NCBI GenBank assembly: GCA_002288455.1
Contig: NEUS01000017.1
Coordinates: 1 to 49,169 of the forward strand
Length of the DNA: 49,169 nt
From: Opitutia bacterium Tous-C1TDCM
Lineage (GTDB): Bacteria > Verrucomicrobiota > Verrucomicrobiia > Opitutales > Opitutaceae
Direction of reading: 5' to 3'
The stretch's first letter is position 1, and each line of letters begins with the position of its first letter. The translations under genes were made by a program, and so were the position numbers. The notes under the pieces were generated by a model, which saw only the letters and a program-made list of their open reading frames with translations, ran no database searches and was not told the origin of the DNA. Shown piece after piece: positions 1-49,169 of this stretch.

Positions 1-1169
1 CCCGCCTGCCAACGGACCTCGTGCTTGGCCTCGTCGCCCAGCAGGTACCAATTGGTGCCGACGAACCACTCGTGCATTTTGTCGTGGGTCCCGCCCGAGG
101 CGGCCGACCGGATACCGTCGCCCAATTGCACGCCCCGGCCGTCGGAATCGATTTGGCTGTAACGCAGCACCGGTTCGAAGCGGGGCGTCAGGCGGTAGGT
201 GGCCATCAGCGACCAGCCATCCGACTTCGCATCGCGCAGGGCGGAGGCGCCGCGCTCGTTGTCCGAGCCGAGATACTCGCCGATGAGCGACGCATCGAGA
301 TAGCGCCAATCGAAGTAGGCGGACCACACCGCCAAGTCGTTGCCCGTGCCGACCACGCGGCCGCCTTGATCGGGGAGGAATCCATAAGTGGCGCCGAGCT
401 TGAGCCGGCCCGTGGTTTCCGCGAAGGGCCGCACGTAGGCGACGCTGCCCCAGTAGGCCAGCTGGTTGTTGCTGCCCGAGCCTTGGCCCAGAGCGTCGTT
501 CACGGTCACGCCCTGCGATTCGGCGTTCGTGACGGCGAGATCCCAACTCAGATTGCCGCCGTTGTTGCCGAGCAGCCAGATGCCGTTGCGGTATTTGCCC
601 GCGCCGAGGCGGCGGCCGTTGTTGCTCTCGACGAAGTAGCGGTTGATGGTCGAACGCTCGATTGCCTTCAGTTCGCCGCTCGACGTGAAGTATTCCTCGT
701 AGCCGATCGGGGCTTTCCAGTAGCCGGCCTGCACCTTGAGTCGGGGGCTGAAAATCTTCTCGATCTGGGCGAGGTCGAAATTGGCGTTGCCGAGATCGTA
801 GTTCACGTGCGCCGACCAGCCCTCCCGGAACGTGGCGCGGAAAGACATGCGGACCCGCCGCAGAAACAGGTGGTTCACCGTCGCCGGATCGCCGGCCGGA
901 CCGGCGATATCGGTGGCCAAATGGGCGTACTGGAATTGGACCCGGCCGCCGATGGCCAACCGCGCCAAGTTCGGCGACAGCGAGGTCGCCGCGGAGACCG
1001 GCGCGTTCTCCACCATGAGGTCGGCCCGGATTTCCTCCGCCTCCTGATTGGTGAGAATCCCCTTGCGGATGAGGGCATTGACGAGAGCGGCGCTGTCTTG
1101 CGCGGCCGCGGCGGCAGCCAGCAGCAGACCGAGCAGAAAGAGAAGCGAAGAGCAGCGGGTTTTGGTCAT
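1..1169 (-). CDS. Phosphate-selective porin O/P-type outer-membrane porin (C-terminus cut by window edge)
   Basis: The gene reads leftwards from an ATG at 1169 and runs off the window, so only about 389 N-terminal residues are present. It begins with a signal peptide (MTKTRCSSLLFLLGLLLAAAA) ending near Ala-Gln-Asp. A short helical segment with NALIRKGILTNQEAEEIRADL follows, as is common before the barrel in porin O/P proteins. The rest is alternating aromatic beta-strands such as RRVRMSFRATF, KVQAGYWKAPIGYEEY and WYLLGDEARSEVRW. By family this would be a trimeric barrel passing anions or small solutes, but the substrate is not readable here. It lies downstream of the efflux operon on the same strand with a 237-bp gap that carries a PHO-box-like repeat, so it probably has its own promoter. 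The family call is fairly sure; phosphate specificity is not. Confidence 0.8.
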   Translation of the reverse strand, partial: MTKTRCSSLLFLLGLLLAAAAAAQDSAALVNALIRKGILTNQEAEEIRADLMVENAPVSAATSLSPNLARLAIGGRVQFQYAHLATDIAGPAGDPATVNHLFLRRVRMSFRATFREGWSAHVNYDLGNANFDLAQIEKIFSPRLKVQAGYWKAPIGYEEYFTSSGELKAIERSTINRYFVESNNGRRLGAGKYRNGIWLLGNNGGNLSWDLAVTNAESQGVTVNDALGQGSGSNNQLAYWGSVAYVRPFAETTGRLKLGATYGFLPDQGGRVVGTGNDLAVWSAYFDWRYLDASLIGEYLGSDNERGASALRDAKSDGWSLMATYRLTPRFEPVLRYSQIDSDGRGVQLGDGIRSAASGGTHDKMHEWFVGTNWYLLGDEAKHEVRWQA

Positions 1170-1216
1170 TCGGCGCCGGAGCAAGATCGAACCGGCAATG
1201 TCAGTCTGCCGGGCGA

Positions 1217-1258
1217 ATGTTACGATCGTGTGGCGAACCTGCGACAACCCGGTCACAA
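1217..1258 (-). promoter_or_regulatory. PHO-box-like direct repeat and possible -10 upstream of the porin
   Basis: On the minus strand, TTGTGAC (1258-1252) and TTGTCGC (1247-1241) are separated by four bases, an 11-bp period like that of a PHO box. A -10-like TAACAT lies at 1222-1217, 48 bp before the porin ATG. The match to the enterobacterial consensus is partial, and the distance to the -10 is about one helical turn longer than usual. It is suggestive only because the downstream gene is a porin O/P. Confidence 0.2.
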
Positions 1259-1345
1259 ATCGGTGGCGACCGTCGCGCGAAGTGAAAACTGCGTTACGAA
1301 AGGGAAACGATCCGCGTTTTCGGCCAGATTGGCACACATCGCGGG

Positions 1346-1366
1346 AAAAGCGCGGCGGCACCGCCG
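1346..1366 (-). terminator. Weak hairpin after the tolC-like gene
   Basis: CGGCGG and CCGCCG (1353-1366) form a short GC stem. On the minus strand a CG and then four T residues follow it (1349-1346). It lies 40 bp past the TolC-like stop. The loop is only two bases and the T-tract is short, so it may be an inefficient terminator. Confidence 0.25.
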
Positions 1367-1406
1367 AATCCGGCAGGGGGCCCCTTCCACTCCCGGCTCC
1401 CTCCCC

Positions 1407-2729
1407 CTACTCCCCGATCGCGAATTTCAGGCCGTATTGCGCCGCATTGAGATCGGCCACCACGGCAACGTACTCGCGCCGCGCGCGGACCAAATCCTCC
1501 TCGGCCTGCAAATCTTCCAGAATCCGGCTGACGGCGGTCTCCCGGCGTTGGCGGGAGAGCAAGGCCGAGCGTTCCGCCGCCGTCAGCGCGCGGCGGGCGA
1601 TGCCCACTTGCTCGGCCAAGGCCCGGACCCGGACGTGCTGTTCGACGACCTCGCGCCGGATGCGGTCGCGGACCTGCTCGCGTTCGAGTTCGCGTTGCCG
1701 TTCGCGCGCGGCGGTTTCACGCGGCCGGTTCCGGTCGAGCAAGCCGCCGGGACCGACGCGCCAACTGAGGCCGAGGGCATAGTCGCCGCTGTAACCCCAG
1801 TCCCGCGTCACGGTCGAGCCGGCCGGCCCGCCGCCCAAGCCGCCGACCGTCGCCTGCGCACCGAGCGTCGGGATCAGGGGCGCCACCGTCGCGCCGCGCC
1901 GCTGGGCCCGGGCCGCGTCGAGCCGCGCCGCCGCCACGTCCAGTTCCGTGCGAGCCGACATGGCCTTTGCCACCCAAGGACCGGGCGATTCGCCCGGATC
2001 GATCACCGCCAGCGGGGCAGGCTCGGACTCGGCCGGCATCAGATCCACGGCCGGATCGAGGCGCAAAATTTCCGCCAGCCGGGCGGCGGCCTGCCGCTGT
2101 TCGGCCCGCGCGCGGGAAGCCGCAAGTTCGGCCTGCGCGCGCGCCGCCTGCACGCGGGCCAGGTCGCCCTGAAACGTCAAACCGGCCTCGGCGGTGGCGG
2201 CGAGTTGCTCGGCATGGCGACCGGCGACCGTGGCCGCTTCCGCCGCCGCGGCCGCCGTGGCGCGGGTCCGGACAAGTTCGAAATAGCCGGCGGCGGCCAA
2301 ATACACCGCTTCCCGCTGCCGGCCGGCCAAGGCCGCCTCGCTCGCCCGCACCTGCTGTTTCGCGACGAGATTCTGGTAATGGATTTCGCCCAGATCGAGC
2401 TGCGCCTGCAGCGTGATCCCGGCCGCGAGCGACTGCTTGTCCGCATCGAGAATCGGACCGTTCACGGCCTGGATATTGCTATCGTGCCGGCGCACGACCA
2501 CCGACGGCGTCACCCAGGGTACAAATCTAGCCTGGGCCGCGTCGCCCGCGGCCTTCGCTTCCGCGACTTGCTCGCGCGCGATCTGCACGCCGATCGTCCC
2601 CGCTCCGGCCAGCCGCAGCGCGGTCGGCAAATCGATGGGAGCCGGCGCGGGATCAGCCGCGCGCAAGGCTGCAGCCAAAGCCAACAGCAGCGCCCCGCCC
2701 GTCGCTTGGATCGTCGCGGTGCGCTTCAT
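1407..2729 (-). CDS. TolC-family outer-membrane efflux protein
   Basis: This 440-residue protein has a signal peptide ending near AALRAADP. Two long alpha-helical coiled-coil repeats rich in Ala, Arg and Glu follow (about residues 40-210 and 230-430), separated by short strand segments, as in the OEP fold. TolC proteins form a trimeric channel-tunnel that carries substrate from the RND pump and adaptor across the outer membrane. The start overlaps the stop of the adaptor gene by four bases (ATGA), which shows translational coupling and fixes the start. The gene is last in the operon pump-adaptor-channel. The length is normal for the family. Confidence 0.9.
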   Translation of the reverse strand: MKRTATIQATGGALLLALAAALRAADPAPAPIDLPTALRLAGAGTIGVQIAREQVAEAKAAGDAAQARFVPWVTPSVVVRRHDSNIQAVNGPILDADKQSLAAGITLQAQLDLGEIHYQNLVAKQQVRASEAALAGRQREAVYLAAAGYFELVRTRATAAAAAEAATVAGRHAEQLAATAEAGLTFQGDLARVQAARAQAELAASRARAEQRQAAARLAEILRLDPAVDLMPAESEPAPLAVIDPGESPGPWVAKAMSARTELDVAAARLDAARAQRRGATVAPLIPTLGAQATVGGLGGGPAGSTVTRDWGYSGDYALGLSWRVGPGGLLDRNRPRETAARERQRELEREQVRDRIRREVVEQHVRVRALAEQVGIARRALTAAERSALLSRQRRETAVSRILEDLQAEEDLVRARREYVAVVADLNAAQYGLKFAIGE

Positions 2730-3784
2730 TTGGCCTCCGTGGCGTTGACCGCCTGGCCGGCGACGAGCGCGACTTTGCCGGGCACGAGCACCCGCGCGTT
2801 TTCGGCCAAGCCTTCGAGAATCTCCACGTGGGTGCCGTCGTTGAAGCCGTACTTCACCGGCACACGGCTGGCTTTGCCGTCGGCGAGCAGGAAGAGAAAC
2901 CCCAGCGCCTTCTCGCGCACCAGGGCCGCGGCCGGCACCAGCAGCGCGTTCGTGTGTTTTTCGACGCCGATGCGGGCGAGCACATACATGCCGGGGCGCA
3001 GCGCGCCGTCGGCATTGGGCAGGTCGGCCTCGATCGCCAGCGAGCGCGTCGCCTCGTCGAGCGCCCCGAAGTGGCGCGTCACCGTGCCGCGGAAGGTGCG
3101 GCCGGGCAGCGCGTCGGTCGTGAGCACGACCGGTTGGCCGGCGACAACGCGCGCGGCCTCGATCTCGGGCACGGCCACGCGGGCGCGGATCACGGCGTAA
3201 TCCATCACGGTGACGATCGCCGCCGCCGCGGGATTGGCGCCGGCGGTGGCCGCGGGCACAAAGGCCCCGACATCGACATTGCGGGCCGTGACGACGCCGG
3301 CGAACGGCGCGACGATCCGGCCGAAGCGCAGCAACGCGGCGTTTTGCGCGAGCGCGGCCGCGGCGATTTCGAGCCGCGCTTTCGCGGCATCGGCGGCCTG
3401 GGGCGTGATCAGATCGGGCGCCTTGGCCTGCGCCTCCGTGACGCGGCGCAACTCGGCCTGGGCCACGCGCACCTCCGCCTCGTGGCGTGCGCGTTCGGCG
3501 ACGAGCTCGGGCATTTCCAGCTCGGCGAGCAGCTGGCCGGCAGCCACGCGGTCGCCCTTGTCGACGGCGATGGCCGTCACGTACCCGGCCACTTTCGCGT
3601 GGAGCGTGACCTGCTGGTTGGCGCGCAGCGTGCCCGGCAGCGCGACGAAGCGGTGGATCTCGCCGCGCCCGGGCGAGACCACGGGCACATCGGGCGCCGG
3701 AGCGGCGGAAAGAGGGAGGGCGGCGAGTGCCGCGCCGAAAGCGAACCAGCGGAGGGAAAACATGGCGGGGAAAAATCGGGACAT
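2726..3784 (-). CDS. RND efflux periplasmic adaptor (membrane-fusion protein, HlyD/AcrA type)
   Basis: The protein has 352 residues with an N-terminal signal or anchor segment (FSLRWFAFGAALAALPLSAA). A lipoyl/barrel-sandwich half follows (GYVTAIAVDKGDRVAAGQLL), then an alpha-hairpin (about 80-135), the second lipoyl half (GRIVAPFAGVVTARNVDVG), a beta-barrel and a C-terminal membrane-proximal domain ending in NATEAK. It bridges the inner-membrane pump and the TolC channel. It starts 14 bp after the pump gene ends and overlaps the tolC-like start by four bases. A second ATG seven codons in (3763) is an alternative start. No lipobox Cys is visible, so it is probably soluble or anchored by its N-terminus. 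Confidence 0.9.
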   Translation of the reverse strand: MSRFFPAMFSLRWFAFGAALAALPLSAAPAPDVPVVSPGRGEIHRFVALPGTLRANQQVTLHAKVAGYVTAIAVDKGDRVAAGQLLAELEMPELVAERARHEAEVRVAQAELRRVTEAQAKAPDLITPQAADAAKARLEIAAAALAQNAALLRFGRIVAPFAGVVTARNVDVGAFVPAATAGANPAAAAIVTVMDYAVIRARVAVPEIEAARVVAGQPVVLTTDALPGRTFRGTVTRHFGALDEATRSLAIEADLPNADGALRPGMYVLARIGVEKHTNALLVPAAALVREKALGFLFLLADGKASRVPVKYGFNDGTHVEILEGLAENARVLVPGKVALVAGQAVNATEAK

Positions 3785-3798
3785 CGGGGCGGGATGGT

Positions 3799-6700
3799 TC
3801 AGCGGGCGGCGGGGCGGTAGTGTTCGCTCGCGGGGTCGTCGGGATCGAGCGACGGGGAACGGACGCGTTTGCCCGTGAAAAGGACGAACATGGCCGGCAG
3901 CACCAACAACGTCGCCAGCGTCGCGAGCGCGAGGCCGCCGACCACGGCGCGGCCGAGGGGTGCGGTCTGGTCGCCGCTCTCGCCCAGACCGAGGGCCAGC
4001 GGCAGCATGCCGGCGATCATGGCGAAACTCGTCATGAGAATCGGCCGCAGGCGGCTCGTGCCGCCCTCGATCGCCGCGGCCGCCGGATCGCCGCGGGCCG
4101 CGCGGGCCTGCTCGGCGAAGGTCACGAGGAGAATCGAATTCGCGACCGCCACCCCGACGGCCATGATCGCGCCCATCGCGGACTGGAGATTGAGGGTCGT
4201 GCCCGTGAACCAGAGCGCGAGCACGACGCCGGCGAGCACCGCCGGCACCGTGGAAACGACGGCGAGCGCCAGACGCACCGACTGGAAGTTCGCCGTGATC
4301 AGCAGGAAAATCACGACAATGGCGATGATCAGGCCGGCACGGAAACCCTCGTGCAGTTGCTCGAGCGGGATGACTTGGCCGCGGTAGTCGACCCGGGTCC
4401 GCGGCTCGGGGGCCGGACCGGCGGCGGCGACCGCCGCGCGGATGGCGCGCATCGCGGTGCCGAGATCGGAACCGTGCAGGTTGGCGGTGATGCTGAGCAG
4501 CCGCGCGACGTTGTAGCGTTCGTAGGTGCCCGGCGCGGTGCCTTGCGAAATCGTCGCGAGGTTGCGCAGGAGGACGGGCTCGGGGCCGGAGGACTTGACC
4601 GGCACGTTGCCGAGATCCTCGAGTGTCGAGGTCTTCGCCTCGGGGATCTGGACCTGCACGTTGAAACTGATGCCCGACCCCGGATCGGCCCAGAAGATCG
4701 GCGTCGTGAACCGGCTCGAGGTCGTCGCGGCGACCAGCGAGCGGGTGACGTCGGACATCTGCACCCCGAGCAGGCCGGCGCGCTCGCGGTCGACGTTCAC
4801 CGCGACGGTCGGGTAATCGAGCGTCTGCGCGATCTGGATGTCGCGCAGGGCGGGAATTTTTTTCAGCTGTTCGATGATCTTGTCCGCATAGGCCTTGCTC
4901 ACCGGCAGCGACGAGCCGCTGATCGCGATCTCGATCGGCGTCGGCGAACCGAAGCTCATCACGCGCGACACAATATCCTGCGGTTCGAATGAAAAACGGA
5001 GATCCGGGAAATCGCGGGCGAAAATCGCGCGCAGCTTTTCCTTGAAGGCTTCGATGCGGATGCCGGTGCCGGGTTTGAACTGCACCGCGAGCCAACCTTC
5101 CTCGGGGCCGCCGTTCCAGAGGTGCACGAGGTTCACGGGGAAACTGGAATTGTGCACGCCGACCAGGCCGATGGAGACCTCGATTTTGTCGGCGCCGCCC
5201 GCTTCCCGGGAAATCGTTGCGAGCACTTTCTTGGCGTACGCTTCCGTAAGGTCGACGCGCGTGCCGCTCGGCGCGCGCAGGCGCAGGGCGAACTGGCCGT
5301 TGTCGGTCTGGGGGAAAATCTCCGTGCCGAGTCGCCCCCCGATCGCCCACACGATGCCGCCGCAGACCGCCAGATAGAGGATCGCGAGCGGCCAGCGCAG
5401 TGCGACGATCCCGCGCAGCAGGCCGCCGTAGGTGCGTTGCAGGCGGGCGAAGGACGATCCGGCGCGCAGCCCCGGACCGTGGCCGCGCAGCAACCAGACC
5501 GCGAGAATCGGCACCAGCGTGCTCGACAGCAGGTACGACGCGATCATCGCGAAGCCCACCGCGAGCGCCATCGGCACGAAGAGCGCCTGGGCGGCGCCGA
5601 CCATGAAGAACGCCGGAATGAACACCGCGAGGATGCACAGCATCGCGAGCAGGCGCGGCAGCGCCGTCTCGCGCGTGCCGTCGAGCGCCGCCCGCGCGAC
5701 CGGTGCGCCGCGGCCCAGATGCGCGTGGATGTTTTCCACCGCCACCGTCGATTCGTCGACGAGGATGCCGATCGCGAGCGCCAGACCGCCGAGCGTCATC
5801 AGGTGGATCGACTCGCCCGTGACCCACAGCGCGAAGACCGCCCCGAGGAGCGAGAGCGGGATGTTGACGACGACGATGAACGCGCTCCGCCAGTCCCGCA
5901 GGAAAAGCAGCACCATCACGCCCGTGAGCAGGGCGCCGAGCGCGCCTTCCTTCAGCACGTCCCGGATCGAGCGGTTGACGACCGGCGACTGGTCGAAGAC
6001 GTAGCTGACCTTGATGTCGTCCGGCAGGATTTTCTGGAACTCGGGAATGTTCTTCTTCACGAGCTCGACGACGGAGAGCGTGGAGGCGTCGCCGCGTTTC
6101 GTGACCGGGAGATAGACGGTGCGGAGGCCGTTCGCGAGGGCGTGGGCGGTGGTGACATCGGCGCCGTCCTCGACCGTCGCGACATCGCGCAGAAACACGG
6201 CGCCCTGCGCGGTGGCGCGCAACGGCACCGCTTCGAGGTCCTTCGGGTTCTTCACGATCGCGTTCATTTCCACGATGGGATACTTGTCCCCGAGATTCAT
6301 GTTGCCCGAGGGGCTGATCGGGTTGGCCTCCGCGAGCGCCTTCACGATCTCGTCGGGCGAAAGCCCGTAGGCGCGCATGCGCTCGGGGTTCACGTTGACG
6401 ATAATGCCGCGGGAACTGCCGCCGAAGGGCGGCGGGGCCGAGACGCCGGGCAGCGTCGCGAAGGCCGGGCGCACGCGGTTGAGCGCCTGGTCCTGCATTT
6501 CCCCGAGCGTGCGGTTGGGGTTGTCGGTCGAGAAAACGAGATAGCCCACCGCCACCGAGCCCGCGTCGAAACGCGTGACGAACGGGGCCGGCGTGCCGGC
6601 CGGCATGAAGGCGCGCGCCCGGTTCACGTAGGCGATCACCTCGGAGAGCGCCTGCGCCATGTCCGTCTCGGGGTGGAACTGGAGCTTCATGATCGAAGCG

Positions 6701-6960
6701 CCCTGGATCGACTTCGACTCCACGTGCGAGATGCCCGCGATGTAGAGGAAGTGGTATTCGTACCGGTAGGTCAGGTACCCCTCCATTTGGGCCGGGTCCA
6801 TTCCCCCGAACGGCTGGGCCACATAGATCGTCGGCACCCCGAGCGGCGGAAAAATGTCGCGCGCCATCCGCTGGATCGCGAGCCCGGCCGCCAGGGCGAC
6901 CGCCACCACGAGCACGACGACAGCGAGGGGACGGCGCAGGGCGAGTTGCAGGAAATTCAT
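3799..6960 (-). CDS. RND-family efflux transporter permease
   Basis: At 1053 residues this is the normal length for an AcrB-type pump. TM1 lies at residues 10-30 (LAVVVLVVAVALAAGLAI). A large periplasmic porter domain follows, then TM2-6 with the family motif GILVDESTVAVENI in TM4, the second periplasmic loop, and TM8-12 ending near LATLLVLPAMFVLFTGKR. The proton-relay segment is variant: where many pumps have two adjacent Asp, this one has Asp-Glu. The protein would export amphiphilic compounds or metals by proton antiport, but the substrate cannot be told from sequence. It is first in the operon, and its promoter region carries a perfect 11-bp inverted repeat. The ATG at 6960 starts a typical short cytoplasmic N-terminus (MNFLQLALRRPL). 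Confidence 0.92.
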   Translation of the reverse strand: MNFLQLALRRPLAVVVLVVAVALAAGLAIQRMARDIFPPLGVPTIYVAQPFGGMDPAQMEGYLTYRYEYHFLYIAGISHVESKSIQGASIMKLQFHPETDMAQALSEVIAYVNRARAFMPAGTPAPFVTRFDAGSVAVGYLVFSTDNPNRTLGEMQDQALNRVRPAFATLPGVSAPPPFGGSSRGIIVNVNPERMRAYGLSPDEIVKALAEANPISPSGNMNLGDKYPIVEMNAIVKNPKDLEAVPLRATAQGAVFLRDVATVEDGADVTTAHALANGLRTVYLPVTKRGDASTLSVVELVKKNIPEFQKILPDDIKVSYVFDQSPVVNRSIRDVLKEGALGALLTGVMVLLFLRDWRSAFIVVVNIPLSLLGAVFALWVTGESIHLMTLGGLALAIGILVDESTVAVENIHAHLGRGAPVARAALDGTRETALPRLLAMLCILAVFIPAFFMVGAAQALFVPMALAVGFAMIASYLLSSTLVPILAVWLLRGHGPGLRAGSSFARLQRTYGGLLRGIVALRWPLAILYLAVCGGIVWAIGGRLGTEIFPQTDNGQFALRLRAPSGTRVDLTEAYAKKVLATISREAGGADKIEVSIGLVGVHNSSFPVNLVHLWNGGPEEGWLAVQFKPGTGIRIEAFKEKLRAIFARDFPDLRFSFEPQDIVSRVMSFGSPTPIEIAISGSSLPVSKAYADKIIEQLKKIPALRDIQIAQTLDYPTVAVNVDRERAGLLGVQMSDVTRSLVAATTSSRFTTPIFWADPGSGISFNVQVQIPEAKTSTLEDLGNVPVKSSGPEPVLLRNLATISQGTAPGTYERYNVARLLSITANLHGSDLGTAMRAIRAAVAAAGPAPEPRTRVDYRGQVIPLEQLHEGFRAGLIIAIVVIFLLITANFQSVRLALAVVSTVPAVLAGVVLALWFTGTTLNLQSAMGAIMAVGVAVANSILLVTFAEQARAARGDPAAAAIEGGTSRLRPILMTSFAMIAGMLPLALGLGESGDQTAPLGRAVVGGLALATLATLLVLPAMFVLFTGKRVRSPSLDPDDPASEHYRPAAR

Positions 6961-7002
6961 GCGGTGGGGAGCGGGGTACGTGGCCGGCGAGACGCGCGGG
7001 TG

Positions 7003-7047
7003 AAGGATTGGTTACGGAGCCGGCCGAAGTGCCAAGAACCAATCCTT
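7003..7047. repeat. Perfect 11-bp inverted repeat upstream of the RND efflux operon
   Basis: AAGGATTGGTT (7003-7013) and its exact reverse complement AACCAATCCTT (7037-7047) flank a 23-bp GC-rich spacer. The element starts 43 bp upstream of the pump ATG. It could be an operator for a dimeric regulator or a long stem in the 5' leader. No T-tract follows on either strand, so it is not an intrinsic terminator. Confidence 0.6.
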
Positions 7048-7125
7048 AAATTTTTGCCGCGGCCGGATCCACGCCCGGCCCCCGGGAGTCCGGGCGCTCC
7101 GGGCCCGCAGGCGGGGACCGGCCGA

Positions 7126-7158
7126 AAACAAAAAGGGACGGAGCCGCAGCTCCGTCCC
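7126..7158 (-). terminator. Intrinsic terminator of the beta-helix protein gene
   Basis: GGGACGGAGC (7135-7144), a four-base loop and GCTCCGTCCC (7149-7158) form a perfect 10-bp stem. On the minus strand it is followed by TTTTTGTTTT. It lies 29 bp after the stop of the gene at 7188-8957. Confidence 0.85.
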
Positions 7159-7187
7159 CAAATTCCAACTACAGACTGCGCCGGCGC

Positions 7188-8957
7188 TCAGTCGATTTCG
7201 TAGATTTCGATCAGGATGTCGCCGCCGCCGGTCTTGCCGCGCGCCTGCACGGTGTAGGCACCGGGGGCGAGGTTGGCGATGAGGACGGCATCGTTGCTGG
7301 CAGCCGTGAGCGGGAAAGCGCCGACCTGGGCGGCCAACGTCGCAGCCTGGGCGCCCGACCAGTTGTCGTTCTCGCCGATCTTGGTGGCCCCGGAGAAGAG
7401 CTCGAGCGTCGGATCAGCCACCACGCCGGTGACGCCGAACTGCGCCAGGCCGGGACCGACCGCACGGATGAGGACGGTCTGCGCCTGCGTGCCGTTGATG
7501 AAGAAGCCGGGATTGACGACCGCATTCGCGGCCACGGTGGTGCGGATCGAGACGTTGCTCAGTTTGCTGGCCGAACCGCTCACGATCGGCGAGTCGGGCG
7601 TACCGGCGCTCGCGAGCGAGAACCAGCCGTCGTTCCAGAGCTTGGTCCAACCGGCGGCCCAGTTGGTGTCCTTGAAGGCGCCGCGGAAGTCGGTCTGCGT
7701 GAGGCCCGAACCGGAGAAGGTGCCGGCGCCGGTGAGGGCGGGGCTGCCGGCGGCCGGGCGGGGATCGAGGGCGCGCGTCGCGGTGTAGGAGATATTGCGG
7801 AGCGCCGGGTTGATGATCGAATTGGTGGCGTCGCCAATGAGTGCCGTGGCATTGACGGTGCCGGTCGGACGGGCATTGAGGCCGAGGGCGGTGTTGTTGG
7901 CGGCGACCTGGCTGAAGAAGATATTGTTCTTGAAGATGGGCGCGGGATTCGGGCCGTCGTCGACGTCGTTCTCGAGGTCGACCATCTTCTCGAAATTGAC
8001 GAAGACGGAATTGAAGACCAGCGCCTCGGCCGAATCGCGAATGTTGAGGGCGTAGCTCAGTTTGCCGGCGGTGGAAGCGCCGATGATGGTCGCATTGGCC
8101 ACCGTCGTCTTCGCCTTGGGGGAAGCGGTCAGCGGCGTCGTGGCGCCGTCCCACTCGAAGCCCTTGTCACCGAAGTCGCTGCCGATGTCGCCGAGGATGG
8201 CGAACAGGTACTGGAGGTTGCCGCGGAAACCTTGGTCGAAGTCGAAGCCGTCGTCGTTGTTGAACGCGGACACGAGGTACTTGGCGTTGACCGTGCCGCC
8301 GAACCACTCGAAGCCGTCGTCTTTGTTGGCGAACACTTCGACGTACTCGATGGTCGTACCGCTGCCGACGCCACCGAGGGTCAGGCCGTTGATCTCGTTG
8401 GCCGTGCCGATGACGGCGCCGCCGTGGCGGATCGAGACGTAGCGGAACGTGCCGGAGTTGTCGGCGTCGTCCGTGCCGCCGAAGGTGATGAGACCGACAT
8501 CGTCGCCGGTCACCGAGAAGCCTTCGACCTGGTCCTGCGCGGGCGTGCCGGCGGCGGCACCGTTGGCGCGGGAGTTGATCGAAGCGTTGCCGAGGATGAC
8601 GACGCCGCCCCAGAGGCCGGTGTCGCGCTCGGTGAGGTTGCCGTTCAGCTGGTCGAGCTCCGAGGTGAAGATGATCGGGCGTTGGGCGGTGCCGGCGGCG
8701 TTGATGCGGGCGCCGCGACTGACGACCAGCGCGGCCGCGCTCGAGCCGGAGCTCACGCGTCCCTGGATGATCGTGCCGGGTTCGATGGTCAGAGTCGCAC
8801 CCGGGGTGACGAACACATAGCCGCTCAGGAGGTACCGGTTGCTCGCGGTCCAGGTCGTGTTCTGGGCGATTTTACCCGTCACGATGACGTCGGCGGCAAA
8901 GCCGGGAACCGCGGCGAAGCATGCCGCCGCGGCGAGGAGGATGGATTTCATTTTCAT
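7188..8957 (-). CDS. Secreted right-handed beta-helix-like protein paired with a TonB receptor
   Basis: The protein has 589 residues from the ATG at 8957. An upstream in-frame TTG at 8981 is less likely because the signal peptide (KSILLAAAACFAAVPGFAAD) begins at the ATG. The first 400 residues repeat short strand-turn units with Gly, Asn and Asp (GATLTIEPGTIIQG, GLWGGVVILGNASIN, NEINGLTLGGVGSGTTIEYV, DDGFEWFGGTVNAKY), typical of a parallel beta-helix. The acidic DDGF/DFD stretches could bind Ca2+. The last 100 residues form a separate module (VLIRAVGPGLAQFGV, NDNWSG, AFPLTAASNDA, LAPGAYTVQA) that I recognise as recurrent at the C-termini of exported Opitutales proteins. It ends the operon begun by the TonB receptor 37 bp upstream and may be its surface partner. 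No enzymatic residues are evident. Confidence 0.75.
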   Translation of the reverse strand: MKMKSILLAAAACFAAVPGFAADVIVTGKIAQNTTWTASNRYLLSGYVFVTPGATLTIEPGTIIQGRVSSGSSAAALVVSRGARINAAGTAQRPIIFTSELDQLNGNLTERDTGLWGGVVILGNASINSRANGAAAGTPAQDQVEGFSVTGDDVGLITFGGTDDADNSGTFRYVSIRHGGAVIGTANEINGLTLGGVGSGTTIEYVEVFANKDDGFEWFGGTVNAKYLVSAFNNDDGFDFDQGFRGNLQYLFAILGDIGSDFGDKGFEWDGATTPLTASPKAKTTVANATIIGASTAGKLSYALNIRDSAEALVFNSVFVNFEKMVDLENDVDDGPNPAPIFKNNIFFSQVAANNTALGLNARPTGTVNATALIGDATNSIINPALRNISYTATRALDPRPAAGSPALTGAGTFSGSGLTQTDFRGAFKDTNWAAGWTKLWNDGWFSLASAGTPDSPIVSGSASKLSNVSIRTTVAANAVVNPGFFINGTQAQTVLIRAVGPGLAQFGVTGVVADPTLELFSGATKIGENDNWSGAQAATLAAQVGAFPLTAASNDAVLIANLAPGAYTVQARGKTGGGDILIEIYEID

Positions 8958-8994
8958 GGGTCGATTGGATTTCGTGGACAAAAAATTGCGGCGC

Positions 8995-11871
8995 TCAGTC
9001 GAACGCGTAGGACACGCTCAGACCGAAGCTGCGGCCCTTGGTGTGGCGCGCGTGGATCAGGTCCGAATTCTGCAGCCCGATGGTTTTCTCGTGGTCGGGA
9101 TCCAGGAGATTCCGGGCGCTGAACTTCAGCTTCCAGCGGGCGGAAAGACGCTGGGAGAGTACGAAGTTGAGCAGCGGCGCGGGCTGCTCGTACACGTCGG
9201 GCAGCGGGCCGAAATTGACGAGGTCGAGACGCTCGCCGACCACGTTGAACGAGATTGTCGCCAGCGTGGAGGAGGCCCGGCGGTCCCACGTCACATCGAA
9301 GTTGAACACGTAGGGCGACTGGCCGAGCAACTCGCGTTTGTCCGAGGCCTTGGCGTCGAAGGCCCGCAGAATCGCCAACTCGCGCGCCGGGATGGTGATT
9401 TCGGAAGCGACAAACGTCAGGTTCGTTCCGACCGAAAAATCCGCCATGGCACGGTGCAGGAACCGGAGATCGCGGCGGAACTCGAACTCCACGCCTTGCA
9501 CGGTGCCGCGCGCGACGTTCTGCGGCTGGATCGAGCCGACCGTGGGCTCGTAGAGCACCTCGATCGGATCGCGCATCCGCTTGTAGAAGGCGGAAACCGC
9601 GATCGTCTCGCCCCGGCGCGGAAACCACTCCCAGCGCAGGTCGAAATTGTCGATCACGGTGAGCTCGAGGTCCGGGTTGCCGAGGTACACATCGCCGGTG
9701 AAAACATCCTCGTAGCGGATATCGGTGAGCTCCTTGTAGGTCGGGCGCGCCATGGTGCGGCCGTAGGCGACGCGCCAGTTGGTCTTCGGCGTCGCCGCCC
9801 AGACAAAACTCAGCGCGGGCAACGTATCCGTCTGGTCGATCTCGCCCGGTTTCGGCGTCGAGCCCACGGTGGCCCGCGGCGCGGTGCGCAACTCCGTGGC
9901 TTCAAACCGCACGCCGGCGATCACCCGCAGGTCCCGGGCCAGCTGACCGTCGAACATCGCGTAGCCGGCGCGGATCTTTTGCTCGCCGGTGTAGTTGTTC
10001 GGCTCCTGCAGCCGGGACACCGTGTTGCCGAACGTCACGTTGTTGGCCGTGCGGCCCAGAATGCCCACCGGCGCCGGAAAGGTCTCGAAGTCGTTCCGGG
10101 ACCGCGGACTGAGACCGTACTGGAAACGCTGCTCCCGGTAGTCGCGATCGTTTTCCGAAGCGAGCGCGCCCACCTTCACGCGGTGCTCCCGCCCGCCGGG
10201 CGCGAACGGATACGTCAGGTCGACCGCGCTTTCCGTGGCATCCTCCTCGAGTTCCCGGAAGAACCGGTTCGGCTGCACGCCGGTGGCGTTCACGAACGTG
10301 CCGCCGGGCGTGTAAATCGCGGCCAAGGTCCGGTAATCCGGCTGATCTTGGGTGCTGCGCGACTGCGATACGCGCCATTCGAGCTGCAGGTCGCCCGCCG
10401 CCGGGAAGACACTCTTCCCCGCCAATTGGGCCGAGCCGACCATGCGTTCGGTGCGGAGCACATCGTACACTTCGAAAACGCTGCCCACGTAGTTGATCGC
10501 TTCCTCGCCGACGCCCCGGCGGACTTCGCTGTCGGTGCCCCGGGTGAAAAAGAGGTCGAGCGACGCCTCGTGCTGCGGACTGGTCCGCAGGGCCAGTTTC
10601 GCGAAACCGCCGCGCGATTCGCTTTCCGTGCTCGCCGTCACGCCGAAAGCCGGCGCGCTGCGGGCGGTCGCCGGATCGAAGGAAAGTTGGCTGCGGTCGC
10701 GGCTGAGCAACAGCCGGGCCTGCGGGGCGTCGGGCGTGCCGAGGAAGCGGTTCGCCTCGCCGCCGGTGGAATGCGCAAAACTCCGGTCGAAGGTCGCCGA
10801 AACGATGTAGCCGAACAGACCGTCCTCTCCCCACGCGTGCCGGTTGCCGAAGGCCAAAGAGCCCGAGGTGTTCAGGGGCGCCTTCTCCCGGCCGGGATAC
10901 ATGCCGGCGGAAAACAGCTTGGTGGCGCGATCGAGCTCCTCGGCCGGAATGAAATTGCCCTGCCGCGCCGCCAACTCCGCCTGGGTGCGGGAGGGCAGCA
11001 GCACCGAGACCGCCGGCACCGACCCGAGATTGCCCGGCGCGACCAGAATCTCTTCCCCCGAGGCGTTGGAGTTGTGCGTGGCGCCCAGCGACACCGTGAC
11101 GAAGAACCGTTCCGCAAACGACTTCGTTTTCACGTTCACACTGCCTCCGGAAAACGCCCCCGGCTGCTCCGGCGTAAACGATTTCGTCGTGGTGATCGAA
11201 TCCAACAGATCGCTGGGAAACTGGTCCATCTGGACGGCGCGCTTGTCCGGATCGGCGGACGGCACCGCCGCGCCGTTGAGCAGGGTGTTGGAGTAGCGGT
11301 CGCCCAGGCCGCGGATCAGGACGTACTTCCCATCCACGACACTGGCCCCCGTGACCTTGCCGAGCGCCTCGGCCGCATTTCCGACTGCGAGCCGGGAAAA
11401 TTGATCGCTGCCGATCGCATCGCTGACGGCGATCGCCTTCTGGCGGGCGCCGAGCAAGCCGATATCGGAACCGGCCACAACCTCCGCGGAGACGCTGAAG
11501 GCCTCCAACTTCAGCACCGGATCGGCGCTCGCCTGCAGCGGGAGATCGACCCTGACATTGCCGCCGGCCGTTACGGCGACTTCCGTGACCTCCGCCGGCC
11601 GGTACCCGTCTTTGGAAACGGCCAGCGTGCGCATCCCGGCCGCCACATTGCGCAGCGCGTAGCTGCCGTTCAGATCGGTCGTCGCCAGAAGCAGCGTCCC
11701 GGCGACCGTCACCGTCGCACCGGCGACACCCTGGCCGGTTTCCGCGCTGACCACTTTGCCCGCGACCGCGCCGGTGCCGTCCTGGGCGGCCCGCAATGCG
11801 CCGCCCGCGCAGAACAGCAGAATCAAACCGATCCGGCGGAACGGGCCGGCGTCAGGGAAGCACGTGATCAT
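8995..11871 (-). CDS. TonB-dependent outer-membrane receptor with carboxypeptidase-regulatory-like N-domain
   Basis: The protein has 958 residues from the ATG at 11871, which begins a signal peptide (RRIGLILLFCAGGALRAAQD). The open frame continues upstream, but through the hairpin region. Residues 34-112 form a carboxypeptidase regulatory-like beta-sandwich (GAVAGKVVSAETGQGVAGAT). A TonB-box-like KLEAFSVS lies at 121-128. The plug contains YVLIRGLGDRYSNTLLNG (183-200), and the 22-strand barrel ends in the usual aromatic residue (SVSYAFD). It would import a large substrate using TonB energy; the ligand is not known. It heads a two-gene operon with the beta-helix protein and is divergent from another TonB receptor. 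Its leader carries a terminator-like hairpin, so expression may be attenuated. Confidence 0.9.
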   Translation of the reverse strand: MITCFPDAGPFRRIGLILLFCAGGALRAAQDGTGAVAGKVVSAETGQGVAGATVTVAGTLLLATTDLNGSYALRNVAAGMRTLAVSKDGYRPAEVTEVAVTAGGNVRVDLPLQASADPVLKLEAFSVSAEVVAGSDIGLLGARQKAIAVSDAIGSDQFSRLAVGNAAEALGKVTGASVVDGKYVLIRGLGDRYSNTLLNGAAVPSADPDKRAVQMDQFPSDLLDSITTTKSFTPEQPGAFSGGSVNVKTKSFAERFFVTVSLGATHNSNASGEEILVAPGNLGSVPAVSVLLPSRTQAELAARQGNFIPAEELDRATKLFSAGMYPGREKAPLNTSGSLAFGNRHAWGEDGLFGYIVSATFDRSFAHSTGGEANRFLGTPDAPQARLLLSRDRSQLSFDPATARSAPAFGVTASTESESRGGFAKLALRTSPQHEASLDLFFTRGTDSEVRRGVGEEAINYVGSVFEVYDVLRTERMVGSAQLAGKSVFPAAGDLQLEWRVSQSRSTQDQPDYRTLAAIYTPGGTFVNATGVQPNRFFRELEEDATESAVDLTYPFAPGGREHRVKVGALASENDRDYREQRFQYGLSPRSRNDFETFPAPVGILGRTANNVTFGNTVSRLQEPNNYTGEQKIRAGYAMFDGQLARDLRVIAGVRFEATELRTAPRATVGSTPKPGEIDQTDTLPALSFVWAATPKTNWRVAYGRTMARPTYKELTDIRYEDVFTGDVYLGNPDLELTVIDNFDLRWEWFPRRGETIAVSAFYKRMRDPIEVLYEPTVGSIQPQNVARGTVQGVEFEFRRDLRFLHRAMADFSVGTNLTFVASEITIPARELAILRAFDAKASDKRELLGQSPYVFNFDVTWDRRASSTLATISFNVVGERLDLVNFGPLPDVYEQPAPLLNFVLSQRLSARWKLKFSARNLLDPDHEKTIGLQNSDLIHARHTKGRSFGLSVSYAFD

Positions 11872-11993
11872 GGCCTCATAAGGGCTACGGCGCAATTCCC
11901 CGCGGCAACGCAATTGCTCACCGGCCGCGGGATCTTCACCGGTCCGCCACCTGGCTGTAACATTTGTGTCTGTCCCGCGTCCGTCCGCGGACG

Positions 11994-12027
11994 AAAAAAA
12001 GCCGCCTCCCAACCCCTGGGAGGCGGC
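11994..12027 (-). terminator. Terminator-like hairpin in the leader of the TonB receptor gene (candidate attenuator)
   Basis: GCCGCCTCCCA (12001-12011) and TGGGAGGCGGC (12017-12027) form a perfect 11-bp stem with a five-base loop. On the minus strand it is followed directly by seven T residues (12000-11994). It lies 123-156 bp upstream of the minus-strand receptor start, and no minus-strand gene precedes it. It would therefore end either a small RNA or a prematurely stopped leader of the receptor mRNA. Confidence 0.6.
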
Positions 12028-12043
12028 CACTGACCTTGACACC

Positions 12044-12088
12044 TTGAACAACCGCGGCGAAAGACGCGCCGCGCCGCGCGGTGTTCAA
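12044..12088. repeat. Inverted repeat next to the candidate attenuator
   Basis: TTGAACA-A-CCGCG (12044-12056) pairs with CGCGG-TGTTCAA (12077-12088) with one bulged base. On the minus strand this stem precedes the terminator-like hairpin by 16 bases, as the sensing part of a riboregulator would. It could also be an operator. Confidence 0.45.
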
Positions 12089-12362
12089 CCGCAAAACCCG
12101 CCGGCACCGCGATGTCACCCCGCCGTCACCGGGCCCGCACTGCTGTAACTGAAATCCCGATACCGGCGGCGCCGGCGCGGCCGGACGCCGCGCCGCGGAC
12201 CCGTCCGGCACGCCGGAAAACGGCGGCGTGCGACGGTCCGGTGGCGGCCGGGTTACATTCCCGCGTCGTCGCTCCGCGCAGATTGACGCGGACCTCACCC
12301 CTCGGCTCCGGTCGCTCCCGCGGATCGCCGCCGATCCGGCACCTACCACCACCGTTGAACCT

Positions 12363-15158
12363 ATGAACTTGCCTTCCTTCCTCCGCGGCTTCCGCGCCGC
12401 CTTGCTCCTGCCGGCGACTCTCGCCCTCGCCGCCGCCCTGCCGGCCCAGACCACCGGCACCGTCGCCGGACGCGTCACCGATGCCCAGACGCGGCTCGCC
12501 CTCGGCGGCACCCGCGTGACCGTCGGCGGCACCGCCCTGGCGACCTACGCCGACAGCACCGGCGAATTCGTGCTGGCCGGCGTCCCGGCCGGTCCGGCCG
12601 CACTCGAGTTCAGCTACCTGGGTTACCCGGAGCTGCGCAAAACCGTGGCCGTGGTCGCCGGCGGCACCGTCCGCGCCGACGCCGCTTTCGGCACCGACAT
12701 CGTGGCCTTGGACAAATTCGTCATCACCGGCTCCGTCGTCGGATCCGCCCGCGCGCTCAATCGCCAGCGCGCCGCCGAAACCCTCAGCAACATCGTCGCC
12801 TCCGACGAAATCGGCAACTTCCCCGACCAAAATGCCGCCGAGGCCATCCAGCGCATTCCCGGCATCTCGCTCTACCGCGACCAAGGCGAGGGCCGCTACA
12901 TCGTCCTCCGCGGACTCAACTACAACTACACCTCGGTGAAAGTGAACGGCGGTTCCTTCGCCGGCGCCGATCTCGGCGACCGCGCCACGCCGCTCGATGT
13001 GATCCCGTCCGACGCCCTCGCCGCCATCGAAGTCACCAAGGTGCCGACGCCGGACATGGACGGCGAAGGCCTCGGCGGCCAGGTCGACATCAAGACCAAG
13101 AGCCCCTTCGACGCCGACGGCCTCGCCGCCAACGTCAGCGCGCAGGGCCAGTACTCCTCCCTCACCGGCGAATACAGCAGCAAGTTCAACGGCTTCGTCT
13201 CGCAGCGCTTCGGCGCCGCCAACCAGTACGGACTCCTGATCTCGCCTTCTTGGCAGGAACGGAAATTCGGCTCCCACAACTTCGAGACCGGCGGCGACTG
13301 GATCGCGCCGGCCGCGAACCGCACCGCTTTCTACACCATCGGTTCGGTCCAATTCCGCGACTATGTGATCAACCGGGAACGCTACGGCCTGAACGCCGCC
13401 TTCGAGACCCGGCCCGACGCCGCGACCTCGCTGTATGTGCGCGGAGGCTACAACCGCTTCACCGACACCGAGAGCCGCCACCTCACGATCTTCGATTTCA
13501 CCGAGGGCACGCTCAATGCCGCGTCCGTCACGGCCAACTCCGCCACCTACACCGGGCTCCGCCGCTTCGGCCGTCGCCTGCGCATCCGCGAGAAGGACCA
13601 GGAAGTTTCGACCGTCGTCGCCGGCGGCGAGAAACGCCTGGGCGCCTGGACCGTCGACGCCCAGGCCGGCTACACCGAGGGCAACGAAAAGCGGCCCGAT
13701 GAACTGGGCGCGCGCTTCCGCCGCAACTCCCGCGACAGTTCCGTCCGCTACACCACTTCCGGTCCCTACGGGATCGCTGTCACGCAGCTGGCCGGTGCCA
13801 GTTTCTTCGAGCCCACGTCCTACGATTTCCAACGCGTGGACCTCGCCAACGACCGCGGCTCCGAAACCGAAGGCACGTTCGGCTTCAACGCCCGCTACGA
13901 CCTCGGCCGCGACCTCAGCTACGTGAAATTCGGCGCCCAGCACCGCGCCAAGGAGAAGGAAAGCGAGAGCGAAGTCTACGAGCTCACTTCGGCGCCCGCG
14001 ACCTTCCGCTTCGCCAATCTCGCCGAACCGGCCGGCGACTATCCGTACCTCCGGGTCCCGCGCATCCGCACCGCCGCGGTGCAGGAGGCGTTCTACGGCA
14101 ACCGCGCCGCCTTCACCGGCACCCGCGTCTTCGAGGATTCCGAATTCGAGGATTTCTCGATCTCGGAGGACGTCACCGCGGCCTATGTCATGGGCGGCGC
14201 GACCTACGATCGCCTCAACCTCATCGGCGGGATCCGCGTCGAACGCACCGAATTCGCCAGCAACGGCAAAACCCTCGACCTCGCCCGTTCGGTCGCGACG
14301 CCCTCGCGCGCCTCGCGGAGCTACACCAATTGGCTGCCCGGCCTCTACGCGCGCTTCAACGCGAACCGGAACCTTGTGCTCCGCGCCTCCTGGTCCAACG
14401 CCCTCGCCCGGCCGTCTTTCGGTGACGCCGCGTTCCGCTCCCTCGTGGACAACGACAGCTTCGAGATCCTCCGCGGCAATCCCAACCTCCCCGCGCTCGA
14501 AGCGGAAAGCTGGGACGCCTCCGCCGAGTACTATCTGCCGTCGCTCGGCGTGCTCTCGGTCGCGGTCTTCCGCAAGGACATCGAGAACTTCTCCTACCAA
14601 TACAACGATCCCGCGCCGTTCCTGATCGGCACGCAGGCCTATCGGTTGTCGACGTTTGCCAACGGCTCGAAGGGCCGCATCAACGGCCTCGAGCTCGCCT
14701 ATCAGCAGCAACTGCGGCAACTGCCGGCGCCGTTCGACGGCCTCGGGGTCCTGGCCAACGTGACCTTCCTCGACAGCAAAGCGACCTACCCCACCCGGCC
14801 GCGCGAGCAAATCCCGTTCGTCGGGCAGTCGGACCGCACGGGCAATGTCGGCGTCAGCTATGAGAAACGCGGCCTCTTCCTCCGGCTGGCGCTCAACTTC
14901 CGCTCCGAGCGCCTGCGCGAGGACGAACCGCTCGGCGGCACGGCCCCGCAGGATCTCTACGTCGACGATTTCAAGCAGCTCGACCTTACCGCCCGCTATT
15001 CGTTCGGCCGCAACTGGGAAATCTTCGCCGAGGTGCTGAATGTCACCGACGAACCGTTCCGCGTGTTCCTGAAGAGCGACAATGGCCAAGGCGCCCGCCT
15101 CGGCCAGGTCGAGGAATACGGCTGGAGCGCCAACTTCGGCGTCCGCTGGAAGCTCTGA
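12363..15158 (+). CDS. TonB-dependent receptor of the Xanthomonas/Caulobacter type (TIGR01782-like)
   Basis: The protein has 931 residues from the ATG at 12363, which opens a signal peptide (LRGFRAALLLPATLALAAALPAQ). The frame is open 45 codons further upstream, but without a signal-like start. Residues 32-110 form a carboxypeptidase-regulatory-like domain (GTVAGRVTDAQTRLALGGT). A TonB-box-like ALDKFVIT follows at 115-122. The plug has the family signature NFPDQNAAEAIQRIPGIS (152-169) and YIVLRGLNYNYTSVKVNG, and the barrel ends in WSANFGVRWKL. Relatives import carbohydrates or other large ligands; nothing here fixes the substrate. It is single, followed by a strong terminator, and divergent from the receptor at 8995-11871. 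The two receptors belong to different subfamilies, so they are not a recent duplication. Confidence 0.92.
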   Translation: MNLPSFLRGFRAALLLPATLALAAALPAQTTGTVAGRVTDAQTRLALGGTRVTVGGTALATYADSTGEFVLAGVPAGPAALEFSYLGYPELRKTVAVVAGGTVRADAAFGTDIVALDKFVITGSVVGSARALNRQRAAETLSNIVASDEIGNFPDQNAAEAIQRIPGISLYRDQGEGRYIVLRGLNYNYTSVKVNGGSFAGADLGDRATPLDVIPSDALAAIEVTKVPTPDMDGEGLGGQVDIKTKSPFDADGLAANVSAQGQYSSLTGEYSSKFNGFVSQRFGAANQYGLLISPSWQERKFGSHNFETGGDWIAPAANRTAFYTIGSVQFRDYVINRERYGLNAAFETRPDAATSLYVRGGYNRFTDTESRHLTIFDFTEGTLNAASVTANSATYTGLRRFGRRLRIREKDQEVSTVVAGGEKRLGAWTVDAQAGYTEGNEKRPDELGARFRRNSRDSSVRYTTSGPYGIAVTQLAGASFFEPTSYDFQRVDLANDRGSETEGTFGFNARYDLGRDLSYVKFGAQHRAKEKESESEVYELTSAPATFRFANLAEPAGDYPYLRVPRIRTAAVQEAFYGNRAAFTGTRVFEDSEFEDFSISEDVTAAYVMGGATYDRLNLIGGIRVERTEFASNGKTLDLARSVATPSRASRSYTNWLPGLYARFNANRNLVLRASWSNALARPSFGDAAFRSLVDNDSFEILRGNPNLPALEAESWDASAEYYLPSLGVLSVAVFRKDIENFSYQYNDPAPFLIGTQAYRLSTFANGSKGRINGLELAYQQQLRQLPAPFDGLGVLANVTFLDSKATYPTRPREQIPFVGQSDRTGNVGVSYEKRGLFLRLALNFRSERLREDEPLGGTAPQDLYVDDFKQLDLTARYSFGRNWEIFAEVLNVTDEPFRVFLKSDNGQGARLGQVEEYGWSANFGVRWKL

Positions 15159-15182
15159 TCCCGCTCTCCGGTCCCTCGTTGC

Positions 15183-15213
15183 AGGCCGATCCTCCGGGAT
15201 CGGCCTTTTTGTT
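15183..15213 (+). terminator. Intrinsic terminator of the plus-strand TonB receptor
   Basis: AGGCCGATCC (15183-15192), the loop TCCG and GGATCGGCCT (15197-15206) form a perfect 10-bp stem followed by TTTTGTTT. It lies 24 bp after the stop codon. Confidence 0.9.
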
Positions 15214-15251
15214 TGCCGCGGCGCACCCCTTTTCCCGCCGGTTCGTCCCGG

Positions 15252-17090
15252 TCACTCCTTCGGCGGCACCGCGAAAGAAACGTGCCCGGCCGCCGGCGCC
15301 GCCGCCTGCAAACCTGAGCCTCCGGACGGCCGGCGCCGCTGCTCCACCAGCGCCAGCAACAGGTCGCTCTTGGCGAGACTGCCCTGCAAATTCCCGTCGC
15401 GGCCCACCACCGGCAGCCGCTCCGCCACGATGCCGAGGAACCCCGCCAGCGCCTCGGTCAACGGCTGGTCCGGGGCCACCCGGGGGAAATCCTCCCGCAG
15501 GATATCGCGCGCGATCACCAGCTCGGCCAGATCGGGTTCGCCCAGATAGGGTTTGATGTCGTGCAGCGACACCACGCCGAGAAACTTCCGGTTCCCGTCG
15601 ACCACGTAGAGGTTGTTCACGCGCAGCTTCAGGAACATGCGCGCGATCTCCTCGAAATGCGCCGTCGGCGCGACCACCGGCGGATTGGTCCGCATCATGT
15701 CGGCGACCCGCGCCTCGCCCAACCGCGGATCCGGCACCGCCTCCACCTTGCGCTTCAGCGCCTCGCTGTAGAGCGACGAGCCCTCGAGGCTCTTCGACGT
15801 GTAGTACGCGACCACCGAGCACAGCAGCAGCGGCAAAATGATGTCGTAGCTCAGCGTCATCTCGAAAAGCATGATCACCGCCATCACCGGGGCATGGCTC
15901 GCGGCGGACAAAAACGCGCCCATCCCCACCAGCGCGAAGGCCCGCGGATCCTGCGCGCCCGCCGGCCAATAGTGGTTGATCAACGTGCCGAAGAGCAGGC
16001 CGGAACCGGCGCCCATGAACAGCGACGGCGTGAACACGCCGCCAGGGGCCCCCGAGCCGAACGACGCCATCGTCGCGAGCCACTTGCACGCGAAGATGCC
16101 GAGAATCGCGATCCACGCCACACGGCCGTTCACGATCTCGACCACGACGGAATAGCCGTTGCCGCAGACCTGGGGCACATTGATCGCGATCGCGCCCACA
16201 ATCAGCCCGCCGAACGCCAACCGCAGCGTCAGCGGCAGATTCAGGCCGACGAAAAACCGCTCCGCCTGCCTGAGCGAACGCAAAAACAGCGGCGCCAGCG
16301 CCCCGACCAAAAAACCCAGGGCGATGTAGCCCGGCATTTCCCACAGCGAGACCGGCGCAAAGGTAGGCACCTTGTAGAGCACATGGGCGGCCGTCAGCAC
16401 CTGCACCGTGAGCGTCGCCGCCACCGCCGAGACCACGAGCGGGCCGAGGCTTTCCATCGCGATGGTGCCGAGAATGATCTCGGCCACGAAAAACGACCCC
16501 GCGATCGGCGCGTTGTAGGCCGAGGCGATCCCGGCCGCCGCCCCGCAGGCCACGAGCAGGCGCAGCTGCGGCGGCGAAAACTTCCGCCAACGCCCGAGCG
16601 CCGACGACACAACCGCCGCCAATTGCACCATCGGGCCCTCGCGCCCGATCGAACCGCCGGAACCGATGGAGAACAGCGCCGCCGCCGATTTCACGAGACT
16701 CGCGCGCACCGGCACGGTGCCGCTCCCGATCGCGATGACTTCCATGTAGTCGGTGGAACTCTCGCTGCGCGCGAAATGCTGCCCCCACTGCAGCACCAGC
16801 CCCGCCAGAATTCCGCCGAGCGTCGGCACCAGCAGGCAACCCCACCACGGCAACCGCTGCATCGACTCCACGACGCCCAGGCTCGAATTGCCGAACCAGT
16901 CGTGGATCCGTTCGGTCAGCGTGAGGAACAGGATCGACGTCAGCGCCCCCAGGAAGCCCGCCACCGCGGCCCACATCAGCGTCAGCTGCCACTCGCTCGG
17001 CTGCAACCGCTCCTGGATCCAGAGCCGCCACCGCAGCAACCGCAGCAACCGGCGCAGCAGCAAGGCGGCGGGATCGGCGACGGCCTTCAT
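15252..17090 (-). CDS. ClC-family chloride channel or H+/Cl- exchanger with CBS domains
   Basis: The protein has 612 residues from the ATG at 17090; the frame extends upstream to an ATG at 17210, but that stretch is Arg-rich and unlike the family. The ClC core spans about residues 35-450. It carries GSGTVP (122-127, usually GSGIP), the gating-Glu motif GREGP with Glu151, and GSGAPGGVFTPSL, the third anion-binding loop. Two CBS domains occupy about residues 470-595 (RVADMMRTNPPVV and the region around DFPRVAPDQPLTEA), followed by a low-complexity tail. The gating Glu is compatible with exchange activity. CBS domains would bind adenine nucleotides and tune gating. The gene is divergent from the CorC/HlyC-type transporter with a 226-bp shared upstream region. 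Confidence 0.92.
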   Translation of the reverse strand: MKAVADPAALLLRRLLRLLRWRLWIQERLQPSEWQLTLMWAAVAGFLGALTSILFLTLTERIHDWFGNSSLGVVESMQRLPWWGCLLVPTLGGILAGLVLQWGQHFARSESSTDYMEVIAIGSGTVPVRASLVKSAAALFSIGSGGSIGREGPMVQLAAVVSSALGRWRKFSPPQLRLLVACGAAAGIASAYNAPIAGSFFVAEIILGTIAMESLGPLVVSAVAATLTVQVLTAAHVLYKVPTFAPVSLWEMPGYIALGFLVGALAPLFLRSLRQAERFFVGLNLPLTLRLAFGGLIVGAIAINVPQVCGNGYSVVVEIVNGRVAWIAILGIFACKWLATMASFGSGAPGGVFTPSLFMGAGSGLLFGTLINHYWPAGAQDPRAFALVGMGAFLSAASHAPVMAVIMLFEMTLSYDIILPLLLCSVVAYYTSKSLEGSSLYSEALKRKVEAVPDPRLGEARVADMMRTNPPVVAPTAHFEEIARMFLKLRVNNLYVVDGNRKFLGVVSLHDIKPYLGEPDLAELVIARDILREDFPRVAPDQPLTEALAGFLGIVAERLPVVGRDGNLQGSLAKSDLLLALVEQRRRPSGGSGLQAAAPAAGHVSFAVPPKE

Positions 17091-17316
17091 CCCGCGGCGG
17101 ACCGGTCGGTCCGCCCCGGCTCGGGCTGCAGGCAGGCTTCGGTCGCTGCCGTTGGTTCCGTCGTCTCGCTCACGTCGTCCGCAAACTACCGCCGCGCCGC
17201 CGCGAAACAAGCCCGCCGGAAAAGATTTCCGCCGGCCGGCACGGGCTCCGTTTGACGCCGCCGCCCTCCGCTCCGACGTTACCCGCGTACCCGCCGGTGC
17301 CCGCCCTTACCTCCGC

Positions 17317-18624
17317 ATGACCACTGTCCTGATCGAAGCCGCCATTATTTGTTGCCTCCTGCTCGCCAACGGCATCTTCGCCATGGCGGAAATCTCCCTC
17401 GTCTCCGCCCGCAAGGGCCGGCTCAAGAAACTCGCCGCCGACGGCCTGCCCGGCGCCGCCTCCGCCCTCGCCCTCGCCCAGGACCCGACCCGCTTCCTCT
17501 CCACGGTCCAGATCGGCATCACCCTCGTCGGCATCTTCGCCGGCGCCTACGGCGGCGCCACCCTTTCGGACTCCGCCGCCCGACTCGTCGCCACCGTGCC
17601 GCTGCTCGAACCCTACAGCCGCGCCATCGGTTTGGTTCTGGTCGTCGGCGCCATCACCTACGCTTCCCTGGTCATCGGCGAACTCGTCCCGAAACGCATC
17701 GGCCTTTCGAACCCCGAGCGCAAAGCAATGCTGGTCGCCGCCCCGATGGCGGCGCTCTCCCGGCTCGCCGCCCCGGCCGTCTGGCTGCTCACCGCCTCCT
17801 CCGACCTCGTGATGAAACTGCTCCGGCTCGGCAAGGAGCCCGAGGCGCCGCCCTCCGAGGAAGAAGTTTCGCAACTGCTCGAACAGGGCGCCGCCGCCGG
17901 CGTCTTCCATCACTCGGAACGCGGCATGGTCGAAGGCGTGCTCCGGCTCGATGCGCGGCCCGTCACCGACATCATGACGCGCCGCAACCGCCTCGTCTTT
18001 CTCAACGCCGCCGACCCCGACGAAATCAACTGGCGCAAGATGGTGAAAAACGGCCATTCCCATTTCCCGGTCTACGAGGGCACGCGCGACCACATCCTCG
18101 GCATGGTCGCCGTCAAGGCGCTCTGGGCCAACGCCGCCATCGGCGTCCCCGGCCATCTGCGCGACCACGTCACCAAGCCGCTCTTCATTCCCCGCTCCGC
18201 CAATCTCGTGCAGGTGCTGGAAACCTTCAAGGCCACCGGCAAACACACCGCGCTCGTGACCGACGAGTACGGCAGTATCCAAGGCATGGTGACGTTGATC
18301 GACGTGATGGAAGCCATCGTCGGCGATTTGCCCGCGGCCGACGCCGGCTCCGCCCCCGACGCCGTCCAGCGCGACGACGGCTCCTGGCTCGTCGACGGAG
18401 CGATGGAAACCGCCGAGCTCCGGCGCCGCTTCGGCTTCGGTCCCCTGCCCGGCGAAGGCGCCGGCGGCTTCGAGACGCTCGGCGGTTTCGTGCTCGCGCG
18501 TCTGGGCCATATTCCGAAGCCGGGCGAGTCGTTCGTCTGGAACGAATGGCGTTTCGAAGTCGTCGACCTCGACCGCAACCGCATCGACAAAGTGCTGCTC
18601 CAGCGCCGCCCGCCCGCGCCCTAA
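17317..18624 (+). CDS. CorC/HlyC-type transporter (DUF21-CBS-CorC domain, CNNM family)
   Basis: The protein has 435 residues. The DUF21/CNNM membrane domain (residues 1-195) contains four hydrophobic segments (LIEAAIICCLLLANGIFAMA, VQIGITLVGIFAGAYGG, RAIGLVLVVGAITYASLVIG, and a segment near residue 140). The CBS pair lies at about 210-340 (RPVTDIMTRRNRLVFLNA; KHTALVTDEYGSIQGMVTLID). The C-terminal CorC_HlyC FAD-like domain covers about 350-430 (DGSWLVDGAMETAELRRRFG). Relatives are implicated in Mg2+/Co2+ efflux or general divalent-cation homeostasis; many are mis-called hemolysins. It stands alone between a divergent ClC gene and a convergent helicase gene. The ATG at 17317 places the first membrane segment right at the N-terminus, as expected. 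Confidence 0.88.
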   Translation: MTTVLIEAAIICCLLLANGIFAMAEISLVSARKGRLKKLAADGLPGAASALALAQDPTRFLSTVQIGITLVGIFAGAYGGATLSDSAARLVATVPLLEPYSRAIGLVLVVGAITYASLVIGELVPKRIGLSNPERKAMLVAAPMAALSRLAAPAVWLLTASSDLVMKLLRLGKEPEAPPSEEEVSQLLEQGAAAGVFHHSERGMVEGVLRLDARPVTDIMTRRNRLVFLNAADPDEINWRKMVKNGHSHFPVYEGTRDHILGMVAVKALWANAAIGVPGHLRDHVTKPLFIPRSANLVQVLETFKATGKHTALVTDEYGSIQGMVTLIDVMEAIVGDLPAADAGSAPDAVQRDDGSWLVDGAMETAELRRRFGFGPLPGEGAGGFETLGGFVLARLGHIPKPGESFVWNEWRFEVVDLDRNRIDKVLLQRRPPAP

Positions 18625-18820
18625 GATTGGGTCTGCGCCGCTGCCCGGGCCGCCTCCGGCCGCGCTCTTTCGGATCTCTTGGCTCCGGCTCGGCCGGAAT
18701 CGCTCCGTTGCGCGAGCTCGGCTGAGAACGTGAGGCGGAGCCGCACGGTATCGCGCTCTGCTCGCCGCTGCTGCGTTCTCTCAACTCTCAACTTCCGACT
18801 CTCATCTCCATATCTCCGAC

Positions 18821-21505
18821 TCAGTCGATCGTGTAAGGCTCCTGCACTTCGTCGCTTTCGACCTGCGCCGACGTCAAGGTGACCAGGCTCCGCAGCGAAG
18901 TGAAATGCTGGCTCAGGTCGAAGTCGCCGCCGAGGCCGCCGATCAGTTTATCGAAGAGATCTTTCTTCGACGCCTTCAGCGCCTGGATGCGTTCCTCGAT
19001 CGTGCCGGCCGTGACCATCCGGTAAACGAAGACCGTATTCGTCTGGCCGATGCGGTGCACGCGGTCGACCGCCTGGGCCTCGACCGCCGGGTTCCACCAC
19101 GGATCGAGCAGGAAAACGTAATCCGCGGCGTGCAAGGTGATGCCCGTGCCGGCGGCCTTGAGCGAAACCAGCATCGCCGCCGCTCCCGTCGCTTGCTGGA
19201 ACGACTGCACCGGCTTCAGCCGGTCCAGCGTCATGCCCGTCAGTTCGTAGCGCGGCAGATCCGGGAAATTCTTCGCCAACGCCTCGCGCACGCGGTCGAG
19301 CAGCATCACGAACTGCGAAAAGATCACGACCTTGTGCCCGCTGCCCACGATCTCGGTCAGCTTTTCGACCAGCAGATTGAGTTTGCCGGAATCCGTCACG
19401 GGCGCCTTGAGCCACGGCAGCATGTCCGGATCGCAGCAGGTCTGGCGCAGGCGCGTGAGCAGCGCGAGGAAGCCGAAGGATTTCTCGCGCATCGCCGCGC
19501 CGACGTCGTCGCCGAGGCGATCGAGCCCCTCGGAACAGATCCGCGCATACTCGGCCCGCTGCACATCCGTGAGCGGGCAGATCAGATCCATCTCGACCTT
19601 CGGCGGCAGCTCGGTCGCGACCTCCCGCTTGGTGCGGCGGAGAATGAACGGTGCCAATTGCGCCCGCAGCCGCGTCAGCGTGCCTTCGCGGTCCGCGTTC
19701 AGGGCCGATTCGAAGGTCGCCCGCGATCCCAGCAGGCCCGGCAGCAGAAACCGGAAGATGCTCCAGAGATCGAGCTGGCGGTTCTCCAGCGGCGTGCCGG
19801 TGAGCACCAGCCGGTGCCGCGACCTCACGGCGAAGCAGGTCTGCGTGATCTTCGCGTCGGGATTCTTGATGAACTGGCCCTCGTCGAGCACGGCGTAGCC
19901 GAACTCCGCCTCCGCCAGCAACGCGCGGTGTTTGCGCAACTGCGTGTAGCTCGCGAGCCAGACCACCGGCTGGTTCCGGTGTTTGAAGTCGTTCCCGGTC
20001 TTGAGCACGTCGACCGGGGTGCCGGGGAAAAATTTCGCCATCTCCTCGCGCCACACCGGCACCACGCTGGCCGGGCAAACAATCAGGCTCGGCCGGTCGG
20101 AAATCGGCCGGGCCGCGAGCAACGACAGCACCTGCAGCGTCTTGCCGAGACCCATCTCGTCGGCGAGCAGACCGTGGCAGCCGACGTCGCAGAGGTGGTG
20201 CATCCACTCGACGCCGCGGCGCTGGTAGGGACGCAGCAATTCCGGCAACGCCGGCGGGGCCGGCGGCGCCGCCAGCACGCTGCGGCGCCATTCCTCGATC
20301 TCGGGCGTCAGCGTGAGCTTCAGCCGCGCGTCGCTGAACAGCGAAAAAATCAGGTACGGCGAAAGCGCGCCGTGGTCGACCGCGCCGGCCGGCTGCGTTT
20401 CCTCCACGTTCCTCTGCCAGGCACTGAAGCTGTCCCACTTCTCCTGGGGCAAGGCGACGATCCCGAGGCTGGGAATGATCACGGGCTGGCCGTTGCGCTT
20501 GAGCAGCGCGTTGACCTCGCTGTCCGTCAGCATGCGCTCGCCGGCGCGAAAGATCCAACGCAGGTTCAGCGCCGCCACCTCGCCGCCGCCCCGCCCCGGC
20601 GCCGCCCGCTCCGCCACCGCCTCGATCTCCACCACGCGCGTGCCCTTGAGCAAATTCGCCGCCTTGTCGTCGAGCTCGATCGTGAACAGGCGCCGCCAGG
20701 CCGGCAGCACGGTGCGGAGGAAATTCGGGATCTCGACCAGCGACTCCATCGTGTAGACGCCCGAGTCCTGATGGTAATGGAAGTGCGCCTTCCGCGCATA
20801 GGCGGCGAGGCCGATGAGCTTCGCCCGCTCGCCGGAGCTGACATGGCTGCCGTCCGCATGCGCGTCGGGCCCGAGCGCGGGATGTTTCGTCTTCTTGTCC
20901 GCATCGAGCCAGGTGGCCTGGAAGGTGAGTCCGCTCGTCTTGGTCTTGAAGACCAGCACGAGGGTGCGGGACGGACCGCTCGCCGAGGCCGGTCGCGCCG
21001 CCCCCGCGCCACTCGCCGTCGCCGGGCGCGGGGCCGGACCGCGGTCGTGATTGACCGCCGAAAGCTTGGCCGGGGCGGTGTGGTTGGACCCGCTGCGGTG
21101 GCCGCTGGAACCTCCGGGCGGATGCGCGAGCCCGTGGCCCGCGTGAGCCTTAGGCGGATCTTCCGGCAACGGCGAGATCTCGTCCGCCACCAATTCCTCG
21201 ATCTCGTGCAATCCCGCCACCGCGAGCGCATGCGCCAGCTCGCGGTCGGTGGACGACGAGCGCACACTCAGGCCCTCCGCGGTCCACTCGATCACCGCGT
21301 ACTCGTCCTTCTTTTCGATCCGGCGATGCACGATCGCGTCCTTGTCGGTGAGCTCCAGCTCCCGGACCTGACCGTCCCGATAGATTTGCCGACCCAGTTC
21401 CAATTGGGCGTCGGTGAAGGCTTCGGTCCAGTCGTTCTCCAGTTTGGAGAACCAGAACTCGAGCGAGTGCGGAGTATAAACGCGCTTGGGGCCGTGGGAC
21501 TGCAT
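18821..21505 (-). CDS. SNF2-family DEAD/DEAH-type helicase
   Basis: The protein has 894 residues from the ATG at 21505; a TTG at 21550 is in frame but less likely. The N-terminal 110 residues resemble the SWIM-associated region of bacterial SNF2 proteins, but the Cys/His zinc ligands are absent. A low-complexity His/Gly/Ala/Pro linker spans about 115-180, and a bacterial SNF2-associated domain covers about 185-400. The ATPase has DEMGLGKTLQ (449-458, Walker A Lys455) and motif II DEGQ (541-544, usually DEAQ or DEAH). The C-terminal helicase lobe ends with VDRVHRIGQT. Such proteins translocate on double-stranded DNA and remodel protein-DNA complexes, for example stalled RNA polymerase. It lies downstream of waaA on the same strand with a 136-bp gap. 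Confidence 0.9.
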   Translation of the reverse strand: MQSHGPKRVYTPHSLEFWFSKLENDWTEAFTDAQLELGRQIYRDGQVRELELTDKDAIVHRRIEKKDEYAVIEWTAEGLSVRSSSTDRELAHALAVAGLHEIEELVADEISPLPEDPPKAHAGHGLAHPPGGSSGHRSGSNHTAPAKLSAVNHDRGPAPRPATASGAGAARPASASGPSRTLVLVFKTKTSGLTFQATWLDADKKTKHPALGPDAHADGSHVSSGERAKLIGLAAYARKAHFHYHQDSGVYTMESLVEIPNFLRTVLPAWRRLFTIELDDKAANLLKGTRVVEIEAVAERAAPGRGGGEVAALNLRWIFRAGERMLTDSEVNALLKRNGQPVIIPSLGIVALPQEKWDSFSAWQRNVEETQPAGAVDHGALSPYLIFSLFSDARLKLTLTPEIEEWRRSVLAAPPAPPALPELLRPYQRRGVEWMHHLCDVGCHGLLADEMGLGKTLQVLSLLAARPISDRPSLIVCPASVVPVWREEMAKFFPGTPVDVLKTGNDFKHRNQPVVWLASYTQLRKHRALLAEAEFGYAVLDEGQFIKNPDAKITQTCFAVRSRHRLVLTGTPLENRQLDLWSIFRFLLPGLLGSRATFESALNADREGTLTRLRAQLAPFILRRTKREVATELPPKVEMDLICPLTDVQRAEYARICSEGLDRLGDDVGAAMREKSFGFLALLTRLRQTCCDPDMLPWLKAPVTDSGKLNLLVEKLTEIVGSGHKVVIFSQFVMLLDRVREALAKNFPDLPRYELTGMTLDRLKPVQSFQQATGAAAMLVSLKAAGTGITLHAADYVFLLDPWWNPAVEAQAVDRVHRIGQTNTVFVYRMVTAGTIEERIQALKASKKDLFDKLIGGLGGDFDLSQHFTSLRSLVTLTSAQVESDEVQEPYTID

Positions 21506-21641
21506 CAGCCTAAAAGCGGAGGAACGTAGGTCGGGGAAAGTCGGGCGCAATCCCGAATTTGGCCCGGGCGAAATTCGATCAGATGCAACGTCGACACGCT
21601 CCGCCCCTTCAGCCGAAAGGGTGCCAAGTCCGCGCGTCGCC

Positions 21642-22931
21642 TCATTTCGCCAGCCGCTCCAACTCCCTTGTTACCACCGCCAACGTGCGCGCCACCGCCC
21701 CGCCGTTGGCCGTCTGCCATGCCGCCGCCGCCGCCGCGAGCCGCGCCCGCTCCGCCGGATCGCCCAGCAGTCGCGGCAGCACCTCCGCCAACGCCGCGGC
21801 CTCCGCCGCCTCCACCGCCGCCCCCCGCGCCAGCAGGTCGCGCGCGATCAGCCGGAAATTTCCCATGCCCGGCCCAAACACCATCGGCCGCGCCAGCGCC
21901 GCGGCCTCCACCGGCGTCTGGCCTTCCGTGTGCGGCGCCAGGCTCTTGCCGACAAAGACGACGTCCGCCAATTGCGTGAACTTGCGCAGCTCGCCCGTCG
22001 TGTCCCCCACCGCGACGTCCACTTCGCCGGGCGCCGGCCCGCGCGAGCGGAAATGGCTCCGCAGGCCCGGCTCCCGCGCCAGCCACCCCGCCAACTCCGC
22101 CCGGCGTTCCGCATGCCGCGGGACCAGCAGCAACGTCACGCGCCGCCCCGCCGCCCGCGCCGCCCGCCATGCCGCCAGCAAGACCGCTTCCTCGCCCGGC
22201 CACGTCGAAGATCCCAGCAGGACGAGACCGTCGCCCAAACCGAGTTCGCGCCGCAGTTGAATCCGCTCCGTTTCGGTCAGCGGTTCGATGGTCACATCGA
22301 GCTTGATGTTGCCCGAGGTCGCCACGCGGTCCGCCGGCACGCCCAGTTCGATGAACCGCGCCGCATCCTGCTCCGAGCACGCCAACACTCGCGTCACGCC
22401 GCGAAACATGAACCGCGCCGCGGCCGGCCAACGCCGCAGCCGCGCATAGCTGCGGTCCGAAAGCCGGGCGTTGAAATTGATCACCGGCACGCCGCGCGCC
22501 GCCGCCTGCGCCAGATGCTCCGGCCAACGTTCGCCTTCCGCCAGCAACACGAGATCCGGCTCGATCCGCCGCCAGGCCCGCGCCGAAAACCACCGGGCAT
22601 CGAGCGGGAAATAGCCGCTGCCCAGCACCGATCCGGAGTAACGGTCGAGCGCCAGGCGCCGCCCGGTGCTGGTCGTCGTCGTCAGAAACACCTCCGCCCC
22701 CGCGGCCCGCAGACCCGCGATGATCGGTCCGACGGCCAGCATCTCCCCGACGCTCACCGCCTGCAGCCACACCCGCGGCCGGCCCCGCTGCTTCGCGGGC
22801 AAACGCGGCAGCGCGCCGAACCGGTGCGCAAACTCGTTCCCGTATCCGCCCCGGCGCCGCATGCGCAGGAGGTAGGCCGGAGCCATGACCACCAGCACGG
22901 GCAGGAAAAGCAGTCGGTACAACCAAAGCAT
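21642..22931 (-). CDS. waaA: 3-deoxy-D-manno-octulosonic acid (KDO) transferase
   Basis: The protein has 429 residues, the usual length. An N-terminal membrane anchor (residues 1-23, LYRLLFLPVLVVMAPAYLL) precedes the GT-B fold. The proposed catalytic Glu sits in AVSVGE (Glu63). Further family motifs are GNIKLD (207-212), VPRHAERRAE (270-279) and VGDTTGEL (308-315). The nucleotide-sugar loop is variant: HTEGQTPVEAAALARP replaces the common GGHNPLEPAA, and the usual ETELWP motif reads AEGERWP (131-137). The enzyme moves KDO from CMP-KDO to lipid IVA at the cytoplasmic face of the inner membrane. Because of the altered loops, number of KDO transferred or acceptor may differ from Escherichia coli WaaA. 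Confidence 0.88.
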   Translation of the reverse strand: MLWLYRLLFLPVLVVMAPAYLLRMRRRGGYGNEFAHRFGALPRLPAKQRGRPRVWLQAVSVGEMLAVGPIIAGLRAAGAEVFLTTTTSTGRRLALDRYSGSVLGSGYFPLDARWFSARAWRRIEPDLVLLAEGERWPEHLAQAAARGVPVINFNARLSDRSYARLRRWPAAARFMFRGVTRVLACSEQDAARFIELGVPADRVATSGNIKLDVTIEPLTETERIQLRRELGLGDGLVLLGSSTWPGEEAVLLAAWRAARAAGRRVTLLLVPRHAERRAELAGWLAREPGLRSHFRSRGPAPGEVDVAVGDTTGELRKFTQLADVVFVGKSLAPHTEGQTPVEAAALARPMVFGPGMGNFRLIARDLLARGAAVEAAEAAALAEVLPRLLGDPAERARLAAAAAAWQTANGGAVARTLAVVTRELERLAK

Positions 22932-23108
22932 CGCGGGGCGCCATTGGCCGCAAATTCGGCGCGCGGGCGCAAAGAAATTCCGGCCGCCGGCCGCAACGCC
23001 GCCGGGGACCTTTCCGCCCTGGCCCGCGCTTGCTTCGGCGCCGGCCGCGTCAGCCGCGCGGTCATTTTGCCGGTCGCGAAAAGATCGGAGTAACGCGCCC
23101 GCCGGCGC

Positions 23109-24152
23109 CTATTCGCCGCGGGAGTCGCCGGCCGGCGGCCCCGCGGCTTCCGGCCCGGCCGCCGTCAGCTCCTCCGCCGTCGCCAACCTCAGGTTGAGCA
23201 ACGGCAGCAGCACCAGCAGGCCCGCCACGGTGAGACCCAGCACCGCGAAGCCCGCAATGTCGTGCACGGTGCCTTCGATCGCCTCGTGCCCATGGGTGTA
23301 CGCCCACGCCGTCAGGAACAGGCTGCGCCCCAGATTCGTGAGAAACGCGAGTCCGAGCGCCGCCGCCACCAGCGCGATTTTTTTCCACGTCCGGTCGACA
23401 AACACCGCCGCCAGAAACGAACCCGCAAACAGGCACGCGGTCAGCGACCGGATCCCGGAACACGCATCCTCCACGCCGACCTGGTTCGGTTTCCCGTCGA
23501 TCGGCGGCAGCACCAGCACGTTGCCCTGCTGCTCGATCGGCAGGCCGAGAAGATCGAAAACCGCGGCCACGACACTCACCACCCGGCGCAGCAGCGCGAG
23601 GTTCACCTGCGACTCCACCGCCGAAACCATCGGCGCCGAAATCAACCACACCGCCGCGGGAAACAGAAACAACCCCGTCAGCCGCACCCGCGGATCGCGC
23701 CGCCAACGGCCCGGCACCGGCGCCGGCGACTCCGGCGCGGCGATGAACAGCAACGGCAGCACAAGGCCGACCATCCCGAGGGTGATCGCCAGCGTGCCCG
23801 GCTGCGACGTCCCCGCGCTCGCCCGGTAGAACGACCCGAGCAAAAACATCAGCGCGCCGCCCGCCAGCATCCCGCCCGCCAGCAACCGCAACCCCCACGC
23901 CGCCGGCCCGGCGGCCCGCACGCTCCCCGCCGCCGCACACGACCGCAGTTCCGTTTCGATCCGCGGCCAACGGTCGTACACCACGAACGCGACAAACGCC
24001 GGCACCAGCCAGCCGAACAGATAGTCTTCCTTCAGCCGCCACCAATGCGACTGGTCCCACGCCGTGAAAACCTGGAATCCCGCCGCCAGCCCCAGCGCGG
24101 CCGGGAACGGCGCGGGCACGGCGGAAAACAGGGAGGGCCGGGAAGGCTGCAT
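23109..24152 (-). CDS. Exosortase/archaeosortase-family transpeptidase
   Basis: The protein has 347 residues and about eight hydrophobic segments. The family catalytic triad is clear: Cys231 in VEDACSGIRSL, Arg276 in TNLGRSLF and His298 in EGTVHDIAG. Exosortases cut C-terminal PEP-CTERM-like sorting signals in the inner membrane of bacteria that make exopolysaccharide. The C-terminal tail (ATAEELTAAGPEAAGPPAGD) is soluble and low complexity, and no EpsI domain is fused. No protein in this window ends in a PEP-CTERM motif, so substrates lie elsewhere. The gene is divergent from a sigma54-dependent activator, an arrangement reminiscent of the PrsK/PrsR regulators of PEP-CTERM systems. The exosortase subfamily could not be decided by eye. 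Confidence 0.92.
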   Translation of the reverse strand: MQPSRPSLFSAVPAPFPAALGLAAGFQVFTAWDQSHWWRLKEDYLFGWLVPAFVAFVVYDRWPRIETELRSCAAAGSVRAAGPAAWGLRLLAGGMLAGGALMFLLGSFYRASAGTSQPGTLAITLGMVGLVLPLLFIAAPESPAPVPGRWRRDPRVRLTGLFLFPAAVWLISAPMVSAVESQVNLALLRRVVSVVAAVFDLLGLPIEQQGNVLVLPPIDGKPNQVGVEDACSGIRSLTACLFAGSFLAAVFVDRTWKKIALVAAALGLAFLTNLGRSLFLTAWAYTHGHEAIEGTVHDIAGFAVLGLTVAGLLVLLPLLNLRLATAEELTAAGPEAAGPPAGDSRGE

Positions 24153-24174
24153 GGTCGCGCAAGCGAACGCGCCG

Positions 24175-24219
24175 CACCGCCGGACGCGAGTCCGTTCCGC
24201 AACCGGGTTTCCGGCGGTG
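24175..24219. repeat. Perfect 10-bp inverted repeat in the exosortase/regulator intergenic region
   Basis: CACCGCCGGA (24175-24184) and TCCGGCGGTG (24210-24219) are exact reverse complements separated by 25 bp. They lie between the divergent exosortase and NtrC-type genes, 23 bp from the exosortase start. The element could be a dimer-binding site for the neighbouring regulator or a leader stem in the exosortase mRNA. Confidence 0.5.
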
Positions 24220-24237
24220 GGCGCCGTGGTTCTGCAG

Positions 24238-24265
24238 CGTTGTCAATTCGGCAACTTCCGTTGTC
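24238..24265. repeat. Direct repeat CGTTGTC spaced by 21 bp before the regulator gene
   Basis: CGTTGTC occurs at 24238-24244 and 24259-24265, exactly two helical turns apart and ending 14 bp before the regulator ATG. The same-face spacing is what a cooperative DNA-binding protein would need. A seven-base repeat could also arise by chance. Confidence 0.3.
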
Positions 24266-24279
24266 GTTTCGGCCCCAGC

Positions 24280-25659
24280 ATGGATCCCGTCTCCCCGCTC
24301 GCCGGCAAACACATCCTCGTCCTCGACGATGTCCCCGAGTTTTGCCACGAGCTCCGCCGCCATCTGAAAGACCATTGCCGGCTGGTCACCGTCTGCACCG
24401 GTCCGCTCCGCGCCCTGCGGCGGCTCAAGTCCGAGCGCCCCGATCTTTTTGTCACCACGCTGATGATGCGCGAGCTCGGCGGGTTCGATGTCGTCCGCCG
24501 CGCGCGCGGCCAGGGCAGCACGCTCCCGATCGTGATGATCACCGGCTACGGCAACGCGCAGACGCCGATCGAGGCGATGCGGCTCGGATGCTCCGACTAC
24601 CTCGAAAAACCGGTGTCGCCCGACGAGCTCCGCGCCCGGCTCGGCAAAATTCTCGCCGCCCAGCAGCGGCCCGCCGGCCGACCCGAATCCGCCCCGGCCC
24701 CGGCCTTGCTCTCCGCCGATCCCGCCATGGGCGCGGTCCTGGAAACCGTCGCCGCCGTCGCGCCGAGCGAGAGCCGCGTCCTCATCCTCGGCGAGACCGG
24801 CACCGGCAAACAGCTCGTCGCCCAGGCCGTCCACGACGCCAGCCCCCGCCGCGCCGGCCCCTTCGTCGAGGTCAATTGCGCCGCGATTCCGGAAAGCCTG
24901 CTCGAAAGCGAACTCTTCGGCCACGAACGCGGCGCCTTTACCGGCGCCACCGACCGCCGCACCGGCCGCTTCGAGGAAGCCGACGGCGGCACCCTCTTCC
25001 TCGACGAAATCGGCGAGATGAGTTTCTCCGTGCAGTCGAAATTGCTGCGCGTGCTGCAGGACGGCCGTTTCAGCCGAGTCGGCGGCAGCGCCGTGCTCCG
25101 CTCCCGCGCCCGCGTCATCGCCGCCACGAACCGCGACCTCCAGCAGGAGGTCGGGGCCGGCCGCTTCCGCGCGGATCTCTTCTACCGGCTCCACGTCATC
25201 ACCCTCACGTTGCCGCCGCTCCGCCGCCGCGCGGACGACATTCCGCTGCTCGCGGAACATTTTCTCCGCCGGTTTCGCGGCCCGCGCCGCCCTCCCTTGG
25301 CTCTCGATCCGGAAGCTGCGCTCCGGCTCCGGCTCTACGCCTGGCCCGGCAACGTGCGCGAACTCGAACATCTCATGGAACGCTTCGCCGCGCTCCATCC
25401 CGGTCCGGTGATCGCGGTGGCGGATCTGCCGGAAACAATCGTGCGGTCCACCGCCGGCGCTCCGGCGGGCCCGCCCGACCTGCTGCTTCACGGGGACTAC
25501 GCTTCCGCCCGCGCCGCCTTCGAACTCGCCTATCTCCGCTCCACCCTGCAAGGCGCCCGCGGCAACATGGCCGCCGCCGCCCGGCTCGCCGGGCTCGACC
25601 GCTCGCACTATTTCCGCCTCGTGCGGCGCCAGGGACTCGACCCGGCGGACTTCCGCTGA
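24280..25659 (+). CDS. NtrC-family sigma54 activator with a degenerate receiver domain
   Basis: The protein has 459 residues. A receiver domain (10-125) retains the acidic pair Asp16-Asp17, Thr88 and Lys110. At the phospho-acceptor position the sequence is PDLFVTTLMM, placing Thr60 where Asp is expected. The AAA+ domain has Walker A GETGTGKQ (171-178), the sigma54-contact loop GAFTGA (218-223), Walker B TLFLDEIGE and WPGNVRELEHL. A Fis-type helix-turn-helix closes the protein (GNMAAAARLAGLDRSHYFRL). It would activate sigma54-RNA polymerase, but not by ordinary Asp phosphorylation. The ATG at 24280 begins just before the receiver fold; the frame is open upstream but without domain-like sequence. 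No histidine kinase is adjacent. Likely targets are the divergent exosortase gene and the gene at 25713, which has a sigma54-like promoter. Confidence 0.9.
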   Translation: MDPVSPLAGKHILVLDDVPEFCHELRRHLKDHCRLVTVCTGPLRALRRLKSERPDLFVTTLMMRELGGFDVVRRARGQGSTLPIVMITGYGNAQTPIEAMRLGCSDYLEKPVSPDELRARLGKILAAQQRPAGRPESAPAPALLSADPAMGAVLETVAAVAPSESRVLILGETGTGKQLVAQAVHDASPRRAGPFVEVNCAAIPESLLESELFGHERGAFTGATDRRTGRFEEADGGTLFLDEIGEMSFSVQSKLLRVLQDGRFSRVGGSAVLRSRARVIAATNRDLQQEVGAGRFRADLFYRLHVITLTLPPLRRRADDIPLLAEHFLRRFRGPRRPPLALDPEAALRLRLYAWPGNVRELEHLMERFAALHPGPVIAVADLPETIVRSTAGAPAGPPDLLLHGDYASARAAFELAYLRSTLQGARGNMAAAARLAGLDRSHYFRLVRRQGLDPADFR

Positions 25660-25674
25660 TCGCGGCTCGCGCAC

Positions 25675-25691
25675 TTGGCATCACACGTGCA
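25675..25691 (+). promoter_or_regulatory. Candidate sigma54 (-24/-12) promoter
   Basis: TTGGCATCACACGTGCA has GG and GC exactly ten bases apart, with TTGGCA at -24 and TGCA at -12. It lies 15 bp after the stop of the sigma54 activator gene and 21 bp before the ATG of the dehydrogenase-like gene. The inner CG of the -24 element and the first T of the -12 element differ from consensus. Confidence 0.45.
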
Positions 25692-25712
25692 AATCACCTT
25701 GTCCCTCTCCTC

Positions 25713-26732
25713 ATGAAGAAAATCAAAGTCATCCAATTCGGCCTCGGCCCCATCGGTCTCGAATCGCTGAAACTTGCCGCCGAGCAGTCCTGGCTCGAAA
25801 TCGTCGGCGGCGTGGACATCGACCCGGCCAAGGTCGGCCGCTCGCTCGCCGATCTCACCGGCGTCGCCGCCCTCGCGGGCGCCCGCGTCCACCCGACCCT
25901 CGAGGCGCTCTTCGCCGCCGTCGGCAAACCGGACGTCATTTTGCACACCGCCGGCTCAAGCGCCGCCACGTCGTTCGCCCAGATGCGCCCCGCCCTCGAG
26001 CAGGGCGTCAGCGTCGCTTCCACCTGCGAGGAACTGATTTTCCCCGCCCTCAAGACCCCCGAAATCGCCCGCGACTACGATGTCCTCTGCCGCAATTCCG
26101 GCGCCCGGATCGCCGGCACCGGCGTCAATCCCGGCTTCGTCATGGACATCCTCCCGATTTGCCTCACCGGCGTGAGCCGCGAGGTCCGGTCCGTCTACGT
26201 CGAGCGCGTCGTCAACGCGTCCACCCGCCGCCAGCCCCTCCAGGCCAAAATCGGCAGCGGCCAGGCCCCCGACGCCTTCCGCGCCAAATTCGCCGCGGGC
26301 AAGGCCGGCCACGCCGGTTTCCAGCAGTCCGTTGCCCTGCTAGCCCACGCCATGGGCTGGAAACTCGACGAGATCCGCGAGTCCTGCGAACCCGTCGTCG
26401 CCACCAGCCGCGTCGTGACCAAATTCTTCGACGTCGCCCCCGGCCAAAGTCTCGGCATCCACCAGAAATGCGTCGGTCTCTCCGGCGGAGAAACGAAGAT
26501 CAAACTCGATCTCCAGATGTACCTCGACGCCCCGCTCCCGCACGACGCCATCGTCGTCAAGGGCCGGCCCGATCTCAATCTCGTCCTCAACGGCGGCGTC
26601 GCCGGCGACGACGCCACCGTCGCCGCCCTCATCAACATCGTCCCTCGCCTGCTCGCCGCCGCGCCCGGCGTCCGGCTCATGACCGAGCTCGCCGTCCCCG
26701 CCTGGTGCAACCCCGCGGGACCGGCCGTGTGA
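25713..26732 (+). CDS. Dihydrodipicolinate reductase-like NAD(P)-dependent dehydrogenase (2,4-diaminopentanoate dehydrogenase-like)
   Basis: The protein has 339 residues. An N-terminal Rossmann motif QFGLGPIGLESL (Gly10, Gly12, Gly15) is followed by the DapB-like HTAGSSAATSFAQMRPALEQG and the conserved GTGVNPGFVMDILP. The C-terminal half resembles that of 2,4-diaminopentanoate dehydrogenase rather than true DapB, which is about 270 residues long. In ornithine fermenters that enzyme oxidatively deaminates 2,4-diaminopentanoate, but none of its partner genes is present here, so the substrate is open. It follows the sigma54 activator by 53 bp and has its own sigma54-like promoter and terminator. 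It may therefore be a single-gene nitrogen-related unit. Confidence 0.7.
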   Translation: MKKIKVIQFGLGPIGLESLKLAAEQSWLEIVGGVDIDPAKVGRSLADLTGVAALAGARVHPTLEALFAAVGKPDVILHTAGSSAATSFAQMRPALEQGVSVASTCEELIFPALKTPEIARDYDVLCRNSGARIAGTGVNPGFVMDILPICLTGVSREVRSVYVERVVNASTRRQPLQAKIGSGQAPDAFRAKFAAGKAGHAGFQQSVALLAHAMGWKLDEIRESCEPVVATSRVVTKFFDVAPGQSLGIHQKCVGLSGGETKIKLDLQMYLDAPLPHDAIVVKGRPDLNLVLNGGVAGDDATVAALINIVPRLLAAAPGVRLMTELAVPAWCNPAGPAV

Positions 26733-26780
26733 TCCGACTCGTCGCGGCGCCCGAACCCTGATTGACCGAATCGTTCGTGC

Positions 26781-26817
26781 GCCGCCGCGCAACCGCTGCG
26801 CGGCGGCGCTGTTTTTT
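26781..26817 (+). terminator. Intrinsic terminator of the dehydrogenase-like gene
   Basis: GCCGCCGCGCA (26781-26791) and TGCGCGGCGGC (26797-26807) form a perfect 11-bp stem with a five-base loop. GCTG and six T residues follow. It ends just before the M14 peptidase ATG and shows that the in-frame TTG at 26762 is not that gene's start. Confidence 0.85.
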
Positions 26818-26821
26818 CGCC

Positions 26822-29614
26822 ATGATGCTTCCCCGCCTTTTCCTGCTTGTCCTGCTGGGTTTCAGTTCCGCTGCGCTGCTCCGCGGTGCCGCCCCGCTCA
26901 CGTCGCCCAAGCAACATTTCGGTTTCGCGATCGGCGACGACTACCAGCTCGCGACCTACACGCAGACCGAGGCCTACTTCAAGAAGCTCGCCGCCGAAAG
27001 CGACCGCGCCCGCCTCGTCGACATCGGCCGCACCGAGGAAGGCCGCACGCAGTGGATGATGATTTTCTCCGCGCCGGAGAATCTCGCGAAACTCGACCGC
27101 TACCGGGAAATCGCCCGCCGCCTCGCCCGGGCCGAAGACCTCACCGACGACCAGGCCCGCGCCCTCGCCGCCGAAGGCAAAGCCGTCGTCTGGATCGACG
27201 GCGGCCTCCACGCCAGCGAGACCGTCGGCACCCACCAACTCATCGAAACCGTCTGGCAACTCGCCAGCGCTTCGGACCCGGAAATGCTCCGCATTCTCCG
27301 CGACACGATCGTTCTCTGCGTCCATGCCAACCCCGACGGCCAGGAACTCGTCAGCAACTGGTACATGCGCGAACCCGAGCCGACGAAACGCGTCCTCACG
27401 ACCACGCCGCGCCTCTACCAGAAATACATCGGCCACGACAACAACCGCGACTTCTACATGTCGGCGATGAAGGAGACGACGAACCTTAACCGTCAGCTCT
27501 ACCTCGAGTGGTTTCCCCAAGTCGTCTACAACCACCACCAATCGGGACCGGCCGGCACCGTGATGTTCGTCCCGCCTTTCCGCGATCCCTTCAACCACGT
27601 CTACGATCCGCTCGTGATCGTCGGCGTCGAGACCTTCGGCAATGCGATCCAAAGCCGCTTCCTGCGCGAGGGCAAACCCGGCGCCACCTCCCGCAGCGGC
27701 GCCAACTACTCCACTTGGTGGAACGGCGGTCTCCGCACCACGACCTACTTCCACAACATGATCGGGCTTCTGACCGAGGTCATCGGCAACCCCACGCCGA
27801 TGCGGATTCCGTTCATCGCCCGCCGCCAACTCCCCGCCAACGACCTGACCTCGCCCGTCCCGCCGCAGGAATGGCGCTTCCGCCAGTCGATCGACTACTC
27901 CCTCGCCGCCAACCGCGCCGTTCTCGACCAAGCCTCCCGCTACCGCGAAGTCCTGCTCTATAATATCTACCTCATGGGCCGGAACTCGATCCGCCGCGGC
28001 AGCGACGACCACTGGACCACCCGCCCCGCCCGCCTCGACCAAATTTCCCGCCTCGCCGCCGCCGATCGTACCGGCTCCGAAAACAACGAGGACTCCCCCG
28101 AGCCGGGCGAAGGCCCTCCGTCCGGCGGCGCCCGCTTGCCGCAAAAGTATTGGGACCTCCTCCGCCAACCCGATTGGCGCGATCCCCGCGGGTACATCAT
28201 CCCCGCGGACCAACCCGACTTCCCCACCGCGGTGAAGTTCATCAACACCCTCGTCAAAACCGGTGTCGCCATCCACCGCGCCACCGCGGATTTTTCGGTC
28301 GGCGCCAAACGCTACCCCGCCGGCTCCTACGTCGTGAAGACGGCGCAGGCCTTCCGCCCCCACGTCCTCGACCAGTTCGAACCGCAGGATCACCCCAACG
28401 ATTTCCGCTACGAAGGCGGTCCGCCGAACCGGCCCTACGATGTCGCCGGCTGGACCCTCGCCTTCCAGATGGGCATCGCCTTCGACCGCGTCCTCGCCGC
28501 GTTCGAGGGCCCGTTCGAACGTCTGCCGTACGGCCAATTGCAGACCCCGCCCCCGGGCCGCCTGCCCAACGCTCGCGCTCCCGTGGCCGGCTTCCTGCTC
28601 AGCCCGCGCGCGAACGACAGTTTCATTCTCGTCAATCGCCTGCTGAAACAGGGCGCCGAGGTCTTCCGCGTCACCACGCCGCTGCCCGCCGCCCCGGCAT
28701 TCGGCCCCGGTGCCATTTACGTTCCGGACCGCGGCCAAGCCCGGGACCTCGTCCGGACCTCCGCCCGCCAACTCGGCCTGGACGTTGTCACGGTGCCCGC
28801 CGCGCCGGCCGTGGAAAACCTGCTCCGCCTCGCCCCCACCCGCATCGCCCTCTGGGACCGCTTCGGCGGCTCGATGCCCTCAGGCTGGACCCGCTGGCTC
28901 CTCGAACAATTCGAATTCCCGTTCGAAGTCGTGTATCCCGCCCGGATCGACGCCGGGAAACTGCGCGACCGCTTCGACGCCATCATCCTCGTCGGCGGTG
29001 CTCTCTCCGCCCCCGGCGTCCGGCCTCCGCCGACACCCCGTCCGCGCAACCTGCCGCCGGAATTCGAAGGCTGGGTCGGCCGCTTGACTCCGGAGCACTC
29101 CGTGCCCGCCCTGCGTGAATTTCTCCACGCCGGCGGCACCGTTGTCACCATCGGGTCTTCCACCGGCCTCGCCTCCCATCTTGGCCTGCCGTTGCAGAGC
29201 GCTTTGACGGAGCGTAATGCCGAGGGCCGGCTCCGCACCTTGCCCGACGACAAGTTCTACATTCCCGGCAGTATTCTTTCGGTGCGCGTCGACCCGACCC
29301 AACCCGTGGCCTGGGGCTTGCCGGAACGCCTCGACGTTTACTTCGACCGCAGCGCCGTCTTCGCCCGCCCCTCCAACCTTCCCGGCTTCCAACCGATCGC
29401 CTGGTTCGAAACCGAAACCCCGCTCCGCAGCGGCTGGGCCTGGGGCCAGAAACATCTCAAAAACGGCATCTCCCTCGCCTCGATCCCCGTCGGAGCCGGT
29501 CGCCTTCATCTCTTCGGCAGCGAAGTCGCCTTTCGTGGGCAGACGCACGGCACCTTCAAGCTGCTCTTCAACAGCCTGCAACTTGCGACCGCAAAACCGG
29601 CCGCCGCCCGTTGA
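26822..29614 (+). CDS. Exported M14-family zinc carboxypeptidase-like protein
   Basis: The protein has 930 residues from the first of two adjacent ATGs. A signal peptide (LPRLFLLVLLGFSSAALLRGAA) leads into the M14 domain (about 30-350). Zinc ligands are visible as His130 and Glu133 in GLHASE and a later His (238 or 239) in VVYNHHQ. Substrate-binding NNR lies in GHDNNRDF, and the general-base Glu319 sits in GLLTEVIG. The C-terminal 500 residues contain Rossmann-like stretches, including VVTIGSSTGLASHLGLP, resembling the glutamine-amidotransferase-like tail of large bacterial M14 proteins. It would trim peptides in the periplasm or outside the cell. The gene has a terminator immediately upstream and tRNAs downstream, so it is transcribed alone. 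Confidence 0.85.
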   Translation: MMLPRLFLLVLLGFSSAALLRGAAPLTSPKQHFGFAIGDDYQLATYTQTEAYFKKLAAESDRARLVDIGRTEEGRTQWMMIFSAPENLAKLDRYREIARRLARAEDLTDDQARALAAEGKAVVWIDGGLHASETVGTHQLIETVWQLASASDPEMLRILRDTIVLCVHANPDGQELVSNWYMREPEPTKRVLTTTPRLYQKYIGHDNNRDFYMSAMKETTNLNRQLYLEWFPQVVYNHHQSGPAGTVMFVPPFRDPFNHVYDPLVIVGVETFGNAIQSRFLREGKPGATSRSGANYSTWWNGGLRTTTYFHNMIGLLTEVIGNPTPMRIPFIARRQLPANDLTSPVPPQEWRFRQSIDYSLAANRAVLDQASRYREVLLYNIYLMGRNSIRRGSDDHWTTRPARLDQISRLAAADRTGSENNEDSPEPGEGPPSGGARLPQKYWDLLRQPDWRDPRGYIIPADQPDFPTAVKFINTLVKTGVAIHRATADFSVGAKRYPAGSYVVKTAQAFRPHVLDQFEPQDHPNDFRYEGGPPNRPYDVAGWTLAFQMGIAFDRVLAAFEGPFERLPYGQLQTPPPGRLPNARAPVAGFLLSPRANDSFILVNRLLKQGAEVFRVTTPLPAAPAFGPGAIYVPDRGQARDLVRTSARQLGLDVVTVPAAPAVENLLRLAPTRIALWDRFGGSMPSGWTRWLLEQFEFPFEVVYPARIDAGKLRDRFDAIILVGGALSAPGVRPPPTPRPRNLPPEFEGWVGRLTPEHSVPALREFLHAGGTVVTIGSSTGLASHLGLPLQSALTERNAEGRLRTLPDDKFYIPGSILSVRVDPTQPVAWGLPERLDVYFDRSAVFARPSNLPGFQPIAWFETETPLRSGWAWGQKHLKNGISLASIPVGAGRLHLFGSEVAFRGQTHGTFKLLFNSLQLATAKPAAAR

Positions 29615-29679
29615 AGTCCGCCCGTGCCGCGATCATCGCCCGCGCTCGCAAACCGGCCGGTCCCGGAGCGAAATCGCTG

Positions 29680-29708
29680 TTGACAACCGAAAGCCCTTCG
29701 TGAGTTTT
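29680..29708 (+). promoter_or_regulatory. Possible promoter of the tRNA cluster
   Basis: A consensus -35 TTGACA (29680-29685) is followed 17 bp later by the poor -10 AGTTTT (29703-29708). Transcription would begin about 10 bp before tRNA-Lys. Only the -35 is convincing. Confidence 0.35.
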
Positions 29709-29725
29709 TTCCCCTCTTGGTTCAA

Positions 29726-29797
29726 GGCTTCCTAGCTCAATGGTAGAGCAGCTGACTCTTAATCAGTTGGTTCGGGGTTCGAGTCCCCGGGGAGCCA
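29726..29797 (+). tRNA. tRNA-Lys (anticodon CTT)
   Basis: The cloverleaf is complete. The acceptor GGCTTCC pairs with GGGAGCC, the anticodon loop is CTCTTAA, and the T-arm CGGGG-TTCGAGT-CCCCG is perfect. A CCA end is encoded at 29798-29800. It is the first of three plus-strand tRNAs. Confidence 0.96.
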
Positions 29798-29882
29798 CCA
29801 ACCTTCGCCCACCCCTAAGCGAAGCGGACCGCGAACTACGGGTTTTTTCACAATTCAACTTGGTCAGGCGCAGCGGCCAGTC

Positions 29883-29954
29883 GCCGGCGTAGCTCAACGG
29901 TAGAGCACCTGTTTTGTAAACAGGCGGTTGCGGGTTCGAATCCCATCGCCGGCT
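29883..29954 (+). tRNA. tRNA-Thr (anticodon TGT)
   Basis: The acceptor GCCGGCG pairs with CGCCGGC. The anticodon stem CCTGT/ACAGG holds the loop TTTGTAA. The T-stem GCGGG/CCCAT has one C-A mismatch and one G-T pair, which is odd but leaves the fold intact. CCA is encoded at 29955-29957. Confidence 0.94.
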
Positions 29955-29997
29955 CCACCGCCCGCCCTCTACGCGCGTTCCCCGCCCTCTCATTTTC

Positions 29998-30068
29998 TGC
30001 CCGATGGTGTAATGGTAGCACAAACGACTCTGACTCGTTTTGTCTAGGTTCGACTCCTAGTCGGGCAG
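29998..30068 (+). tRNA. tRNA-Gln (anticodon CTG)
   Basis: The acceptor TGCCCGA pairs with TCGGGCA, and the anticodon stem AACGA/TCGTT holds CTCTGAC. The T-arm CTAGG-TTCGACT-CCTAG is perfect. CCA is encoded at 30069-30071. Confidence 0.95.
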
Positions 30069-30186
30069 CCACTTTCAGACCCCGCTTCAGGACCGTCGTC
30101 GCCCCCGCCGCCACCCCCTTGCCCGCGGTGGTTTTGCCAAGCTCTCGCGACTCGGTGAATTTCCCGCGACGGCGCCGCAAAGTAAG

Positions 30187-30215
30187 TTGACACTCAAGTT
30201 TTCATTTACCCTATT
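30187..30215 (+). promoter_or_regulatory. Candidate sigma70-type promoter of the exbB operon
   Basis: TTGACA (30187-30192) matches the -35 consensus exactly. After a 17-bp AT-richer spacer comes CCTATT (30210-30215), which matches TATAAT at three positions. If used, the 5' leader would be about 245 nt and would contain the 18-bp palindrome. Confidence 0.4.
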
Positions 30216-30294
30216 CGCGTTTCCCGTCCGTTTTTCCTCCACCCCGAAAATTTCCTCAGCGCAGATGCTGATTTTCCGCCCCTACTTGATCAAC

Positions 30295-30312
30295 GCCTTC
30301 CACGTGGAAGGC
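30295..30312. promoter_or_regulatory. 18-bp perfect palindrome upstream of exbB (candidate operator)
   Basis: GCCTTCCACGTGGAAGGC is an exact 18-bp palindrome with no spacer. It lies 154 bp before the exbB start and about 80 bp downstream of the candidate -10. A spacerless palindrome suits a dimeric DNA-binding protein better than an RNA hairpin. Confidence 0.5.
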
Positions 30313-30466
30313 ACGCTTCCTGCAACGGACGCCATCATGATCGGGAACGGATCTTCGAGTTGACGGCAGGTCTGCCCGTCCGGTTTCACGGCCTCCGATC
30401 TCTCTTCGGTACTAAATCCATCCCATTGTCCCCTCTCTCGTCTGACTTAAACTCCCTCTTCCTCCT

Positions 30467-31135
30467 ATGATCATCCAAAGCCTCCCCCTCGCGTTCCTCC
30501 TTGGTGATGCCACCATGATGGACCTCTTCATTATGGGCGAATGGATCATGTGGCCCATGATCCTCACTTCGTTCGTCATGATCACCGTTGTGATCGAGCG
30601 TCTGCTCTTCATCTTCCGCGAAAACTCGAGCCGGGAGCCGGAAGTCGTCGAAAAGATGCTCGAGGCCGTCGAGCGCCGCGACATCGATAGCGCCCTCGCC
30701 CTCGGCAAGAAGAGCAAGGACTACATCGCCAAGATCCTCGTCTACTCGCTCAGCAACCGCGAATTCTCCCTCTCCAACGCGTTCATCCGCGCCTCCGGCC
30801 AGGAACTCACCCGCTTCCAGCAGGGCATGGCCACTCTCGATACCTGCATCACCGCCGCCCCGCTGCTCGGTCTGCTCGGTACCGTCACCGGCATGATGCG
30901 TACGTTCGGCGCCCTCGGTGGCGGCGACGTCGGTGCCGCTGCCGGTGCGATCACCGGTGGTGTCGCCGAAGCGCTCATCGCTACCGCCATGGGTCTCGCC
31001 GTCGCCATCGTCGGACTGCTCCCCTTCAACTATCTCAATGCCCGCTCCGAGCAGGCCAAGCAGGAAGTCGCCGACGTCTCCCACGCCCTTGAGATCCTCC
31101 TCAAGAAGTCCGAGACCGGCTCCCTCTCCCGCTGA
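30467..31135 (+). CDS. exbB: MotA/TolQ/ExbB-family proton channel protein
   Basis: The protein has 222 residues with three membrane segments (about 20-45, 125-150 and 160-185). The conserved channel helices read LDTCITAAPLLGLLGTVTGMM and ALIATAMGLAVAIVGLLPFNYL. ExbB forms the pentameric proton channel around ExbD and drives TonB in the inner membrane. It is the first gene of a seven-gene operon, 56 bp before the first exbD. The N-terminus is short, with no periplasmic extension of the kind seen in some marine ExbB proteins. ATG 30467 is preferred; Met16 or Met17 could also start the protein. Confidence 0.93.
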   Translation: MIIQSLPLAFLLGDATMMDLFIMGEWIMWPMILTSFVMITVVIERLLFIFRENSSREPEVVEKMLEAVERRDIDSALALGKKSKDYIAKILVYSLSNREFSLSNAFIRASGQELTRFQQGMATLDTCITAAPLLGLLGTVTGMMRTFGALGGGDVGAAAGAITGGVAEALIATAMGLAVAIVGLLPFNYLNARSEQAKQEVADVSHALEILLKKSETGSLSR

Positions 31136-31191
31136 TTTCTTCTAAGAAGAATTCCGCACTCACGTCGTAACCAGCAGAGCCCCTCAAAACC

Positions 31192-31623
31192 ATGGCCGGA
31201 TCATCAGGTGGCAACAGCGGCGGCAAGAAGAAGGCGCGTATCGAGATCATTCCCCTGATCGACGTCGTCTTCTTCCTGCTGGCGACGTTCGTGCTCTTCA
31301 CGCTCTCGCTCAACAAGTCCAACGGCGTCGCCGGCATCAACCTGCCGCAATCCGAAACCGGCGCCGCCCGCGATCCTTCCGGCACGGTTACCATCTCGGT
31401 CACCGAAGCCGGGACCATCGCCTGGAACAAGGATTTCATCAGCCTCGCCGAGTTCATCGAACGTCTCAAAGCCTACAAGCTGTCCGATCCGAGCGGCCGA
31501 ATTTTGATCAACGGTGACGAGGGTGCGATGTTCAACTCCGCCCTTTACGTCTTCGACGAAGCCCGCAAATCCGGCTTCGAAAAAATCTTCATCGAAACGA
31601 AGGTCCGCGCCACCGGCAAGTAA
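31192..31623 (+). CDS. exbD: ExbD/TolR-family protein, first copy
   Basis: The protein has 143 residues. A short cytoplasmic Lys-rich start (SGGKKKARIEI) precedes one membrane segment with the proton-carrying Asp in PLIDVVFFLLATFVLF. A periplasmic domain covers 55-140 (SGTVTISVTEAGTIAWNKD; ILINGDEGAMFNSALYVFDEARKSG). It would pair with ExbB and transmit proton flow to TonB. The second exbD starts 31 bp downstream. The membrane segments of the two copies are almost identical in DNA while the periplasmic domains diverge. Confidence 0.92.
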   Translation: MAGSSGGNSGGKKKARIEIIPLIDVVFFLLATFVLFTLSLNKSNGVAGINLPQSETGAARDPSGTVTISVTEAGTIAWNKDFISLAEFIERLKAYKLSDPSGRILINGDEGAMFNSALYVFDEARKSGFEKIFIETKVRATGK

Positions 31624-31653
31624 CGCCGGCCGCTCCTCAACACTCTTCCCACC

Positions 31654-32106
31654 ATGGCCGGATCCAGTCCTCATGCCGACGAAGGCAAGAAGAAGGCACG
31701 TATCGAGATCATTCCCCTGATCGACGTCGTCTTCTTTTTGCTCGCGACGTTCGTGCTCTTCACGCTTTCCCTCCAGCGTATTTCGTCGGTCGACGTCACG
31801 CTCCCGAAGGCCGACCCGACCGCGCAGCAAAAGAAGCAGGAAGATACGACGGTGTACCTGCAGGTTTCGGACGAAGGCACCTACTACTGGAAATTCGGCG
31901 AAAATCCCGCGGAGCTCATCTCCACGGGTGAAATCGCCCCCCGTCTCGCCGATTACCGGAACAGCCTCGGGACGAATGCCCGCGTGCTGGTTCGCGGCGA
32001 CAACCGCGCCCGCTTCGGCGCCGCCGTCCTCGCGCTCGATGAAGTCCGCAAATCGGGCATCGAACAGATCTCGGTTGAAACCGTCCAAAGCCAGACCGGC
32101 CGCTAA
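31654..32106 (+). CDS. exbD: ExbD/TolR-family protein, second copy
   Basis: The protein has 150 residues with the same layout as the first copy: Lys-rich start, PLIDVVFFLLATFVLF with the key Asp, then a periplasmic domain (TTVYLQVSDEGTYYWKFGE; ARVLVRGDNRARFGAAVLALDEVRKSG). The two copies could form a heterodimer in the ExbB pore, replacing the usual ExbD homodimer. The tonB gene follows after 12 bp. Confidence 0.92.
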   Translation: MAGSSPHADEGKKKARIEIIPLIDVVFFLLATFVLFTLSLQRISSVDVTLPKADPTAQQKKQEDTTVYLQVSDEGTYYWKFGENPAELISTGEIAPRLADYRNSLGTNARVLVRGDNRARFGAAVLALDEVRKSGIEQISVETVQSQTGR

Positions 32107-32118
32107 GCCGACCCTACC

Positions 32119-32772
32119 ATGAGTCGCGATTTAATTATTGGTATTCTGATCTCGGTTGCCCTGCATGTCGGCGTCCTTTTCGGCGATAAGCTTATCCCCG
32201 ACGAGAAGAAGGTCGTCGCCGTCGCCAAGGAGGAACCGAAGATCCAGCTGATGGAAATGCCCAAGATGGAGGAAGAACCTCCGGAGATCATCGAGACCAA
32301 CGAGGAAGTGAAGCCCCTCGATCTTGCGCCGCCGATGCAGCAGGATCAACCGCAGCTCGCGACCCCGGATTCCTTCGTCCAGAAGATCCAGCCGCCGCCG
32401 CCCGAGAATGTCGCCATTTCGGCCTCGATGAGCATCGTTCCCGAAGTCCGCGATCCGAACATGTTCCGCGGCATGAAAGTGTTCGACGTCTCCATGCTCG
32501 ACCAAACTCCGGTCGCAAAATTTCAGGCCCGCCCGCAGTACCCGTTTGAAATGCGCCGCGCCGGCATCGCCGGTGAAGTGGTCGTCGACTTCATCGTCGA
32601 CACCAACGGCGACGTCCAAAACGCCTACGCCATCCGTTCTTCCCAGCGCGAATTCGAAGCCGCGGCCGTTCAGGCCGTCAGCAAGTGGAAGTTCAAGCCC
32701 GGTCGCAAAGGCGGCCGCGATGTGCCTACCCACATGCAGGTGCCGATCGTCTTCACCCTTAACGAGGAGTAA
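32119..32772 (+). CDS. tonB: TonB-family energy transducer
   Basis: The protein has 217 residues. One N-terminal membrane helix (5-22, LIIGILISVALHVGVLFG) carries the Ser-xxx-His pair (Ser12, His16) needed to couple to ExbB/ExbD. A Pro/Glu-rich spanner covers about 35-110. The C-terminal TonB domain (about 128-217) includes KFQARPQYPFEMRRAGIAGEV and the YAIRSSQREFEAAAVQAVSKWKFKPG region. It would engage TonB boxes of outer-membrane receptors. The periplasmic spanner is short compared with E. coli TonB. The next gene starts seven bases after the stop. Confidence 0.92.
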   Translation: MSRDLIIGILISVALHVGVLFGDKLIPDEKKVVAVAKEEPKIQLMEMPKMEEEPPEIIETNEEVKPLDLAPPMQQDQPQLATPDSFVQKIQPPPPENVAISASMSIVPEVRDPNMFRGMKVFDVSMLDQTPVAKFQARPQYPFEMRRAGIAGEVVVDFIVDTNGDVQNAYAIRSSQREFEAAAVQAVSKWKFKPGRKGGRDVPTHMQVPIVFTLNEE

Positions 32773-32781
32773 TCCGACGTG
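32764..32781 (+). promoter_or_regulatory. Shine-Dalgarno site that fixes a GTG start
   Basis: GAGGAG (32764-32769), within the last codons of tonB, lies nine bases before a GTG (32779). No ATG near the beginning of the downstream gene would leave a signal peptide intact, so GTG is the start and translation is coupled to tonB. Confidence 0.65.
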
Positions 32782-34227
32782 ACCTTTCCCCTTTCCCATT
32801 CCGCTTTCCGCAGCGCCCGCATTGCGGGGATTGCAGCTGCCTTCGCTCTCTCCGCTTCGCTGGCGTTCGCTCAGCAAGGCGGCGCCCAGAAACAACCGTT
32901 CAGCGTCGGCGAAAAAACCAGCGAGGCTCTGACCAAGCTGAAGCCCCTGCAGGAATCGCAGAACTGGGACGGCATGATCGCGCTGCTCGATGCCATCCCC
33001 GGCATCAAGCCCGACAGCTACGATCAGGCCCTGATTCTGGACATGAAGGCCAAGCTCTTCATCCAGAAGAACCAACTCAACAAGGCGATCGAGCCTTGGG
33101 AAAAAGTAGTCCAACTCGCCGAGACCCACGGCTACTTCGAGAAAAAACAGATCCTCGATATCGTTACCTTCCTCGCCCAGCTTTATGCCCAGGAAGGGAC
33201 CTCCTCGAAGGATCCCGTCGTCCAACAGCGCAACTTCGGCAAGGCCGTCACCTACTTCAAGCGCGTGATGGAGAACACGCCGAAGCCGACGCCTGAGCTG
33301 ATGATGACCTACGCGTCTATTCTCTACTACAAGGGAGCCAGCCCGACCAATCCCGATCCGGCTGCCATCAAGGAGGCCCGCGAAATTGTCGAAAAAGGTC
33401 TCCTCAGCACGATCCGTCCCAAGGAAGGCTTTTACCAACTCCTCCTCACCCTTCAGCAATCGCAAAACGATCTGGCCGGCTCCGCCGAAGTGCTGGAGCT
33501 CCTCCTCAAACAGTCCCCGGCCAAGAAGGACTACTGGCAGTTGCTGATGGCCAGCTACCTTCAGCTCTCCGAGAAGGCCAAGGACAAGGATCCCCAGCTG
33601 TCGAAAGACTATCTGACGCGAGCCATCGTCACCTGCGAACGCGCCCAGGCCCTCGGCCACCTCGGCACCCCGAAGGACAATATGAACTTGGTTTCGCTGT
33701 ACCTCATGGCGAACCAGTTCACGAAAGGCACGGAGCTGCTCTACAACGGAATGAAGTCGGGCAAGATCGAGTCCGAACCCAACAATTGGCGCGTGCTCGG
33801 CCGTTATTACCTCGAAGCCGACCTCAACACCCAGGCGCTCGCGGTCCTCGCCGAAGCCGCCAAGCTTTTCCCGAAAAACGGCGAAATCGAAGTCCAGCTG
33901 GCCCAGATCAATCTCCAAATGGAGCGCCCCCGCGATGCTTTGCGTCACGCCAAGGCGGCCGCGGCCAAGGGTAATTTCGAATCCACCAAGCCCTTTTCGG
34001 TCCACTATCTGATCGCCTATACGTCCTACGAACTGGGCGAGATCGACGAATCGTTGGCCGCTCTCACGATCGCGGAAAAGTTTCCCGAAGCCGCCAAAGA
34101 CGGCCAGCTGCCGCGCCTCAAGGGCGTCGTCATTGAAGCCATCAACGAGCGCAACGCCGCCAAGGAAGCCAAGGAAGGCAAAGACAAGAAGGCCCCCGCC
34201 CCGAAGCAGCCGGTCAAGAAAGCCTGA
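32779..34227 (+). CDS. Exported tetratricopeptide-repeat protein of the Exb/TonB operon
   Basis: The protein has 482 residues and starts at GTG with a clear signal peptide (ARIAGIAAAFALSASLAFAQQG). The mature part is helical with TPR-like repeats. Examples are NWDGMIALLDAIPGIKPDSY, NQLNKAIEPWEKVVQLAETH, YLEADLNTQALAVLAEAAKLF and GEIEVQLAQINLQMERPRDALRHAK. The C-terminus is Lys-rich (KEAKEGKDKKAPAPKQPVKKA). TPR proteins bind partners; here the likely partners are the TonB/Exb complex or outer-membrane receptors from the periplasm. TPR genes recur next to exb/tonB genes in verrucomicrobial and planctomycete genomes. No catalytic residues are evident. Confidence 0.8.
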   Translation: MTFPLSHSAFRSARIAGIAAAFALSASLAFAQQGGAQKQPFSVGEKTSEALTKLKPLQESQNWDGMIALLDAIPGIKPDSYDQALILDMKAKLFIQKNQLNKAIEPWEKVVQLAETHGYFEKKQILDIVTFLAQLYAQEGTSSKDPVVQQRNFGKAVTYFKRVMENTPKPTPELMMTYASILYYKGASPTNPDPAAIKEAREIVEKGLLSTIRPKEGFYQLLLTLQQSQNDLAGSAEVLELLLKQSPAKKDYWQLLMASYLQLSEKAKDKDPQLSKDYLTRAIVTCERAQALGHLGTPKDNMNLVSLYLMANQFTKGTELLYNGMKSGKIESEPNNWRVLGRYYLEADLNTQALAVLAEAAKLFPKNGEIEVQLAQINLQMERPRDALRHAKAAAAKGNFESTKPFSVHYLIAYTSYELGEIDESLAALTIAEKFPEAAKDGQLPRLKGVVIEAINERNAAKEAKEGKDKKAPAPKQPVKKA

Positions 34228-34254
34228 TCCCCGCCCACTCCTCATCTATTTCCC

Positions 34255-34812
34255 ATGAAGAAAAGCTATATCTATTTCGCCCTTCCCCTCGCCACTCTGG
34301 TAATCTTCTTCTTTGCCTTTTACATGGGCGCCCACCGGGACTTCAAGGACCGCGCGGATGCCAAGGTCAAAGCGGTCCAAGACGCCAAGGAAGCAAAATT
34401 GAAGAAAGAAGCCCAAGACCGTGAGGTCGCCGTCAAGTCCGCGGTCGAACTCCAGGAGAAACGTCGCAAGGAAAAGAAAGAGCGCGACGCGCGCGACGCG
34501 ATGGCCAAGGAAGAACGCGAGAAGGCCCGCCAGGCCCGCGAGAAAGCCGGTCGCGATTCCCAGAAATTCAAGGAAACGGTCGGTCGCCTGAAGAAAGAAA
34601 TCGAAGTAGAGAAAAAGCAGATCGCCGAAGTCCAAATTGAGCGCAAACGGGTCACCGAAGAGCAGGCCTTCCTGCGGGACTACGTCAAGAAAGCGGAAAC
34701 GAACCAACGCAGCCTGATGGGGGTCATTGAACGGATCGAAGCTGCCGACAAAGCCGCCGAAGCCGCCGCTCGAGCCGCTGCTGCCGCTGCCGCCGCCGCG
34801 ACCAAGAAATAA
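34255..34812 (+). CDS. Membrane-anchored coiled-coil protein I of the Exb/TonB operon
   Basis: The protein has 185 residues and I do not recognise a named family. An N-terminal membrane helix (4-25, SYIYFALPLATLVIFFFAFYMG) is followed by a long, highly charged coiled coil (about 30-160) rich in Lys, Glu, Arg and Ala. An Ala-only tail ends in ATKK. By the positive-inside rule the short MKK start is cytoplasmic and the coil periplasmic. It sits 27 bp after the TPR gene and 24 bp before a second gene of the same design. An attractive inference is a periplasmic scaffold tied to the TonB complex, by analogy with TolA. This is not shown by sequence similarity. Confidence 0.75.
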   Translation: MKKSYIYFALPLATLVIFFFAFYMGAHRDFKDRADAKVKAVQDAKEAKLKKEAQDREVAVKSAVELQEKRRKEKKERDARDAMAKEEREKARQAREKAGRDSQKFKETVGRLKKEIEVEKKQIAEVQIERKRVTEEQAFLRDYVKKAETNQRSLMGVIERIEAADKAAEAAARAAAAAAAAATKK

Positions 34813-34836
34813 CCTTTAGCCTACCGCACACACCCG

Positions 34837-35376
34837 ATGAAAAAGTGGATGTATCTCATTCCCCCGACGATCATGTTGGGACTCTTCACGATCGTTTACT
34901 TCTCCCACGTCGAGGAGCGCCACGTGAAGGAGAAGGCCAAGGTAGAGAAGATTGCCAAAGAGAAGGCCGAGCTGGACCAGAAGAAAAAGGTCGCCGAAGC
35001 CAAGGCCCGCGAAGACACCAAGAAGCGCAACGAAGAACGCGACGCCGAAGAGGCCAAGAAGGAAAAGGACAAGATCGACAAGCAGGCGGCCAACGACAAG
35101 GAAGTCCGCGATGCCACGGCCCAGTACAATGCCGAGGCCGACAAGTTCGCCAAAGAAGCCGGCAACCTCGAAATCGAGCTCGATCGCCTCCGCAAGGAAA
35201 AGGACAAGCTCACCCGCGAGACCTTCGACATTGCCAAGCAGGTTGAACTCGCTCGCATCGCCCGTCGTAACGCCGAGCTCGAGATCCAGCGCGTAACCGA
35301 GATGATCCATCGCCGTGCTTCCGCCAGTTCGCTCGTGAAGCCGCCGGTGATCCCGCCCGCGCCCGCAAAATCCTGA
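34837..35376 (+). CDS. Membrane-anchored coiled-coil protein II of the Exb/TonB operon
   Basis: The protein has 179 residues and no named family. A membrane helix spans residues 4-22 (WMYLIPPTIMLGLFTIVYF). A charged coiled coil with heptad-like Ala/Leu spacing covers about 25-155. A Pro-rich C-terminus (KPPVIPPAPAKS) could be a binding tail. It shares the MKK-helix-coil plan with the preceding gene, but the sequences differ, so they are ancient paralogues or convergent. It is the last gene of the operon and is followed after 20 bp by a strong terminator. Confidence 0.75.
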   Translation: MKKWMYLIPPTIMLGLFTIVYFSHVEERHVKEKAKVEKIAKEKAELDQKKKVAEAKAREDTKKRNEERDAEEAKKEKDKIDKQAANDKEVRDATAQYNAEADKFAKEAGNLEIELDRLRKEKDKLTRETFDIAKQVELARIARRNAELEIQRVTEMIHRRASASSLVKPPVIPPAPAKS

Positions 35377-35396
35377 TCGATTCACCTTTCACTCTC

Positions 35397-35424
35397 AGCC
35401 CCGGAGCAATCCGGGGCTTTTTTT
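35397..35424 (+). terminator. Intrinsic terminator of the exbB operon
   Basis: AGCCCCGG (35397-35404) and CCGGGGCT (35411-35418) form a perfect stem with a six-base loop, followed by a run of seven T residues. It ends the seven-gene operon. Confidence 0.92.
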
Positions 35425-35712
35425 GTGCCCATCCTCTGCAGCTCGGCCCTCCGCAGCGGCACGATGGATCTCGGCCATCGGCGGTTTCGTCGGTCCAAGG
35501 CGAACGCCGTGATTCCGGTGCTCCACTCGCCGCCGGCCGGCGGCGCTCGGCGCGCGCAGCGCCCTTGGGGGCGCCGGCTCCGGCGCAGATTCCGCGGCCG
35601 CTTCGGCGCAAACCGATCACGCGTCCGCAATCTTCCGCTTTTCTGCTTGCGCCCTGTCGGAGCGTGAGGCTCCCTCTGCAGCCCGGTTGACGAAGTCGGC
35701 CGGAAAAAATGT
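35425..35712. other. Intergenic stretch between the exbB operon and tRNA-Pro
   Basis: No convincing gene, repeat or promoter was seen in these 288 bp. Several short frames are open only because of the base composition. A TTGACG lies at 35687-35692, but no -10 fits before the tRNA. Confidence 0.5.
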
Positions 35713-35786
<74 letters not shown>

Positions 35787-35814
35787 CCATTTTTGAGACC
35801 GTCCCTTATGGCGG

Positions 35815-36681
35815 TTAAACCGCGAAAGGATTGAAGCGGAGCTCGTTCTCCACCGTCGTGAGCGGCCCATGCCCCGGGGCAATCACCGTTCCGGGAGGAA
35901 CCGCACCCAGCATCCGGCGCAGATTCGCCTGCAACTGCTCCTGCGAGAAATGCGCCCCGCCGACCGAACCGGCGAAAAGCAGATCACCCGAAATCAGCAC
36001 CCCGGTCGCCGCCGGCGTCGACGGCACCGTGACCAAGTAGCAATTGTGCGCCGCCGCATGCCCCGGCGTCGCAAATGCCGTCACCTTGATCTTGCCGAAC
36101 TCGCGCTGCTCCGCTTCCCCCAACGGCATTCCGCACGGGGCAACGGCCCCGCCCGGCACAAATGCGGCCGTAACGTTGAAGCGCGCCACGACCTCGCACA
36201 GTCCGCCCGCATGCTCCGCTTCGACGTGGGTCAGGAACACCGCATCCAGTTTCTGGATATCCGCCGGCCAGACCTCCGCCAAAGCGCGCATGCCCGCGCC
36301 GGTATCGAACAGGACGGCGTGGTCCGCCCCGCACGGACCGACCAGGTACGCGTTGGCCACGCCGATCCCGTGCGGCATCCGCAGCGGCCGGATACAGAAC
36401 GGCAACGCCCCGATCTCGGGCAACGGATAGCGCCCCGCTCCCAGCGCGCACAGTCCCACTTCGTTGAGGCCGAGCGCCGCCGCCAGTCGCCGCAGTTCGT
36501 CCCCGCACAAATCCGAACGGTAGTCGACCGCGTCCCGGATTCGCGCCGCCGCCACGCCGCAGCGCACCGCCAAGGCCTCCTCCGTCAACCGCGCCCGGCG
36601 CATGGCTTTCTCCAGGACATCCCCGAGTTCGTCTTCGAGCGCTGGGAGAATCGGAGGGGACACGGTCGCAGGCTGCCCCAC
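35815..36681 (-). CDS. Helix-turn-helix / metallo-beta-lactamase-fold fusion protein
   Basis: The protein has 288 residues from a GTG at 36681; a second GTG six codons in is also possible. Residues 15-80 look like an XRE-type helix-turn-helix (EKAMRRARLTEEALAVRCGVAAARIRDAV). Residues 95-288 are a metallo-beta-lactamase fold, with HVEAEHAGG at 152-160, TPGHAAAHN with His208, SGDLLFAG with Asp233 and APGHGP with His271. The first metal motif is unusual: HxHxDH is replaced by His152-x-Glu154-x-Glu156-His157. Normal members (glyoxalase II-like) are zinc hydrolases; here the metal or activity may be altered. The fusion could be a metabolite-sensing regulator or an enzyme with a structural N-domain. 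It is divergent from pyrE with a 59-bp gap. Confidence 0.8.
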   Translation of the reverse strand: MGQPATVSPPILPALEDELGDVLEKAMRRARLTEEALAVRCGVAAARIRDAVDYRSDLCGDELRRLAAALGLNEVGLCALGAGRYPLPEIGALPFCIRPLRMPHGIGVANAYLVGPCGADHAVLFDTGAGMRALAEVWPADIQKLDAVFLTHVEAEHAGGLCEVVARFNVTAAFVPGGAVAPCGMPLGEAEQREFGKIKVTAFATPGHAAAHNCYLVTVPSTPAATGVLISGDLLFAGSVGGAHFSQEQLQANLRRMLGAVPPGTVIAPGHGPLTTVENELRFNPFAV

Positions 36682-36740
36682 TCCGGCCGCGGTGGCAAAA
36701 TTGATTTTGTTTTTCGCCCGCCCACCGCCACCGTCGCGCC

Positions 36741-37316
36741 ATGGACCACGACCAAAACGAGATCCTGGAGATTTTCCGCCGCACCCGCGCGCTGCTCGAA
36801 GGCCACTTCGTGCTGCGCTCCGGCCTGCACAGCGGCCACTACTTCCAATGCGCGCAGGTTTGCCAGCGCATGGACGCCGTGGAGCGTCTCGCCACGTTGC
36901 TCCTGGAGAAAATCCGCGCCGTCGGCGTCGGCTTCGACACCGTCCTCGCCCCCGCCATGGGCGGTCTGGTCATCGGCCAGGAAGTCGCGCGTCAGGCCAA
37001 GGTCCGCTACATCTTCGCGGAAAAGGAAAACAACGTCCTCGTCCTCCGCCGCGGCTTTACCCTTTCGCCGACCGAACGCGTGCTCGTGATCGAGGATGTC
37101 GTCACCCGGGGCGGCCGCGTCCTCGAATGCCTTGAGCTCGTCCGGCAGGCCGGTGGCCAAGCGGCCGGAATCGGCATGCTCGTCGACCGCAGCGCCGGGG
37201 CGACCCGCTTCGCGGTGCCGGCCGTCTCCTTGCTTGAACTCAGTTTTCCAACCTATCCGGCCGATGCCCTGCCGGAGTGGCTGTCCAAGCTGCCCGTCGA
37301 AAAGCCCGGCAGCTAA
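36741..37316 (+). CDS. pyrE: Orotate phosphoribosyltransferase
   Basis: The protein has 191 residues. The PRPP-binding signature is VLVIEDVVTRGG (115-126), and the substrate loop AEKENN lies at 93-98. The N-terminal HFVLRSGLHSGHYF is typical of the family. The enzyme joins orotate and PRPP to give OMP in pyrimidine synthesis. The PRPP synthase gene (prs) lies 1.5 kb away on the other strand, so substrate and user are neighbours but not co-transcribed. It is divergent from the HTH-MBL gene and convergent with htrA. Confidence 0.95.
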   Translation: MDHDQNEILEIFRRTRALLEGHFVLRSGLHSGHYFQCAQVCQRMDAVERLATLLLEKIRAVGVGFDTVLAPAMGGLVIGQEVARQAKVRYIFAEKENNVLVLRRGFTLSPTERVLVIEDVVTRGGRVLECLELVRQAGGQAAGIGMLVDRSAGATRFAVPAVSLLELSFPTYPADALPEWLSKLPVEKPGS

Positions 37317-37367
37317 GCCGCGCCCGCGGCGCTCCGGCCGGATTCCCTCAACTCCGGGGCTACTGGC

Positions 37368-38801
37368 TCAGCGGATAGTCACCACAATGAACCGGACTTG
37401 GCCGCGGTCATAGATCGCGAGCAAATTTCGTCCGGGCTGCAAAGCCTCCCGCGCCGAACGCAGATCGGTGACCGGAGCCCGGTTAACTTCGAGAATCACC
37501 ATGTTCGGCGCCAGGCGATCGCGGAACGGCGAATCGGGCGCAACCTCGCTGATCACCACGCCCTTCACTCTTGGATCGTTCAGCCCCAGACGGCGGCGCA
37601 GCTCCGGCGCCAACGTCACTACATCGACTCCCTCGAGCCACTGGTTGGGATTGTCGGTGATTTGCCCAAGCACGACATCGACCGTTCTGGGCTGTCCGTC
37701 CCGCACGGTTTTCAGGGCCACCTTCGAGCCGGGCATGATCTGCGAAATCAGCAGCCGCAGTTCCTCCCAACTCGCAATCGGATGGCCGTTGACCGCCAGA
37801 ATGACATCGGTCCGCTTCAGGTCGGCTTTCTCCGCCGGACTTTCCGGATCGATATCCGTGACCACGACACCGCGGGTTCCTTTGGCCAGTCCAAGTTGCT
37901 CGGCCACGTCGGCCGTCACGGTATCGCTCGTGACTCCGAGGTAACCGCGGGCCACCGCACCCGTTTGCACGACGCTCTTCATGATGAACGCGGCCAAGTT
38001 TACCGGTATCGCCAGACCGATCCCGATACTGCCCCGCGACGGGGAAATGATCGCGCTGTTGATGCCGACCAGACGGCCCCGTGCGTCCACCAACGCGCCG
38101 CCGGAGTTGCCCATGTTGATCGCGGCATCCGTCTGGATGAAGTCTTCGTAACCCTTCACGTTTTCCAGAATTCCGAGCTGGCTGCGGCCCTTCGCGGACA
38201 CGATGCCCATCGTCACCGTCTGCCCGACGCCAAGCGGATTTCCCACGGCGAACACGACGTCGCCCACCCGCAGGCGGTCGCTGTCCGCCAGGGTAAGCGT
38301 CGGAAGATTTTCGCCCTCGATCTTCAATACCGCGACGTCGGTCTTGGGGTCGCTGCCGATCACCTTGGCGATAAAGTCGCGGTCATCGGCCAGCGTGACT
38401 TTCAGTTCGTCCGCCCCCTCGACGACGTGGTTGTTCGTGAGGATGTAACCGTCGGGCGTGACGATGACCCCGGATCCAATCCCCTGCTGCCGGCTCTCCC
38501 GCTCCTGGTCCGGGACGTTGCCGAAGAACGGCCGGAACAGCGGATTGATCGCGATGCGCTCCTTGATGATCTTGGTCGAATAAACCGAAACGACCGCCTT
38601 CTGCGCGGGTTCAATCACGTCGGCGTAGGAAACGACAAGACCGGGCTTGGCCGAGTCGGTCACCTGCGACCGATCCACCGTCAAGGCAGGCTCTTTGGCC
38701 GGTGGGCGCGCTTTGCTTTTCGGCGCCGACGCTGCGGGCAGCGACCACGGCGCAAGGAAGAAGACGGCGAGGACGAGACGGGGAAACGGCTTCGGCTTCA
38801 T
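37368..38801 (-). CDS. htrA: Periplasmic Do-like serine protease with two PDZ domains
   Basis: The protein has 477 residues from the ATG at 38801; an in-frame upstream extension overlaps prs and lacks a signal. The signal peptide is PRLVLAVFFLAPWSLPAASA. The trypsin-like domain has His125 (TNNHVVEG), Asp155 (KTDVAVLKIE) and Ser233 (NMGNSGGAL). PDZ1 lies at about 285-370 and PDZ2 at about 390-475. DegP/HtrA proteins degrade or refold damaged envelope proteins, which fits the many outer-membrane proteins coded nearby. It is probably the last gene of lpxD-prs-htrA, 58 bp after prs. Confidence 0.95.
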   Translation of the reverse strand: MKPKPFPRLVLAVFFLAPWSLPAASAPKSKARPPAKEPALTVDRSQVTDSAKPGLVVSYADVIEPAQKAVVSVYSTKIIKERIAINPLFRPFFGNVPDQERESRQQGIGSGVIVTPDGYILTNNHVVEGADELKVTLADDRDFIAKVIGSDPKTDVAVLKIEGENLPTLTLADSDRLRVGDVVFAVGNPLGVGQTVTMGIVSAKGRSQLGILENVKGYEDFIQTDAAINMGNSGGALVDARGRLVGINSAIISPSRGSIGIGLAIPVNLAAFIMKSVVQTGAVARGYLGVTSDTVTADVAEQLGLAKGTRGVVVTDIDPESPAEKADLKRTDVILAVNGHPIASWEELRLLISQIMPGSKVALKTVRDGQPRTVDVVLGQITDNPNQWLEGVDVVTLAPELRRRLGLNDPRVKGVVISEVAPDSPFRDRLAPNMVILEVNRAPVTDLRSAREALQPGRNLLAIYDRGQVRFIVVTIR

Positions 38802-38859
38802 GGCAACGGCACCGAGACCATGGGCGCCCGGCGCCGCGGCGCAACTGCGGTCCGCTGGC

Positions 38860-39807
38860 TTAGAAGCCCTTGACGCGGAAGAGACCGGTGACGCTCTCGT
38901 TGCTGTTGATGCGCTGGATCGCCTGACCGAGGAGAGAGGCAATGCTCAGCACCCGCACCGGCAAGCCGTGGGCGTTCACCGGCGTCGAATTGGTCGTGAT
39001 CAGTTCGTCGATCAGCCCGCTCTTCAGCCGCTCGATCGCGACTTCGTTGAGAATGCAATGGCTGACCGCGGCCCGCACGCTGCGGGCGCCGTGTTCGCGC
39101 AGCAGCTTGGCGGCGGCGGTGAGCGTACCGGCCGTTTCGGTGATGTCATCCACGAGCAGCACATCGCAGCCTTCGACTTCGCCGACAACGTTGATCGCCT
39201 CGACGTTGGTCGCGCTCGTGCGTTTCTTCGCCACCAGACCAAGACCGGCCCCGAGCACATCCGCGTAAGCGGCGGCCATCTTCATGCCGCCGACGTCGGG
39301 CGAACACACGACCAGTTTGTCGCGTTTCTGGCTGCCGAAATACTGGAAGAACACCGGCGACGCGTAGAGATGGTCGACCGGGATGTCGAAGAACCCCTGG
39401 ATCTGCTGCGAGTGCAGGTCCATCGTCAGGACGCGGTTGGCGCCGGAAGCGACGAGCAGATTGGCGACCAGCTTCGCCGTGATCGGCACGCGCGGCTGGT
39501 CTTTGCGGTCCTGCCGGGCGTATCCATAAAACGGCAACACCGCCGTGATCCGTTGCGCGGAGGCGCGGCGGGCCGCGTCGATCATGATCAGCAGCTCGAC
39601 CAGATGGTGGTTCGTCGGCGGGCAGGTCGACTGGATGATGAAGACATCGTGGCCGCGGATGTTCTCGTTGATTTTCACGAACGACTCGCCGTCCGGAAAA
39701 CTGGTCACCGTCGCCTCGCCCAATGGAAGCCCGATCGAGCGGCAGATTTCCTCGGCGAGAGGACGATTCGAATTGCCCGTGAAGATCTTCAGCCGCGTTT
39801 CGCTCAT
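38860..39807 (-). CDS. prs: Ribose-phosphate pyrophosphokinase (PRPP synthase)
   Basis: The protein has 315 residues, the standard length. ATP- and ribose-5-phosphate-binding segments include LPFYGYARQDRKDQPR, the divalent-cation/phosphate motif VLTMDLHSQQIQGFFDIP, CSPDVGG, and the ribose-5-phosphate loop VDDITETAGT. The enzyme makes PRPP for nucleotides, His and Trp. It is in line with lpxD (30 bp upstream) and htrA (58 bp downstream). The start ATG at 39807 begins the usual LKIFTGNSNRPLAEEI. Confidence 0.96.
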   Translation of the reverse strand: MSETRLKIFTGNSNRPLAEEICRSIGLPLGEATVTSFPDGESFVKINENIRGHDVFIIQSTCPPTNHHLVELLIMIDAARRASAQRITAVLPFYGYARQDRKDQPRVPITAKLVANLLVASGANRVLTMDLHSQQIQGFFDIPVDHLYASPVFFQYFGSQKRDKLVVCSPDVGGMKMAAAYADVLGAGLGLVAKKRTSATNVEAINVVGEVEGCDVLLVDDITETAGTLTAAAKLLREHGARSVRAAVSHCILNEVAIERLKSGLIDELITTNSTPVNAHGLPVRVLSIASLLGQAIQRINSNESVTGLFRVKGF

Positions 39808-39837
39808 GGAGATGCGCGGATGTTGGGGCGGCGCGCC

Positions 39838-40890
39838 TCAGGAGGAAGACTTTTTTGCGTCCGCCCATTGCGCTTCGAGCGCATCGACCCGCTTGAACAG
39901 ATCGGGCAAACGCTGCTGGAGCACGGCGATCTTGCGTTCCAGCAGGTACGGGATCGCCGGTGTGCCGTTCACAAAACCGCCGGGGGCGACGTCGGACGTG
40001 ATGCCGGCCTGGCCGCCCGCCTTCATCCCTTTGCCCAACGTGATATGCCCGCCGACGCCGGCTTGGCCGCCGAGGACCACATAGTCCTCGAGCCTGGTGC
40101 TGCCGGAAATTCCGACTTGGGAACAAAGCAGGCAATGCCGCCCGACCGTGACGTTGTGGGCGATCTGCACCAGATTGTCGATTTTCGTGCCCTCGCCGAT
40201 CGAGGTCCGGCTGAATCGGGCGCGGTCGAGCGTGGAATTGGCACCGATCTCAACGTCGTCGCCGATCAGCACGTGGCCGACCTGCGGCACCTTTTCGTGC
40301 CGGCCCTGCACAAACTCGTAACCGAAACCGTCCGAGCCGATCACGACGCCCGGCTGCAATCTGACGCGGTTGCCCAGAACGCATTCCGCCGCGACGACGG
40401 TACCCGCCATCAGCCACGACCCGGCGCCGATCCGGGCCTGCCGGCCGACGAACACCTGCGCCTGCAAATGGACCCCGGCACCGATCATCGCGCCGGATTC
40501 GACCACACACAGCGGACCGACCGTGGCGGATGGATCCACCGCCGCATCCGCCGCGACGACTGCGCTGGCATGAACACCGGGGGAAGGCTTCGGCCACAGC
40601 GCCTGTTCGATCCGGCCGCAGATGCGCGCGAGCGCGGCGGAAGGATTCTCCACCAACAAAAACAACTGCCCCGGCTTGGGTTCGCCAAAATACTCTGCCG
40701 GCAACAGCACCACCGACGCGGCGGTGCCGGGAACCTCGACCTTGTACTTTGCGTTGCCCAAAAACGACAGATCCCCGGGCTTGGCGTCCGCCAAAGCGGC
40801 GATGCCCTCCACCGCCGACTCGCAACCTCCCTTGGTCGCCTTGGGCCGAACGATTTCGATGATTTCTTGCGCGGAAAAAGAGACCTGCAT
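39838..40890 (-). CDS. lpxD: UDP-3-O-(3-hydroxyacyl)glucosamine N-acyltransferase
   Basis: The protein has 350 residues from the ATG at 40890; a TTG at 40941 is in frame but adds an Arg-rich stretch foreign to the family. The N-terminal uridine-binding domain (1-100) precedes a left-handed beta-helix of hexapeptide repeats (105-300). The catalytic His245 lies in [10 protein letters not shown], and GSDGFGY (185-191) is conserved. The C-terminus is helical ([23 protein letters not shown]). It adds the second 3-hydroxyacyl chain in lipid A synthesis in the cytoplasm. It is probably first in lpxD-prs-htrA. Confidence 0.95.
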
Positions 40891-41081
40891 CGCCCGAGCC
40901 TGCGGGATCGAACGCCGCCTGCAATTCCGGAGCAACGCCAACCACGCCTTGTATCTCGATCGTGGCGCCTGAAGTCAGGCGGTCCGCGGCGCGGAAAGTC
41001 GGTCACCGCCGCAAGTACAGCGGCGGCGCAAAAAAGCCTTGGCCCGCCCAAAGCAGGCCCGCCAACCGAAACCGGACCGGC

Positions 41082-41122
41082 AAAAAAGGGAGAGGCCCAA
41101 CGGTGCGTGAACCATTGGGCCT
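41082..41122 (-). terminator. Intrinsic terminator of tRNA-Asn
   Basis: AGGCCCAACGGT (41093-41104) and ACCATTGGGCCT (41111-41122) form a 12-bp stem with one G-T pair and a six-base loop. On the minus strand CTCCC and then six T residues (41087-41082) follow. It lies three bases after the CCA end of tRNA-Asn. Confidence 0.85.
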
Positions 41123-41128
41123 CAATGG

Positions 41129-41200
41129 CTGCCCGGGTAGGGGTCGAACCTACGACCAAGTGATTAACAGTCACCTGCTCTGCCACTGAGCTACCGGGCA
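41129..41200 (-). tRNA. tRNA-Asn (anticodon GTT)
   Basis: Read on the minus strand, TGCCCGG pairs with CCGGGCA. The anticodon loop is CTGTTAA, and the T-loop TTCGACC is closed by a GTAGG/CCTAC stem. CCA is encoded at 41128-41126. Confidence 0.96.
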
Positions 41201-41243
41201 ACGAATCCAAGCGGCCAAAGCCACTCGGAAGGAGGTGCGAAAA

Positions 41244-41265
41244 ACAAGGTCGCGCCTGACCTTGT
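41244..41265. repeat. 8-bp inverted repeat between tRNA-Asn and rplY
   Basis: ACAAGGTC (41244-41251) and GACCTTGT (41258-41265) form a perfect stem with a six-base loop. A run of A residues precedes it (41240-41244), so on the minus strand it looks like a small terminator. No minus-strand gene lies just upstream of it. It may be an operator or a promoter-region hairpin for rplY. Confidence 0.35.
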
Positions 41266-41407
41266 CAATGCTCGTTTTGAAATTACCTCCGGAAATTCCG
41301 ATTTCGGTCAAAGTTTTGGTTGCGTTGCCTTCCTCCGAGGGTATCCCCTCTTTCCCTTTTCCACTACGCCTGCCCTCAATTCCGGGGCGACAGGGGGAAC
41401 GAAACCC

Positions 41408-42151
41408 ATGAGCCAACAGTTCAAACTCAACGCCGCTGATCGCGCCCAGACGGGCCGCAGCGCTTCTCGTCGTCTCCGCAAAGTCAATCGCGTCCCCGCG
41501 ATCCTTTACGGCAAGCACACCAAGCCGGAGTCCCTCTCGGTCGATGGTCCCGAATTCACGCGCCTGCTGAAGGCCGTCAGTGGCCGCTCGGTTCTCATCG
41601 AGATCCAGCGCCAAGGGGGCCCCGCACTCTCCTTCCTCCAAGAAGTCCAGCGCGACCCGATCACGGACAAATACGTCCACATCGATCTCCAAGAGGTGAA
41701 GGCGAACGAAAAGTTCGAGATTCGGGTGCCGGTCCGCGTCGTCGGCGAATCGTTCGGCGTCAAGAATCAGAGCGGCGTGTTGGAAATGGCCTCCCAAGTC
41801 CTCCGCATCCGCGTCCTCCCCAAGGATCTCCCCGAAGCAATTTCCGTCGATGTCACCGAACTCAAGGTCGGTGAAACGATCAAGGTCGGCTCCCTGAAGG
41901 TCATTCCCGGAGTCGACTTCCTCGACCCCAAGGGTCAGCCCGTCGTTTCGTGCGTCGAACCCGTCGCCGAAATCGCCCAAGAAACCGCCGCGGCCACCCC
42001 GGCTGCCGGCGATGCCGCTGCTGCTGCTGCCGGAGCCGCCGCTCCTGCGGACGGCGCTGCGGCACCGGCCGCGGCCGGTGCCGCGGCTCCGGCCGCCGGT
42101 GCCAAGCCGGGTGCCGCCGCCGCCAAGCCGGCCGCTCCCGCCAAGAAGTAA
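41408..42151 (+). CDS. rplY: 50S ribosomal protein L25 (CTC/TL5 long form)
   Basis: The protein has 247 residues. The 5S-rRNA-binding domain lies at 1-95 (RASRRLRKVNRVPAILYG-like segment; SFLQEVQRDPITDKYVHIDL), and the TL5/CTC beta-domain covers about 96-190. A long low-complexity tail of Ala, Gly and Pro follows, ending in KPAAPAKK, and is longer than in most relatives. It binds 5S rRNA in the large subunit. It heads rplY-pth-rpsF-ssb, a common order in which the adjacent pth releases stalled peptidyl-tRNA. Confidence 0.93.
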   Translation: MSQQFKLNAADRAQTGRSASRRLRKVNRVPAILYGKHTKPESLSVDGPEFTRLLKAVSGRSVLIEIQRQGGPALSFLQEVQRDPITDKYVHIDLQEVKANEKFEIRVPVRVVGESFGVKNQSGVLEMASQVLRIRVLPKDLPEAISVDVTELKVGETIKVGSLKVIPGVDFLDPKGQPVVSCVEPVAEIAQETAAATPAAGDAAAAAAGAAAPADGAAAPAAAGAAAPAAGAKPGAAAAKPAAPAKK

Positions 42152-42168
42152 GTCTGGTTTTCCGTCCG

Positions 42169-42194
42169 CCCGCCGCGTCCGCGCGGCGGGTTTT
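42169..42194 (+). terminator. Hairpin between rplY and pth, possibly a partial terminator
   Basis: CCCGCCGCG (42169-42177) and CGCGGCGGG (42182-42190) form a perfect 9-bp stem with loop TCCG, followed by only four T residues. It could reduce read-through from rplY into pth without stopping it. Confidence 0.5.
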
Positions 42195-42214
42195 GGGCGA
42201 CTGTTCTTTGAGTC

Positions 42215-42799
42215 ATGTTCCTTTCGCTCGTTGCCGCTCTCGGCAATCCGGGCCGCGAGTACGAGTCCACCCGCCACAACCTCGGTTGGGTGGTGCTCGA
42301 CGCTTTCGCCAAGAAACACGGTTTGGAGTGGAAACGCTCCCCGCAGTTCGAGGCGGAGGTCGCGCGCTGGGATACCGGCACGCTTCCGACCCGCTGGTTG
42401 CTGAAGCCACGTACTTTCATGAACGCCAGCGGCCGCTCGGTCGCCGCCATGGCTCGCTTCTACAAGGTCGAGCCGGCCGCCATCGTGGCTGTCTACGATG
42501 ATCTCACGATCGATCTCGGCCTCGTCAAGGTGTCCGTCACCGGCAGTGCCGGCGGTCACAACGGTGTTGCCAGCTTGCTCGCGCAGATCGGAGACGGTTT
42601 TGCCCGATACCGCCTCGGTATCGGCCCCAAGTCGCCTGCGCAAATGGAACTCTCGGACTTCGTCCTCGGAAAATTCACGCCTGAACAACAGATCACCGTC
42701 ACTCAAAAACTCGACCACTACGTCTCCGGACTCGAATTGCTGCTTTCTCGCGGCACCGAACCGGCGATGAATCAACTTAATCGCAGAGACCCAAAATGA
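42215..42799 (+). CDS. pth: Peptidyl-tRNA hydrolase
   Basis: The protein has 194 residues. Catalytic and binding residues are visible as Asn11 in LGNPG, His21 in STRHNLGW, Asn70 in TFMNASG and Asp95 in VYDDLTIDLG. The SAGGHNGVAS loop lies further on. The enzyme recycles tRNA from prematurely released peptidyl-tRNA. Its stop overlaps the rpsF start by four bases (ATGA), showing translational coupling. Confidence 0.96.
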   Translation: MFLSLVAALGNPGREYESTRHNLGWVVLDAFAKKHGLEWKRSPQFEAEVARWDTGTLPTRWLLKPRTFMNASGRSVAAMARFYKVEPAAIVAVYDDLTIDLGLVKVSVTGSAGGHNGVASLLAQIGDGFARYRLGIGPKSPAQMELSDFVLGKFTPEQQITVTQKLDHYVSGLELLLSRGTEPAMNQLNRRDPK

Positions 42800-43092
42800 G
42801 CTCAATCAACCGCAACTACCGCGCCACCTTTATCTTCGATAATCGCGGCAAAGAAGAAACCGTCGATCAGATCCTTGATGGCGTGAAGAAAGTCATCGCT
42901 GAAGTGAAAGGCGAAGTCACCGCCGTCGAATCCATCGGCAAGAAGGATTTCGCCCGCGTCACCGACAAAAAGCTGACCGGCGCGAACTACGTGCACGTCA
43001 ACTTCTCCGGCCCGGCCGAATCTCCCGCCCAGTTGCGCGAAAAACTCCGCCTGAACGGCAGCGTTTACCGCACGTTTATCCAGTCTGCCTGA
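42796..43092 (+). CDS. rpsF: 30S ribosomal protein S6
   Basis: The protein has 98 residues, normal length, with the beta-alpha-beta layout RNYRATFIFDNRGKEETVDQI and the C-terminal RLNGSVYRTFIQS. It binds the 16S rRNA platform with S18. It is coupled to pth by a four-base overlap and precedes ssb by 25 bp. The usual partner gene rpsR is not found in this cluster. Confidence 0.92.
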   Translation: MSSINRNYRATFIFDNRGKEETVDQILDGVKKVIAEVKGEVTAVESIGKKDFARVTDKKLTGANYVHVNFSGPAESPAQLREKLRLNGSVYRTFIQSA

Positions 43093-43117
43093 CGCGACGG
43101 CTCGACCCCTTTCCCTC

Positions 43118-43597
43118 ATGCCTTCGCTCAACAAGGTCCTGCTCATGGGCAACCTCACCCGCGACCCCGAGTTGCGCGTGACGCCCAAAGGCACGTCGAT
43201 CTGCCAGTTCGCTCTGGCGATCAACCGCCAGTTCAAGATGGAGTCGGGCGAGAGTCGGGAAGAGGTCATCTTCGTCGACGTGGAAGCTTGGGGCAAACAA
43301 GGCGAAACCATCGCCAAGTATGTCACCAAAGGCCGTCCGCTGTACGTCGAAGGCCGCCTGAAGCTCGATCAGTGGGAAGACAAAAACACCAAGGAAAAGC
43401 GCAGCCGCATGAAGGTTGTGCTGGAGCAATTTCAGTTCCTCGGTGATTCCCGCGGCGGTCCCGGCGGCGGCGCTCCCGCCCCGTCCGGCGAATTCGACCA
43501 AACGGGCAGCGCGCCCGAACGCCATTCACCTCCTCCCCGCAGCAGCGCCCCCAAGCCTGCCGCGAGTGAAAATCTCGACGAAGACGTCCCGTTTTGA
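43118..43597 (+). CDS. ssb: Single-stranded DNA-binding protein
   Basis: The protein has 159 residues. The OB-fold domain covers residues 1-110 (NKVLLMGNLTRDPELRVTPKG; VDVEAWGKQGETIAKYVTKG). A flexible Gly/Pro/Ser linker leads to the acidic tail ENLDEDVPF, which recruits replication and repair proteins. It lies between rpsF and rplI, as in many bacteria, and works with dnaB two genes downstream. Confidence 0.96.
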   Translation: MPSLNKVLLMGNLTRDPELRVTPKGTSICQFALAINRQFKMESGESREEVIFVDVEAWGKQGETIAKYVTKGRPLYVEGRLKLDQWEDKNTKEKRSRMKVVLEQFQFLGDSRGGPGGGAPAPSGEFDQTGSAPERHSPPPRSSAPKPAASENLDEDVPF

Positions 43598-43621
43598 CGC
43601 CTCCGTTTTCAACCATCGTTG

Positions 43622-43663
43622 CGGCGCCGCTCCCGTGGCGCCGTCGGTCCCGCTGCCGCGGGA
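43622..43663 (+). promoter_or_regulatory. Two adjacent hairpins in the rplI leader
   Basis: CGGCGCC (43622-43628) pairs with GGCGCCG (43637-43643), and TCCCGC (43648-43653) pairs with GCGGGA (43658-43663). They fill the 108-bp gap between ssb and rplI where rpsR is usually found. They may be a protein-binding leader or simple GC-rich stems. Confidence 0.3.
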
Positions 43664-43705
43664 TCGCGACACCCGAAATCATCCGCCCTTAATCCTAGCA
43701 ACATC

Positions 43706-44251
43706 ATGGCCACTACAGAAGTTCTCCTCGTCAAACCCGTCGACGGTCTCGGCGGCGAAGGCGATCAAGTCAAAGTCCGCGCCGGCTACGCCCGCAATTT
43801 CCTGCTCCCGCGCAAGATCGCGGTGACGCTCAATGCTTCCAACAAGAAGCACGTCGAAGCACTCAAGAAGCGCCGCGCGGAGCGCGAGCAAACCGAACTT
43901 TCGAGCGCCCAGGAACTGGGCAAGAAGCTCGAAAAGACGAGCCTGGCGTTCGCCGTCAAGACCGGCGAGGGCGGCAAGATGTTCGGCGCGATCACGGGTC
44001 AGGATGTCCACGAAAAGCTCATCGCCTCCGGCATCGAGCTCGACAAAAAGAAGATCCTCCTCTTCACGCCCGTCAAGACTCTCGGCAAGCACACCGTGAA
44101 GATCAAGTTGCACACCGATGTCACGGTGGAGCTTGGCTTCGATGTCGTTTCCGAGAATCCCATCGAACCCGCGGCCGTCGAGGCCGCCCCGACTGGCGAC
44201 AGGACCGAAAAGAAGTCCGATCGCCGCCCGCGCAAGGACGCCAAGGAATAA
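43706..44251 (+). CDS. rplI: 50S ribosomal protein L9
   Basis: The protein has 181 residues, about 30 longer than E. coli L9. The N-domain (TEVLLVKPVDGLGGEGDQVKVRAGYARNFLLP, read from residue 4) and the C-domain (GKMFGAITGQDVHEKL) are both present, joined by the long helix. A charged tail (EKKSDRRPRKDAKE) is extra. The ATG at 43706 matches the family start; the frame is open 29 codons further upstream without homology. Confidence 0.95.
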   Translation: MATTEVLLVKPVDGLGGEGDQVKVRAGYARNFLLPRKIAVTLNASNKKHVEALKKRRAEREQTELSSAQELGKKLEKTSLAFAVKTGEGGKMFGAITGQDVHEKLIASGIELDKKKILLFTPVKTLGKHTVKIKLHTDVTVELGFDVVSENPIEPAAVEAAPTGDRTEKKSDRRPRKDAKE

Positions 44252-44333
44252 GTCCGTCGGTTGCGGCGGAGTGCCCCCGCGGGCCGCTCCGCCTCCTCCC
44301 TCGGTCGCTTTCGGCGACCGGCAGCAAACCCGC

Positions 44334-44365
44334 AAGGCCGCGTGATTTCACGCGGCCTTCGTTTT
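44334..44365 (+). terminator. Intrinsic terminator of rplI
   Basis: AAGGCCGCGTGA (44334-44345) and TCACGCGGCCTT (44348-44359) form a near-perfect 12-bp stem, followed by CG and four T residues. It separates the ribosomal cluster from dnaB. Confidence 0.8.
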
Positions 44366-44440
44366 GGGCGTGCGAGTTTCTTGTGCACAACCTCCGCTTG
44401 CCCGTCCGCCCGCCTCTCTTCCTAGTTCTCCGCCTTCCGC

Positions 44441-45829
44441 ATGGTTCAAGACACCGCCAGTTCCGCCCCCCGCTCCGCTTCCGGCGCACCGATGGTCGGA
44501 CGCACCTTGCCCCATAGCCTCGAAGCCGAGGAATACCTTATCTCCTGCTGTCTGCTCGACGGCCCGGATGTCATCTCCCGATGCCTCGAAGCCCGGATCA
44601 AGCCCGAGTCGTTTTATGATCCGAAACACGGCGTCATCTACGAAAAACTCCTCGAGCTCTACAATCGCCAGACTCCGATCGACATCTCCGTCGTCGCCGA
44701 GGAACTGAAGACCGCCCGCCAACTGGATCAAGTCGGCGGATACGCCTTCCTTGCCCAAGTCAGCAGCCGGATCCCGACCACCGCCCAGGCCGGTTACTTC
44801 ATCGAAAAGGTCCGCGAACAGGCCCTGCTCCGCGAAATCATCCGCTCCGCCACCGGAGCCGTCGACGATTGCTACGGGTTCACCGGCGGCATCGACGAGT
44901 TCGTCGACCAGATCGAAACCAAGATCTTCAGCGTCACCCAGAACCGCGTCAGCGAAAGCGCCAAGCAGATGCGCGAGCCGACGCGCGAGGCCATGAACGT
45001 CATCACCAAAATGATGATGAAGAAGGGTGAACTCACCGGCATCCCCTCCGGGTTCAAGGACCTCGACGGTTTCCTCTGGGGCTTCCAGCGCCAGGAAATG
45101 ATCATTCTGGCCGCCCGCCCCTCGATGGGCAAAACGTCCCTCGCCCTCAATTTCGCCGAAGCCGCCGCGTTGCCCAAAAAAGGCCCGCCGGCCGCCGTCC
45201 TCATTTTTTCCCTCGAAATGGGCGCCTCCCAACTCGCCCTGCGTATGCTCTGTTCCCGTGCCCGCGTGAACATGAAGCTCCTCCGCGACGGCCTCCTTTC
45301 CAAGAACGGCGAGGAACAGAACCGCTTGCTGGAGGCCGCCGACGAGTTCTCCAAAGCCCCCATCTTCATCGACGACTCCAGCGCGATCTCGATCATGCAG
45401 CTGCGCGCCAAAGCCCGCCGCATCCACTCCCGGACGCCCCTCGGCTTCATCATGGTCGACTATTTGCAATTGCTCAGCCCGACCGACCCCCGCGTCCCGC
45501 GCGAACAGCAGGTGGCCGAAGCCTCCCGTGGCCTTAAGGCACTTGCGAAGGAACTCGACGTCCCCGTGCTTGTTCTATCCCAACTCAATCGTTCGTCCGA
45601 AAAGGACAACCGCACCCCCAAACTCTCCGATCTGCGTGAATCAGGTTCCATCGAGCAGGATGCCGACGTCGTGCTTATGCTCGCCCGGCCCAGAGACGCG
45701 GATGAAAAGTTCCAGGTAGCCGCCGACTCCGCCGAGTTAATCGTTGCCAAACAACGAAACGGACCGGTAGGAGAATTGAGACTAACTTTCTTAAGAGACA
45801 TCACCCGCTTTGAAAACTTCCATCAGTAA
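44441..45829 (+). CDS. dnaB: Replicative DNA helicase
   Basis: The protein has 462 residues. The N-terminal primase-binding domain (20-125, PHSLEAEEYLISCCLLDG) is joined by a linker to the RecA-like domain. Walker A is ARPSMGKTSL with Lys231, Walker B is GFIMVDYLQLL, and the arginine-finger region is VAKQRNGPVGE near the end. DnaB is the hexameric fork helicase. The intein site is not occupied. It is followed by bamA, whose start overlaps its last codons. Confidence 0.96.
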   Translation: MVQDTASSAPRSASGAPMVGRTLPHSLEAEEYLISCCLLDGPDVISRCLEARIKPESFYDPKHGVIYEKLLELYNRQTPIDISVVAEELKTARQLDQVGGYAFLAQVSSRIPTTAQAGYFIEKVREQALLREIIRSATGAVDDCYGFTGGIDEFVDQIETKIFSVTQNRVSESAKQMREPTREAMNVITKMMMKKGELTGIPSGFKDLDGFLWGFQRQEMIILAARPSMGKTSLALNFAEAAALPKKGPPAAVLIFSLEMGASQLALRMLCSRARVNMKLLRDGLLSKNGEEQNRLLEAADEFSKAPIFIDDSSAISIMQLRAKARRIHSRTPLGFIMVDYLQLLSPTDPRVPREQQVAEASRGLKALAKELDVPVLVLSQLNRSSEKDNRTPKLSDLRESGSIEQDADVVLMLARPRDADEKFQVAADSAELIVAKQRNGPVGELRLTFLRDITRFENFHQ

Positions 45830-48185
45830 CCCTGTGTGCAGGGCCGTCTCCTTGTGCTGCGTTTTGGTCGGGTTGCTGACAGCGGGTCCGGCAATCTCGC
45901 TTGCGCAAGCTCCTCAAGGCCAGCAGCAAGCACCGGCACAAGCCAACCGAGTCGGCACCGTTACGATCAAGTTCGTCGGTACCGCCAACGTCAACGAACA
46001 GGTCGTCCGGGCCAACATGCAGGTCCGCGAAGGCGGCGAATTCGACGAGGTCACGATCGACCGCGATATCCGGTCCCTCTACCGCACCCAGCTTTTCGAG
46101 TACGTCGAGGTGAAGCTCGAGGCCGTCGGCGGCAATACCTTCAACCTCGTGGTCGAAGTTACCCCCAAGTTCCGCGTTCTCGCGGTCCGCTTCGAGGGCA
46201 ACTCCAAGATCAAGTCCAACCGCCTCGAAAAGGAGGCCAAGACCAAGCCCAACCAGGCCCTCGACGAACGCCAGGTGAAGGAAGACGCGGAAAAGCTCCG
46301 CGAATTTTATCAGAAATCCGGATACAATCAGGTCTCTGTCGCCTATAACGTCGAGAAGGACCGGGTCGGCGGCTTCGGCACCGTTGTTTTCAAGATCCGC
46401 GAGGGGGCCAAAGTAAAGATCGCCGAAATCAAATTCACCGGCAACAAGAGCGTCGCCGCCCGGAAACTCCGCGGCGTGATCGAGACCAAGAAATGGTGGA
46501 TCTTCTCCTGGCTCACCGGCTCGGGCCGCTTCAAGGACGACCAATTCGAGGACGACCTCGACAAACTCCGCGATTTCTACCGCGAAGAGGGTTTCCTCGA
46601 CGTCGAAATCCCCCAGGAATCCGTCCTCTTCAACTACCCGAATCCGGACAAACTCCAGCTCGTCGTCCAGATCGTTGAAGGCCGCCGCTACCGCATCGGC
46701 GAGATCGCCTTCTCCGGCAACAAACTCTTCGAGTCATCCCTTCTGCGCCGGGTCATCCGCCAGCGCTCCGGCGCCATCTTCGTGCCCTCGAAACTCGACA
46801 AAGACGTCGAACGTTTGGACGACTTCTACGGCAAAGACGGCTACCTCGACACGCGCGTCCGCCTCACCCGCAAGCCCAATGTCGCGACCGGCAACATCGA
46901 CATCGAGTACACCATCCGCGAAAGCGAAAAATTCAACGTCGAGTCCATCGTCATCGAGGGCAACACGAAGACCAAGAGCACCGTCGTCCTGCGCGAACTG
47001 GTTCTCGGCCCCGGCGATGTCTTCAGCACCGTGCTGATGAAGATCAGCCAGCTCCGCCTCGAGAATACGCGCTTCTTCGAGAACGTGAACATCACGCCGC
47101 AGGAGACCAACATCCCCGGCCGCCGCAATATGCGCATCGCCGTCCGTGAAGGCCGCACCGGCAATCTCACCTTCGGCGCCGGCTTCAGCTCCCTCGAACG
47201 CGCCACCCTCTTCGCCGAAGTCTCCCAGTCCAACTTCGACCTCTTCAATCGCCGCTCTTTCTTCCAGGGCGACGGCCAGAAATTCCGGCTCCGCATGCAG
47301 CTCGGTTCGCTCTCCAGCGAAGTCGTCCTCTCCTTCGAGGAACCTTGGCTCTTCCAGAAGCAACTCGGCCTCGGCTTCAGCGTCTTCCGCACGAGCTCGG
47401 AATACAATTCCTCCTTCTACAGCCAGATCGAAACCGGCTTCGAAGTTTACCTCCGCAAGCACCTCTTCGAGCTTTGGAACGGCCGGCTTTCCTATCTTTA
47501 CCAGATCGTCGGCATCAACGACGTCTCGCCGTCCGCTTCCCCGATCATCCGCTCCCTGGAAGGCAACAACGCCCTCTCCCAGATCGGGTTCACCCTCGAG
47601 CGCGACACCCGCGACAAGATCATCAACACCACCTCCGGCAACCGCGTTGAAATCAACACGCGCTTCGCCGGCGGGCCCCTCGGCGGCGACAAGATCAACA
47701 ACTTCTACAGCCTCGAATTCCGCGGCTCCCAGTTCTTCCCGGTTTTCGAAACCCAGACCCAGGTCCTCGCCCTCATCGCCCGCGGCGGCGTGGTCCAGAA
47801 CTTCGGCGATGCCACGGACGTGCCTTACTACAACAAATGGTACCTCGGCGGCCCCACCACCCTCCGCGGCTTCGAATTCCGCGACGTCAGTCCCCGCGAC
47901 CAGTTCGATGAGCCCATCGGCGGCAAGACCTACGGCTTCTTCAGCGCGGAATACTCCCTCGATATCGTCAGCCCGATCCGTTTCGCCATCTTCTATGACG
48001 CCGGCTTCGTGAACCGCGGCGCCTACGACTTCAATCCCGCCACCTACAACGACAACTTCGGCTTCGGCCTCCGGTTGTTCGTCGCCGGCGCGCCGCTCAG
48101 TCTCGACTTCGGCATCCCGATCACCGGCGACCGCCTCAACAAGAAGGGCAACCAGTTCAATTTTTCCTTTGGCACCCGGTTCTAA
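45810..48185 (+). CDS. bamA: Outer-membrane protein assembly factor BamA
   Basis: The protein has 791 residues. A signal peptide (SLCCVLVGLLTAGPAISLAQA) precedes five POTRA domains (about 45-440, for example RVGTVTIKFVGTANVNEQVV and KVKIAEIKFTGNKSVAARKL). The 16-strand barrel (440-791) ends in FSFGTRF with the terminal Phe. The conserved GGPTTLRGFEFRDV loop of the VRGF/Y type is present. BamA folds beta-barrel proteins into the outer membrane. The start used here is TTG, overlapping dnaB by 20 bp; GTG at 45834 is an alternative that shortens the signal's n-region. Confidence 0.94.
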   Translation: MKTSISNPVCRAVSLCCVLVGLLTAGPAISLAQAPQGQQQAPAQANRVGTVTIKFVGTANVNEQVVRANMQVREGGEFDEVTIDRDIRSLYRTQLFEYVEVKLEAVGGNTFNLVVEVTPKFRVLAVRFEGNSKIKSNRLEKEAKTKPNQALDERQVKEDAEKLREFYQKSGYNQVSVAYNVEKDRVGGFGTVVFKIREGAKVKIAEIKFTGNKSVAARKLRGVIETKKWWIFSWLTGSGRFKDDQFEDDLDKLRDFYREEGFLDVEIPQESVLFNYPNPDKLQLVVQIVEGRRYRIGEIAFSGNKLFESSLLRRVIRQRSGAIFVPSKLDKDVERLDDFYGKDGYLDTRVRLTRKPNVATGNIDIEYTIRESEKFNVESIVIEGNTKTKSTVVLRELVLGPGDVFSTVLMKISQLRLENTRFFENVNITPQETNIPGRRNMRIAVREGRTGNLTFGAGFSSLERATLFAEVSQSNFDLFNRRSFFQGDGQKFRLRMQLGSLSSEVVLSFEEPWLFQKQLGLGFSVFRTSSEYNSSFYSQIETGFEVYLRKHLFELWNGRLSYLYQIVGINDVSPSASPIIRSLEGNNALSQIGFTLERDTRDKIINTTSGNRVEINTRFAGGPLGGDKINNFYSLEFRGSQFFPVFETQTQVLALIARGGVVQNFGDATDVPYYNKWYLGGPTTLRGFEFRDVSPRDQFDEPIGGKTYGFFSAEYSLDIVSPIRFAIFYDAGFVNRGAYDFNPATYNDNFGFGLRLFVAGAPLSLDFGIPITGDRLNKKGNQFNFSFGTRF

Positions 48186-48226
48186 TTCTGTTCCGGATTC
48201 CCCTCTCCATTCTCAAAACCACCTCC

Positions 48227-48889
48227 ATGAAGCATTCCATCAAATCCCTTGTCGCCCTCGCGGCGTTCGGGCTCGTCACGCTGGCCGCCAGCGCCCAGCC
48301 GGCCGCCAAGATCCTCGTCGTCGACATGGCCAAGCTGTACGACACCCACTACAAGACGCTCGAACAGAACGCCAAGATCCAGAGCGACGACCAAAAAGCC
48401 CAGGAAGAAGTCGACAAGATGAACAAGGAGGGCAATGCCCTCGTCGAGGAATACAAGAGCCTCAATGAACAGGCCGGCAACGCCGTTCTCTCCGCCGAAG
48501 CCAAGTCCAAGGCCCAGAACGAGGCCCAGAAGAAGCTCGAAGCCATCCAGAACAAGCAGAACGAGGTCCGCAGCTTCATTCAAAACACCCGCAACTCCCT
48601 CCAGCAGCGCCTGCAGACCTTCCGCAGCCTGATGCTCGAAGAGATCGGCAAGATCGCCGCCGACGTCGCCAAGCGCAAAGGCGCCACCCTCCTGTTCGAC
48701 AAAGCCGGTCCCTCCCTCATCGGCGTTTCCAACATCATCTATTCCGATCCCGCGTACGAGATCACCGACGACGTCATGAAGGAAATCAACAAGGACCGTC
48801 CCGCCGGCGCTCCGACCGCCGCCCCGGCCGCCGCCCCCGCCGCTGGTTCTCCGACCATCAGCCTTCCTGGCGTTGGTACCAAGAAGTAA
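48227..48889 (+). CDS. skp: OmpH/Skp-family periplasmic chaperone
   Basis: The protein has 220 residues. A signal peptide (SIKSLVALAAFGLVTLAASAQ) precedes the OmpH domain (28-190), with two long coiled-coil arms (LEQNAKIQSDDQKAQEEVDK and EAQKKLEAIQNKQNEVRSFI) around a small beta core. A low-complexity Ala/Pro tail ends in GVGTKK, longer than in E. coli Skp. It holds unfolded outer-membrane proteins and delivers them to BamA, coded 41 bp upstream. The shared operon fits this. Confidence 0.92.
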   Translation: MKHSIKSLVALAAFGLVTLAASAQPAAKILVVDMAKLYDTHYKTLEQNAKIQSDDQKAQEEVDKMNKEGNALVEEYKSLNEQAGNAVLSAEAKSKAQNEAQKKLEAIQNKQNEVRSFIQNTRNSLQQRLQTFRSLMLEEIGKIAADVAKRKGATLLFDKAGPSLIGVSNIIYSDPAYEITDDVMKEINKDRPAGAPTAAPAAAPAAGSPTISLPGVGTKK

Positions 48890-48915
48890 GCTCCCTTACC
48901 TGCCAATTCCTCTCC

Positions 48916-48942
48916 GCCCCGCTCATTGGAGCGGGGCTTTTT
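48916..48942 (+). terminator. Intrinsic terminator of bamA-skp
   Basis: GCCCCGCTC (48916-48924), the loop ATTG and GAGCGGGGC (48929-48937) form a perfect 9-bp stem followed by five T residues. It lies 26 bp after the skp stop. Confidence 0.92.
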
Positions 48943-49169
48943 CATGTCCGTCGTCGGGCTGGCCAACCTTGGAAAAGTGCCGCCAAAGCCATCGCCGGCG
49001 CGAACGCGGCGCATTCTACCGCCCCCGGGTCTCCGCCGCAAAAACGACCAGTCCGACTCCTCCGAAGGTCACGTTCGGAAGCGGCTCCAATCTCAACAAA
49101 CTGCCTATTTTGGGCTGTTTTTGCCCTTTTCAGGCGGGATTTGAGCTCATTTTTGCCCATTTCTCGCGG
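48943..49169. other. Right-hand end of the window, no gene assigned
   Basis: No convincing coding frame is visible in these 227 bp. The last 60 bp are less GC-rich and contain TTTTTGCCC twice and a palindromic TGAGCTCA, suggesting a promoter region for a gene outside the window. Confidence 0.4.

Follow-up and report, generated by a model that had tools for sequence, protein, structure and literature searches.

The window analysed here, a 49,169-nucleotide stretch of Opitutia bacterium Tous-C1TDCM DNA (contig NEUS01000017.1), carries seven open reading frames, all on the plus strand at 30467-35376, in the order exbB, exbD1, exbD2, tonB, a TPR gene, CC1 and CC2. Gene exbB (30467-31135; 222 aa) encodes a MotA/TolQ/ExbB proton-channel protein (Pfam MotA_ExbB, 1.6e-25), exbD1 (31192-31623; 143 aa) and exbD2 (31654-32106; 150 aa) encode ExbD proteins (Pfam ExbD, 6.9e-24 and 4.4e-20), and tonB (32119-32772; 217 aa) encodes a protein with an N-terminal anchor and a TonB_C domain (Pfam TonB_C, 7.9e-21). 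ExbB, ExbD and TonB_C proteins, each over the Pfam cut-off, are encoded together here, which marks the locus as a TonB system. The TPR gene (32779-34227) has a GTG start and encodes a 482-aa protein with Pfam TPR repeats and a signal-peptide-like start (by eye). CC1 (34255-34812; 185 aa) consists of an N-terminal transmembrane (TM) segment, a charged helix, an outer coiled coil and an Ala-rich tail, and CC2 (34837-35376; 179 aa) of an N-terminal TM segment, a single modelled helix (residues 8-163) and a Pro-rich tail. Intergenic gaps are, 5' to 3', 56, 30, 12, 6, 27 and 24 bp, and a putative intrinsic terminator follows on the same strand at 35397-35424, with a hairpin (35397-35418; 9-bp stem, 7 G-C pairs) and then TTTTTT. 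An earlier note on this DNA had described seven genes on one strand with gaps of 6-56 bp followed by a terminator, and the ORF coordinates agree with it.

Conservation of the gene set

Fifty-five of 58 CC-type loci of Opitutaceae share this gene order, and the remaining three (L060, L068 and L069) are truncated by contig ends. Retrieval through CC2 alone (best 80 of 96 relatives, a set that overlaps the Opitutaceae genomes and is not independent of them) yielded all seven genes in order in 66 of 80 loci, the other 14 being contig-end cuts; records of Cephaloticoccus primus CAG34 and C. capnophilus CV41 are among the carriers. CC1 and CC2 are present in every locus whose contig spans the operon (55 + 66 loci, overlapping sets), and CC2 never occurs without the other operon genes in the 80 CC2-retrieved loci where the contig reached them. 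Strong CC2 matches are found in 117 of 150 Opitutaceae genomes (120 matches minus three weak ones, in G078, G098 and G134). The last three genes are thus not missing from most genomes that have this exb cluster, an outcome that the earlier note had named as refuting its proposal. Locus L111 was omitted from several statistics because its second ExbD is labelled exbD1. No gene outside the operon is shared by more than 14 of 55 loci, with short flanks (median 2.2 kb upstream and 2.7 kb downstream), and the gaps within the operon are not uniformly tight among relatives: in L100, CC1 is flanked by gaps of 263 and 285 bp. Outside Opitutaceae, five genomes of the same order have a CC2 match (G186, G265, G321, G238 and G211); G186 and G265 carry the operon, and G321 has only a weak match. 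The weak CC2 matches from the rest of the phylum, at best 2.5e-6 and for the most part within long frames, we attributed to chance similarity between helices.

In a first scan, 9 kb contained 11 terminator-like sites versus 11.3 in shuffles, 35397-35418 having the longest stem of the 11, and the window scan alone therefore proves nothing. A stricter hairpin-plus-T scan of equal 120-nt windows (shuffles gave 0.2% in an earlier 170-nt version) placed a terminator 3' of CC2 in 31 of 55 loci and none there in the other 24, versus 0, 0, 0, 0, 0 and 1 of 55 loci after the other six genes. These observations support one transcription-unit-like set of seven genes, which has long been conserved to an extent that is more than chance.

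Kinship with TtpC-type Ton operons

The earlier note measured the locus against classical TonB operons holding only exbB-exbD-tonB, a yardstick that fails on the Vibrio TonB2 operon as described in PMC6957404, where six genes are given (ttpB-ttpC-exbB-exbD-tonB-ttpD), TtpB, TtpC and TtpD are all needed and the TPR protein is essential. Like that system, as outlined there, the window operon combines ExbB, ExbD, TonB and a TPR gene next after tonB in one operon with accessory modules beside the motor (PMC6957404), but it has two ExbDs, lacks TtpB and TtpC, and carries CC1 and CC2 at its 3' end. Operons of the form TtpC-ExbB-ExbD(-ExbD)-TonB-TPR also occur in the window's own order. The nearest, L113, L114, L324 and L332, have the same core order (L113 with one ExbD found, the other three with two), and DUF3450 is present in L114 and L324, the two tested; they differ in that TtpC is present, CC1 and CC2 are absent, and ExbB is of a different branch.

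The TPR gene occupies the TtpD position, directly after tonB with a 6-bp gap, as compared with these own-order TtpC operons rather than with Vibrio TtpD. In a tree of 21 CC-type TPR proteins and 36 of 37 TtpC-operon TPR proteins (L318 was below the length limit; midpoint root), the CC-operon clade (98/94) joins those of the four operons above in a 25-row group with 100/100 support. Twelve of 15 loci outside Opitutaceae, hand-picked from TPR profile matches, are TtpC operons (in two of the 15, G028 and G031, the ExbD neighbour was already known beforehand). The TPR model is helical (pLDDT 90.6); structure comparison gave generic TPR superhelices only (query TM-score at most 0.40 in the 50 rows listed), and a PDB sequence search gave TPR proteins and designs, neither result being informative. 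Since the Vibrio TonB2 layout with a TPR gene occurs in many genomes of the window's order, the TPR gene is not an extra; judged by sequence kinship it is the counterpart of ttpD, and in view of the TPR genes in TtpC operons and of its tree position we rejected an addition special to this operon. Among the three extra proteins counted in the earlier note, only CC1 and CC2 stand as new.

TtpC, a long MotA-family protein with an N-terminal extension, is absent from the operon, and no full-length match is listed for the window's own assembly (86% complete). TtpB, which is DUF3450 in 4 of 4 tested, is likewise absent from the operon by Pfam, and its sole match in the assembly (2.4e-4; window 48338-48622) lies below the cut-off. 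Across 150 Opitutaceae genomes, 94 have CC2 only, 20 TtpC only, 23 both and 13 neither, with negatives derived by subtraction from listed matches (2x2 Fisher p 1.5e-5, in a test that ignores shared ancestry). DUF3450 is over the cut-off in 41 genomes, all TtpC carriers and not including the window's assembly. In the set of 13 without either, G008 is truncated at a contig end and others are fragmentary; G045 (98% complete) and G172 (99%) have neither despite their completeness. The 23 genomes with both were counted against a replacement of TtpC by CC2.

The ExbBs of CC-type operons form one clade (support 100/98) that lies outside both the TtpC branch and the short-ExbB branch of the ExbB tree, and the operon is therefore not just an edited copy. 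Descent of this ExbB from short ExbB or TtpC was unsupported; it groups with the long-branched ExbB of L164, a joining that the tree program itself warns about.

The two ExbDs and the predicted CC1 and CC2 helices

The proton-binding aspartate of the ExbD TM helix is present in 110 of 110 ExbD rows. A 29-aa TM segment is identical in window exbD1 and exbD2 while their periplasmic domains have diverged, and mean within-genome identity between the two over 55 loci is 97% in the TM segment versus 33% in the periplasmic domain. Mean TM codon identity is 0.64 between same-genome paralogues, versus 0.49 expected from codon use and 0.52-0.54 between genomes, values that only suggest gene conversion of the segment.

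No Pfam or NCBIfam family matches CC1 or CC2 over the cut-off. Their profiles match each other (hhalign prob 99.2, E 2.9e-19; CC1 alignment of 41 rows), and CC2 is likely a paralogue of CC1. Homology to TtpB or TtpC was not found with hhalign (prob 18.8 for CC2-TtpB, 10.1 for CC1-TtpB, 3.4 for CC2-TtpC and 0.6 for CC1-TtpC; TtpB and TtpC profiles of 10 and 5 rows, from the window's own order rather than from Vibrio); TtpB and TtpC are themselves similar (prob 89, E 2.3e-6). AlphaFold2 models CC2 as one 156-residue helix (residues 8-163; mean pLDDT 90.1, pTM 0.41), and charged sequences tend to come out of modelling as long helices. The earlier description of both proteins as coiled coils holds for CC1 residues 81-160, where the signal is clear, and for CC2 around 61-115, but not for their inner parts, which look like a charged single helix; residues 111-160 of CC2 show no significant heptad signal. 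Indels per 100 residues per pair are rarer in CC1 and CC2 (0.74 and 0.42) than in TonB, the TPR protein and ExbD2 (2.0-2.3). Total length is not better kept (CV 2.7% and 3.7%, versus 1.8% for TonB, 2.0-2.2% for the ExbDs and 2.9% for the TPR protein), so that the argument for a ruler role is the low indel rate, in a comparison of proteins of different build.

A proposed modified Ton system and its alternatives

We favor, at a probability of roughly 55%, a TtpD-type Ton system of Opitutaceae in which an unrelated long-helix pair, CC1/CC2, took over from the TtpB/TtpC module. ExbB, ExbD1 and ExbD2 would form a proton-driven motor whose axle probably holds one ExbD of each kind, TonB would carry force to TonB-dependent receptors, and the periplasmic TPR protein would serve as adaptor, as is thought for TtpD in Vibrio. 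Import of nutrients across the outer membrane is the probable task of the set. CC1 and CC2 would be anchored in the inner membrane beside the motor and extend outward, with helices predicted to be periplasmic, as a charged stalk followed by a stretch in which CC1 and CC2 may pair and, last, a tail. In place of TtpB (DUF3450) and TtpC, they may act across the periplasm to hold or position the motor, the adaptor and TonB, possibly in contact with TonB. The larger periplasm-spanning machine proposed in the earlier note is, on these models, plausible. A bolder form, which we hold only tentatively, would make CC1/CC2 a new class of periplasm-spanning rods coupled to the ExbB-ExbD1/ExbD2 motor, acting as gauge or second force path, that displaced the unrelated TtpB and TtpC in one family.

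In E. coli, ExbB-ExbD-TonB has the same motor and transducer families, but one ExbD and no known TPR or helical partners. TolA domain II is a long periplasmic helix with an N-terminal anchor, and CpoB is the TPR protein of Tol-Pal. CC1/CC2 and the TPR gene of the motor operon resemble these two in turn (Tol-Pal as presented in PMC12204202), but CC1 and CC2 have no C-terminal TonB_C or TolA domain by Pfam and TonB is a separate gene.

CC1 and CC2 could instead be envelope spacers or tethers from the inner membrane to the cell wall or outer membrane, on a common transcript but with no part in Ton energy transfer. We consider this unlikely: a TM segment, long helix and short tail also make a spacer layout, indels inside the helices are rare and kinship to TtpB/TtpC is undetectable, but CC2 keeps the company of the other operon genes in the 80 CC2-retrieved loci wherever the contig extends to them, and TtpC-using genera manage without a strong CC2 match, which makes a general envelope need less likely.

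More doubtful still is that the operon powers a task other than import (Tol-like, motility or secretion). The TPR-TolQ-TolR-TolR-vWA sets of the PVC group, as described in PMC12204202, likewise combine a TPR gene with a single tolQ-like gene and two dissimilar tolR-like ones, but their transducer is a vWA protein, where the window operon has TonB plus CC1/CC2. In NCBIfam, TolQ/TolR are the best-scoring models for ExbB and the two ExbDs, all below the cut-off; yet the operon transducer carries a clear TonB_C domain, the assembly has 86 Plug matches, an indirect pointer to TonB-dependent uptake, and a separate cluster, Tol-like by eye, holds exbB and exbD together with the gene of a 322-aa protein that matches TonB_C weakly. 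Among ExbD loci of the assembly, a TonB_C match adjoins only the window operon and contig C78; five further TonB_C matches mean that the operon TonB need not serve all receptors.

Least probable is the opposite topology, with cytoplasmic CC1/CC2 helices that help to assemble or regulate the ExbB pentamer: positive charges do not favor the N side (mean K+R 1.8 and 1.6 before the TM segment of CC1 and CC2, versus 2.6 and 3.3 over the 15 residues that follow), but behind the TM segment K+R is almost balanced by D+E (2.6 vs 2.4 and 3.3 vs 2.9), anchors of the N-in type often begin with a short MKK/MNK, and TtpC, which CC1/CC2 seemingly replaced, starts signal-peptide-like (by eye).

Two ExbDs that share a TM helix make the question of a mixed axle testable. 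The family seemingly swapped two of three Ttp parts for unrelated helices while keeping the TPR protein, and thus offers a natural experiment: whatever the TtpB/TtpC and CC1/CC2 solutions have in common would be the function of the module.

Operon layout, transcription and distribution

Here, we characterize seven ORFs at 30467-35376 (+ strand), separated by gaps of 56, 30, 12, 6, 27 and 24 bp and followed, in a scan of the window, by a hairpin-plus-T terminator 3' of the seventh ORF. Pfam matches are, in order, ExbB, ExbD, ExbD, TonB and TPR, and the last two proteins, CC1 and CC2, matched no curated family over cut-off in Pfam or NCBIfam. The ORF, Pfam and terminator scans bear out the earlier note's description of seven genes on one strand with gaps of 6-56 bp and a terminator. 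The operon is flanked by tRNA genes (Lys, Thr and Gln upstream; Pro downstream). Median gaps across loci are 50, 39.5, 15, 6, 18 and 21.5 bp, and most gaps span tens of bases; locus L100 has the two widest, at 263 and 285 bp. A strict scan of equal 120-nt windows placed terminator hairpins after CC2 in 31/55 loci and after the other six genes in 0, 0, 0, 0, 0 and 1 of 55, and genes outside the operon recur in at most 14/55 loci over the short flanking sequence covered. Because terminators sit after CC2, outside genes seldom recur and gaps are mostly short, the comparison supports a predicted single transcript of seven genes terminating after CC2.

CC2 matches were found in 120/150 genomes of the Opitutaceae (strong in 117, E 9.3e-29 or better), and TPR protein matches in 122/150, a few of which belong to TtpC operons, related Ton operons carrying the long MotA-family protein TtpC. 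Sixty family and genus loci were fetched, two of which (L113 and L114) are TtpC operons; the seven genes occur in order in 55 of the 58 others, and the remaining three are cut by contig ends. Many of the 60 had been selected via a TPR match, and a second survey was therefore begun from CC2 alone in named genomes. Among the best 80 of 96 loci, 66 were complete, including L237, L309 and L312, in which frames are split or over-extended; 14 were cut by a contig end, and none carried CC2 without its neighbour genes where the contig reaches them. The expanded gene order proposed in the earlier note is thus kept across genomes, and the incomplete loci of both surveys are all cut by contig ends. Records of Opitutus, Lacunisphaera, Cephaloticoccus and Didemnitutus are among the named carriers, and two carrier loci (L250 and L309) come from records labelled Acidobacteria. 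In the order, CC2 matches were found in 20/177 genomes, 15 of them family members; the whole operon is found beyond the family in one genome each from two other families (L161 and L162). A search of 387 genomes from the phylum gave no strong CC2 match beyond the family and genome G186. In genus g16, loci L104 and L105 have an additional CC1-like gene, making an eight-gene operon, and exbB is apparently split by an in-frame stop in L058 (parts of 62 and 160 aa, 1881-2552 along the operon) and likewise in L237.

The two ExbD and two CC proteins

The TM segments of exbD1 (31225-31311) and exbD2 (31687-31773) encode identical protein from closely similar DNA, and the remainder of the two genes has diverged. 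Across 55 loci, ExbD1 and ExbD2 of the same genome share 97% identity over this 29-residue segment, and sequences from different genomes share ~95% in every pairing, while the periplasmic domains share 33% identity between ExbD1 and ExbD2 and 52-56% between orthologues. Near-identical TM segments beside diverged periplasmic domains fit a motor that would take one ExbD of each kind, with the axle constrained to a single sequence. Codon identity in the segment is 0.64 for paralogues within a genome, compared with 0.52-0.54 between genomes and 0.49 predicted from codon use (paralogue value higher in 49/55), and this excess hints at gene conversion confined to the TM segment.

CC1 and CC2 begin with short N-terminal tails (mean K+R 1.8 and 1.6, respectively; range 0-3 in CC1), followed by a single TM segment, a helix of ~140-150 residues, and a tail in which Ala (CC1) or Pro (CC2) is abundant. 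The TM segment contains a proline that is fully conserved in CC1 and almost fully in CC2. Charged residues make up 45-61% of positions 26-95, and apolar residues 6-18%. In the window's proteins, residues 29-95 hold 21 opposite-charge i/i+4 pairs vs 11-12 in shuffles, and the outer parts hold 11 and 10 vs ~6. In CC1, significant heptad power runs from residue 81 outwards; in CC2 it is confined to the stretch around 61-115, with no significance over residues 111-160. An AlphaFold2 model of CC2 is a single helix (residues 8-163, mean pLDDT 90, pTM 0.41), of which the ~140 residues beyond the membrane would extend ~21 nm at 0.15 nm per residue, near the commonly given width of the periplasm. Indels inside the helices number 0.74 (CC1) and 0.42 (CC2) per 100 residues per pair vs 2.0-2.3 in TonB, TPR and ExbD2; total length is as variable as in the neighbour proteins (coefficient of variation 2.7% and 3.7% vs 1.8-2.9% in the ExbDs, TonB and TPR).

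Relation to TtpC-type Ton operons

The Vibrio vulnificus TonB2 operon, as described in PMC6957404, has the order ttpB-ttpC-exbB-exbD-tonB-ttpD, with a 255-aa DUF3450 protein (TtpB2) and a 425-aa TPR protein (TtpD2), and all six proteins are reported to be essential for siderophore uptake via this system. Many genomes in the order to which the window belongs share this TonB2-type layout. In a non-random set of 40 loci (20, plus five of alignment A4, were chosen for a TtpC, TPR or ExbD match), TtpC and a TPR match (E up to 0.01) occur together in 37; profiles identified TonB in 31/37, and an ORF of about TtpB size lies upstream in 30 of the 37 (DUF3450 confirmed in 4/4 tested). Of the 15 loci in this set that were hand-picked from TPR profile matches, 12 are TtpC operons, two of which (G028 and G031) already had a known adjoining ExbD. 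In a tree of 57 TPR proteins, those of CC-type operons form one clade (98/94) that joins the TPRs of four TtpC operons (L113, L114, L324 and L332) in a 25-row group (100/100, midpoint root). Given the shared layout and this grouping, the window's TPR gene is best read as a putative TtpD counterpart. The ExbBs of CC-type operons form their own clade (100/98), outside both the TtpC and short-ExbB branches.

By profile comparison, CC1 and CC2 appear to be paralogues, with the caution that charged helices resemble one another. TtpB and the N-terminal part of TtpC also resemble each other, and no kinship of CC1 or CC2 with TtpB or TtpC was detectable in these comparisons; each operon type thus appears to hold its own pair of related accessory modules, the two pairs being without detectable kinship. 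The 150 family genomes divide into 94 with CC2 only, 20 with full-length TtpC only, 23 with both and 13 with neither. DUF3450 exceeds the cut-off in 41/150, every one a TtpC carrier, and is matched in 87/150 when weaker matches down to E 0.001 are included, with the window's own assembly (G000) among those below cut-off. Since the two systems can coexist, the pattern is replacement in many genera rather than strict exclusion, and, as the TtpC type is widely distributed, we infer that replacement ran from TtpC type to CC type. Some family genomes without strong CC2 (G055, G143, G175 and others) are rich in TtpC systems, with at least 8 full-length TtpC in G055 among the matches listed and at least 11 scored candidates per genome; G045 and G172 are nearly complete and have neither CC2 nor full-length TtpC.

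Ton components in the assembly and the place of the operon

No full-length TtpC was found in the window's own assembly (86% complete), which has 86 Plug matches, an exbB-exbD-transducer cluster on contig C78 (Tol-like on visual inspection), ExbB together with ExbD on C84, a weak ExbD match on C151, and five TonB_C matches besides the window's, one within the C78 cluster. Two TonB-dependent receptors with CarboxypepD_reg and Plug domains (8998-12051, - strand; 12228-15155, + strand) diverge from each other and are possible clients of the operon. A selenocysteine tRNA called by ARAGORN at 11449-11531 is probably false, because it lies inside the first receptor gene on the same strand.

The window's operon is a conserved version of an already described system, the Ton operon of TtpD type; it encodes two long, helical membrane proteins in the position that TtpB and TtpC fill among its relatives. 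Among the open-access papers listed in literature searches, no title or abstract opening describes the CC1/CC2 arrangement. The closest published arrangements are the PVC TPR-TolQ-TolR-TolR-vWA sets (PMC12204202) and a table row for a relative, Verruconatronum (PMC13274419), giving TonB, two TolQ/ExbB and TolR/ExbD genes, a cluster that may be TtpC-type. DUF3450 is still classed as a domain of unknown function in PMC12505986. As the Teredinibacter tonB2, from a ttpB-ttpC-ttpD cluster, is described in PMC10734418 as also serving growth on cellulose, systems of this type need not be restricted to iron.
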